Shown: positions 1 to 39,465, numbered from the stretch's first letter. The stretch: 39,465 nucleotides of DNA from Gemmatimonadota bacterium (GCA_030827315.1 JAURER010000024.1:1-39465), one strand, 5' to 3'. The notes: generated from the letters alone by a model not told the origin. Made by a program: numbers and translations.

Positions 1-882
1 GCCCTCGTCGTTATCGACGGCCTGGCGATGGGGGGGCTGCCTGGACCGATCGAGGCGCACGCGCGACGGCTGCGCATCGTCTCGCTCCTCCACCATCCGC
101 TGGCTGACGAGACCGGTCTTTCGGAACCCCGGCGCCAGGCGTTGGTCCAGAGCGAGCGGGCCGCGCTCGCTCCGTGTCGCGGCGTCATCGTCACAAGCGT
201 CTATACTGCGCATCGTCTGCGCGACTATGGGGTGGCGCCGGATCGATGTCGGCCCGTCCCGCCGGGCACCGAGCCGGCCCCGCTGGCCGACGGCCCGCCG
301 GTGGGCTCACCACCCCTCCTGCTCTGCGTCGCCACGGTCACGCCCCGGAAGGGGCAAGACGTGCTCGCCTCGTCACTGGCGCGCGTCCGCGATCTGCCCT
401 GGCGCTGCGTCTGCGCCGGAAGCCTCGAGCGCGATCCGGCCTTCGCGGAGCGCGTGCTTCGATCCGTGCGGGACGAGGGGCTGGAAGATCGTGTCGAGTT
501 CGTCGGCGAGCACGGGCCTGAAGCCCTGCAGCAGCTCTATCACGAGAGCTCACTCTTCGTCCTGGCCTCGCACTACGAGGGATACGGCATGGCTCTGGCC
601 GAAGCCATCGCCCGGGGGCTGCCGGTCGTGAGCACCACCGGAGGAGCCATCCCCTGGACGGTCCCGGAGGACGCGAGCCTGCTCGTTCCGCCCGCCGACG
701 TGGACGCATTCGCGACGGCGCTGCGACTCGTGCTGGCACCCGACGCCGCGCAACGAAGGGAGGCGCTCGCGGCCGCCGCGCGTCGGCACGCCGGCACGCT
801 CCCGGACTGGCCGGCCTCGGTGGCGCTCTTCGAGGAGGCGGTGCGGGCGTTCGCGGGTTCCCCCGGGGCTTTCGAATCATGA
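1..882 (+). CDS. Glycosyltransferase family 4 (GT-B), 5' end outside window
   Basis: The reading frame is open from base 1, so the gene begins upstream of the window. The visible 293 residues are most of a GT-B retaining glycosyltransferase, which transfers a sugar from a nucleotide donor on the cytoplasmic face of the membrane. Seen: an entry segment ALVVIDGLAMGGLP typical of the N-terminal acceptor domain, a basic PRKGQD motif that opens the donor-binding domain, and the EGYGMALAEAIARGLPV segment that gives the family's EX7E pair, followed by an STTGG loop. The donor and acceptor cannot be read from the sequence. Its stop overlaps the next start by ATGA (879-882), so it is co-translated with the methyltransferase and flippase that follow. 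An internal ATG at 28 exists but would cut the fold and is not preferred. Confidence 0.85.
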   Translation, partial: ALVVIDGLAMGGLPGPIEAHARRLRIVSLLHHPLADETGLSEPRRQALVQSERAALAPCRGVIVTSVYTAHRLRDYGVAPDRCRPVPPGTEPAPLADGPPVGSPPLLLCVATVTPRKGQDVLASSLARVRDLPWRCVCAGSLERDPAFAERVLRSVRDEGLEDRVEFVGEHGPEALQQLYHESSLFVLASHYEGYGMALAEAIARGLPVVSTTGGAIPWTVPEDASLLVPPADVDAFATALRLVLAPDAAQRREALAAAARRHAGTLPDWPASVALFEEAVRAFAGSPGAFES

Positions 883-1775
883 GCGACGACGTATTCGACG
901 CAGACTGGCTCACGCTGCGCGAGCCCGCCGATCACCGCGCACGGTCAGCGGAGCTCGATCTCACCCTCGCTGCGTGGTGGGCCGAGGGCGATCGCTCGCG
1001 CATCCTCGACCTGGGATGCGGAACCGGCTCGAACCTTCGCTATCTGTCACCCCTCCTGGGCGGAGCCGCCCCCGCGCGGGTGCAGCGGTGGACACTCCTC
1101 GACCACGACGCCGGGCTTCTCGAGCGGATACGTCTCCCGGGTGCCGGGCCGTTGGGGCTGGGGAGTACCGCCGCGAAGCTCACGCCACTCGATCTCGCGA
1201 CCGTCCAGGGGGATCTCGCCCTCGAAGGCCTCTCCCTCATCGACGGATCACACCTCGTCACCGCGTCCGCGCTTCTCGACCTGGTCTCCTCCGCCTGGAC
1301 CGAGGAGATGGCTCGCCGATGCGCGAACGCGGGTGCCGCGGTCCTGTTCACGCTCACGTACGACGGGTCGATCGTCTGGGACGCGCCCGACCCCGACGAC
1401 GCCCTGGTACGCGACGCGGTCAACGCGCACCAGCGGCGCGAGAAAGGGCTGGGCGGAGCCCTCGGTCCCGTCGCGGCCGGGTACGCCGAGCGCGCCTTCG
1501 CCCTGCACGGCTACCGTACACGAACGGCGAACAGCCCCTGGAGGCTGGGCCCGGCGGAGCATGCGCTCGCTCGGGCGCTGCTCGAGGGCTGGGGCACGGC
1601 GGCCGCCGAGCAGCGCCCGGACCAGGCAGCCCGGATCGAGCGTTGGACGAAGCGCCGGACGGAGACGATCGAGGGCGGCACGTTTTCGCTGACGGTCGGT
1701 CACGTCGACCTCCTGGCGCTTCCGTCCGGGGACGTGCACGAGAACCGCGGGGCCGCGCTCGACACCGAACGATGA
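879..1775 (+). CDS. Class I SAM-dependent methyltransferase
   Basis: A 298-residue Rossmann-fold methyltransferase. The SAM-binding motif I is ILDLGCGTGSNLRYL at about residues 41-55, followed by an acidic TLLDHD end of strand 2 and a catalytic-region motif VTASALLDLVS near residue 130. This matches the trans-aconitate/UbiE type of small-molecule methyltransferase; no rRNA- or protein-specific domain is seen. It sits between a GT4 glycosyltransferase and a flippase with 4-nt overlaps on both sides (ATGA at 879-882 and 1772-1775), so it most likely acts on the same small molecule or glycoconjugate. The substrate is unknown. The start is fixed by the overlap with the upstream stop codon. Confidence 0.85.
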   Translation: MSDDVFDADWLTLREPADHRARSAELDLTLAAWWAEGDRSRILDLGCGTGSNLRYLSPLLGGAAPARVQRWTLLDHDAGLLERIRLPGAGPLGLGSTAAKLTPLDLATVQGDLALEGLSLIDGSHLVTASALLDLVSSAWTEEMARRCANAGAAVLFTLTYDGSIVWDAPDPDDALVRDAVNAHQRREKGLGGALGPVAAGYAERAFALHGYRTRTANSPWRLGPAEHALARALLEGWGTAAAEQRPDQAARIERWTKRRTETIEGGTFSLTVGHVDLLALPSGDVHENRGAALDTER

Positions 1776-2740
1776 AGGTCGTCGCCCGGTTCGTAGTCAG
1801 CGCGGCACTGCTCGCCGCCCTCGCCCTCCTGGTCGACGTATCGGGCGTCGTCGAACGGCTCGGCAGTGCCAGCGCCCCGTGGCTCGCGGTGGGTCTCGCC
1901 ATCTCCGTGCCCCAGGCGCTCCTCCTCGCCTGGCGGTGGCGGTACACGGCGGGTCGCCTCGGTATCGATCTCCCGTTCCGTGTGGCGCTGGCCGAGTACT
2001 ACCTCGGCAACTTCCTGAACCAGGTCCTGCCCGGCGGCGTCACGGGCGACGTCTCGCGTGCGTGGCGGCATGCACGCACCGAGGTGCCCGTGGGAGCGGC
2101 CGTACGGGCGGTGGTCCTCGAGCGGCTTTCCGCCCAGGCCGTGATGACCTCCGTGGCCGCGCTCTCTGTCGCGGCGATCCCCGCCCTCCCCCTCCCCGCA
2201 CGCGTCGGCGCCCCGGCGGCGCTCGTCCTTCTCGGAGTGCTGGCCTCACGCGTGGGTCGCCGCTCCGGCGACGCTCCCTCCGCGGCGGGTCGCTTTCGCG
2301 CCGACACGCGCGTGGCGTTGCTGAGCAGCGACGCCCGGCTCCTCCAGCTTGTGAGCGCGGCGCTCGTGGTGGGCAGCTACCTCGCCGTCTTCGTCGTGGC
2401 CGCGCGCGCGGTGGGGGCGGACGCACCCTCGACGGCGCTCCTCCCCCTCGTCGCCCCGGTGCTCATGACCATGCTCCTGCCCGTAACGGTCGCGGGGTGG
2501 GGCCTGCGCGAAGGAGCGGCCGCCGCGCTGTGGGGCGTGGCCGGCCTAACCCCCGAATCGGGCGTCGCGGTCTCGGTGACCTACGGCCTGATGTCGCTGA
2601 TCTCGACGCTGCCCGGAGCGGCCGTGCTCATCGTGTCCGTGACCCGAAGTCCAGATCGAAGAGGACGTCGTCGCCCAGCTGGAAGTGACGCGTCTGCGGG
2701 CGCAGGGCATCCGAGAGAGACCGGATCGGGGTCAGGGTGA
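1772..2740 (+). CDS. LPG-synthase TM-region family protein (flippase-like, UPF0104)
   Basis: A 322-residue polytopic membrane protein. The first helix starts at residue 3, and further hydrophobic segments cover most of the chain. The central YYLGNFLNQVLPGGVTGDV stretch is the hallmark of the lysylphosphatidylglycerol synthase transmembrane (flippase-like) family, whose members are thought to flip lipid-linked compounds. It has no aminoacyl-transfer domain, so it is not a full MprF. The ATG at 1772 overlaps the stop of the methyltransferase (ATGA). The last roughly 30 residues (after about 2645) are basic and low in complexity and lie antisense to the end of the RibD-like gene; the two genes share 113 bp tail to tail. 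Likely role, by context: moving the product of the neighbouring glycosyltransferase across the inner membrane. Confidence 0.8.
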   Translation: MKVVARFVVSAALLAALALLVDVSGVVERLGSASAPWLAVGLAISVPQALLLAWRWRYTAGRLGIDLPFRVALAEYYLGNFLNQVLPGGVTGDVSRAWRHARTEVPVGAAVRAVVLERLSAQAVMTSVAALSVAAIPALPLPARVGAPAALVLLGVLASRVGRRSGDAPSAAGRFRADTRVALLSSDARLLQLVSAALVVGSYLAVFVVAARAVGADAPSTALLPLVAPVLMTMLLPVTVAGWGLREGAAAALWGVAGLTPESGVAVSVTYGLMSLISTLPGAAVLIVSVTRSPDRRGRRRPAGSDASAGAGHPRETGSGSG

Positions 2741-3497
2741 GTGACGGCTTGCCCGAGCCGATGATCATCGGGGCCACGCAGACGTGCAGCCGGTCCAATA
2801 GTCCGGCTTCCAGGAAGCGCGACACCGTGATGCCTCCGCCCTCCACGAGCACGCGACCGAGTCCCTGCTCGCGAAGCGCGTGGACCAGTTCGCGGAGGTC
2901 GAGGCGTCCGTCTCCGGGCGACGGCACGACGATCTCGTCACCGAAGGAACGCGCGCGGGTGATCTCCGGAGGAGCACGCCGCACGAGCACCGTGCGCGCG
3001 GCCCCGTCCTGGAAGATCCGGCGCTGAGGATCCAGTCGCGCCTCGGGGTCGACGACGACCCGCACCGGATTGCTCCCCTCCACCTCGCGCACCGTCAGCC
3101 GGGGATCGTCTGCCGCCACCGTGCCCGCGCCCACGACGACCGCGTCGACGAGCGCCCGAAGTCGGTGCAGGCGCCGGATGTCCTCAGGCCCCGTCACGTA
3201 GTGCGACGCCCCGGTTTCGGTGGCGATGCGGCCGTCCAGGCTCTGGCCCAGCTGGCCCAGCACGAAGCGCGCCCGCGTGGCGAGCGGCAGGTAGAGTTCG
3301 AAGATGTCCCGCGCCGCGTCGGAGACCGCCCCCGACACGGACCAGGCGCCCGCGGCGTCGACTCGGAGGCGGACCTCCTCCCCGGCATCCTCGGCCGGGG
3401 CGTCCTCCAGATCGACCTCCAGCGGCAGCGTCTCGCCGCTACCGACCCGTGCCGCCACGGTGCGCACGAGCCTCCATGCAGTCCGTTCTTGCATCAT
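2628..3497 (-). CDS. RibD C-terminal-type reductase without deaminase domain
   Basis: A 289-residue protein of the RibD C-terminal (dihydrofolate-reductase-like) family, which uses NADPH to reduce the ribosyl group of aminopyrimidine phosphates to ribityl. Seen: LGQSLDGRIATETGASHYV at about residues 84-102, then HRLRALVDAVVVGAGTV with DDPRLTVR, and near the C-terminus VLVEGGG plus APMIIGSG. There is no zinc deaminase domain; instead about 75 residues of unrecognised sequence precede the reductase. Such a lone reductase is like fungal Rib7 or archaeal ArfC, which reduce before deamination. The ATG at 3497 overlaps the creatininase-family stop by ATGA, which fixes the start. Neighbours are an ArfB-like amidohydrolase and, further away, an OpgH-RibA fusion, so a dedicated aminopyrimidine pathway is likely. 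Confidence 0.85.
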   Translation of the reverse strand: MMQERTAWRLVRTVAARVGSGETLPLEVDLEDAPAEDAGEEVRLRVDAAGAWSVSGAVSDAARDIFELYLPLATRARFVLGQLGQSLDGRIATETGASHYVTGPEDIRRLHRLRALVDAVVVGAGTVAADDPRLTVREVEGSNPVRVVVDPEARLDPQRRIFQDGAARTVLVRRAPPEITRARSFGDEIVVPSPGDGRLDLRELVHALREQGLGRVLVEGGGITVSRFLEAGLLDRLHVCVAPMIIGSGKPSLTLTPIRSLSDALRPQTRHFQLGDDVLFDLDFGSRTR

Positions 3498-4309
3498 CGC
3501 GATACCAGCCGGTCCAGGGGGAAATCCAGGGCGTCCCGCACGACGTCGGCGAGAGCCTCGCCGTAATGACGCACGAGCCGTCGTCCGGCATCGGCGGTCG
3601 CGAGGCGCGCGTCTCCGGTCACCCCGGATGCGCTGAGGTCCTCGGCAAGCCAGGAGAACGACGCCTCACCCTCGGGCCCCAGGCGCCGGAGCGTATGCTC
3701 CAGCTCCTGGCCCAGGGAGCGAAACTCGGCCACCCGCTCGACGCGGACGGCGTCCGGCCGAAGCCAGAGCATCATGGCGGTCTCGACGGCTCCACCGTGG
3801 AGTCCGTGACGCCACTCGGCTTCCGGGAAGTCGACATCGTCGGGTCGGCCCAGGCGGAACCAGCTCGCCTTCACAACGAGCAGACCGTGCCTGCGCCGCA
3901 GCCGCAGTCCCGCCTCCTCCATGGCGAAACGGTTACCTCCGTGGCTGTTCGACAGCACGAGGCGCCGCACACCGACGTCCGCCAGCGACGCGCCGACGCG
4001 CTCGATCGCCTCCACCAGCTCGGCCCCGGACATGCTGCAGGTCTCCGGGAAGCTCATATGCTCCTCGCTCGCCCCGGTCGCGAAGGGCGCCAGCGCCCAC
4101 GCCGGAACCGCGCCGCGGAGCGCCGCGAACGCCTCGGAGAGGATGCCCAGTCCGATGTCGACGTCGGTCGACGGTGGCAGGTGGGGGCCGTGCTGCTCGG
4201 TGGCGGCGAGCGGCAGCACGACCACGGCGTCACGCGCGACGGCCTCGGCGATCTCGGGACCTGTCAGCGCGGACCAGTCAGGAACGTGCGGGGGAAGCCG
4301 GGGCGTCAC
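3494..4309 (-). CDS. Creatininase-family amidohydrolase (ArfB/MftE-like)
   Basis: A 271-residue member of the creatininase family, metal-dependent enzymes that cut cyclic or linear amides and formamides. Family members include creatininase, the archaeal FAPy deformylase ArfB and the mycofactocin peptidase MftE. Seen: ATEQHGPHLPPSTDVDIG at residues 36-53 with likely metal ligands Glu38, His40 and Asp49, the SNSHGGN loop with His123, and Glu176 in HGGAVETAM. All expected ligands are present. The GTG start at 4309 is set by a GTGA overlap with the FkbM stop. Being next to a RibD-type reductase favours an aminopyrimidine or formamide substrate over creatinine, but this is inference; GTP cyclohydrolase II already removes the formyl group itself, so the step it performs is open. 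Confidence 0.85.
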   Translation of the reverse strand: MTPRLPPHVPDWSALTGPEIAEAVARDAVVVLPLAATEQHGPHLPPSTDVDIGLGILSEAFAALRGAVPAWALAPFATGASEEHMSFPETCSMSGAELVEAIERVGASLADVGVRRLVLSNSHGGNRFAMEEAGLRLRRRHGLLVVKASWFRLGRPDDVDFPEAEWRHGLHGGAVETAMMLWLRPDAVRVERVAEFRSLGQELEHTLRRLGPEGEASFSWLAEDLSASGVTGDARLATADAGRRLVRHYGEALADVVRDALDFPLDRLVSR

Positions 4310-5049
4310 GTCTCGTCCACCTTTCGCGCGTACACGTCTCCCGACGACGCGCCCGAAGCGCCCTCGTCGAGCCAGCCGACGACCGCTTCGGACGTCCTCC
4401 ACGGCTCCCACAGGAAGTCGCGCCCTTCGCCGAGCACGACGTTGAACTCGTACCGGGCGAGTTCCGAGAGGCGGCGCACGCACAGCGAGGTGGCCGCGAG
4501 GTCGCCCGCAACGAACTCCACCGAAAGCGCGGGCAGGGATCGGGTGAGCCCGGCCAGAACCTCGGGTTCGTGCCCCTCCACGTCGATCTTGACGAAGGCC
4601 GGAACGCCGTACGTCTCGATGAGTGCGTCGAGCGTGACCACCGGCACCTCCACCGTCTCGTCCCACGTCACCGACCGGAAGCCCGGGTTGGCCTCGGCGA
4701 CCCGCCCGCGCCAGCGGCTGGACAGAGTCGAGACCGTCGGGTTGCGGCGACTGACGGTGAGTCGCGCGGTTCCGCTTTCCTGCCCCACGGCTTCCGCCCG
4801 GACCTCGATGCGTGCATCGCCACGCACGATGCGGCGAAGCCAGCGGACGACGCTCGGCTGCGGCTCCAGAGCCACGACCTTCGCGCCGAGCGCGGAGAAG
4901 GCGACCGCACGGTCGCCGAGGTGGGCGCCCACGTCGAAGACGAGGTCCCCCTCCCGCACCAGGGGCGCGTAGAGGCGCCGGAGCCCGCGCTGCCGTCCTG
5001 GGCGCCAGTAGATCACGAACGAGCGCAGGAGGCCGAGCCAATCAGCCAT
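4306..5049 (-). CDS. FkbM-family methyltransferase
   Basis: A 247-residue SAM-dependent methyltransferase of the FkbM family, which usually O-methylates sugars or polyketide-type hydroxyls. Seen: motif I VFDVGAHLGDRAVAF at about residues 37-51, the acidic VVALEPQPSVVRWL strand-2 motif that binds the SAM ribose, and the family signature VKIDVEGHEPEVLAGL at about residues 152-167. It lies inside the leftward run of four genes: an 8-nt overlap with the upstream sulfatase-like gene and a GTGA overlap with the creatininase-family gene downstream. Together with the class I methyltransferase across the convergent junction, the cluster therefore has two methylation steps. Substrate unknown; a glycan or the ribityl side chain are both possible. 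Confidence 0.85.
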   Translation of the reverse strand: MADWLGLLRSFVIYWRPGRQRGLRRLYAPLVREGDLVFDVGAHLGDRAVAFSALGAKVVALEPQPSVVRWLRRIVRGDARIEVRAEAVGQESGTARLTVSRRNPTVSTLSSRWRGRVAEANPGFRSVTWDETVEVPVVTLDALIETYGVPAFVKIDVEGHEPEVLAGLTRSLPALSVEFVAGDLAATSLCVRRLSELARYEFNVVLGEGRDFLWEPWRTSEAVVGWLDEGASGASSGDVYARKVDET

Positions 5050-6712
5050 CTTCCGCTCCGCTGTAGGCGCGCACGAACCAGTCGCGGAAGTAGTCCATTC
5101 CCAGGGGCGATCCTCCGTCGGAGGGCCACGCGCCCGGAACGAACCCCCATTCGAGAAACGGCTGCAGCACGTTCGGATCGCCGCTGATGACGTGCACCGG
5201 GACCTCCCACGAAGCGCCCTCTCCGGTCACGAGCGGGGCAGGCTGATGATCACCGAGGACGATGAGAAGGGTCCGGTCGTCCACGTAGCGCTCCGCGTAC
5301 GACGTCGCCGCGTGCACCGCGTACTCGACCGACAGGGCATAGTGCTCGCGCACTCGATCGCTGTCGCGCCAGAGCTCGCGCGGGGTCTCCCCTGCGTTAC
5401 CCCAGGGGGCGAAGACCGCGCCGTCGCCGATGGTGTCCCAGTCGTCGAGGACGGGCAGGATGGGCGTCCACGGCGCGTGGCTGCTGATGAGCCCGATCTC
5501 CGCGAAGAGCGGACGCGAGGCATCGAGGGGGCGGATCCTCTCCTGCAGGAACGACCAGGTGAACTGGTCGGGCATGGTGACCCAGTTCAGCGGGGGACCG
5601 GCGTAGTCGATGTCGTCGAAGGCAAAGATCTCCTCGTATCCGAATCGAATCCCTTCCGGCCAGGCCATGCGGATGGCGGGCATAAGGGCGACCGTCCGGT
5701 ATCCCGCGCGCTCGAAGTCGTCGACGAGGGTTTCGCGCCCGGAGCCGAGCATCATGTCGTAGCGGATCTGATTGTCGAGCCAGAGTCCGCTCAGCATCGA
5801 TCCGTGCCCGAACCACGACTGTCCGCCCTGGCTGGGTGCGACCAGGCGACCCGACACCAGGTGCAGTCCGGCAGCCTCCACGCGCCGCTCGAGGTCGTCC
5901 AGCCGGGGTCCGACGACCGGCGCGTACCGTGGATCGTCGATGGCGGAGGCGCCGTAGGACTCAACGAACGCCAGGATTACGTCCCGGCCACCGAGCCCCT
6001 CGAGCAGACCGGGCAGACCCGCGTAGTCCCCGGGGGCGCGCGCGACGTCGGCATCGAAGCGCTCGCGCTCGCCGAGGGCGCGCACGAGGCGGGTCGCCTG
6101 GTCACGCACGAGACGGACCACCGGCACGTCGATCCGCGCGTTCAGGCGCTCGACCCGGTCCAGGCCGAAGCCCACGGTGACGAGCACGACCGCCGCGCCG
6201 ACGCCCGCGCGGGCGAAGGCTCCGCCCACCTCGCCGCGGGTCGGGACGAGCAAGAAGACCACCAGCGCCCCGGCGGCGACCAGAACGGACAGCGCGAGGA
6301 TCTCGGCCAGCACGGCCGGCACGGCGCCGAGTGCGCCCACGAGAAGGTGGTGGACGGAATCGGCCAGCCACACGTCCATGTAAAGGCTGAGGGGTCGCGA
6401 CAGGCTCAGCCAGGTGGCGGTCTCCGCGATCTCGAGTACGAACACGACTGCCACCGTGGCAGCGACGGCGGTGGCGGCGACGAATGTCGCCCGGGACCGG
6501 GGCAGCAGGGCGAAGACGGCGACGAGCAGGCACGCTTCGAGGGCCACCCATGCCGCCCCCTCTCCCCGGAGCAGCACGTAGTCCGGGCCGAGTAGCAGGC
6601 CATTGACAAGCACCAGAGCGGCGAACAGCCTCAACAGCCTGATCCCCTCTCGGTCCCGGTCCGGCCGGTCGACGCTCGCGTCGGCGGTCTGGCCGCCGGC
6701 TGTTCTCTTCAT
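5042..6712 (-). CDS. Membrane sulfatase-fold transferase (LTA synthase/OpgB-like)
   Basis: About 556 residues with a multi-helix N-terminal membrane half (roughly residues 25-200) and a periplasmic alkaline-phosphatase-superfamily domain. Seen: a metal Glu in ILAFVESYG near residue 250, a candidate nucleophilic Ser in GQSWFGHGSML near residue 298, SSHAPW, and the metal pair in LGDHQPAP near residue 487. This plan matches LTA synthase and OpgB phosphoglycerol transferases, which move a phospho-head group from a phospholipid to a glycan. The nearby OpgG and OpgH homologues make a glucan acceptor plausible. The start is uncertain: ATG at 6712 is used here; ATG at 6760 is in frame but would overlap the opgG start on the other strand. 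Sulfatase activity is unlikely, as no Cys/Ser-x-Pro-x-Arg formylglycine motif is visible. Confidence 0.75.
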   Translation of the reverse strand: MKRTAGGQTADASVDRPDRDREGIRLLRLFAALVLVNGLLLGPDYVLLRGEGAAWVALEACLLVAVFALLPRSRATFVAATAVAATVAVVFVLEIAETATWLSLSRPLSLYMDVWLADSVHHLLVGALGAVPAVLAEILALSVLVAAGALVVFLLVPTRGEVGGAFARAGVGAAVVLVTVGFGLDRVERLNARIDVPVVRLVRDQATRLVRALGERERFDADVARAPGDYAGLPGLLEGLGGRDVILAFVESYGASAIDDPRYAPVVGPRLDDLERRVEAAGLHLVSGRLVAPSQGGQSWFGHGSMLSGLWLDNQIRYDMMLGSGRETLVDDFERAGYRTVALMPAIRMAWPEGIRFGYEEIFAFDDIDYAGPPLNWVTMPDQFTWSFLQERIRPLDASRPLFAEIGLISSHAPWTPILPVLDDWDTIGDGAVFAPWGNAGETPRELWRDSDRVREHYALSVEYAVHAATSYAERYVDDRTLLIVLGDHQPAPLVTGEGASWEVPVHVISGDPNVLQPFLEWGFVPGAWPSDGGSPLGMDYFRDWFVRAYSGAEDG

Positions 6713-6740
6713 CTGCCCAGTTCGCGGTTCCCGGAGTCCG

Positions 6741-8384
6741 ATGTCGGGTTCGCTGGTCATTCGCCGCTTCGCGCCGCTCGCGCTCGCCCTGATGTCGGGG
6801 TGCGAGTCCGGATCGGGGCGCGCCCCCACACTACCGACGGATTCGATGGTGGCCAACCCGGCTACCCCCGGATCCCTCTCCTCGTTCGTCGAGGACCGGG
6901 CCCGTGCGCTGGCCGGGCAGCCGTACCGCGCGCCCGCTGCGGGCGCGCTCCCTGAGCTCGCCGACCTCGACTACGACGCCTACCGCTCCATCCGCTTTCG
7001 ACCCGAGGCGGCGCTGTGGAGCGACGCCGGCCTGTTCCGCATCCAGCTCTTCCACCCCGGGTTCATCTTCGACGAGCCGGTGCGGATCCACGTCGTCGAC
7101 GACGAGGTGCGCGAGCTCCCTTTCGATCCCGGGCTGTTCAACTACGAAGGTCCGGCCGCCGCCCTCGCCGACCGACTCGCCGAATCGACCGAATCGTCCA
7201 ATCCGGGCGCGTCGTCACCCGGCTGGTCGGGGTTTCGCGTCCACTTCCCGCTCAACGATTCCGATCGAATGGACGAGGTTGTCGTCTTCCAGGGCGCATC
7301 GTACTTCCGGCTCGTAGGCCCGGGTCAGGTCTACGGCCTGTCCTCGCGGGGACTCGCCGTCGACGTCGCATCCGGCCGCGAGGAGGAATTTCCCGACTTC
7401 CGAGAATTCTGGCTCGTCCGCCCCGCCCCCGACGCGCGGACCCTCGTCTTTCACGCCCTCCTCGATGCCCCGTCGGTGACCGGCGCGTACCGTTTCGAGC
7501 TCGAGCCCGGAACCGACACCGAACTCCGCGTCGACGCGCGCCTGTTCGCGCGGACCGACGTCGGGAAGCTCGGCGTGGCACCCCTGAGCAGCATGTTCCT
7601 CTTCGACGGAACCCTGGCCGACGCCTTCGACGATTTCCGGGCCGGTGTCCACGACTCCGACGGTCTGCTCATGCGCACGCGGCGCGGCGAGTGGATCTGG
7701 AGACCCCTCGGCAATGGGCGCGGCCTGCAGGTGACGTCGCTGCGCGACGTCGATCCTCGGGGGTTCGGGCTCGCGCAGCGGGCCCGTGACTTCCGGGACT
7801 ACCTCGATCTCGAAGCCCGGTACCACGAGCGTCCGAGCGAGTGGGTCGAAGTGCATGAGGACGAGCGCTGGGGCGGGGGCGGTGTCGAGCTGCTGGAGAT
7901 CCCGACCGCGTCGGAGTTCAACGACAACGTCGCCGCGTACTGGGTGCCCGACGAGCCGATGCGGGCGGGCGAGGAACGCCGCTACCGCTACACGCTCGCC
8001 ACCTTCGGAGCCCGCCTCGACGACCAGACGCTCGCGCAGGTCGAGCGGACCCGGGTGGGCCGCAACGCCCTCCCGGGTGAAGTCGACGCCGGTCCCGAGG
8101 CGGCACGCCGCTTCGTCGTCGACTTCCGGGGCGGTCCGCTCGACGGGCTCGCACCCGACGCGCCGGTCCGCGCCGTGGTCGAGACGCTCGCCGGAACGAT
8201 CTCGGACGTGCGTGCCCGTGCACTCCCCGACCCCGGCGGCTGGCGCGCGACCTTCGCGCTCGAGCCCGACGGGGAACGCCCGGCGGACATGCGACTCCGG
8301 ATCGAGCTCGACGGCGCGGACGGGACCTCGACGACGCTGAGCGAGACGTGGACGTACGTGTGGTACCCGGGGCAGCGCCCGTGA
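6741..8384 (+). CDS. opgG: OpgG/OpgD-like periplasmic glucan biosynthesis lipoprotein
   Basis: A 547-residue member of the MdoG/OpgG family, periplasmic proteins needed to make osmoregulated periplasmic glucans with OpgH. The ATG at 6741 has a GGAG box five bases upstream and gives a signal peptide ending in the lipobox MSGC with Cys21, so the protein is predicted to be a lipoprotein, unlike the soluble E. coli OpgG. Seen: the conserved opening Asp/Tyr-rich YDAYRSIRFRPEAALW, the FHPGF segment, FPLN, the GLSSRGLAV loop and the FREFWLVRP motif, followed by an Ig-like C-terminal half with the NDNVAAYWVP motif. Its TGA overlaps the GTG start of the OpgH-RibA fusion (GTGA, 8381-8384). Only 28 bases separate its start from that of the divergent sulfatase-like gene. 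Confidence 0.9.
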   Translation: MSGSLVIRRFAPLALALMSGCESGSGRAPTLPTDSMVANPATPGSLSSFVEDRARALAGQPYRAPAAGALPELADLDYDAYRSIRFRPEAALWSDAGLFRIQLFHPGFIFDEPVRIHVVDDEVRELPFDPGLFNYEGPAAALADRLAESTESSNPGASSPGWSGFRVHFPLNDSDRMDEVVVFQGASYFRLVGPGQVYGLSSRGLAVDVASGREEEFPDFREFWLVRPAPDARTLVFHALLDAPSVTGAYRFELEPGTDTELRVDARLFARTDVGKLGVAPLSSMFLFDGTLADAFDDFRAGVHDSDGLLMRTRRGEWIWRPLGNGRGLQVTSLRDVDPRGFGLAQRARDFRDYLDLEARYHERPSEWVEVHEDERWGGGGVELLEIPTASEFNDNVAAYWVPDEPMRAGEERRYRYTLATFGARLDDQTLAQVERTRVGRNALPGEVDAGPEAARRFVVDFRGGPLDGLAPDAPVRAVVETLAGTISDVRARALPDPGGWRATFALEPDGERPADMRLRIELDGADGTSTTLSETWTYVWYPGQRP

Positions 8385-11380
8385 ACCGCCGCGTCCTGCA
8401 CGCTCCGTTCATCCGGACGCGTCGCTGGCTGTTCGCCGCCCTCGTGCTCGGCACCACGGCCAGCGCGACCTTCGAGATGGCCGGCATCGTGGCCGCGGCC
8501 GGCATCACCGCGCTGGAGATCCTGATCCTCGCGCTCTTCGTCCCGACCTTCGGGTGGATCACGGTCTCCTTCTGGAACGCCATGGTCGGCTTCGTCCTCG
8601 GCCTTCTGCGGCGGGATCCGATCTCCCTCCGAAGGGCAGGTCCCGCGGACGAGGACGCAGGGAAGGCGGCGGGCCCGGCGCCCCTGACCTCGCGCACGGC
8701 TCTGGTCATGCCGGCCCACAACGAAGACCCGGGTCTCGTGCTCGGTGGACTCGCCGCGATCCTGCGTTCACTGGAGGAGAGCGGAGAAGCGCGGCACTTC
8801 GACGTGCACCTGCTGAGCGACACCACGGACGCACGGCTCGCCGCGCTCGAGGAGGCCGCATGGCGCAGGATGCGATCCGCCTCCGAACGCCCGCATCGGC
8901 TCCACTACCGCCGCCGTGCCGACAATGCAGGTCGGAAGGCCGGCAACATCGCGGAGTTCTGCGCGCGGTGCGCGGACGACTACGACTTCATGGTCGTCCT
9001 CGACGCGGACAGCGTCATGAGCGGCGCCACCATCGTCGAACTCGTCCGGACGATGGAGGCGAACCCGGACGCGGGGCTCCTCCAGACGGTCCCGATCCCG
9101 GCCCGGCAGCGCACCCGGTTCGGGCGCTTCATCCAGTTCTCCTCGGCGCTGTACAGTCCCGTGCTCGCCGCAGGCCAGGCATTCTGGCAGGGAGACGCGG
9201 CGAACTACTGGGGGCACAACGCCATCATCCGCCTGCGGCCGTTCGTGGACCACTGCCGCCTTCCCGTGCTCCCGGGCCGGCCGCCCCTCGGCGGGCCGAT
9301 CCTGAGCCACGATTTCGTGGAGGCGGCGCTCCTCCGGCGCGCGGGCTGGCGCGTCTGGCTCCTCCCGGGCCTGGCGGGAAGCTGGGAGGAGGTCCCCGGC
9401 AACATCGTGGACTTCGCGAAACGCGACCGGCGCTGGGCGCAGGGCAGCCTCCAGCATCTGCGCCTGCTGGCAGAGCCCGGACTGCACCCGGTCAGCCGGA
9501 TGCACTTCGCCCTGGGTGCCACGGGCTACCTTTCGTCGGTGCTCTGGCTGATGATCCTGCTCGCGGGCACGGCGTACGTCCTGATCCCCGGGCTCAGCGC
9601 ATCCCCGGTCCTTACGCTCGAGTCGGGCACGGATGCGCGCGCGGTCGCCGATACCGCCCGGACGCTCGGCGACCTCCTCCCGCTCCTCGCCGTGACCGCG
9701 ATCGTTCTCTTCGTGCCCAAGGCCCTCGGCACGCTCCTCGCGGCCACGAGCCGCCCGAGGTCGTTCGGCGGCAGGGTGCGGCTGATCGCGAGTGCGCTCG
9801 TCGAATCGGCGTTCTCCGTGCTGATCGCGCCGGTCATGATGATGTACCACGCGCGATTCGTGGCGGACATACTCCGGGGCCGCGACGTGGCGTGGGGTGC
9901 GCAGGTGCGTGACGGCCGCCGGGTCGGCTGGGGCGAGGCCGTGACCCGGACCGCGGGCATCACGCTCGCCGGAGCCGTTTGGGCCGCCGGCACGCTGGCG
10001 GTCAGTCCGGTCTTCTTCGCGTGGCTCACGCCGATCTTCACCGGACTCCTGCTCGCCGCGCCCATCGTCCGTTGGACCAGCATCGCCGGGGGACCCCATG
10101 GGCTCACACCGGGTATCCTGGCGGTCCCTTCTGAAGTGGACCGTCCCCCGGAACTGGATTCCGGTGGACGCCTGTTCCACGTTGATCCCATCTACCTTGC
10201 GGCGCCGAAAGCCGTCCCTCCCACAAGGCCGGTCGTCGGAATGTACGAAGCAGAACGCGGTCTCTTCGACCTCCAGCGGGGTCGGTCCGTCCTCGTTACA
10301 CCAGCGGTGGGGGCCCTCGGCGCCCGTCCCGTGCTCGTCGCGGCGGTCGAAGGACTCGCATCCGGGACCCTGACGCGCCTGCGCGACCTCGGTCGCGACT
10401 CGGTGCGACTGATCGTGACCCGGTACAGGGCGAACGCCATGGGCATCCTGCCCGAGGGCGAGCCGAGCGTGAACGCAGCCGTGAGTATCCGGATCGACGA
10501 CGCCACCCCGGACGAGATTCTGCGGCTGGCGAGCGCGTCGGGCGGCTTCGATCTCGCCGCGAGCGACGTCCGGGCCGCACGCGCGGAGGAAGTCGCGGGA
10601 CTCGCCCTGACCCGGTTGGCGCGCCTTCTGCCGGCGGTCCTCGCCGTCGAGACCGACCGGGACAGTTCACCCGAACTCGCCGAGGCTCTCGACAGCGGAG
10701 CCATCCTGACCGCGAACGCAGACGCGATCGCCGCTCTCGCCGGCGACGACACGCGCGTCCAGGTCACGTACGTGAGCGACGCGCCCGTCCCCCTAGCGGA
10801 GGCCGAAGACGTTCGCTTCATGCTCTTCCGCGAGGCGAACGGGCTCACCGAGCACGTCGCCATCCTCATCGGAGAGGTCCAGAACTGGCCGGATCCCGTG
10901 CCGGTCCGGCTGCACTCCGCCTGCCTCACGGGCGACCTCTTCGGAAGCCTCCGCTGCGACTGCGGCGAACAGCTGCGGCGGAGTCTCCAGATCTTTTCCA
11001 ACTCAGGCGGCGGGGTGCTGCTCTACCTCGAGCAGGAGGGCCGCGGCATCGGACTCGGCAACAAGCTGCGGGCCTACACACTGCAGCAGGAGGGTCTCGA
11101 CACTGTGGACGCCGACTGCGTGCTCGGCTTCGGTGCCGACGAACGTCGCTACCACGCGGCCGTCGGGATCCTCCGCCACCTCGGCGTCGCCCGCGTACGC
11201 CTGCTGACGAACAACCCCGAGAAGCTCCAGGCGCTCGAGAACGCCGGCATCGAAGTCGTCGACCGGACTCCCCTTCACGGTACGCTCAACCGCCACAACC
11301 TCCCGTACGTGCGGGCCAAGGTGCAGCGCGCCGGCCACTGGCTCGGGGACATGCTGCACGGTCGCGCCTCGCACGACTGA
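8381..11380 (+). CDS. opgH-ribA: OpgH glucan glucosyltransferase fused to GTP cyclohydrolase II (RibA)
   Basis: One open frame of 999 residues. Residues 1 to about 590 are an OpgH/MdoH membrane glucosyltransferase (GT2): MPAHNED at 110, DAD at 208-210, LSHDF with Asp311, and RDRRW at 348-352, with hydrophobic segments at both ends. Residues about 615-835 resemble the degenerate RibB-like front half of some bacterial RibA proteins. Residues about 836-999 are GTP cyclohydrolase II: the zinc cysteines 848, 859 and 861 in CLTGDLFGSLRCDC, then EQEGRGIGLGNKLRAY and LLTNNPEKL. All catalytic residues I can check are kept in both halves. GTG at 8381 overlaps the opgG stop and is preferred to ATG 8348. 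An ATG at 10241 could also start a free 379-residue RibA, which equals the length of stand-alone forms. GCHII turns GTP into formate, pyrophosphate and a diaminopyrimidine phosphate. Confidence 0.9.
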   Translation: MNRRVLHAPFIRTRRWLFAALVLGTTASATFEMAGIVAAAGITALEILILALFVPTFGWITVSFWNAMVGFVLGLLRRDPISLRRAGPADEDAGKAAGPAPLTSRTALVMPAHNEDPGLVLGGLAAILRSLEESGEARHFDVHLLSDTTDARLAALEEAAWRRMRSASERPHRLHYRRRADNAGRKAGNIAEFCARCADDYDFMVVLDADSVMSGATIVELVRTMEANPDAGLLQTVPIPARQRTRFGRFIQFSSALYSPVLAAGQAFWQGDAANYWGHNAIIRLRPFVDHCRLPVLPGRPPLGGPILSHDFVEAALLRRAGWRVWLLPGLAGSWEEVPGNIVDFAKRDRRWAQGSLQHLRLLAEPGLHPVSRMHFALGATGYLSSVLWLMILLAGTAYVLIPGLSASPVLTLESGTDARAVADTARTLGDLLPLLAVTAIVLFVPKALGTLLAATSRPRSFGGRVRLIASALVESAFSVLIAPVMMMYHARFVADILRGRDVAWGAQVRDGRRVGWGEAVTRTAGITLAGAVWAAGTLAVSPVFFAWLTPIFTGLLLAAPIVRWTSIAGGPHGLTPGILAVPSEVDRPPELDSGGRLFHVDPIYLAAPKAVPPTRPVVGMYEAERGLFDLQRGRSVLVTPAVGALGARPVLVAAVEGLASGTLTRLRDLGRDSVRLIVTRYRANAMGILPEGEPSVNAAVSIRIDDATPDEILRLASASGGFDLAASDVRAARAEEVAGLALTRLARLLPAVLAVETDRDSSPELAEALDSGAILTANADAIAALAGDDTRVQVTYVSDAPVPLAEAEDVRFMLFREANGLTEHVAILIGEVQNWPDPVPVRLHSACLTGDLFGSLRCDCGEQLRRSLQIFSNSGGGVLLYLEQEGRGIGLGNKLRAYTLQQEGLDTVDADCVLGFGADERRYHAAVGILRHLGVARVRLLTNNPEKLQALENAGIEVVDRTPLHGTLNRHNLPYVRAKVQRAGHWLGDMLHGRASHD

Positions 11381-11417
11381 CGACGACCACGCGGGGTCAT
11401 CGCGGCGGAACCTCCTG

Positions 11418-12536
11418 TCAGCGCCCTTCGGCGCCCAAGAGCTCCAGCAGGACCTGGCCGACCTGGTCGTTGCGGATGATTCCCCCGAACCTTTCGGCTC
11501 CCGGTCCCGAAGCGAAGATCGGGATCAGCACCCCCGTGTGCCCCGGCGTGGCCCACGCCGCGAACGCCGCCCGTTCGAGGCCCGCGCCGTAGGGGAGGGA
11601 CAGCCCACCCGTTTCGTGGTCGCCGGTGACCAGCACGAGCGTTCCCGGGTGCTCGGCCTGGTAGTCGAGCGCCAGTCGCACGACTTCGTCGAAGTCGAGC
11701 ATCTCGGTGGTGATCGTCTCCGAACCCATGTTGTCGTGCGACTGCGTGTCCGACTCCTCGTTCTCCACCATCAGGAAGAAGCCATCCGGGTCGCGATCGA
11801 GGATGTCGAGGGCGGTCTCGGTCATCTTGCGCAACGTACCCGCTCCACGATCGGCCACGACGCCCATCTCCGTCTCCGCCAGTAGTCCGAGCAGCATGTC
11901 CACCGTATCGGGACGAAGATCCATCAACTCTTCGACCGTCTCGACGTACGTGTACCTGCCGCGCGCTTCTGCGATGAGGTCGTTGCCACCCTGCATGTCC
12001 GGCCGGAAGAAGCGCCGCCCGCCGCCCACGAGTACCGTGATCCCCCGGTCGATGAACTGACGGGAGATGTCGGCAAGCCGGGTCCGGGAGACCGCGTGCG
12101 CGCCGAACGCCGCCGGAGTCGCGTCCTGGATCGCGGTCGTCGTCATGAGACCGGTGCTCTTGCCCCGCTCCATGGCGAGCTCGAGCACGGTCTTCACCGG
12201 CACGCTGTCCGGACCCACCGAGATCGCGCCCATGAACGTCCGTACGCCGGTCGCGTAGGCGGACGCGGTCGGCGCACTGCCCGACACCACGTGATCGGAC
12301 CCCCGGGTGTCCACCAGCCCGACGGTCTTCATGCGCTCGAGGGCGAGGTCCTCCGTGGCGAAGCGCGCGAGTGTCCAGTGCGCTGCGCCCGCCCCGTCGG
12401 CGATGAGGAAGATCACGCTCGTCGGGCGATCCTGCACGCCGATACCCCGTTGCCCCCCAACGCACGCCCCCAGAAGGAGCGAGAGCCCGAGTGCGATGGC
12501 GTGGGCGGGACGGGCGGAGCGAGTCGGCTGGATCAC
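11418..12536 (-). CDS. Alkaline phosphatase family lipoprotein
   Basis: A 372-residue PhoA-type phosphomonoesterase, predicted to act in the periplasm on an outer- or inner-membrane lipid anchor: the chain opens with a signal peptide and lipobox LLGAC (Cys25). Seen: metal motif IFLIADGAG, nucleophile region SGSAPTASAYATG with Ser87, ENEESDTQSHDNM, VTGDHETGGL and TPGHTGVL, in the family order. The usual Asp before the nucleophilic Ser is Gly here. The GTG at 12536 is chosen because a GGGGA box lies about four bases upstream and the signal peptide then has a normal length; GTG at 12566 is an alternative. The gene stands alone, convergent with the opgH-ribA end (37-bp gap). Its role is likely phosphate scavenging, although a role in trimming the neighbouring cluster's phosphorylated product cannot be excluded. 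Confidence 0.88.
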   Translation of the reverse strand: MIQPTRSARPAHAIALGLSLLLGACVGGQRGIGVQDRPTSVIFLIADGAGAAHWTLARFATEDLALERMKTVGLVDTRGSDHVVSGSAPTASAYATGVRTFMGAISVGPDSVPVKTVLELAMERGKSTGLMTTTAIQDATPAAFGAHAVSRTRLADISRQFIDRGITVLVGGGRRFFRPDMQGGNDLIAEARGRYTYVETVEELMDLRPDTVDMLLGLLAETEMGVVADRGAGTLRKMTETALDILDRDPDGFFLMVENEESDTQSHDNMGSETITTEMLDFDEVVRLALDYQAEHPGTLVLVTGDHETGGLSLPYGAGLERAAFAAWATPGHTGVLIPIFASGPGAERFGGIIRNDQVGQVLLELLGAEGR

Positions 12537-12629
12537 CGGATCCCCACGGAAGGCTGGTCGAGTCACGGACGATGCACGAAATATGGTGTGTCTGAGTCGC
12601 GCCGCGGCACATTCCATCGTCACCGCTCC

Positions 12630-13475
12630 ATGACCATCAATCTCGGAAGCACCCTCGCGTCGGCTCGCGAGCCGACGCAGCTGGTGATGCTGCTCGCCGT
12701 CCTCGGAGCGTGCGCCGGAGCGCCCGCGGCTCCCTCCCCCTCGCACGGTGCCCCGACGCCCGCCGCGATCCCGTCCCCCGTCGAGCGGCTTCTCGAGGCC
12801 TCGGACGTGGCGAGCGTGGTCGACCAGCGCGCCCGCGTCTTCACCCGGCAGGTGGCCGTGCTCGTCGCGGACCTGTCCGACGACGAGCTCGGGCGTCTCG
12901 TTCCAGCGGTCCAGGCCGGCTTCGCACCGGAACTGCTCCGCCGGGACGTCGCCGCGTTCATCGAGGCGGAGGCCCCCGAGGGCAGGATCGCGGAGGTGCT
13001 CACCTGGCTCGAGGGTGGAGCGAACGCCGAGGCGCGCCGGATCGTTTCCGCGTACGACCCGCCTCTCTCGCTGCAGGACTGGCTCACCGAATACACCGAC
13101 GCTCCCCCCGCGGAGGAGCGCGTTCGTCTCGTGGCAGGCTGGACCGAGGCGGGAGGGGCGGGCGACTTCTTCGTCCTCTTGGACGAGGCCCTCGCCGAAG
13201 CGGCCTTTGCGGTCCAGGGCGTCCTGCGCCCGGGCTCACCTGCCTTCGCCCCGTCACGGGGTTCCGAGCTGCGCGGACGCCTGGAACGGAGCTTCAGCGC
13301 GTCGGTGCTCACCACGCTGCACGAGAGCGAGACCGTTCCAGACGGCGTGGTGCGGGCGGCGATCGCCGAGCTCGAGAGCGAAGCCGGGCGCTGGTACGTG
13401 CTGACGTGGCAGCTCGCGGTCGCGGAGGCGGTCCGCTCGGCCGGCCTGCGGGTCGTCGCGGCGCTCGAGGGCTGA
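12630..13475 (+). CDS. Predicted lipoprotein of unknown function
   Basis: A 281-residue protein with an N-terminal signal and lipobox VLGAC (Cys28), followed by a Pro/Ala-rich linker of about 20 residues and an all-helical, acidic domain. The segments LSDDELGRLVPAVQAGF and ELLRRDVAAFI, and then a second, similar LESEAGRWYVLTWQLAVAEA near the C-terminus, recall the helical DUF2059-type repeats, but the match is weak and I do not assign it. It is divergent from the alkaline phosphatase gene (93 bp between the two chosen starts). No catalytic motif or cysteine pair is visible. It ends 36 bases before the 3' end of nadB, which is convergent. Confidence 0.75.
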   Translation: MTINLGSTLASAREPTQLVMLLAVLGACAGAPAAPSPSHGAPTPAAIPSPVERLLEASDVASVVDQRARVFTRQVAVLVADLSDDELGRLVPAVQAGFAPELLRRDVAAFIEAEAPEGRIAEVLTWLEGGANAEARRIVSAYDPPLSLQDWLTEYTDAPPAEERVRLVAGWTEAGGAGDFFVLLDEALAEAAFAVQGVLRPGSPAFAPSRGSELRGRLERSFSASVLTTLHESETVPDGVVRAAIAELESEAGRWYVLTWQLAVAEAVRSAGLRVVAALEG

Positions 13476-13511
13476 AGACGCGCCACGCCACGCACCACGC
13501 CCTCCCGACGT

Positions 13512-15104
13512 CTACTCCTTCACGTAGTGACAGCCCAGGCTCGCCGGGTTGCGGCGAGCGGCCTCGGCCACGGACCGTGCGGCGACGATACCGTTGCGCA
13601 GCTCGAGCAGGGGCCTGCTCAGTCGCGTGGACCGGTAGAACTTCTCGATCCGGTGATTGAGGTACCCCAGGTCGTCACACGCCCGCTTCAGGCGCTTCCG
13701 GGTCCGCACGATCCCGGCATAGTTCCACATCGTGTGCCGGATGGAGTTCCAGTCCTGGCGGAAGAGCACCGGATCCACCTCGTCCTCGCACCCCGTCGCG
13801 TCCCAGGGCGGAATCCGCGCGAGGATTTCGGCGATCTCGTTGGCCCGACCGGCATCCACGTCCCGCGCCAGCGCGTGACCGGCCTTCCATCCCCAGACGA
13901 GCCCTTCGAGAAGTGACGTGGACGCGAGCCGGTTCGCGCCGTGCAGTCCCGTGCAGCTGACTTCGCCGACGGCGTAGAGTCCGTCCATGTTCGGGACCTT
14001 GCCGTCGAGGTCCACGAGCACGCCCCCGCACGCGTAGTGCGCCGCGGGCACGACCGGAATCGGGTCGCACTCCAGTCTCAGGTGGCGCGCACGCAGGAAG
14101 TCGTGGATCTGGGGAAAGCGCGACGGAATGTCGAGACCCTCCGCGTGGTGGCTCCCGAGGTCCAGGTAGACACACGGATGCCCGGTGGCTGCCATCTCCT
14201 CGTGGATCGCGCGGGCGAGCTCGTCGCGCGGGGCCAGCTCGAGCTTCTCGGGCGCGTACCGTTCCATGAAGCGCTCGCCGGCGGCGTTGAGCACCCATGC
14301 CCCCTCCCCTCGCACCGCCTCGGAAATCAGAAAGCGCTCGCCGCTCGGCGAGAAGAACGCCGTCGGATGGAACTGCACGTACTCCAGGTTGCGGATGGGC
14401 AACCCCGCGCGGAACGCCATGGCGAAGCCGTCTCCGGTCGAGCCTTCGGGGTTGGTGGTGTGGAGGTAGATCTCGCCCAGTCCGCCGGTCGCAAGCACGG
14501 TGCACCGGGCCAGCACCGTCTTCACCTCGCCGGTCTGCTCGTCGAGGACGTACGCCCCGAGCACGCGGTCCGCGTTGTACGCCCGCCCGGGATCCGGATC
14601 GTGGTGAGACCGGGTGATCAGGTCGACGGCCATGTGCGCCGGCAGGACCGAAATCCGGTCGTGCGCCAGAAGCGAGTCGGTCAGCTTGGCCTGGATCGCG
14701 GCCCCGGTCGCGTCACCCACGTGCAGGATGCGGCTTCGGGAGTGCGCGGCCTCCACGCCACGCGCCATGCCACCCCCCGGCTCCCGGTCGAACGGGACCG
14801 CGAGGCGCTCGACGAGCAGCTCCATCACGAGGTCCGGGCCGACCTCGGCGAGCTGCTCGGCCGCGCGCCGCCACCCGATGTGGTCACCCGCCTCCAGGAT
14901 GTCGTCGACGAGCAGCTCCGGAAGGTCGGCGTCACCCTCGGCCACGATCCCGCCCTGCGCCCACCCGGTGGTCGTGGCGCGGGGGTCGACCGACTTCACC
15001 AGCGTGAGGACATGGTAGCCGGCGTCGGCGGCCCGGAGCGCGCACGTGCCGCCCGCGATCCCGCCGCCGATGACGAGGACGTCGACGACCTCGACCGTGT
15101 TCAT
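13512..15104 (-). CDS. nadB: L-aspartate oxidase
   Basis: A 530-residue FAD enzyme that oxidises L-aspartate to iminoaspartate in the first step of de novo NAD synthesis. Seen: the FAD dinucleotide motif VIGGGIAGGTCALRAA at about residues 11-26, TTTGWAQGGI, the QFHPTAF segment near residue 243, the active-site stretch LISEAVRGEGAWVLN with its Arg, and the VDLDGKV/LYAVGEVSCTGLHGANRLA region that separates NadB from succinate dehydrogenase flavoproteins. The helical C-terminal domain is complete. The ATG at 15104 follows a GGGAG box at normal spacing. nadA and nadC are not nearby, so the gene is not in a NAD operon here. Length and motifs are those of a normal, active enzyme. Confidence 0.95.
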   Translation of the reverse strand: MNTVEVVDVLVIGGGIAGGTCALRAADAGYHVLTLVKSVDPRATTTGWAQGGIVAEGDADLPELLVDDILEAGDHIGWRRAAEQLAEVGPDLVMELLVERLAVPFDREPGGGMARGVEAAHSRSRILHVGDATGAAIQAKLTDSLLAHDRISVLPAHMAVDLITRSHHDPDPGRAYNADRVLGAYVLDEQTGEVKTVLARCTVLATGGLGEIYLHTTNPEGSTGDGFAMAFRAGLPIRNLEYVQFHPTAFFSPSGERFLISEAVRGEGAWVLNAAGERFMERYAPEKLELAPRDELARAIHEEMAATGHPCVYLDLGSHHAEGLDIPSRFPQIHDFLRARHLRLECDPIPVVPAAHYACGGVLVDLDGKVPNMDGLYAVGEVSCTGLHGANRLASTSLLEGLVWGWKAGHALARDVDAGRANEIAEILARIPPWDATGCEDEVDPVLFRQDWNSIRHTMWNYAGIVRTRKRLKRACDDLGYLNHRIEKFYRSTRLSRPLLELRNGIVAARSVAEAARRNPASLGCHYVKE

Positions 15105-15254
15105 TCGCTCGCTCCCGCGCCTGGATGTCGGAACTCGCCGCGTGCTCGCGGGTGTCCGAACTCACCGCGACCGCGTCGGCGGTTACTTAGCCGCCCTGCT
15201 CGGAAGACGTCAACACCGATCCCCTCGCGGCTCGCCTCAGGCACGAGGACTCTC

Positions 15255-16031
15255 ATGGCAGGTGCATCCACGGTCGCTCTGGCCGGCCTCGGCGTCATCC
15301 TCGCCGCGATGACGCTGCTCTGGCTCCTCAGCCTGAGGCTCCGGGACGCGAGCATCGCCGATCCCTTCTGGGGTCCGGGCTTCGCGATCGTGACCGCGAC
15401 CTACTACCTCGTCGACGGCCGTTTCGGCGCCCGCGGCACCCTCGCCCTCGTGCTGGTGCTCGCGTGGGCCTCGCGTCTGGGCTGGCACCTGCTCCGGCGA
15501 AACCGGCGCGAGGGAGAGGACCCGCGCTACCGGGCGATGCGCGCCCGGCACGGCGACCGCTTCGGGCGCGTGAGCCTCTTTTCGGTCTTCTGGCTTCAGG
15601 GCGGGCTCCTCTGGCTCATCTCCGCGCCCCTCTTCGGGTCCGTGATCTCGGACGCGCCGCTCGGCGCGTGGGACTTCGCGGGTGCCGTGGTCTTCGCCTT
15701 GGGCCTCGTGATGGAAACGGTCGCAGACCTTCAGCTGAAGCGATTCCGAGCGGACCCCGCGCGAAAGGGCACCGTGCTCGACACCGGGCTCTGGCGCTAC
15801 AGCCGCCACCCCAACTACTTCGGCGAAACGGTGCTGTGGTGGGGGCTCGGCCTCCTCGGCATCGGAGCGGGCGCCTGGTGGACGCTCGCAGGGCCGGCCG
15901 TGATCACCTTCCTCCTCCTCCGCGTCTCGGGCGTGACCATGCTCGAGGAAGGGCTCATGAAGTCGAAGCCCGGCTACGACGAGTACGTGCGCCGCACCTC
16001 GGCCTTCGTCCCGCTTCCCCCCCGCATCTGA
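15255..16031 (+). CDS. DUF1295 / steroid 5-alpha-reductase-like membrane protein
   Basis: A 258-residue integral membrane protein with about six to seven hydrophobic segments. The C-terminal signature GLWRYSRHPNYFGETVLWWG and the closing KSKPGYDEYVRRTSAFVP are those of DUF1295 proteins, related to isoprenylcysteine carboxyl methyltransferase and sterol/5-alpha reductases. These bind NADPH or SAM at the membrane, but the bacterial members have no settled substrate. The ATG at 15255 follows a GAGG box. It is divergent from nadB (150 bp between starts) and lies 73 bp before the S9 peptidase gene; a shared function with either is not evident. Confidence 0.85.
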   Translation: MAGASTVALAGLGVILAAMTLLWLLSLRLRDASIADPFWGPGFAIVTATYYLVDGRFGARGTLALVLVLAWASRLGWHLLRRNRREGEDPRYRAMRARHGDRFGRVSLFSVFWLQGGLLWLISAPLFGSVISDAPLGAWDFAGAVVFALGLVMETVADLQLKRFRADPARKGTVLDTGLWRYSRHPNYFGETVLWWGLGLLGIGAGAWWTLAGPAVITFLLLRVSGVTMLEEGLMKSKPGYDEYVRRTSAFVPLPPRI

Positions 16032-16104
16032 ACGATTTGGCGCGTCCCCGCAACGCACCGTACCTTGCGCGCACAGGTGCCGTCGATTCGCCCGAGGTGT
16101 GACC

Positions 16105-18204
16105 ATGGTCCGCTGCCTGCTTCTCCGCTCCCTCACTCGCCCCCGCACGATGATCTGCATCGGGGTGGTGGCGTCCCTGCTCTTCCTTCCCGCCTCGTCC
16201 TACGGCCAGATCACGGACGGCGTTCGGTGGACGCCGGAAAAGAGTCTGGAGTTCGACGTCGTCCAGGAGACCGCCATCGCACCGGACGGGTCCCGGATCG
16301 CGTACGTGGTTCGCGAGGCGCTCGTGGATGGCGAACAGTCGGAATACCTGGCCCACGTCTGGATCGTCGACGCCGACGGATCGAATCCGCTGCAGTTCAC
16401 CCGCGGCGAGCAGTCGGCCGGGAGCCCGGCGTTCTCCCCGGATGGCCGGTGGCTCGCCTTCACCAGCCGGAGAGGAGAGGGCTCGGGCGAGGACGCGCCC
16501 CGCACACAGGTATGGGCCATCTCGGTGCAGGGGGGCGAGGCCTTTCCCGTGACCGACGCGCCCACCGGCGTGAGCCGCTTCGCATGGTCACCCGCGGGCG
16601 ATCGCGTGGCCTACCTGTCCACCGATCCGGACACCGACGACGAGCGCGCACGACGTCGTGAGAAGCGCGACCCCGTCTTCGTCGACCAGAACTTCAAGTA
16701 CGACCACCTCTACTCGGTCCCGTTCGATCCGGGCCGATCGGACGTGGCGTACGCCCGCCGGCACACCGAGGGCGACTTCCACGTGACGTCCTTCGACTGG
16801 TCGCCGGACGGATCGACCTTCGTCTTCAGCCACCAGGCGGATCCGCGACTCGACGAAGGCGCGCGGGCGTCGGCCATCTCGACGGTGTCCTTCGACGCCA
16901 ACGCGCGTCCTCGGCTTCTCGTCGATCACGGTGGCACCGACACCGACCCGCGCTGGTCACCCGATGGTCGCTGGATCGCGTTCGTGTCGTCGGGTGACAC
17001 GCCCGAGCGCGTGGGCCTGGGAGACATCTGGGTCGTCGCGCCCTCGGGTGGTGAGACGAGGAAGCTCGCCGACAGTCACGACCGAAGCGGGGGCCTCGTG
17101 GGGTGGAGCCGCGACGGCTCCCTGGTCCTGCTGCTCGAGTCGATCGGGACGACGCGCCACGTGACGGCACTGCCCGTGAACGGCGAACCACTGCGCAGGC
17201 TCACGTCCGGCTCGGGCGTCGTCGGCTCGCCGTCGTTCGCCTCCGGCTCCGACGCGATGGCGTTCACCTGGCAGCGGACCGACATGCCGATGGACGTGCA
17301 CGTGTCCGCCCTGAGCACCTTCGCACCCCGGCAGATCACGACGGTGAACCCGGACGTCCGGATGCCGCCCCTCGGGCGCACCGAGCTGCTGACGTGGCGG
17401 TCGCCGGACGGGCGTTTCGACATCGAGGGGCTGCTCACCTATCCCGTCGACTACGACCCGAGCCGGAAATACCCGCTCATCCTCAACGTCCACGGAGGCC
17501 CGGCAGGCGTCTTCGCGCAGTCGTTCACCGGGAGCGCGTCGACGTACAACATTCAGTACTTCGCCCAGGAGGGGTACGCCGTGCTCCGCCCGAACCCGCG
17601 CGGCAGCACCGGATACGGTCGCGACTTCCGCTTCGCCAACGTGCGCGACTGGGGGTACGGCGACATGGACGACCTGATGGCGGGCGTGGACCGCGCCATC
17701 GAGATGGGCGTGGCGCACCCCGACTCGCTCCTCCTCATGGGCTGGAGCTACGGCGGGTACATGACGTCGTTCGCCGTCACCCGCACCGACCGCTTCAAGG
17801 CCGCGAGCATGGGTGCCGGGCTGCCCAATCTCGTGAGCATGATCACCACGACCGACATCGGCGAATACCTCGTGGCCCACATGGGCGGCGCCGAGTTCTG
17901 GGAGGACTACGAGGGCTACGAGCGCCACTCCGCCATGTACCGGATCGCGAACGTGACGACGCCGACGCAGGTCATCCACGGCGAGAACGACCTCCGGGTA
18001 CCCTTCACCCAGGGGCAGGAGTTCTACCGGGCCCTCGGCCGGCTCGGCGTGCCGACGGAGATGATCGTGCTGCCGCGGACGCCGCACGGGCCACAGGAGC
18101 CGAAGCTACAGGCCGAGGTCTCGAAGGTGATCCTCGACTGGTTCGAGCGACACCTGCGGCCCGACCGCCCGAGGATCACGACCGAGGCGCCCCAAGAGCG
18201 CTGA
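16105..18204 (+). CDS. Secreted S9 family peptidase (prolyl oligopeptidase type)
   Basis: A 699-residue serine peptidase with a signal peptide (positive N-terminus, hydrophobic stretch to about residue 30, cleavage near SSYGQ). Residues about 40-390 form a beta-propeller of PD40-type repeats (several SPDGRW/SPDGS blades), and residues about 430-690 an alpha/beta-hydrolase domain. The catalytic triad is visible: Ser548 in GWSYGGY, Asp629 in ENDLRVP and His661 in TPHGPQ. The type is the DPP-IV/acylaminoacyl-peptidase branch that cuts short peptides. ATG at 16105 is preferred because the GAGG at 16094-16097 is at a usable distance; GTG at 16099 is too close. A perfect hairpin follows the stop. 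Such S9 enzymes, paired here with secreted amidohydrolases, indicate growth on peptides. Confidence 0.93.
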   Translation: MVRCLLLRSLTRPRTMICIGVVASLLFLPASSYGQITDGVRWTPEKSLEFDVVQETAIAPDGSRIAYVVREALVDGEQSEYLAHVWIVDADGSNPLQFTRGEQSAGSPAFSPDGRWLAFTSRRGEGSGEDAPRTQVWAISVQGGEAFPVTDAPTGVSRFAWSPAGDRVAYLSTDPDTDDERARRREKRDPVFVDQNFKYDHLYSVPFDPGRSDVAYARRHTEGDFHVTSFDWSPDGSTFVFSHQADPRLDEGARASAISTVSFDANARPRLLVDHGGTDTDPRWSPDGRWIAFVSSGDTPERVGLGDIWVVAPSGGETRKLADSHDRSGGLVGWSRDGSLVLLLESIGTTRHVTALPVNGEPLRRLTSGSGVVGSPSFASGSDAMAFTWQRTDMPMDVHVSALSTFAPRQITTVNPDVRMPPLGRTELLTWRSPDGRFDIEGLLTYPVDYDPSRKYPLILNVHGGPAGVFAQSFTGSASTYNIQYFAQEGYAVLRPNPRGSTGYGRDFRFANVRDWGYGDMDDLMAGVDRAIEMGVAHPDSLLLMGWSYGGYMTSFAVTRTDRFKAASMGAGLPNLVSMITTTDIGEYLVAHMGGAEFWEDYEGYERHSAMYRIANVTTPTQVIHGENDLRVPFTQGQEFYRALGRLGVPTEMIVLPRTPHGPQEPKLQAEVSKVILDWFERHLRPDRPRITTEAPQER

Positions 18205-18206
18205 CC

Positions 18207-18233
18207 GGCGGCCTCCCGCAGGGGGAGGCCGCC
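18207..18233. terminator. Bidirectional GC hairpin between convergent genes
   Basis: A perfect 11-bp inverted repeat (GGCGGCCTCCC and its complement) with a 5-base loop, starting two bases after the stop of the S9 peptidase and ending 17 bases before the stop of the opposing amidohydrolase. It has no T-run on either strand. Position and stem strength suggest a shared terminator for the two convergent genes. Confidence 0.7.
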
Positions 18234-18250
18234 CGATCCTCCCGAGCGCG

Positions 18251-19555
18251 CTACTGCGCGGCCGGCCTCAGAAAGCCGCTGGCGAGCGCCTCGCGGTCGA
18301 CGCGCGCGCCACGCAGGTAGACGTCGCTGATCCGGTGCGTGTTCGTGATGTCGTCGAGGGGGTTCGCGTCCAGCACCACGAAGTCAGCGCTGCGACCCGC
18401 GGTCACGCTGCCCAGGTCGTCGAGCCGAAGCAGCGCTGCGGACGTCGACGTGGCCGCGACGATCGCGTCGCCCGGGCTCATCCCGGCGCGCACCATGTCT
18501 TCCAGCTCCTGGTGGACCGCCCACGGGGCGCTGCCGTCGGTACCGAACGCGATCTTCACGCCCGCCTGCTGGAGCCGCACCAGGTTGCGCGCCTGGATGC
18601 CGAAGGCTTCCTGCGCCGAGGCGCTCTCCCTGGCCGCCGAAGCCTCCAGCTCCGCCAGCTGGTCCGCGGGCACCGTGCCCGCGAGCCACGAAACGTCCGT
18701 TGCCACGCCGGGTCCGGGAAGGTTCGGCACCAGCACCACCTCGGGGCGCTCGAGCCAGAGCGCGACGAGTTCGTCGTCCACGTCGCGGTCACGAATGCCG
18801 TGGGCGAACGCGTCGATGCCAGCGCGCAGGAGCCCCTTCGCGTCCTCGAGGGTGAACACGTGGGCGGCCACGCGCAGACCGTGCGCATGCGCCTCGTCGA
18901 TCACCGCGGCGTACAGCGGCTGTGAGAGGCGTTCGTACTGACCGTTCCGGTCGTCGACCCAGACCTTCACCCAGTCGACTTCGAGCGCGGCGAGCTCCCG
19001 CACGGCGGCCCGCGCCTCCTCCTCGTTCGTCACCCAGTACGGCACCTCGGTGCGGCCCGGCTCCGGCGAGGTGATCCCGCGGCCCGCGGTCAGGGACCGT
19101 GCGCCCGAGGGCACGACCTCGTCGCGCATCTCGAAAGCGACGTTCCCTTCGTCGAGTCCGAGACTGAGGACGGCCGACTGGCCGTAGTAGGCGAAGTGGC
19201 GGAGCAGCTCGGCACGCTCCGGACGCGTCGACGTGAGGTGGGCATGCGCGTTGACGACCGCCGGCATGACCGTCTTGCCGGATAGATCTACCCGCTCGGC
19301 ACCCTCGACCAGCGCCGCCCCGGCGCTGGGCCCCACGTACGCGAAGCGCCCGTCGAGCACGACGACCATCGCGTCGTCCATGACGGTGCCGTCGCCCACG
19401 ATCACGCGCGCATTCTCGTAGACGGTGGCGACCACGCCGGCGTCTGCGGGTTCAGGCTCCGAGCCGCCACAGGCGCCGATCGCGAGAACGCAGAGGGCGC
19501 AGCCGACGAGACGCAGCGGCGGGGGAACGCGACGGATTCGGGAAGTCGGGTGCAT
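18251..19555 (-). CDS. Amidohydrolase family lipoprotein
   Basis: A 434-residue metal-dependent hydrolase of the imidazolonepropionase/prolidase-like amidohydrolase group. The N-terminus has a signal peptide with lipobox IGAC (Cys29), so it acts in the periplasm. Seen: the composite beta-sandwich start (ENARVIVGDGT), metal motif NAHAHL at 102-107, a Lys in DWVKVWVDD that could be the bridging ligand, His in RVAAHVF and DAFAHGI, and the catalytic Asp in FGTDGSAPW. The end returns to the sandwich domain (GRSADFVVLDANPL). ATG at 19555 has an AAGGA box about eight bases upstream. The group hydrolyses cyclic amides, dipeptides or N-acyl amino acids; the substrate cannot be told. It is divergent from the PQQ sugar dehydrogenase gene, with 160 bp between the starts. 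Confidence 0.88.
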   Translation of the reverse strand: MHPTSRIRRVPPPLRLVGCALCVLAIGACGGSEPEPADAGVVATVYENARVIVGDGTVMDDAMVVVLDGRFAYVGPSAGAALVEGAERVDLSGKTVMPAVVNAHAHLTSTRPERAELLRHFAYYGQSAVLSLGLDEGNVAFEMRDEVVPSGARSLTAGRGITSPEPGRTEVPYWVTNEEEARAAVRELAALEVDWVKVWVDDRNGQYERLSQPLYAAVIDEAHAHGLRVAAHVFTLEDAKGLLRAGIDAFAHGIRDRDVDDELVALWLERPEVVLVPNLPGPGVATDVSWLAGTVPADQLAELEASAARESASAQEAFGIQARNLVRLQQAGVKIAFGTDGSAPWAVHQELEDMVRAGMSPGDAIVAATSTSAALLRLDDLGSVTAGRSADFVVLDANPLDDITNTHRISDVYLRGARVDREALASGFLRPAAQ

Positions 19556-19715
19556 GAGGACGTCCTTGGGGCTGGGTGGAAGAGCCCAGCACGGATACCA
19601 CACCACCGGTGGGGTCGGCAATGGGCGAGACGGCGATCCCGCCGTCCCTCTCCCCCGACCACGATCGCGACCTTACCTTCGGCCTCCCACGGAACCGACA
19701 GGAGAATGAAGCCCG

Positions 19716-20951
19716 ATGCCCAGGTCGCAGATTCTCGCATTCGCCGCGGCCGTCGTGACGACCGCGTGCGCGAACGCCCCGGACACGGGTGCGGACGCCT
19801 CCGACCCCGGCGTCGTGCAGACGGCCTTCCACGACTTCCGCGTCGTCGAGATCGCCAACGGGCTCATCAACCCGCACGCGCTCGAGTTCACGCCCGAGGG
19901 CGACCTGCTCGTGACCGAACGTCCGGGCCGGCTGCGCATCATTCGGGACGGGGTGCTCCTCCCGGATTCGGTGGAGGGACTGCCGCCCATCCAGGGCATC
20001 GGCCGCGGAGCCCGAAAGATGAACGGTCTGGAGCAGGCGGGCCTGCGCGACGTCGTCCTGCACCCGGATTTCGAAGCCAACCGACTCCTCTACCTGAGCT
20101 ACGTGAAGCCCGGGCCGGATTCCCTCGGCACGCTCGCCGTGGCCCGTGGCCGCTACGAGAACGACCGGCTCTCCGACGTGGAGGAGATCTTCCACTCCAA
20201 CGCGGACGGAAACGGCACGGAGCGCAGCTCGATGTGGGGTGGACGCGTCGCCTTCGACGGCCGGGGCTACATGTACGTCACGCTCGGAGACCGCCAGTGG
20301 CCCTCGAGCGGCGACCTGGAGTCCCACCCGGCTCAACAGCTTTCCAACCACAACGGCACCACCGTCCGGCTGCACGACGACGGTCGGATTCCCGAGGACA
20401 ACCCGTTCGTCGGCCAGCCCGGCGCGATGCCCGAGATCTGGACTTACGGACACCGCAACGCGCAGGGACTCGCCGTGCACCCCGAGACGGGCGACGTCTG
20501 GAGCAACGAGCACGGACCACAGGGCGGCGACGAGGTGAACCTCCTCGAATCCGGACTGAACTACGGGTGGCCCGTGGTCGGTCACGGCGTGAACTACACC
20601 ACCGGCCGCGCGATCCACGAAGGCACGCTGCGCGAAGGGATGCAGCCGCCCGTGCACGTCTGGGTACCGTCCATCGGGGTGAGCGGCATGATCTTCTACT
20701 CGGGCGACGCCTTCCCCGAATGGAAGGGCGACATGCTCGTGGGCGGCATGAGCGGGCAACGCCTCGTACGGCTGCGCCTGGACGGGCGGCGGATCGCGCG
20801 GCAGGAGGATCTGCTGCGGGACATCGGCCGGGTACGTGACGTCGAACAGGGTCCGGACGGAGCGATCTATCTGGCGCTCGACGGCGGCACGCGCTGGGAG
20901 GACGGCCCGCCGACGGCGATCCTGCGCCTGGAGCCGGCCGGCCGGCGATAG
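19716..20951 (+). CDS. PQQ-dependent aldose sugar dehydrogenase (soluble GDH/YliI family)
   Basis: A 411-residue six-bladed beta-propeller protein of the soluble glucose dehydrogenase/YliI (Asd) family, which oxidises aldose sugars with PQQ in the periplasm. Seen: PHALEFTPEGDLLVTERPG near residue 53, GLEQAGLRDVVLHPDF in place of the usual GQGGLLDV loop, and the strongly conserved WTYGHRNAQGLAVHPETGD and NEHGPQGGDEVNLL. The N-terminus is a signal peptide; VTTAC could be read as a lipobox but has a poor residue at -3. AGGAG at 19700-19704 is 11 bases before the ATG, somewhat long. No PQQ biosynthesis genes are in the window. The changed loop before residue 110 raises the question whether it still binds PQQ in the usual way. 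Confidence 0.88.
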   Translation: MPRSQILAFAAAVVTTACANAPDTGADASDPGVVQTAFHDFRVVEIANGLINPHALEFTPEGDLLVTERPGRLRIIRDGVLLPDSVEGLPPIQGIGRGARKMNGLEQAGLRDVVLHPDFEANRLLYLSYVKPGPDSLGTLAVARGRYENDRLSDVEEIFHSNADGNGTERSSMWGGRVAFDGRGYMYVTLGDRQWPSSGDLESHPAQQLSNHNGTTVRLHDDGRIPEDNPFVGQPGAMPEIWTYGHRNAQGLAVHPETGDVWSNEHGPQGGDEVNLLESGLNYGWPVVGHGVNYTTGRAIHEGTLREGMQPPVHVWVPSIGVSGMIFYSGDAFPEWKGDMLVGGMSGQRLVRLRLDGRRIARQEDLLRDIGRVRDVEQGPDGAIYLALDGGTRWEDGPPTAILRLEPAGRR

Positions 20952-20975
20952 GGCGGTACCCTGCCGCACGCGGAG

Positions 20976-21486
20976 GAGACCCCCGCTTGCCTCCGGCCCG
21001 CGGCTGCTGCAGCCGCCGGGCATGTACACCGTCACCCTGCGGGTGGGCGGCGAGACCTCCACGCAAGAACTCGAAGCCCGGAAGGACCCCGACTCGGAGG
21101 GCACCCTCGCGGACATCGCGCAGCAGTTCGCCATGCAGAAGTGGCTCCACGCCGACACCGCAAGCGCCGCGGCGCTGATCAACCGGCTCGAGTCGGTGCG
21201 CCGGCAGGTCCTCGACGCCCGAGACCTCCTCACCGAGCAGGGAGGGAACGACTCCATCGTCGAGGCCGCGAGTGCGCTGGATGCCCGTCTCATGGAGAGC
21301 CTCGGCTACCTGCTCAACACGGTCTCGGTGGCGGATTTCCGCCCGACGGCCCAGGCCGGCGAGGTCCAGGTGATCCTGCAGGAACGGCTCGCGCGAATCT
21401 CGGAGGCCCTCCAGGCCGTACTGAATGATGACCTCGAAGAATTCAACCGCCTGATCCAGTCCCTGGGACTCAGGATCGTGAGCTGA
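20976..21486 (+). pseudogene. C-terminal stump of a BNR/sortilin-type propeller protein
   Basis: The open frame running from about 20976 to the TGA at 21484-21486 encodes about 165 residues that look like the end of the large (about 1000-residue) VPS10/BNR-repeat glycosidase-like exoproteins: a beta-strand segment PPGMYTVTLRVGGETSTQEL, the linker ARKDPDSEGT, then a helical bundle (ADIAQQFAMQKWLHADTA and onwards). The whole propeller part is missing; directly upstream is the stop of the PQQ dehydrogenase. There is no signal peptide and no clear ribosome binding site at the ATG at 21022. I read it as the remnant of a deleted gene. It could still be translated by coupling to the gene before it, which ends about 25 bases upstream. 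A strong hairpin follows it. Confidence 0.65.
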
Positions 21487-21490
21487 CGGT

Positions 21491-21524
21491 CCGGGGGAGC
21501 CGGTCGCGGGACGGGCTCCCCCGG
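21491..21524 (+). terminator. GC hairpin after the BNR remnant
   Basis: A perfect 11-bp inverted repeat (CCGGGGGAGCC with its complement) around a 12-base loop, four bases after the stop of the truncated frame and 19 bases before the DUF4342 start. No T-run follows. Its place between two genes on the same strand fits a terminator. Confidence 0.6.
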
Positions 21525-21543
21525 GCGGTGAGGAGGAAGTGAG

Positions 21544-21840
21544 ATGTCCGATACGCATGCCGGCGCCGAGCCCCGGTGCGAGCAGTACAGGGTCTCGGGA
21601 GACAGAGTCGTGGCCAAGCTCAAGGAGTTGCTCCACGAAGGGAACGTTCGCCACATCGTCATCCGCAACGAGGAAGGGAAGGTCCTCATCGAGATCCCGG
21701 TGAGCCTCGGGGTTGCAGGGGCCCTTCTGATCCCAGTCTGGGCGGCGGTGGGCGCCGTCGCAGCCGTGGTCTCGAGCTGCACCATCGAGATCGAACGCCA
21801 GGACGACGAGGTGCAGGACGGCGAGACCGCCGACGCGTGA
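21544..21840 (+). CDS. DUF4342 family small membrane-associated protein
   Basis: A 98-residue protein with the layout of DUF4342: an N-terminal amphipathic half (VVAKLKELLHEGNVRHIVIR, EGKVLIEIPVSLGV) and one hydrophobic segment AGALLIPVWAAVGAVAAVVS at about residues 59-78. Some family members carry a UBA-like domain at the front; here only its helical remainder is seen. Function unknown; the segment could be a single membrane helix. The GAGGAGGAAG box in front of the ATG is among the strongest ribosome binding sites in the window, so it is probably well expressed. It is flanked by hairpins on both sides and thus stands as its own transcription unit. Confidence 0.85.
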   Translation: MSDTHAGAEPRCEQYRVSGDRVVAKLKELLHEGNVRHIVIRNEEGKVLIEIPVSLGVAGALLIPVWAAVGAVAAVVSSCTIEIERQDDEVQDGETADA

Positions 21841-21844
21841 GGCC

Positions 21845-21872
21845 GACCCGCCGGGGTGGTCCCCGGCGGGTC
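21845..21872 (+). terminator. GC hairpin after DUF4342 gene
   Basis: A perfect 12-bp inverted repeat (GACCCGCCGGGG with its complement) and a TGGT loop, four bases after the stop codon at 21838-21840. No strong T-run follows. Compact stem and position point to an intrinsic-type terminator. Confidence 0.7.
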
Positions 21873-21916
21873 GCTTCACCGGCACACCGCGTCGCTCCTG
21901 GGCGGGACTGCGGGGC

Positions 21917-24352
21917 TTGGCCGAGCGGCGACACGAGAGCATCTTGTCGCGCGTTTCCTCCGGACCGATCGGCGGCACGCGTCCGCACAACCCAGACCCC
22001 CAACCACACCTCGTGCCGCCACTCGCTTCCCTCGCACTCGCCGCGACACTCGGGCTTCTGGTCCCTCTCGTGGTTCCCGCCCCGTCCGTCGCGCAGCAGT
22101 CCGGTGAAGCGGAGCGGAGGACGACGCTCATCGACGGAGCGCCGCCACCCCGGCCCCCAGCGACGATCACCCGGGATGCCCTCGGGCGCGCGACCGTTCG
22201 TGCCATCCGCCTGAGCCAGCCACTCCGTCTGGACGGAACGCTCGACGAGCCGGTCTACGACGAGAACGAGCCCGCCGGCGACTTCATCCAGGTGGTTCCC
22301 GTGACCGGGGCGCTGTCGTCTGAGCGCACCGACGTGTGGATCACCTACGACGACGAGAACATCTACGTGAGCTGCCGCTGTTGGGATTCCGCACCTCCCG
22401 AGGAGTGGATCGCCAACGAGCTGCGCCGTGATGCGGAGGGCATTCGCAACAACGACCACCTCGCTGTGATGTTCGACACGTTCTACGACCGGCGCAGCGG
22501 CGTGATGTTCTACGCCAACCCGCTGGGCGGCCGTTCCGACTACGCGGTGGTCGACGAGGGCGGGGTGAACCGGGACTGGAATCCCGTCTGGGACGTGGCT
22601 TCGGGACGTTTCGACGGCGGCTGGACCATGGAGATCGCGATCCCGTTCAAGTCCCTCCGTTACGTCTCGGGGAGCGACCGCCTCTGGGGCCTGCAGCTTC
22701 GCCGCTCGATCCGACGAAAGAACGAGTGGGCCTACCTGAATCCGGTGCCCCCCGCCCTCGCGGGCCCGCAGGCACTCAATCGCATCTCCGCGGCCGGCAC
22801 ACTGGTGGGTCTCGACCTTCCCGAGGCAGGAAGCAACGTCGAGGTAAAGCCGTATGCGATCGCCGGCCTCTCCACGAACCGTACCGTCACACCTGCCGTG
22901 GTCGACCATTTCGACGGTGACGTCGGATTCGATCTCAAGTACGGGATCACGGCGAGCCTGACCGCCGATCTCACCGTCAACACCGATTTCGCTCAGGTGG
23001 AGGTCGATGAGCAGCAGGTCAACCTCACCCGCTTCAGCCTGTTCTTTCCAGAGAAGCGCGAGTTCTTCCTGGAGGGGAGGGGCGTCTTCGACTTCGGCCA
23101 GGGCGGCGGCGGGGGCGGCTTCGGTGGCGGTGGCGGTGGCGGTGGCGGCGGCGGCGGCTTCGGAGGCGGAGGCGGTGACGCGCCCACCCTCTTTTACAGT
23201 CGGAGGATCGGACTCGACCGGGGAGAGGTCGTTCCGATCCGGGCGGGGGGCCGCGTCACGGGAAAGGCGGGACCCTTTTCGATCGGCGCCCTGAACGTCC
23301 AGACGGGTGACGTTGGCTCCGCCGGCATCGAGGGCACCAGCTACTCGGTTCTGCGCCTCAAGCGGGATATTCTCAGGCGAAGCTCGATCGGCGCCATGGT
23401 GACCAGCCGTTCGATAGCCGCAAACGGAGGCGGCTCCAGTCAGACGTACGGCGCCGACGCGGCCTTTTCATTCTTCGACTATCTCAGCCTCGGTGGATAC
23501 GTGGCCCGGACGGAAACGCCTGGCCTGACGGGCGACGCCGACAGCTACCAGGGTCGCGTCGCCTACCAGGGAGACCGGTACGGAGGCGACCTCGAGTACC
23601 TGAAGGTGGGCGACGACTTCAACCCCGAAATCGGCTTCGTGAGGAGGACGGACTTCCGCAAGAAATCGGGGTCCCTGCGCTTCAGCCCCCGTCCGGCGTC
23701 GATCGAATGGATCCGAAAACTCTCGTGGACGGTGTCGGTCGATCACTTCCAGAACAGCGCGGGGCTCATGGAGTCTCGCAGCCAGGAAGGTCGATTCAAC
23801 GTCGAGATGGAGAACAGCGACCAGTTCACCATTCAGGCGACCCGCAATTTCGAGCGCCTCGTCGATGACTTCGACGTCTCCTCCACGGTTGCCATCGCGC
23901 CGGGACGATACGCATACACGGACTATCGGCTTTCTTACAACTTCGGTCCCCAGCGCCCGCTCTCGGGCAGGGTCTCCTTCAACTGGGGCGACTTCTACGA
24001 CGGCACCATCCGTTCCGTCTCGGTCAACCAGGGACGGGTAGTCGTGTCGAGCCGTCTCTCGCTGGAACCGGGTGTCAGCTTCAACCGCCTCGACCTCCCG
24101 GCCGGCGCCACGGACCAGACGCTGACGCGCCTGCGCGGCGACTACGCGTTCACCGCGCGCATGTTCGCGAGCGCCCTTGTCCAGTACAGTTCCAGCTCGC
24201 GGACGTTTTCGAGCAACGTGCGCTTTCGCTGGGAATACCGGCCGGGAAGCGAACTGTTCGTGGTGTGGACGGACGAGCGCGACACGCGCACGGGTGGAAC
24301 CGGACTTCGAAGTCGCGCCCTCGCGCTCAAGGCGACCCGCCTGCTTCGATAG
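21917..24352 (+). CDS. DUF5916 / CBM9-like outer-membrane barrel protein
   Basis: About 811 residues. After a signal region ending near VAQQ, residues about 90-260 form a carbohydrate-binding-family-9-like domain (LDGTLDEPVYDENEPAGDF, VWITYDDENIYV, MEIAIPFKSLRY). The rest is DUF5916, a beta-rich, likely outer-membrane barrel, with the signature NTDFAQVEVDEQQVNLTRF then FFPEKREFFLEG. A 25-codon glycine-rich insert follows (residues 396-420). The final strands end in ALKATRLLR. Such proteins are common in Bacteroidota and Gemmatimonadota; their role (glycan binding, transport or surface enzyme) is not settled. The start is unclear: TTG at 21917 has only a weak G-rich box, and GTG at 22013 would give a shorter, more normal signal peptide but no visible binding site. 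Confidence 0.85.
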   Translation: MAERRHESILSRVSSGPIGGTRPHNPDPQPHLVPPLASLALAATLGLLVPLVVPAPSVAQQSGEAERRTTLIDGAPPPRPPATITRDALGRATVRAIRLSQPLRLDGTLDEPVYDENEPAGDFIQVVPVTGALSSERTDVWITYDDENIYVSCRCWDSAPPEEWIANELRRDAEGIRNNDHLAVMFDTFYDRRSGVMFYANPLGGRSDYAVVDEGGVNRDWNPVWDVASGRFDGGWTMEIAIPFKSLRYVSGSDRLWGLQLRRSIRRKNEWAYLNPVPPALAGPQALNRISAAGTLVGLDLPEAGSNVEVKPYAIAGLSTNRTVTPAVVDHFDGDVGFDLKYGITASLTADLTVNTDFAQVEVDEQQVNLTRFSLFFPEKREFFLEGRGVFDFGQGGGGGGFGGGGGGGGGGGGFGGGGGDAPTLFYSRRIGLDRGEVVPIRAGGRVTGKAGPFSIGALNVQTGDVGSAGIEGTSYSVLRLKRDILRRSSIGAMVTSRSIAANGGGSSQTYGADAAFSFFDYLSLGGYVARTETPGLTGDADSYQGRVAYQGDRYGGDLEYLKVGDDFNPEIGFVRRTDFRKKSGSLRFSPRPASIEWIRKLSWTVSVDHFQNSAGLMESRSQEGRFNVEMENSDQFTIQATRNFERLVDDFDVSSTVAIAPGRYAYTDYRLSYNFGPQRPLSGRVSFNWGDFYDGTIRSVSVNQGRVVVSSRLSLEPGVSFNRLDLPAGATDQTLTRLRGDYAFTARMFASALVQYSSSSRTFSSNVRFRWEYRPGSELFVVWTDERDTRTGGTGLRSRALALKATRLLR
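23102..23176 (+). repeat. Glycine-codon tract (25 codons, 23 Gly and 2 Phe)
   Basis: Within the DUF5916 gene, 25 codons are all GGN except for two TTC. The order is six Gly, Phe, twelve Gly, Phe, five Gly. Most codons are GGC alternating with GGT, giving near-perfect GGCGGT tandem units around 23126-23145. Copy changes of three bases would keep the frame and only alter the loop length. Confidence 0.9.
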
Positions 24353-24492
24353 GGAAGTCGCCAGCCGTGTTCCGGGCTCCCTCGGGTGATCCATCGGTCG
24401 CGCCCGGGGTAGAGTCGTTGCCGCCCGCTCAGCGTCCAGCCCGGCCGGCGTGTCGAAGCCAGTACCGCACCCCCACTCCGGAAACCGCACGC

Positions 24493-24984
24493 ATGACGCG
24501 ACTCCATCGCATGAAGCTGGCGACGTTCGCCGTCTTCCTGACCCCCATCGGCGCCTCCGCCCAGGTGGAGCTCTGTGAGAGCGCCGAGCGGTACGTCCGC
24601 GAAGTGATCGGCATGATCGCTGTCACGGAGCCCGACACCATCGACGACTGGCGGACGCGGGCGATGGTCCCGGGATGCCGGGTCACCGCGGCCGCGGCGG
24701 CACGCCGTCCCGTCCGCGATGCCGCCCGCGCCTTCTACGAGACGATCCTGGACGACGGCTGGGTCCGAACGCCCGACCCCCGCGACGCTCCGAACGAGGC
24801 ATCCATGCGCTTCCGCAAGGACGGCGCGGACTGCCTCTTCAACTACTACGACAACTCCATGTCTCTGAACACCGAAGCCGAGATGACGGTGACGGATGCC
24901 GTCTGGGTGGGTCCGGGCCAGGAGATCTACAACTTCCTCGTGATGTGCACGCCGGCGATGCCGGCGGCGTCGAGGGGCGGGTGA
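24493..24984 (+). CDS. Small secreted protein of unknown function, four cysteines
   Basis: A 163-residue protein with a clear signal peptide (MKLATFAVFLTPIGASAQ region; cleavage likely after ASA at residue 23). The mature part of about 140 residues is acidic and has four cysteines (in ELCESA, VPGCRV, GADCLFN, VMCTPA), enough for two disulfides in the periplasm. A segment FYETILDDGWVRTPDPRDAPNEASMRF precedes the third Cys in one continuous reading. No family recognised. ATG at 24493 is given; ATG at 24511 would give a shorter signal peptide and is almost as good. It lies 140 bp downstream of the DUF5916 gene on the same strand and 12 bp from the convergent D-aminoacylase-type gene. Confidence 0.7.
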   Translation: MTRLHRMKLATFAVFLTPIGASAQVELCESAERYVREVIGMIAVTEPDTIDDWRTRAMVPGCRVTAAAAARRPVRDAARAFYETILDDGWVRTPDPRDAPNEASMRFRKDGADCLFNYYDNSMSLNTEAEMTVTDAVWVGPGQEIYNFLVMCTPAMPAASRGG

Positions 24985-24996
24985 GGCGGGCCCGGC

Positions 24997-26514
24997 TCAG
25001 AACACCACGTTTCGCCCCACCACCGGCCGCCCCGGGCGTGCTCCTGGCACGATCGCGCCATCCCGCACGACGAACGTTCCGTTGACCAGCACGTGCTCGA
25101 CGCCCTCAGAGTACGACAGGTCGTCCTCGAAGGTGGCGGTGTCGATGATGCGGTTCGGGTCGAAGAGCGTGAGGTCGGCGTCGGCGCCGATTTGTACCCT
25201 GCCCTTGCGCCGCATCTGAGGTGACACGCCCTCCAGCCGCTGGGCGGGCATGAGCGTCACCTTCCGCAGCCCGTCCATGAGCGACGTGGTGCCCCCGTCG
25301 CGGACGTAGCGCCCCAGGAACCGCGAGAAGGTCCCGGCGCTTCGAGGGTGGGCGCCGGGGGCGTAGGGCATGCCGTCGGAGGCCACCATGACGTTGGGCG
25401 CGGCCAGGGCCATCTCCACCCACTCGGGCTTCATCATGTGGATGATGACCGTGCCCCCTTGCTCCCGATACCGGTGAAAGGTCTCCTCGGTGAGGCGCTC
25501 GCCGGTGGCCTCCCACTGGATGTCCGAGTAGTCGATCTGGAGCCGCTCCCGGAAGCCCTCGTCGAAGATGGCCGACTGCAGCGCCGTGGAGCCCGCGGTG
25601 TACGGATAGACCTCGGTGGTCACGTCGATGCCCCGCTCCTGGGCGCCGGTCACGAGATCGAGGTTCGTCTCGATGTTCCAGAGACTCGAGCTGTTCAGAT
25701 GCACGATGTGCAGCGGCGCGCCGGTGGCGGCGGCATTGGACACAACCTCCTGTACGGCGCTGATCTCCATGGAGCGGACGTGAGTGAAGATGAGCCAGTT
25801 CTCCTGGCCCGCGAGCTCGAAGACCCGGTAGATCTCGTCGTGGGACGCCCCGGGATAGTACTGGTGGGCCATGCCGATCCCCAGCGCGCCCTGGGCCATC
25901 CCCTCACGCAGCCCCTCGTGGAGCGCGCCGTAAAGCTCCTGGGGAAGCACGTCGTAGTTGCCCAGATCCGCCACCTCCCGGGCCTCCGAACGGTTCTCCG
26001 CCGTCGACTCCCGGGCGAAGGCGTCGTACGCGGCACGGAACTCTTCGGCGTATTGCGGCATGACGGAAGTGCGTGCCGCGCCCAGCGAGACGGTGGCCCC
26101 GTAGTTCAGAACGGCGTCGCCGGCTCGGGCGGAGAGGAATCCCGCCAGCGAGGGCACTCCGCTCTCCAGCTCCAGCGCCGTCGTCACGCCGTCCATCGCC
26201 TGAAACTCGTTCGCTCGGTTCGACTGGCCATGGGCATGCAGGTCGACGAATCCGGGCGCGACCACGAGGCCGGTGGCATCGACGACGGTCGTGCCCTGCA
26301 GCGGCGTCTCCGAGATGGCGACGATGGTCTCACCGCGAATCCCCACGTCACGCACGGCGTCGAGGCCCGTCTCCGGATCCATGACGCGGCCGCCCCGGAT
26401 GACCACGTCGTAGGTCTCCTGGGACAGGAGCGGCGCGCTCGCGAGCAGCGTCACCGCGAGGACGGGAAACAGCGCCCCAGCCAGCACACGTGGAAAATTC
26501 GAGGGTCCGGCCAT
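24997..26514 (-). CDS. Secreted D-aminoacylase-type amidohydrolase
   Basis: A 505-residue member of the D-aminoacylase/N-acyl-D-amino-acid deacylase group of amidohydrolases, with a signal peptide (hydrophobic residues 10-30, cleavage near LLSQE). Seen: RGGRVMDPETGLDAV, metal motif DLHAHGQ with His93 and His95, FTHVRSMEIS, HIVHLNSSS, TTEVYPYTAGS and the catalytic ASDGMPYAPGAHPR, then a closing sandwich domain (ADADLTLFDPNRI). These enzymes release free amino acids from N-acyl-D-amino acids or related amides. ATG at 26514 follows AGGAG at a spacing of ten; ATG at 26535 is in frame and its ATGA overlaps the end of an upstream degraded reading frame, so it is a real alternative. Next to the S9 peptidase and the other amidohydrolase it fits a peptide-scavenging theme. 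Confidence 0.9.
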   Translation of the reverse strand: MAGPSNFPRVLAGALFPVLAVTLLASAPLLSQETYDVVIRGGRVMDPETGLDAVRDVGIRGETIVAISETPLQGTTVVDATGLVVAPGFVDLHAHGQSNRANEFQAMDGVTTALELESGVPSLAGFLSARAGDAVLNYGATVSLGAARTSVMPQYAEEFRAAYDAFARESTAENRSEAREVADLGNYDVLPQELYGALHEGLREGMAQGALGIGMAHQYYPGASHDEIYRVFELAGQENWLIFTHVRSMEISAVQEVVSNAAATGAPLHIVHLNSSSLWNIETNLDLVTGAQERGIDVTTEVYPYTAGSTALQSAIFDEGFRERLQIDYSDIQWEATGERLTEETFHRYREQGGTVIIHMMKPEWVEMALAAPNVMVASDGMPYAPGAHPRSAGTFSRFLGRYVRDGGTTSLMDGLRKVTLMPAQRLEGVSPQMRRKGRVQIGADADLTLFDPNRIIDTATFEDDLSYSEGVEHVLVNGTFVVRDGAIVPGARPGRPVVGRNVVF

Positions 26515-26559
26515 CGTCAGCGCGCTCCTGTTCATCGATCGAAAGGGCACAAGGTGGAC

Positions 26560-27105
26560 CTCACCGACACGAGACGGCAAGCGACCTCGACGCGCTGACG
26601 GATGCAGTGCTGCAGCGCCACGAGGTCTTCGTAGGCGATGTCCGCGTACTTGGACATGCCGTCGAGGGCGAAGGCAACGAGCATGCGCCTGTGTTCTCCG
26701 TAGGCCTACCCGTAGTTGGCCGAGAATTCACCGCCGACGGCCGCCATCACCGTACCCCACCCGACGAGCAGCGCGACGTACGTCGTAGCTCCAGATCGGC
26801 GCGCCGGACGTCGCATCCACGGCCCGCACGCGGTTCATGCTCCCGATGAGGTACAGCACGTCACCCACCACGAGCGATGTCGAGACCAGCCCCTTGTCGT
26901 CGGGCAGCTCGAGAAACCATGCCGGCTTCAACGCCGCGACGTTGCCGTCATCGATCTGCGTCAGCGGGCTGAAACGCTGCTCTGTACGCCACCCAGTCCG
27001 CGCCGCTCTGGTCCGCCATGGCGGTATCGTCGATGCGGCCGGATCCGCTGCCCGCGGGTGTGCACCCCTGAACCACGATGGCAGGAACGCCGGCACGCCG
27101 AACCT
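26560..27105 (-). pseudogene. Remnant of a PQQ quinohaemoprotein alcohol dehydrogenase
   Basis: Three pieces lie in the order of one leftward gene. First, near 26985-27080, one frame reads as a lipoprotein-like start and mature N-terminus (IVVQGCTPAGS then GADWVAY). Second, at about 26780-26985 a different frame gives TEQRFSPLTQIDDGNVAAL and KPAWFLELPDDKG, then GDVLYLIGSMNRVRAVDATS, the well-known first blades of PQQ-ADH. Third, at about 26590-26695 another stretch reads LVAFALDGMSKYADIAYED and on to QHCIRQRVE, like the end of the dehydrogenase and its cytochrome tail. A frameshift lies near 26980-26987, and roughly 450 codons of the middle are missing. The C-terminal assignment is weaker than the N-terminal one. 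No intact frame spans the region, so I call it a dead gene. Confidence 0.6.
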
Positions 27106-27294
27106 CGCCGGACCGAGCCGCGATCGCGACGACGAGGTTGTGGAGTCGGACGTCGAAGGGCGACGGAGCATGAGCACCTCCCGGGCGGACGCACCGGCGA
27201 GCCAGGCGTGCACGCGTCCGACGCGCCATCGGGAAACGCGACGGCCCACCGCCGCACCAGGCGACGGCGGGCCGTCCGTGGACCACACCCGACG

Positions 27295-28536
27295 TCAGGC
27301 CACGTCTTCGCCGGCCTTCCGAAGGATGAGCTTGTGGGCCCGGAGCCGCAGCGCGTTGATGCGGATAAAGCCGCGTGCGTCTTCCTGGTCGTACCCCCCG
27401 GCCACATCCATCGACGAGAGCTCCTTGTCGTAGAGCGAGCTGGTCGACGTACGTCCCCGGCAGATCACGTTGCCCTTGTAGAGCCGCACGTTGACCTGGC
27501 CGGTGATGAGCTTCTCCGACTGCCGGAAGGCCGCCTGGATGAAGTCCATCTCGGGCGAGAACCAGAAGCCGTTGTAGATGATCTCCGCGAAGCGCGGCGA
27601 GAGCATGTCGCGCAGGCGCAGCACCTCCCGATCCATGGCAATCCCTTCGAGATCGCGGATCGCGTGGTGGAGCACCGTGCCGCCCGGCGTCTCGTACACG
27701 CCCCGCGACTTGATGCCCACGAAACGGTTCTCGACCATGTCGATCCGGCCGACGCCGTGCTCGCCACCTTTCGCGTTCAGATAGTCGAAGAGCGGAACCG
27801 GCTCGGTCAGGTCGACCCCCTCGGCCTCGCAGACCACGCGAACGGGCATCGCGTTCTCGTAGAAGATCGTGAGGTCGGTCGACGTGTCCGGCGCGTCTTC
27901 CAGCGAGCGCGTCAGCTTGAACATGTCCTCCGGCGGGATCGCGGCCGGATCCTCGAGCATCCCCGCCTCGTACGAGCGGTGCATGAGGTTCTCGTCGCTG
28001 GAGTACGGCTTCGACACCGTCGCCTCGACCGGAATCCCGTGCTTCTCGGCGTACGCGAGGAGGTCGCTTCGGCCCTGGAAGCGGTTCAGGAAGTCCCGCT
28101 CCTTCCAAGGCGCGATGACCTTGAGCTTCGGAGCGAGGGCGGCGTAGGCGAGCTCGAAGCGCACCTGGTCGTTGCCCTTCCCCGTCGCGCCGTGCGCCAC
28201 GGCGTAGGCGCCCTCGTCGAGGGCGATCTCCACCTGGCGGCGAGCGATGACCGGGCGGGCCAGCGAGGTGCCGAGCAGGTACCGGTTCTCGTAGACGGCG
28301 TTGCCCGCGATGGCCGGGAAGATGAACTCCTTCACGAAGTCGTGCTGGAGGTTCTCCACGTAGACCTTCGACGCGCCGGTGGCCCGGGCACGCTCGGCCA
28401 CCACGTTGAAGTCCTCCTGCTGGCCCACGTCGGCTACGAACGCGATGACGTCGTATCCACGCTCCAGGAGGTCCTTCAGGATGCACGCGGTATCGAGGCC
28501 GCCACTGTATGCAAGAACGACTTTCTGCTTGGTCAC
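27295..28536 (-). CDS. argG: Argininosuccinate synthase
   Basis: A 413-residue ATP-dependent ligase that joins citrulline and aspartate to argininosuccinate in arginine synthesis (cytoplasm). Seen: the N-type PP-loop [15 protein letters not shown] at about residues 6-20, then [14 protein letters not shown], the citrulline/aspartate-binding region, [23 protein letters not shown]-like sequence ([18 protein letters not shown]) and TPGGT. It is full length. The GTG at 28536 is chosen because the family starts a few residues before the PP-loop; no good Shine-Dalgarno sequence is visible. No other arg genes are close. It is the leftmost gene of the leftward block, 170 bp downstream of the sugar operon; whether it is read from that operon is unclear. 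In that 170-bp gap I see no gene or hairpin worth naming. Confidence 0.95.
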
Positions 28537-28705
28537 GGTAGGATGGGTTGAGGCGATCGGTGACGCGAAGCCGGTTCTCGGGAGGCGGGGCCCGGTCCGG
28601 GGGGCAGAACGGTGTAGAATTCCGCGTCGTTTCGCTACCTCCCTGGCCGGTCGATTGCCGGACGGCACCCGGCGCGCCGTCGGGGCGCGAGGCCCCTGCC
28701 CCGAC

Positions 28706-29703
28706 TCAGCCCTCGGAGAAGGCGGCGTCGAACGCCGTGGCGGACACCGGAAAGTCGAGGTCCCGCACGTACGCACACGCCTCCTCGGCGCCGTGCTCCC
28801 GGTCCATGCCGGAGTCCTCCCACTCCACCGAAAGCGGACCGGCGTAGCCGGCACGATTCAGCTCGCGGATGACTTCCTCGAACGGGACGTGGCCGCGGCC
28901 GAGGGAACGGAAGTCCCACCACCGGTCGCGGTGGCCGAAGGGGAGGTGGCCGCCGAAGACACCCGACGGCATGGGGTGGTCGGCCCACCACACGTCCTTC
29001 ATGTGGACGTGGTAGATGCGGTCGGCGAACCGATCGATGAACGCCACGCAGTCGACGCCCTGGTAGGCGAGGTGGCTGGGATCGTAGTTGAAGCCGAACG
29101 CCTCGCGCCCGTCGATGGCCGCCAGCGTCCGCTCCGCGGTCACGATGTCGAATGCGATCTCCGTCGGATGCACCTCGAGGGCGAAGCGGACACCCACCTC
29201 GTCGAAGACGTCGAGCACGGGGCTCCAACGCGTGGCGAAGTCCTCGTACCCGGCTTCGAGCATGGACTCCGGGACGGGCGGGAACGAATACAGGAGATGC
29301 CAGATCGAGCTCCCCGTGAAGCCGTTCACCACCCGGACGCCGAGGTTCGCGGCAGCTCGCGCGGTGAGCTTCATCTCCTCGGCGGCCCGTGCGCGGACGC
29401 CCTCGGGGTCCCCGTCACCCCAGACGTGCGGGGGCAGGATCGCCTCGTGGCGCGCGTCGATCCGGTCGCAGACGGCCTGGCCGACCAGGTGGTTGCTGAT
29501 CGCGAACACGTCCAGTCCGTGCGTTCCCAGAAGCTCGCGCTGCTCCTCGCAGTAGTCGGCGTCCTCGGCCGCCCGGCGGACGTCGAAGTGGTCGCCCCAG
29601 CACGCGAGCTCGAGTCCGTCGTAGCCCCAGGAGGCCGCCTTCTCGGCAAGCGCGGCGAGGGGGAGATCGGCCCACTGGCCCGTGAAGAGAGTGACCGGTC
29701 TGC

Positions 29704-29707
<4 letters not shown>
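28706..29707 (-). CDS. Cytoplasmic sugar phosphate isomerase/epimerase (AP endonuclease 2 TIM barrel)
   Basis: A 333-residue xylose-isomerase-like TIM barrel. Seen: [15 protein letters not shown] near residue 28, ALEVHPTE with a metal Glu, [21 protein letters not shown] and a final metal Glu in SVEWED. These residues make the single divalent-metal site of the family, which catalyses epimerisation, isomerisation or, for some members, elimination of 3-keto-sugar conjugates. No signal peptide, so it is cytoplasmic. The ATG at 29707 overlaps the stop of the Gfo/Idh gene by ATGA, pairing the two enzymes: oxidation of a sugar hydroxyl, then isomerisation or cleavage. It is the last gene of the eight-gene operon. 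A second TIM-barrel protein with a Tat signal is encoded at the other end of the operon. Confidence 0.9.
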
Positions 29708-30876
<1,169 letters not shown>

Positions 30877-30895
30877 GACGAGACCCGGGTCCGGC

Positions 30896-32365
30896 TCACG
30901 CCGCCTCCCCGATGCGCTGCACCCGGTACCCGCCGGCAGCCCGGTCACGGGCGTACAGGCCTGCGAAGATCAGGAGGAGAACGCCGCACAGGGGGACGAC
31001 GTAGCGGAAAGAGATCTTGCCGCCGTAGTTGTCGGCCGGCCCGAGGATCGCCTGGGCCTGCCCCACGAGCCCCGGATCCGCGTCCGACGCGATGAGCGCC
31101 CGCAGCGCGTTGGCCGTGGCCGGCTCGGGAAGCCCGGCTCCCTGCTGATACCCGCGCGCCACCACCGCCACCGCGTCGGCCGCGGCCACCGCGTCGGCAT
31201 CCGTACGCTCCGCGAGGGTGCGCTCCGCCTGCTGGAACAGCGTCACCGCCTCGGCTACGGGGATCTCGGCGTGCGCGTAGCGGTCGGCGATGCGGCCCAT
31301 CTGCGGCGAGGTGATCAGTCCTACCGTCGCCATGCCGACGGTGCCCATCAGTCCGAGACCCAACGCCCCCGAGCGGGGAATCCGCTCGGAGACGACGCCG
31401 AGCATCGTCGGCCAGAAGTAGCAGACGCCCACCGCGAAGACCGTCGCCGCCGCGAAGGTGGCCCCGACGCCGTTGGTGTAGCTGAGCGCCAGCAGTCCGA
31501 CACCCGACACGACCGACGCCGCGAGGAGCAGCCCCGTCGGCGAGAAGCGGTGCACGAAGTCACCAGCCCGGTAGCGCATGACCGCCATGAGCCCGTTGAT
31601 CCAGACCAGCACGAGAATGCCAGCCATCCCGCCCGACTCGAGCACCGCGGGCACCCAGCGGTTCGGTCCGAGCTCGACGGAGGCCGTCATCGCCATGGCG
31701 ATGAGCATGACCCACATGAGCGGCGTGGCGAACGCGGCCTTGAACATCTCTCCCATGCTCACGCCCGCCTCCACCCCTTCCGTGGGCGGAAACGGCTCGC
31801 GCAGGATCATCCAGCCGTAGACGAGCGTGGGAATCAGGATGAGCCCGATCTTGATCTGCCACGCGCCGACGCCGGCGAGGTCGAGCCCGTACGAGGCGAG
31901 TCCTCCGATGACGACGCCTCCGGGGAACCAGACATGAAACTGGTTGAGCTTCACCGTCTTGTTGTCGGGGTACAGCGCCGCGACGAGCGGATTGCAGGCA
32001 GCCTCCACGAGGCCATTGCCCATCGCGATGACCAGAGCCCCCGAAAAGAGCATCGCGAAGCCGCCGGCCGTGATCATCATGAGCGCCCCGATCAGGTGCC
32101 CGACGAAGGCGAAGCGCAGCAGCGACCGCATCCCGAGCGAGTCGGCGAGCGGAGCGAAGACGAGCTGTGACACCGCGAAGCCCCACAGGGCCGCACCCCC
32201 GATCCAGCCCACCTGTTCGTTCGTGAGCACGAAGTCGCGCTTGAGCGCGAGCATGACCGCCCCCACGGTGGCGAAGGCCACGGAGGTCGCGATCAGCGCG
32301 ATGCAGCTGCCGAGGAAAAGGCGGTCGGCGTTGACGGCCGGGGACGATCCGCTGCGGTCGGTCAT
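30896..32365 (-). CDS. MFS permease, probably for a sugar or sugar derivative
   Basis: A 489-residue major facilitator protein with about 12 hydrophobic helices. Seen: the loop 2-3 motif FAPLADSLGMRSLLR (the MFS motif A region), a long hydrophilic loop between the two halves (REPFPPTEGVEAGVS), and a hydrophilic insert of about 95 Ala/Asp/Glu-rich residues (AVTLFQQAERTLAERTDADA and onwards) between the last two helices. This family branch includes fucose- and glucose-type H+ symporters and is often next to Gfo/Idh and TIM-barrel genes. ATG at 32365 gives a short cytoplasmic N-terminus. It sits between genes for exported enzymes on one side and signal-less enzymes on the other, as expected for the carrier linking the two compartments. 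The insert is noted as odd. Confidence 0.88.
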   Translation of the reverse strand: MTDRSGSSPAVNADRLFLGSCIALIATSVAFATVGAVMLALKRDFVLTNEQVGWIGGAALWGFAVSQLVFAPLADSLGMRSLLRFAFVGHLIGALMMITAGGFAMLFSGALVIAMGNGLVEAACNPLVAALYPDNKTVKLNQFHVWFPGGVVIGGLASYGLDLAGVGAWQIKIGLILIPTLVYGWMILREPFPPTEGVEAGVSMGEMFKAAFATPLMWVMLIAMAMTASVELGPNRWVPAVLESGGMAGILVLVWINGLMAVMRYRAGDFVHRFSPTGLLLAASVVSGVGLLALSYTNGVGATFAAATVFAVGVCYFWPTMLGVVSERIPRSGALGLGLMGTVGMATVGLITSPQMGRIADRYAHAEIPVAEAVTLFQQAERTLAERTDADAVAAADAVAVVARGYQQGAGLPEPATANALRALIASDADPGLVGQAQAILGPADNYGGKISFRYVVPLCGVLLLIFAGLYARDRAAGGYRVQRIGEAA

Positions 32366-32424
32366 GGGTGGCTGTTCACGGTTGATGGTGAACCGCGGGC
32401 CTCGGGCGGCCCGTGGTCGAGGTG

Positions 32425-33216
32425 CTATTCGAGTCCGATGTGGCGCAGCACTTCGGGCGGGGGGGGATCCCACTGCCCCAGCGGGACGTTGCCGATGTAC
32501 TCCAGGTCGCGCATCCCCGCTTCGGTCGTCCAGAAGGCCGTCGACGTCAGGTAGCGGACGCGATCGAAGAACCGCGCGCCCGCCTCGTACCCGGCCGGCG
32601 CGTTCGGCTCGTAACAGATGTCGTCGCAGATGGCCGTGCGCTGCCCGGCCGTGAGGTCGCGGAAGCGCACCGACGTGCCGCCCGAGCCGAACCGTGCGCT
32701 GGCCTCACGGTCGAGCCAGAGCAGGCCGCCGCGGACGACCACCAGGTCGCGCTGGTTGCCCTCGTACGGCGCGCTCACCCATTCGTCGATGAAGTCGTGC
32801 GCGCCCAGGGCGCTCGCGGCCGGGGAGCGGTCGTCGGCGGGAAGGATGACGTCGCAGAGCACGGCGAGGGACGAGAGTTCGTCGTCGGTGAGCGTGCGCT
32901 CCCATGGAACGACCGGCGCCACGAGATCGGGGTCCCACGCGGTGCCCGTCGCCCTGGGATTGCTCACGGGCGCGGGAGCCGTGGGGTCGGCGCGTTCCTC
33001 GCCCGGCGCGCACGCGGCGAGCGTCGGCCCCGCGGCCGCGATGGCCATGACCTTGAGCGCCTGACGCCGGTCCATCGGCAGAAGAGCCTCCGGGCGCACC
33101 CCCGGTGCGTCGCCGTCCCGCAGGACCGGCAGTGCGATCGACCGCCCGTCGCTGCCGGCGGGACCCTCGGTGCGCCGGCGCGCCTCGTCGCCGTCGTCTC
33201 CGCGCCGCCCGCTCAT
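32425..33216 (-). CDS. Gluconate 2-dehydrogenase subunit 3-type protein with Tat/lipoprotein signal
   Basis: A 263-residue small subunit of membrane-bound GMC sugar dehydrogenases (gluconate 2-dehydrogenase subunit 3 family). The ATG at 33216 overlaps the GMC stop by ATGA, which puts a 47-residue hydrophilic leader in front of the signal MDRRQALKVMAIAAAGPTL; twin arginines are at 50-51 and a lipobox Cys at 69. An internal ATG at 33075 would start exactly at this signal. The mature part has the family's LAVLCDVILPADDRSPAA and HDFIDEWV segments and a YEAGARFFDRVR close. The partner GMC protein has no signal of its own, so this subunit probably carries the complex through the Tat system and keeps it in the periplasm. 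Confidence 0.88.
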   Translation of the reverse strand: MSGRRGDDGDEARRRTEGPAGSDGRSIALPVLRDGDAPGVRPEALLPMDRRQALKVMAIAAAGPTLAACAPGEERADPTAPAPVSNPRATGTAWDPDLVAPVVPWERTLTDDELSSLAVLCDVILPADDRSPAASALGAHDFIDEWVSAPYEGNQRDLVVVRGGLLWLDREASARFGSGGTSVRFRDLTAGQRTAICDDICYEPNAPAGYEAGARFFDRVRYLTSTAFWTTEAGMRDLEYIGNVPLGQWDPPPPEVLRHIGLE

Positions 33217-35000
33217 CCGATGCTCCTCGAAGCCAGCTGCTCGACGATGTAGTCCGACGCCCGCCAGGCGATCGCCATGATGGACAGGGTCGGATTCTTG
33301 TCCGCGTTCGAGACGAAGCATCCCCCGTCCGTGACGAACAGGTTGTCGACCTCCCACGCCTGGCAGAACTCGTTGAGAACGGAGCGCGAGGGATCGTCGC
33401 CCATGATGACGCCCCCCACTTCGTGGATGATCTGACCGGGCCGCGCGATCGCATCGGCTCCGTCGTCGTGGACCGCGCTGGTCACGTTGCCGCCCATCGC
33501 CTCGATGATCGACGCGAAGGTGCGCTGCATGTGCCTCGCCTGGTTCAACTCGTGCTCGGACCACTTCCAGTGGAAGCGAAGCGTCGGAATGCCCCACTGG
33601 TCGACCGCGTCGGGATCGATCTCGCAGTAGCAGTCCTCGTTGGGAATCATCTCGCCACGCCCGTCGAACCAGATGAACGACCCGTAGTAGCGGCGGCATT
33701 CCTCCTTGAAACGCTGCCCGTACGCGCCGTCGGTGAACGGGGCGAGCCCGCCCATGAAACCGAATCCCGGCATCTTTCGACCGCCGCCGAACTCGATGTG
33801 GTAGCCGCGCGCGAAGTCGAGCTGGCCACGCGCCTGCTCCTGATACAGCCACCACGGCATGTAGAGGTGCATGGCCGACGCACCGTCGGCATTATGCGGA
33901 GGCATGTTCTCGAGACGGGGAATCTGCCCACCCACGCCGGCGCCGACGGTATCCATGACGTACTTGCCCACGAGCCCCGAGCCGTTGGCCAGTCCGTCGG
34001 GAAAGGCGGAGCTCTTCGAATTGAGCAGAATACGCGCCGACTCGCAGGCGCTCGCCGCCAGAATCACTACACGGGCGCGCACGTGCTCGTCGACCCGGGT
34101 GCGCTTGTCGACGTAGTGCACGCCGTTCGCGCGGCCCGACGAATCCACCGTGACCTCGCGCACCATGGCGTCCGTGAGGATGTCCAGGTTGCCTGTGGCG
34201 ATCGCCGGAGGGAGAAGCACCGTCGGCGACTGGAAGTTGGCCTTGATGGAGCATCCGCGTCCGCACGGCGTCGCGTAGAAGCAGGCGGCGCGCGAGCGCA
34301 TCGACTCCGCGGTCACGCGCTGCGCGAGCGGGTTGTTGGGCCAGAGCGCACGCGAGAGCCTGTCGGCGTCCTGGCGCTGCGTCATGATGGCGAGGTGCGC
34401 CGGAATCACCGGAATGTCCAGCTCGTCCCCGCACACCCGCTGCGTGAGGAGCTCCTCGGCCCGGGGGGCGGGCGGAGGCTGCAGCACGCCCGGCGATGAG
34501 TCCGGCGTGTTCTCGAGCCCCTCGTTCGATCCGTACACGCCGATGAGCATCTCGGTGCGGTCGTAGTACGGCGCCACGTCCTCGTACGACATCGGCCAGT
34601 CGAAGCCGAGGCCGTCCCGGGAGCGCGGCTTGTAGTCGTAGGGCCCCATCCGGAGCGAGATGCGTCCCCAGTGGTTCGTGCGTCCGCCGAGCATCCGCGC
34701 GCGCCACCACATGAAGTCGGCGCCCTCGGCGCTCGAGTAGGGCTCGCCGGGTACCCGCCAGCCGCCGTCCACGGTGGCGTCGTAGAACCCGAAGGGCTTC
34801 TCGGGCGTCCCGGCTCCCCGCATGGGGGCGTCCTTCGGCAGCTGGAACATCGGCGTCTCGGTCACCGGGTCGTAGTCCCGCCCGGCCTCGAGCATGAGGA
34901 CCTTCACTCCGGAGCACGCGAGGACGTAGGCGCACATTCCTCCCGCCGCCCCCGAACCCACCACGATCACGTCGTACTCGTCCTGAGCCTTCCGTCTCAT
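33213..35000 (-). CDS. GMC-type FAD sugar oxidoreductase (catalytic subunit)
   Basis: A 595-residue flavoprotein of the GMC family, in the branch of gluconate 2-dehydrogenase and 3-keto-sugar-forming glucoside dehydrogenases. Seen: the FAD motif VIVVGSGAAGGMCAYVLACS near residue 11, LGGRTNHWGRISLRM, a Cys cluster ACFYATPCGRGC in the middle, and near the end the active-site pair His526 (IIHEVGGVIMG) and Asn569 (DKNPTLSIMA). It oxidises a sugar hydroxyl and passes electrons to an external acceptor; no haem subunit is encoded here. No signal peptide; export as a passenger of the Tat-signal subunit next to it is likely. ATGA overlaps on both sides (34997-35000 and 33213-33216) fix the start and show tight coupling. 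Confidence 0.93.
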   Translation of the reverse strand: MRRKAQDEYDVIVVGSGAAGGMCAYVLACSGVKVLMLEAGRDYDPVTETPMFQLPKDAPMRGAGTPEKPFGFYDATVDGGWRVPGEPYSSAEGADFMWWRARMLGGRTNHWGRISLRMGPYDYKPRSRDGLGFDWPMSYEDVAPYYDRTEMLIGVYGSNEGLENTPDSSPGVLQPPPAPRAEELLTQRVCGDELDIPVIPAHLAIMTQRQDADRLSRALWPNNPLAQRVTAESMRSRAACFYATPCGRGCSIKANFQSPTVLLPPAIATGNLDILTDAMVREVTVDSSGRANGVHYVDKRTRVDEHVRARVVILAASACESARILLNSKSSAFPDGLANGSGLVGKYVMDTVGAGVGGQIPRLENMPPHNADGASAMHLYMPWWLYQEQARGQLDFARGYHIEFGGGRKMPGFGFMGGLAPFTDGAYGQRFKEECRRYYGSFIWFDGRGEMIPNEDCYCEIDPDAVDQWGIPTLRFHWKWSEHELNQARHMQRTFASIIEAMGGNVTSAVHDDGADAIARPGQIIHEVGGVIMGDDPSRSVLNEFCQAWEVDNLFVTDGGCFVSNADKNPTLSIMAIAWRASDYIVEQLASRSIG

Positions 35001-35878
35001 CCGGCCAACCCCAGCGCGTTGAGGTGAGCGAAGCCCTTCCGAACGCTCTCCATGGCGTCCGCCGGGACGTCGTGCTCCACGAAGGCGTGCCGGAGTCCCA
35101 GCCGGTCGGCCTCCGTCAGAATCGTGCGGAAGTCGATGACGCCGTCGCCCACGTCCACCATGTCGCCGGCCGAGCTCCGGTCCTTCACGTGCACGCTCGT
35201 CACCCGACCGGCCCGCTGGCCGAGCAGCGCCATCGGGTCTCCTCCTCCCTGAACCGTCCAGAAGATGTCCATCTGCCAGTCGACCAGGGCCGGGTCGGTG
35301 AGGTCGAGGAGGAGATCCATGGGGCGCATGCCGTCGGGCAGCGCCTCGAACTCCCAGTCGTGGTTGTGGTAGCCGAACCGCATCCCGGCGTCGCGGATCC
35401 GCTCGCCGAGCCGGTTGAAGTCATCGGCCACGCGGCGCAGGCCGTCGGCCGTCCGCTCGTCTCCGTCGAGCGACGGTACCACCATGAGCTCCTGACCCAG
35501 CGCGCTGGCCCCGTCGAGGGTGCGGTCGAGGTCGTTGCGCAGGAGGTCGAGGGAGTAATGGCTCGACACCGCCCGCAGCCCCGCCGCGTCGAGCCGGCTC
35601 CTCATCTCGGTGGCCGAGAGGCCGTGGAGCTGCCAGAGCTCGACGTGCCGGTACCCGATGGCGGCGAGGCCCGCGAGCGCGCCATCGAGGTCCTCGGCGA
35701 ACTCCTCGCGAAGCGTGTAGACCTGCACGCCGAGTCCGAAGTCGACGGACACGGAGGATCCGGCCAGGGCCTCGGCCCCCGCGTCCCCCCCGCCGGCCCC
35801 TTCACCCGACGGGGCCGCGGCGCGGCACGCCGCCGCGGCAGCCAGCGGCGCCACGGCCAGGAAGTCTCTCCTTCTCAT
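34997..35878 (-). CDS. Tat-exported sugar phosphate isomerase/epimerase-like TIM barrel
   Basis: A 293-residue TIM-barrel protein of the AP endonuclease family 2 type. The N-terminus [18 protein letters not shown] has a twin-arginine motif and a lipobox Cys18, followed by a Gly/Ala-rich linker and the barrel starting at FGLGVQVYTLREEF. Seen: IGYRHVELWQLHG, GYHNHDWEFE (metal region), WQMDIFWTVQGGGDP, SVHVKDR and the closing AFVEHDVP. Since a sugar phosphate is unlikely outside the cytoplasm, its substrate is probably an unphosphorylated sugar, for example a 3-keto-glycoside to be isomerised or cleaved. ATG at 35878 overlaps the stop of the DUF1080 gene (ATGA) and its own stop overlaps the GMC start (ATGA). 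Confidence 0.9.
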   Translation of the reverse strand: MRRRDFLAVAPLAAAAACRAAAPSGEGAGGGDAGAEALAGSSVSVDFGLGVQVYTLREEFAEDLDGALAGLAAIGYRHVELWQLHGLSATEMRSRLDAAGLRAVSSHYSLDLLRNDLDRTLDGASALGQELMVVPSLDGDERTADGLRRVADDFNRLGERIRDAGMRFGYHNHDWEFEALPDGMRPMDLLLDLTDPALVDWQMDIFWTVQGGGDPMALLGQRAGRVTSVHVKDRSSAGDMVDVGDGVIDFRTILTEADRLGLRHAFVEHDVPADAMESVRKGFAHLNALGLAG

Positions 35879-36630
35879 CGGATTTCGCGGATCCTGATGT
35901 TGCGGTACCAGACCGGATCCCCGTGATCCTGCAGTCCGATGTGACCGGTGGATGCGCGCCCGTAGGCGGGCCACTGCGAGAACTTGCTGTCGGCGACCTT
36001 CTGCTCCCACGCGGGGCTGCCGAGCTCGTACTCCACGATCTTCGTTCCATTGAGCCAGTGCTCCACGTGCGCACCGTGCACCACGACGCGGGCCACATTC
36101 CACTCACCCGCGGGTCGGACCACGCCGCGCGGCGCCGGGTCGAGGCCATAGTTGGCACCGGCGCTCGTGAGAGGACTCTGCCCGTCGGGGTGACGCTCGT
36201 CGTCGAGCACCTGCATCTCGGGCGCGCTGTGGTACATCCACTCCTCCCCGAGCGCAGCGCGATAGAAGACGCCGCTGTTTCCCCCCTCGTCCACGAGCCA
36301 CTCGAGCGAGAGCTCGAAGTCCGTGAACTCGCGCTCCGTGACGATGTCCCCGCCGGGGCCCGTGCGCGTGAGCGCCCCATCGACAACGCCCCACCCTTCC
36401 AGCGCATCGGGTCCGGCGTATCCAGTCCAACCCGACAGCGTCTCGCCATCGAAGAGCAGCTCCCAGCCGGCCTCGCGCTCGGCGGCGGTCAGCGTGTTCG
36501 GCGCCGGGACCTCCTGCGCGGTCGCGGCCCGTGTGGCCTCCGGCGTCGCGGCCTCGGACTCGGCTTCGGGACCGCATCCCACGAGCGCGAGCGTCGTGAG
36601 CGTCGCCAGCATCTTCGCTCCGGATCTCAC
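35875..36630 (-). CDS. DUF1080 lipoprotein (3-keto-disaccharide hydrolase family)
   Basis: A 251-residue protein of the DUF1080/3-keto-disaccharide hydrolase family, a concanavalin-like beta-sandwich that cleaves 3-keto-glycosides. The GTG at 36630 is chosen: it overlaps the upstream stop by GTGA, gives a signal peptide with lipobox LVGC (Cys19), and has GGGAGG about ten bases upstream; ATG at 36639 would be only one base from this box. Seen: [52 protein letters not shown], the middle [18 protein letters not shown], and the closing [19 protein letters not shown]. It is predicted to work in the periplasm right after the exported Gfo/Idh and GMC dehydrogenases have made the keto sugar. Confidence 0.92.
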
Positions 36631-38117
36631 AGTGACCATCCCTCCCGGTATTCGCGTCGGAGGAACGCGTTCGCGTCCTCCGAATTGGTGACTCGCATGT
36701 TCGCGGCATCGTACTCGATCGGGAAACCCTGGCCCGTCCGGAGCGCCACCAGCCCGAGCAGCATCACCTCGGTGAGCGGCGCCGCGTAGGAGAACGGACA
36801 GGTCGCCTCGCCGATGCCCCTGCAGGCGTTGGCCCAGTTCATCTCGTGGCTCTCTTCGATGCGGGTGTACGTCTGCGGGACCGCGGCCGCCTCCTCGTGC
36901 AGCGCCTGCGGGTAGAGCTGCGGGTTCCGGCCGTACGTCTCGTGCATCAGGATGCCACGCTCACCGACGAAGATCACGCCGCCTTCACGCTCCAGTCCTA
37001 CCTCGTCGGGGAGGGCCGACGGGCGCCGGGGCATGAGGCCTCCGTCGTACCAGTGGAGTTCGACCGGGGGCATGAGCCCGCGCCGAGGGAACTCGTAATG
37101 GACGGTCGTCGCCATCGGGTACGACATCAGCTCCTCTTCCGTCCTGCCCCACGGCGTGGAGGTCGCTTCGATCCGGGTGGGATAGCCCAGATCGAGCGCC
37201 CAGTAGGGGTGGTCGATGAGGTGCGCGCCCATGTCGCCGAGCGCGCCGACCCCGAAGTCGACCCAGCCCCGCCAGTGGAACGGGTGGTAGATCGGGTGAT
37301 ACGTCACGTCGTTGGCACACGGCCCCACCCAGTACTCCCAGTCGAGTCCGGCGGGTGGGCTGAAGTCCGCCCACAGACCCGAAGCGTGGGACTCGGCCAC
37401 AGATCCCGGCCACCACGACCGGTCGGACGAGACCGGGTCGAAATCCGCCGGCATGGGGGCGGGCCGACGCAGCCCCTGCGCCCAGATCGGCCGGTCCGTC
37501 CAGACGTGAACCTCGCGGACGTTGCCGATCACACCGGCACGAATCCACTCGTTGATGAGTCGCGCGTCGTCGGACGAGTGCCCCTGGTTGCCCATCTGCG
37601 TCACCACGCCCGTGCTCGCAGCCAGGGCGGCGAGGGTGCGCGCCTCGTGGACGGTGTACGTGAGCGGCTTCTGAACGTACACGTGCTTGCCGGCCCTCAT
37701 GGCGGCCGCCGCGATGACCGCGTGAAGGTGATCGGGCGTCGCGATGACCACGGCGTCGATGTCGGCCTGCCGCTCCAGCATGTCGTCGAAGCGGGTGTAC
37801 TTGGCCGCCCGCTCGTACTGCTCGGCCCAGCGATGCCCCTCTTCGCGCGCATTTCCGTCCCCGTCGGTCATCCGCTCCCTCACCTTGCGCGCAACCAGGG
37901 CCTGATCGACGTCGCACACGGCGACGATGTTCTCGCTGCCGAGTCGCTGTGCGTTCTCGCCGCCCATGCCGCCGGCGCCGACGATGGCGACGTTGAGCGT
38001 GTCGCTGGGCGCCCGGTACCCGCGACCCCCGAGCACGTGTCTCGGCACGATCATCCCGCCGAGGGCGAGCTTCGACGACGTCGCGACGAAGTCGCGGCGG
38101 GAGAATTCTTCAGGCAC
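36627..38117 (-). CDS. Tat-exported Gfo/Idh/MocA family oxidoreductase
   Basis: A 496-residue oxidoreductase with a Tat signal ([17 protein letters not shown], Arg7-Arg8) in front of the Rossmann fold. Seen: [37 protein letters not shown], the catalytic Lys in [10 protein letters not shown], and [17 protein letters not shown] with the family His. Exported members of this family, like glucose-fructose oxidoreductase, keep NADP tightly bound and turn over without free cofactor. It is the first gene of the eight-gene sugar operon. The GTG at 38117 has an ideal GAGGAGG box five bases upstream (38123-38129); a longer frame exists but has no such site. Its stop overlaps the start of the DUF1080 gene. 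Confidence 0.93.
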
Positions 38118-38122
38118 GTCGT

Positions 38123-38135
38123 CCTCCTCAGGAGG
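38123..38135 (-). promoter_or_regulatory. Ribosome binding site of the sugar operon inside a small hairpin
   Basis: On the mRNA the sequence reads CCUCC, UGA, GGAGG, so the Shine-Dalgarno box in front of the GTG at 38117 can pair perfectly over 5 bp with the bases just upstream through a 3-base loop. This decides the start of the first operon gene and may lower its basal translation. The rest of the 86-bp gap to the LON-domain gene shows no convincing promoter; a short GC palindrome (CCCCGGGG-like) lies near 38170. Confidence 0.45.
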
Positions 38136-38203
38136 GGAGCGGGGCGGAGCGGTCGGAGACAAACTAGGCCCCGGGGGTGGTTTCGCTACGACCCGCCGCC
38201 ACG

Positions 38204-38806
38204 TCAGTCCAGCGCGGCCCGGAAGACCCGGTCGATGCGCTCGAGCCTCGACCCCTCGTCGGTGAGTTCCAGCAGGCGCTGGAGGAAGCCGGGCTCGACC
38301 TCGATAGTCCGCGCGAGCACGAACGACAACTCCGCGTCACGCGTCGCCTCCGGGAGCGCGGAAGGAGGCTCGGAGAGCGACGCCACGACGCGACGGAAGA
38401 GCGCGATGGATTCCCCGCGACGAAAGGCCAGCTCCTCCCCCTGCATGACCGTCGCGTCCGGGTACGGCGACACCAGCGCCTCGAAGTACCGCGTGTCCGA
38501 CTCGATGCCGTCCACGATCCGGAACCGCTCCAGCCCCTCGATCAGGATCATCGAGCGCCCGTCGTCCAGCATCTGGTGCTGGGTGATTTCGGCCACGGTG
38601 CCTACGCGTCCTTCCTCGCCCAGGAACGGCCCGTGACGGTCCCAGTCGTGGTACACCATCCCGAAGCGCCGATGCGTCGCGAGCGCATCCCGCACCATGT
38701 CCCGGTAACGCTGCTCGAAGATGTGCAGCGGCATCCGGGCCCCGGGAAGCAGGACCACGGGGAGCGGGAAGAGCGCGATGCGGAAGCGTTCCTCGTGCGG
38801 CGACAT
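38204..38806 (-). CDS. Stand-alone LON substrate-binding-domain protein
   Basis: A 200-residue protein formed only by the N-terminal domain of Lon protease (PUA-like, LON family); the AAA+ and peptidase domains are absent. Seen: the opening [28 protein letters not shown], then [20 protein letters not shown] and [11 protein letters not shown], followed by the helical half that ends RVFRAALD. Such short proteins are widespread in bacteria and may act in substrate recognition or as adaptors; the function is unknown. ATG at 38806 is used because the domain begins right after it. It lies upstream of the sugar operon on the same strand with a gap of 86 bp, and may or may not share a transcript with it. 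Confidence 0.9.
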
Positions 38807-39130
38807 GGGACCGGGCGCTGTGGGTGAGAGGCATGACCGTCTCCCGATGCTAACGGTGCAACGCGACCGCCGTGAAGCCACTCACGGGCCGGCAGGACGT
38901 CAAGCAACGCGTCTGGCGCAGGACCGCGCTGGGACATTCCGTCCGCTCAGGAGACACATCGTGCGGGCGTTACCCGGAACGGGCGGTCACTCGGGGCCCC
39001 GGGCGACATCGCGGCACACCGAAGGTGAATTTCCCCACACGAGGTCGGCAATGCTTCCCCATGGTCGACACGGTGGGTGGCGCCTACACTTGGTGTAACA
39101 GGTCCCTCCCTGCCCCTGGGAGCGTCGACC
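38807..39130. other. Intergenic region without a recognisable gene
   Basis: About 320 bases between the divergent LON-domain gene and the partial gene at the window end. Frames on both strands are open but have no family resemblance, no ribosome binding site and rise only from the high GC content. It must hold the promoters of both neighbours. The only structured element I see is the palindrome listed separately at 39085-39097. Confidence 0.6.
39085..39097. promoter_or_regulatory. Short palindrome TACACTTGGTGTA, possible operator
   Basis: A perfect 5-bp dyad (TACAC and GTGTA) with a 3-base spacer, 34 bases before the start of the partial gene at 39131. TACACT also resembles a -10 box, and TCGACA at 39065-39070 a -35 box, but the spacing of 14 is short, so the promoter reading is weak. 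A repressor site overlapping the promoter would fit. Confidence 0.3.
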
Positions 39131-39465
39131 ATGCTCATCATGCGCGAGCCACACAAGAATCTGGAAGTCCACCGGGGCGCCGAGGGTTGGCGTGAGTGCA
39201 TTGCGAACCCGCCCGGGCACTGGCAGACCCACCAGGGGGCGCTTCGGCTGGCGCGGGCGTGGGCAGACTCGGATCCGGAGTTCCCGCCGGATCTCGCGCG
39301 CGCGTTCTGGACCACCCCGTTCGCGTCGTTCATCCCCCTCATCGGGATCCCGGCATACGAAGTCCCGATGCCCGGCGGATGGCTCGGCGCCATCCCCGAT
39401 CTCTTCGTGCTGGGCACCATATCCGGCGAACTGGCCGTCCTCGTCGTGCAGAGCAAGGTCCTCGA
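39131..39465 (+). CDS. Partial protein resembling DUF6946, cut by the window end
   Basis: The first 111 codons of a gene that continues beyond the window. A GGGAG box lies about eight bases before the ATG. The visible part, with GHWQTHQGALRLARAWADSD, FPPDLARAFW, the VPMPGGWLGAIPDLFVLG segment and a final ELAVLVVQSKVL, resembles DUF6946, a soluble family whose alternating charged strand (usually VEGKVDE) looks like the core of a PD-(D/E)XK nuclease fold. Here the acidic residue of that strand is Gln (VVQSKV). The likeness is by eye and may be wrong. No signal peptide or membrane segment is seen in this part. No neighbour gives context. Confidence 0.6.
   Translation, partial: MLIMREPHKNLEVHRGAEGWRECIANPPGHWQTHQGALRLARAWADSDPEFPPDLARAFWTTPFASFIPLIGIPAYEVPMPGGWLGAIPDLFVLGTISGELAVLVVQSKVL

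Follow-up and report, generated by a model that had tools for sequence, protein, structure and literature searches.

A conserved bacterial gene set that probably joins a GTP-derived head group to sugar and lipid

In many unrelated bacteria, 8 to 14 genes form a set of close neighbors, and most of these genes lie in the window analyzed here, the whole stretch of 39,465 nucleotides from a Gemmatimonadota bacterium. The set probably converts GTP into a vitamin-like head group that is joined to sugar and lipid and moved to the cell surface. Our main reading of the window is a dedicated locus for a GTP-derived, glycosylated, membrane-linked compound, placed in this lineage on periplasmic glucan, and we give this reading a probability of roughly 0.5. 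The identity of the genes, their linkage and fusions, the loss and retention of residues and an independent riboflavin operon are seen directly.

Gene content and conserved linkage

The preliminary description had listed the families for the first 11,380 nucleotides, and all are present there (Table 1). Genes for GT4, a methyltransferase and a flippase face an opposing run of RibD reductase, creatininase-family amidohydrolase, FkbM methyltransferase and alkaline-phosphatase-superfamily transferase, beyond which OpgG and OpgH are encoded. The junctions described as translation-coupling overlaps are real: ATGA was found at GT4/methyltransferase and methyltransferase/flippase, GTGA at OpgG/OpgH, overlaps of 4 bp at RibD/creatininase and creatininase/FkbM, and one of 8 bp between FkbM and the LtaS-like transferase.

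Table 1. Features of the locus at the start of the window.
Feature	Position	Strand	Evidence
GT4 glycosyltransferase, 3' part	1..882	+	Pfam Glyco_trans_1_4, 95.8 bits; overlap join with contig C67; kept in clusters
Cluster-specific class I SAM methyltransferase, without Pfam match	879..1775	+	Structure model, Foldseek
LPG_synthase_TM (TIGR00374) flippase-like membrane protein	1772..2740	+	PF03706, 125.7 bits; TIGR00374, 46 bits
RibD-type pyrimidine reductase domain only, without deaminase	2628..3497	-	PF01872, 157 bits
Creatininase-family amidohydrolase (NGHGGN-type, probable formamidase by sequence)	3494..4309	-	PF02633, 197.5 bits; motifs
FkbM family methyltransferase	4306..5049	-	TIGR01444, 93 bits; Pfam Methyltransf_21, 51.7 bits
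Alkaline-phosphatase-superfamily membrane transferase (LtaS/OpgB/EptA-like), start codon uncertain	5042..6712	-	Motifs; relative; Foldseek
OpgG/MdoG periplasmic glucan protein	6741..8384	+	PF04349, 567.7 bits; start chosen by lipoprotein-like signal
OpgH (MdoH glucosyltransferase, about 8381-10230) fused in frame to GCHII	8381..11380	+	NF003958, 729.9 bits
GCHII with N-terminal domain, within OpgH-GCHII ORF	about 10250-11380; Pfam match 10778-11272	+	PF00925, 189 bits; PRK08815, 326 bits

The GT4 gene is truncated by the contig start. Contig C67 overlaps the start of the window with 213 of 214 bases identical, and joining the two gave a complete ORF of 369 aa. C67 contributes a PTPS homologue and a 'zinc' alcohol dehydrogenase, the two genes that had been foretold upstream, together with a divergent CDP-alcohol phosphatidyltransferase (CDPOH). 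The system is larger than described before. The neighboring alkaline phosphatase (11418-12746) was rejected as a member, being without a homologue at the other loci.

Conserved linkage was found not only in about 20 relatives of the host but also in Alphaproteobacteria, Gammaproteobacteria and Actinomycetota, and the gene set that had been named for other genomes (PTPS homologue, 'zinc' dehydrogenase, GT4, methyltransferase, flippase, RibD, RibA and creatininase) was correct. The linkage recurs on alpha- and gammaproteobacterial plasmids and in about 75 actinobacterial genomes with rearranged gene orders; in the host relatives the full order is kept. A 16S gene was looked for in the host genome and not found. 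Such repeated association of these families across many genomes goes far beyond what chance would give, and a fragmentary or chance cluster was ruled out by it. Querying with the window methyltransferase yielded 15 plasmids. All annotated ones examined carry dehydrogenase-PTPS-(GT4)-methyltransferase, which in nearly all of them is adjoined by RibD. A further 80 loci, all actinobacterial since the query was led by a Streptomyces sequence, contained exactly CDPOH/dehydrogenase-PTPS-GT4-methyltransferase-flippase/creatininase/GCHII in 54 cases, and a RibD-type gene was added in about 12. The alphaproteobacterial data are accordingly those of the plasmids. The marker protein is encoded in at least 581 candidate stretches of public genomes, and the pairwise identities of nine families correlate (0.59-0.87). 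Apart from an MFS transporter in five actinobacterial loci, no further neighbor family recurred beyond close relatives.

Enzymes of the predicted head-group pathway

The deaminase, RibB, RibH and RibE are absent from the window, as noted before, and none was seen in the cluster loci read. A complete riboflavin operon (ribD with deaminase, ribE, ribBA and ribH) lies elsewhere in the genome on contig C62. The locus therefore does not fill in for a missing operon, an ordinary riboflavin operon was ruled out, and the GCHII and RibD copies of the window, which are what it shares with riboflavin biosynthesis (RibA, RibD), are dedicated. Neither of the two outcomes named beforehand as refuting the proposed pathway, absence of linkage in other genomes or lack of a standard riboflavin operon, was obtained. 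The best solved relative of the RibD-type protein is 6p8c, annotated as DARP reductase, and the motifs DDPRLTVR and EGG are retained.

In the window GCHII, the zinc Cys residues and NKLRAY (Tyr105) are retained, with HSAC at the position of HSEC in E. coli. At the Tyr105 position, Met was found in 64 Streptomyces-type clusters and His in four Pseudonocardia/Actinomadura clusters, and the creatininase gene accompanies these Met- or His-bearing forms. Since the Tyr replaced in SCO6650-SCO6655-type clusters is kept in the window, its GCHII may, judging from these residues, deformylate unaided, which leaves the creatininase step unexplained there.

The amidohydrolase had been called ArfB-like. Its place in the creatininase family stood (EQHG, D, SHGGN and HGGxxET motifs), but the likeness to ArfB did not, as the ArfB model gave 19 of 180 bits. 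The protein also differs from creatininase itself: the second-metal Glu of NGHYEN is absent, SHGGN stands there, and the creatininase equivalog scored 85 versus 235 bits. BrbF, a characterized creatininase-family formamidase, deformylates the formylamino pyrimidine and makes a riboflavin precursor in Sinorhizobium (PMC9478397). The sequence class of the window protein would be compatible with ArfB/BrbF-type deformylation. As in the split route of archaeal ArfA/ArfB and rhizobial BrbF, a creatininase-superfamily enzyme stands beside a cyclohydrolase, which fits separate removal of formate; in contrast to that route, the locus has no GCHIII and is unlinked to riboflavin genes.

The PTPS homologue on C67 has a full-length orthologue in SCO6650 (PDB 3d7j; 1.6e-52). 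Like PtpS/QueD, the cluster homologues are T-fold relatives, and the pterin-recognition Glu is retained in 13/13. Unlike PtpS/QueD, with its zinc HxnHxH and Cys-Asp-His triad, all 13 lack the catalytic Cys and have HGA instead of HGH, by which the third zinc His is lost; the DH pair is replaced by NY. A separate normal PTPS is encoded elsewhere in the genome beside a folE-like gene. The 'zinc' dehydrogenase likewise lacks zinc ligands, with SRGTE (SKGTE) and KYGY instead of Cys/GHE in 13/13 aligned sequences, and its nearest named model, BchC, scored below the cut-off.

The CDPOH motif DxxDGxxARx8GxxxDxxxD was intact in all 20 aligned sequences, that of C67 included. With CDPOH and GT4 at one locus, phosphatidylinositol mannoside assembly (PIP synthase and the GT4 enzyme PimA) serves as a working analogy only: the locus has no inositol phosphate synthase, and comparison of CDPOH with PIP synthase structures gave no significant match. 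The methyltransferase at 879-1775, the SCO6652 orthologue by gene order, was modeled with a pLDDT of 87. Foldseek matched it to class I methyltransferases, a generic fold from which this comparison did not reveal the substrate. At sister locus L171, GT4 and a methyltransferase are fused.

Glucan genes and the proposed pathway

OpgH and GCHII had been taken for separate neighbors; they form a single ORF of 1010 aa. The same fusion was found at L150, L152, L064 and L053, and thus in five genomes with the window; at L066 the two genes are unfused and adjacent. An assembly artefact was ruled out because four further genomes, one of them a single 4.1 Mb contig, have the fusion. Both OpgG and OpgH of osmoregulated periplasmic glucan synthesis were detected, with 567.7 bits for MdoG and 729.9 bits for MdoH against a cut-off of 419. 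OpgG occurs in 22 of 98 relatives, 21 of which also bear the cluster (Fisher p 2e-16, uncorrected for shared ancestry). The suggested link to glycan assembly is thus backed by the fusion and by this co-occurrence.

The LtaS-like transferase conserves ESYG, GGxSW, SHxPW and GDHQP. It has no Pfam match itself, and a relative passes the Sulfatase PF00884 cut-off (33.9 versus 25 bits). Its low-confidence model (pLDDT 57) gave weak Foldseek matches to LtaP, MCR, EptC and phosphoethanolamine transferases. The locus shares OpgG, OpgH and a putative membrane transferase of the alkaline-phosphatase superfamily with glucan synthesis that uses OpgB-type phosphoglycerol transfer. In contrast to that system, OpgH is fused to GCHII here and sits with the predicted head-group pathway.

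From these observations we infer every reaction of the following pathway, its order after the third step and its product. Ring opening of GTP by the GCHII domain would yield a formylamino- or diamino-ribosylaminopyrimidine phosphate; where GCHII leaves formate in place, the creatininase-family enzyme would strip it, and reduction of the ribosyl by the RibD-type enzyme would give a ribityl polyol phosphate. Oxidation and rearrangement by the zinc-less dehydrogenase and the altered PTPS homologue would turn this into a pyrimidine- or pterin-like head group, to be decorated by the methyltransferase and GT4. CDPOH would next attach a phosphatidyl group to the head group, after which the flippase would move the product outward. 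In this lineage, the OpgG/OpgH glucan would receive the head group through the LtaS/OpgB-like enzyme, and FkbM would act as a sugar methyltransferase.

RibD is missing from most Streptomyces clusters, so the reductase step does not apply to all clusters. Some alphaproteobacterial cores have no CDPOH, flippase, LtaS-like or Opg genes nearby, and the actinobacteria have no OpgGH; the lipid and glucan steps may thus be lineage add-ons. Tentatively, the product could represent an undescribed class of envelope glycoconjugates. Its GTP-derived, pyrimidine- or pterin-like polyol head group would be borne by a glycosylated phospholipid, from which some Gram-negative lineages would pass it to periplasmic glucan by OpgB-like transfer, with the cyclohydrolase and the glucan synthase fused.

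Alternative explanations and related systems

The same core (GCHII, creatininase, RibD, dehydrogenase, PTPS homologue, methyltransferase and GT4) could make a soluble, secreted, methylated and glycosylated pyrimidine or pterin, with CDPOH, flippase, LtaS-like and Opg genes serving co-regulated envelope remodeling or export. Within 10 kb of the smallest cores (Rhodobacteraceae SC52, Palleronia) neither CDPOH nor flippase was found, LtaS-like and Opg genes were likewise missing there, and sister loci L170 and L171 (RibD-dehydrogenase-PTPS-GT4-methyltransferase) have no CDPOH or flippase matches. The S. coelicolor homologues moreover rise at phosphate depletion (PMC2853524) and in sporulating mycelium (PMC3610822), like secondary-metabolite genes. 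However, 79 of the 86 loci scanned have CDPOH and 72 have the flippase, both recur rearranged in rhizobia and Microbacterium, and the OpgH-GCHII fusion binds the first enzyme to the glucan synthase; we regard a soluble product as possible but doubtful. That fusion also speaks against the chance meeting of an osmoregulated periplasmic glucan operon with a separate cluster for a GTP-derived metabolite, as do OpgH next to the core in Methylosinus (plasmid pOB3b1 of M. trichosporium OB3b) and Neorhizobium, where this arose independently, and the near confinement of OpgG to cluster-bearing relatives. Such a coincidence appears quite improbable, even though most alphaproteobacteria with the cluster lack OpgGH and none of the actinobacterial loci read had it.

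A tetrahydropterin-like redox or one-carbon cofactor would require the RibD-type enzyme to act like a dihydropterin reductase, the PTPS homologue to process a pterin and cytochrome b561 to exchange electrons. The retained pterin-binding Glu would fit, and a b561 gene is present in rhizobial, Thiodictyon and many relatives' clusters; it is, however, absent from the window and the Streptomyces clusters. Moreover, the RibD protein scores as a ribosylaminopyrimidine reductase with its phosphoribose motif kept, and GCHII yields pyrimidines, not pterins, which makes this explanation unlikely. Even less credit is due to a second riboflavin supply beside unrelated envelope genes, for example to secrete flavins, a role that has been suggested for RibBA in Sinorhizobium. 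GCHII, RibD and the creatininase family are riboflavin-type enzymes with BrbF as precedent (PMC9478397), but the genome has its complete rib operon, the later riboflavin genes and the deaminase went unseen in the clusters, and riboflavin synthesis has no use for the dehydrogenase, PTPS and methyltransferase partners. In S. coelicolor, SCO6655 expression is anticorrelated with the predicted riboflavin flux (r -0.61; PMC2853524).

The dedicated, membrane-linked pathway that we favor has its closest known counterpart in S. coelicolor SCO6650-SCO6655. There, too, an altered PTPS is linked to dehydrogenase, GT4, methyltransferase, flippase, creatininase and GCHII, as in the window with C67; SCO6655 is the GCHII homologue, and the Streptomyces order dehydrogenase-PTPS-GT4-methyltransferase-flippase-creatininase-GCHII fits the SCO numbering. 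The Streptomyces clusters differ in having no OpgGH or FkbM and mostly no RibD or LtaS-like gene, and in Met for the GCHII Tyr, whereas the window GCHII retains Tyr and is fused to OpgH. According to Spoonamore and Bandarian, the SCO6650 structure reportedly has neither zinc nor catalytic triad, and SCO6655 is said to make the formylamino pyrimidine. To our knowledge, no product of this cluster type is known; these two Streptomyces homologues have been studied, each singly. A literature search, mainly of openly available papers, found no description of the cluster, the whole pathway or its product.

Besides the host lineage, the marker is spread over Alphaproteobacteria, Gammaproteobacteria and Actinomycetota, among them laboratory strains such as coelicolor-type Streptomyces and Methylosinus trichosporium OB3b; a widespread pathway without a known product represents a clear gap. 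Filling it would explain the orphan proteins SCO6650 and SCO6655 and would correct annotations as riboflavin RibA/RibD, '6-carboxytetrahydropterin synthase', 'zinc alcohol dehydrogenase' and 'creatininase'. The pathway, whose gene set lends itself to direct testing through single knock-outs, might also lead to a new surface molecule that is redox-active or absorbs UV light.

Gene content of the locus and its continuation upstream

The host assembly comprises 3.07 Mb at 98% completeness, and the window is one entire contig of it (C22). Within positions 1-11380 the genes are arranged in three runs, and the junctions inside the runs are overlaps of 4-8 bases. For the alkaline-phosphatase-like gene behind the third run, no conservation was found at the other loci.

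Features of the locus and of sister loci from the actinobacterial survey
Feature	Position	Strand or direction	Remarks
Run 1	window, within 1-11380	forward	GT4 (truncated at base 1), methyltransferase, LPG_synthase_TM flippase
Run 2	window, within 1-11380	convergent with run 1	RibD reductase domain, creatininase-family amidohydrolase, FkbM methyltransferase, alkaline-phosphatase-superfamily membrane transferase
Run 3	window, within 1-11380	forward	OpgG, OpgH
Cluster methyltransferase	window 879-1775	+	
OpgH-GTP cyclohydrolase II (GCHII)	window 8381-11380		single ORF, 1010 aa; HSAC motif in the GCHII domain
Alkaline-phosphatase-like gene	window 11418-12746	-	directly after the OpgH-GCHII fusion
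PTPS homologue, sister branch	L170 6221-6600		inside RibD-ADH-PTPS-GT4 cluster
PTPS homologue, sister branch	L171 6595-6990		inside RibD-ADH-PTPS-GT4 cluster
PTPS homologue, sister branch	L172 5997-6368		inside RibD-ADH-PTPS-GT4 cluster
GT4 and methyltransferase of another family	L171 7016-8941		one protein, 641 aa

Searching the host genome for PTPS revealed two copies, a normal one on contig C5 beside a folE-like gene and a second at the end of contig C67. Reversed, C67 overlaps window bases 1-214, identical at all but one position, and this join completes GT4 to 369 aa. This contig contributes a dehydrogenase, the PTPS homologue and a divergent CDP-alcohol phosphatidyltransferase. The PTPS homologue and the 'zinc' dehydrogenase (ADH) that the preliminary description had predicted upstream of base 1 are present there.

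Another contig, C62, carries ribD (deaminase domain included), ribE, ribBA and ribH in one operon. This full, separate operon rules out the riboflavin pathway as the function of the window genes, and the window copies are therefore dedicated. The earlier claim that the locus is not the ordinary riboflavin operon thus holds.

Linkage across genomes and a sister cluster type

Linkage of these families beyond the host, also anticipated in the preliminary description, was borne out. The cluster methyltransferase, which has no Pfam family, matched 15 plasmid records from rhizobia, Methylosinus, Palleronia, a Rhodobacteraceae strain, the gammaproteobacterium Thiodictyon, Microbacterium and Streptomyces. 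ADH, PTPS homologue and methyltransferase were together in all regions read, GT4 was with them in most, and RibD adjoined them in nearly all (exceptions: Neorhizobium and S. fungicidicus); the orientation of the genes varied. Scanning genomes with the PTPS homologue retrieved at least 581 related stretches. Gene order was counted in the best 80 of these, all actinobacterial: 54 had exactly CDP-alcohol phosphatidyltransferase / ADH-PTPS-GT4-methyltransferase-flippase / creatininase / GCHII, and about 12 more included a RibD-type gene. For nine cluster families the pairwise identities are correlated (0.59-0.87), which fits descent as a unit, short of proof.

In the host phylum, the cluster was found in 24 of 297 sampled genomes, every one of them from the family of the host (12 of 119 genera). 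In the Streptomyces phylum 14 of 296 sampled genomes matched, four of them weakly. Examination of three of these four weak matches showed a sister type in all three, RibD-ADH-PTPS-GT4, with the HGH zinc motif retained in PTPS. The Cys is gone from these sister-branch homologues, and the branch may be an evolutionary intermediate. The gene after GT4, read in two sister loci, encodes a methyltransferase of another family.

Several side observations were made at these loci. One MFS transporter family (gene read in L128) recurs beside the cluster in five loci from Pseudonocardia, Actinomadura and Actinacidiphila (L127, L128, L139, L141, L142). A small cytochrome b561 gene, which the window lacks, recurs in the clusters of rhizobia, Thiodictyon and several relatives of the host (L036, L039, L041, L042, L046, L047, L048, L052, L059, L062). 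The methyltransferase match of three relatives (L009, L016, L023) contains one in-frame TGA.

Residues and models bearing on the chemistry

In the PTPS homologue the catalytic Cys is absent and HGA replaces HGH in 13 of 13 cluster sequences. Other residues, NY in most, stand in place of the triad's Asp-His pair, and the Glu for pterin-ring recognition is kept. These losses and the retained Glu lead us to expect a protein that binds a pterin- or pyrimidine-like ring and catalyses a reaction other than that of PTPS. The 'zinc' dehydrogenase lacks the zinc ligands. At the active-site Tyr position, clustered actinobacterial GCHII has Met in 64 loci and His in 4; the window enzyme and those of proteobacteria keep the Tyr. 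In S. coelicolor, the Met form reportedly halts at the formylamino pyrimidine. In Sinorhizobium the remaining deformylation is carried out by BrbF, a creatininase-family formamidase (PMC9478397). Among the GCHII sequences of L067-L145, Met was seen in every Streptomyces-type enzyme examined and His in those of Pseudonocardia and Actinomadura. Where E. coli GCHII has HSEC before the first zinc Cys, the window and its relatives have HSAC and rhizobia HSSC.

The RibD domain retains the ribosylaminopyrimidine reductase motifs, and the phosphatidyltransferase motif is complete in 20 of 20 sequences. The LtaS-like protein keeps ESYG, GGxSW, SHxPW and GDHQP all the way from the window to Pseudonocardia, apart from small deviations in single sequences; its low-confidence structure model matches phosphoethanolamine transferases and LtaP. 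The methyltransferase model was good (pLDDT 87) and resembles many class I small-molecule methyltransferases.

Proposed pathway and its coupling to periplasmic glucan

The most economical reading is a scheme leading from GTP through a head group to a lipid and, in some lineages, a glucan. GTP would be converted to a pyrimidine polyol phosphate, from which a pyrimidine- or pterin-like head group would be made. After methylation and glycosylation the head group would be joined to phosphatidyl and then flipped. Where OpgGH and the LtaS-like enzyme occur, an OpgB-like transfer onto glucan would follow. What the phosphatidyltransferase accepts, how the steps beyond RibD are ordered and what the final structure looks like are hypothetical parts of this scheme. 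Near the smallest clusters lipid genes are absent, so that a soluble product in place of a lipid-linked one, though we consider it less likely, stays a serious rival. Since a stronger claim would have to be earned with a product, the locus is placed in a known class, GTP-cyclohydrolase-initiated biosynthesis.

No description of the pathway was found in the literature searched; individual proteins encoded by the Streptomyces cluster have reportedly been studied already, and for one of them there is a PDB entry (3d7j). SCO6655, the GCHII of S. coelicolor, belongs to a gene group whose expression is opposed to the predicted flux, here riboflavin, and which mostly goes up once phosphate is depleted and the culture has entered stationary phase (PMC2853524). 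Because gene order is invariant between SCO6650 (3d7j) and SCO6655, we infer that SCO6652 is the cluster methyltransferase. In sporulating cultures, SCO6652 expression is up about 16- to 20-fold in the late mycelium, at 48-72 h (PMC3610822).

Besides the window, four other genomes have OpgH and GCHII as one ORF; in one more relative the two are separate ORFs side by side. OpgG occurs in 22 of 98 relatives, 21 of which also have the cluster methyltransferase (Fisher p 2e-16 over the 98 relatives, kinship ignored). OpgH adjoins the core in Methylosinus and Neorhizobium too. Therefore, the glucan synthase very likely belongs to the system in these lineages.
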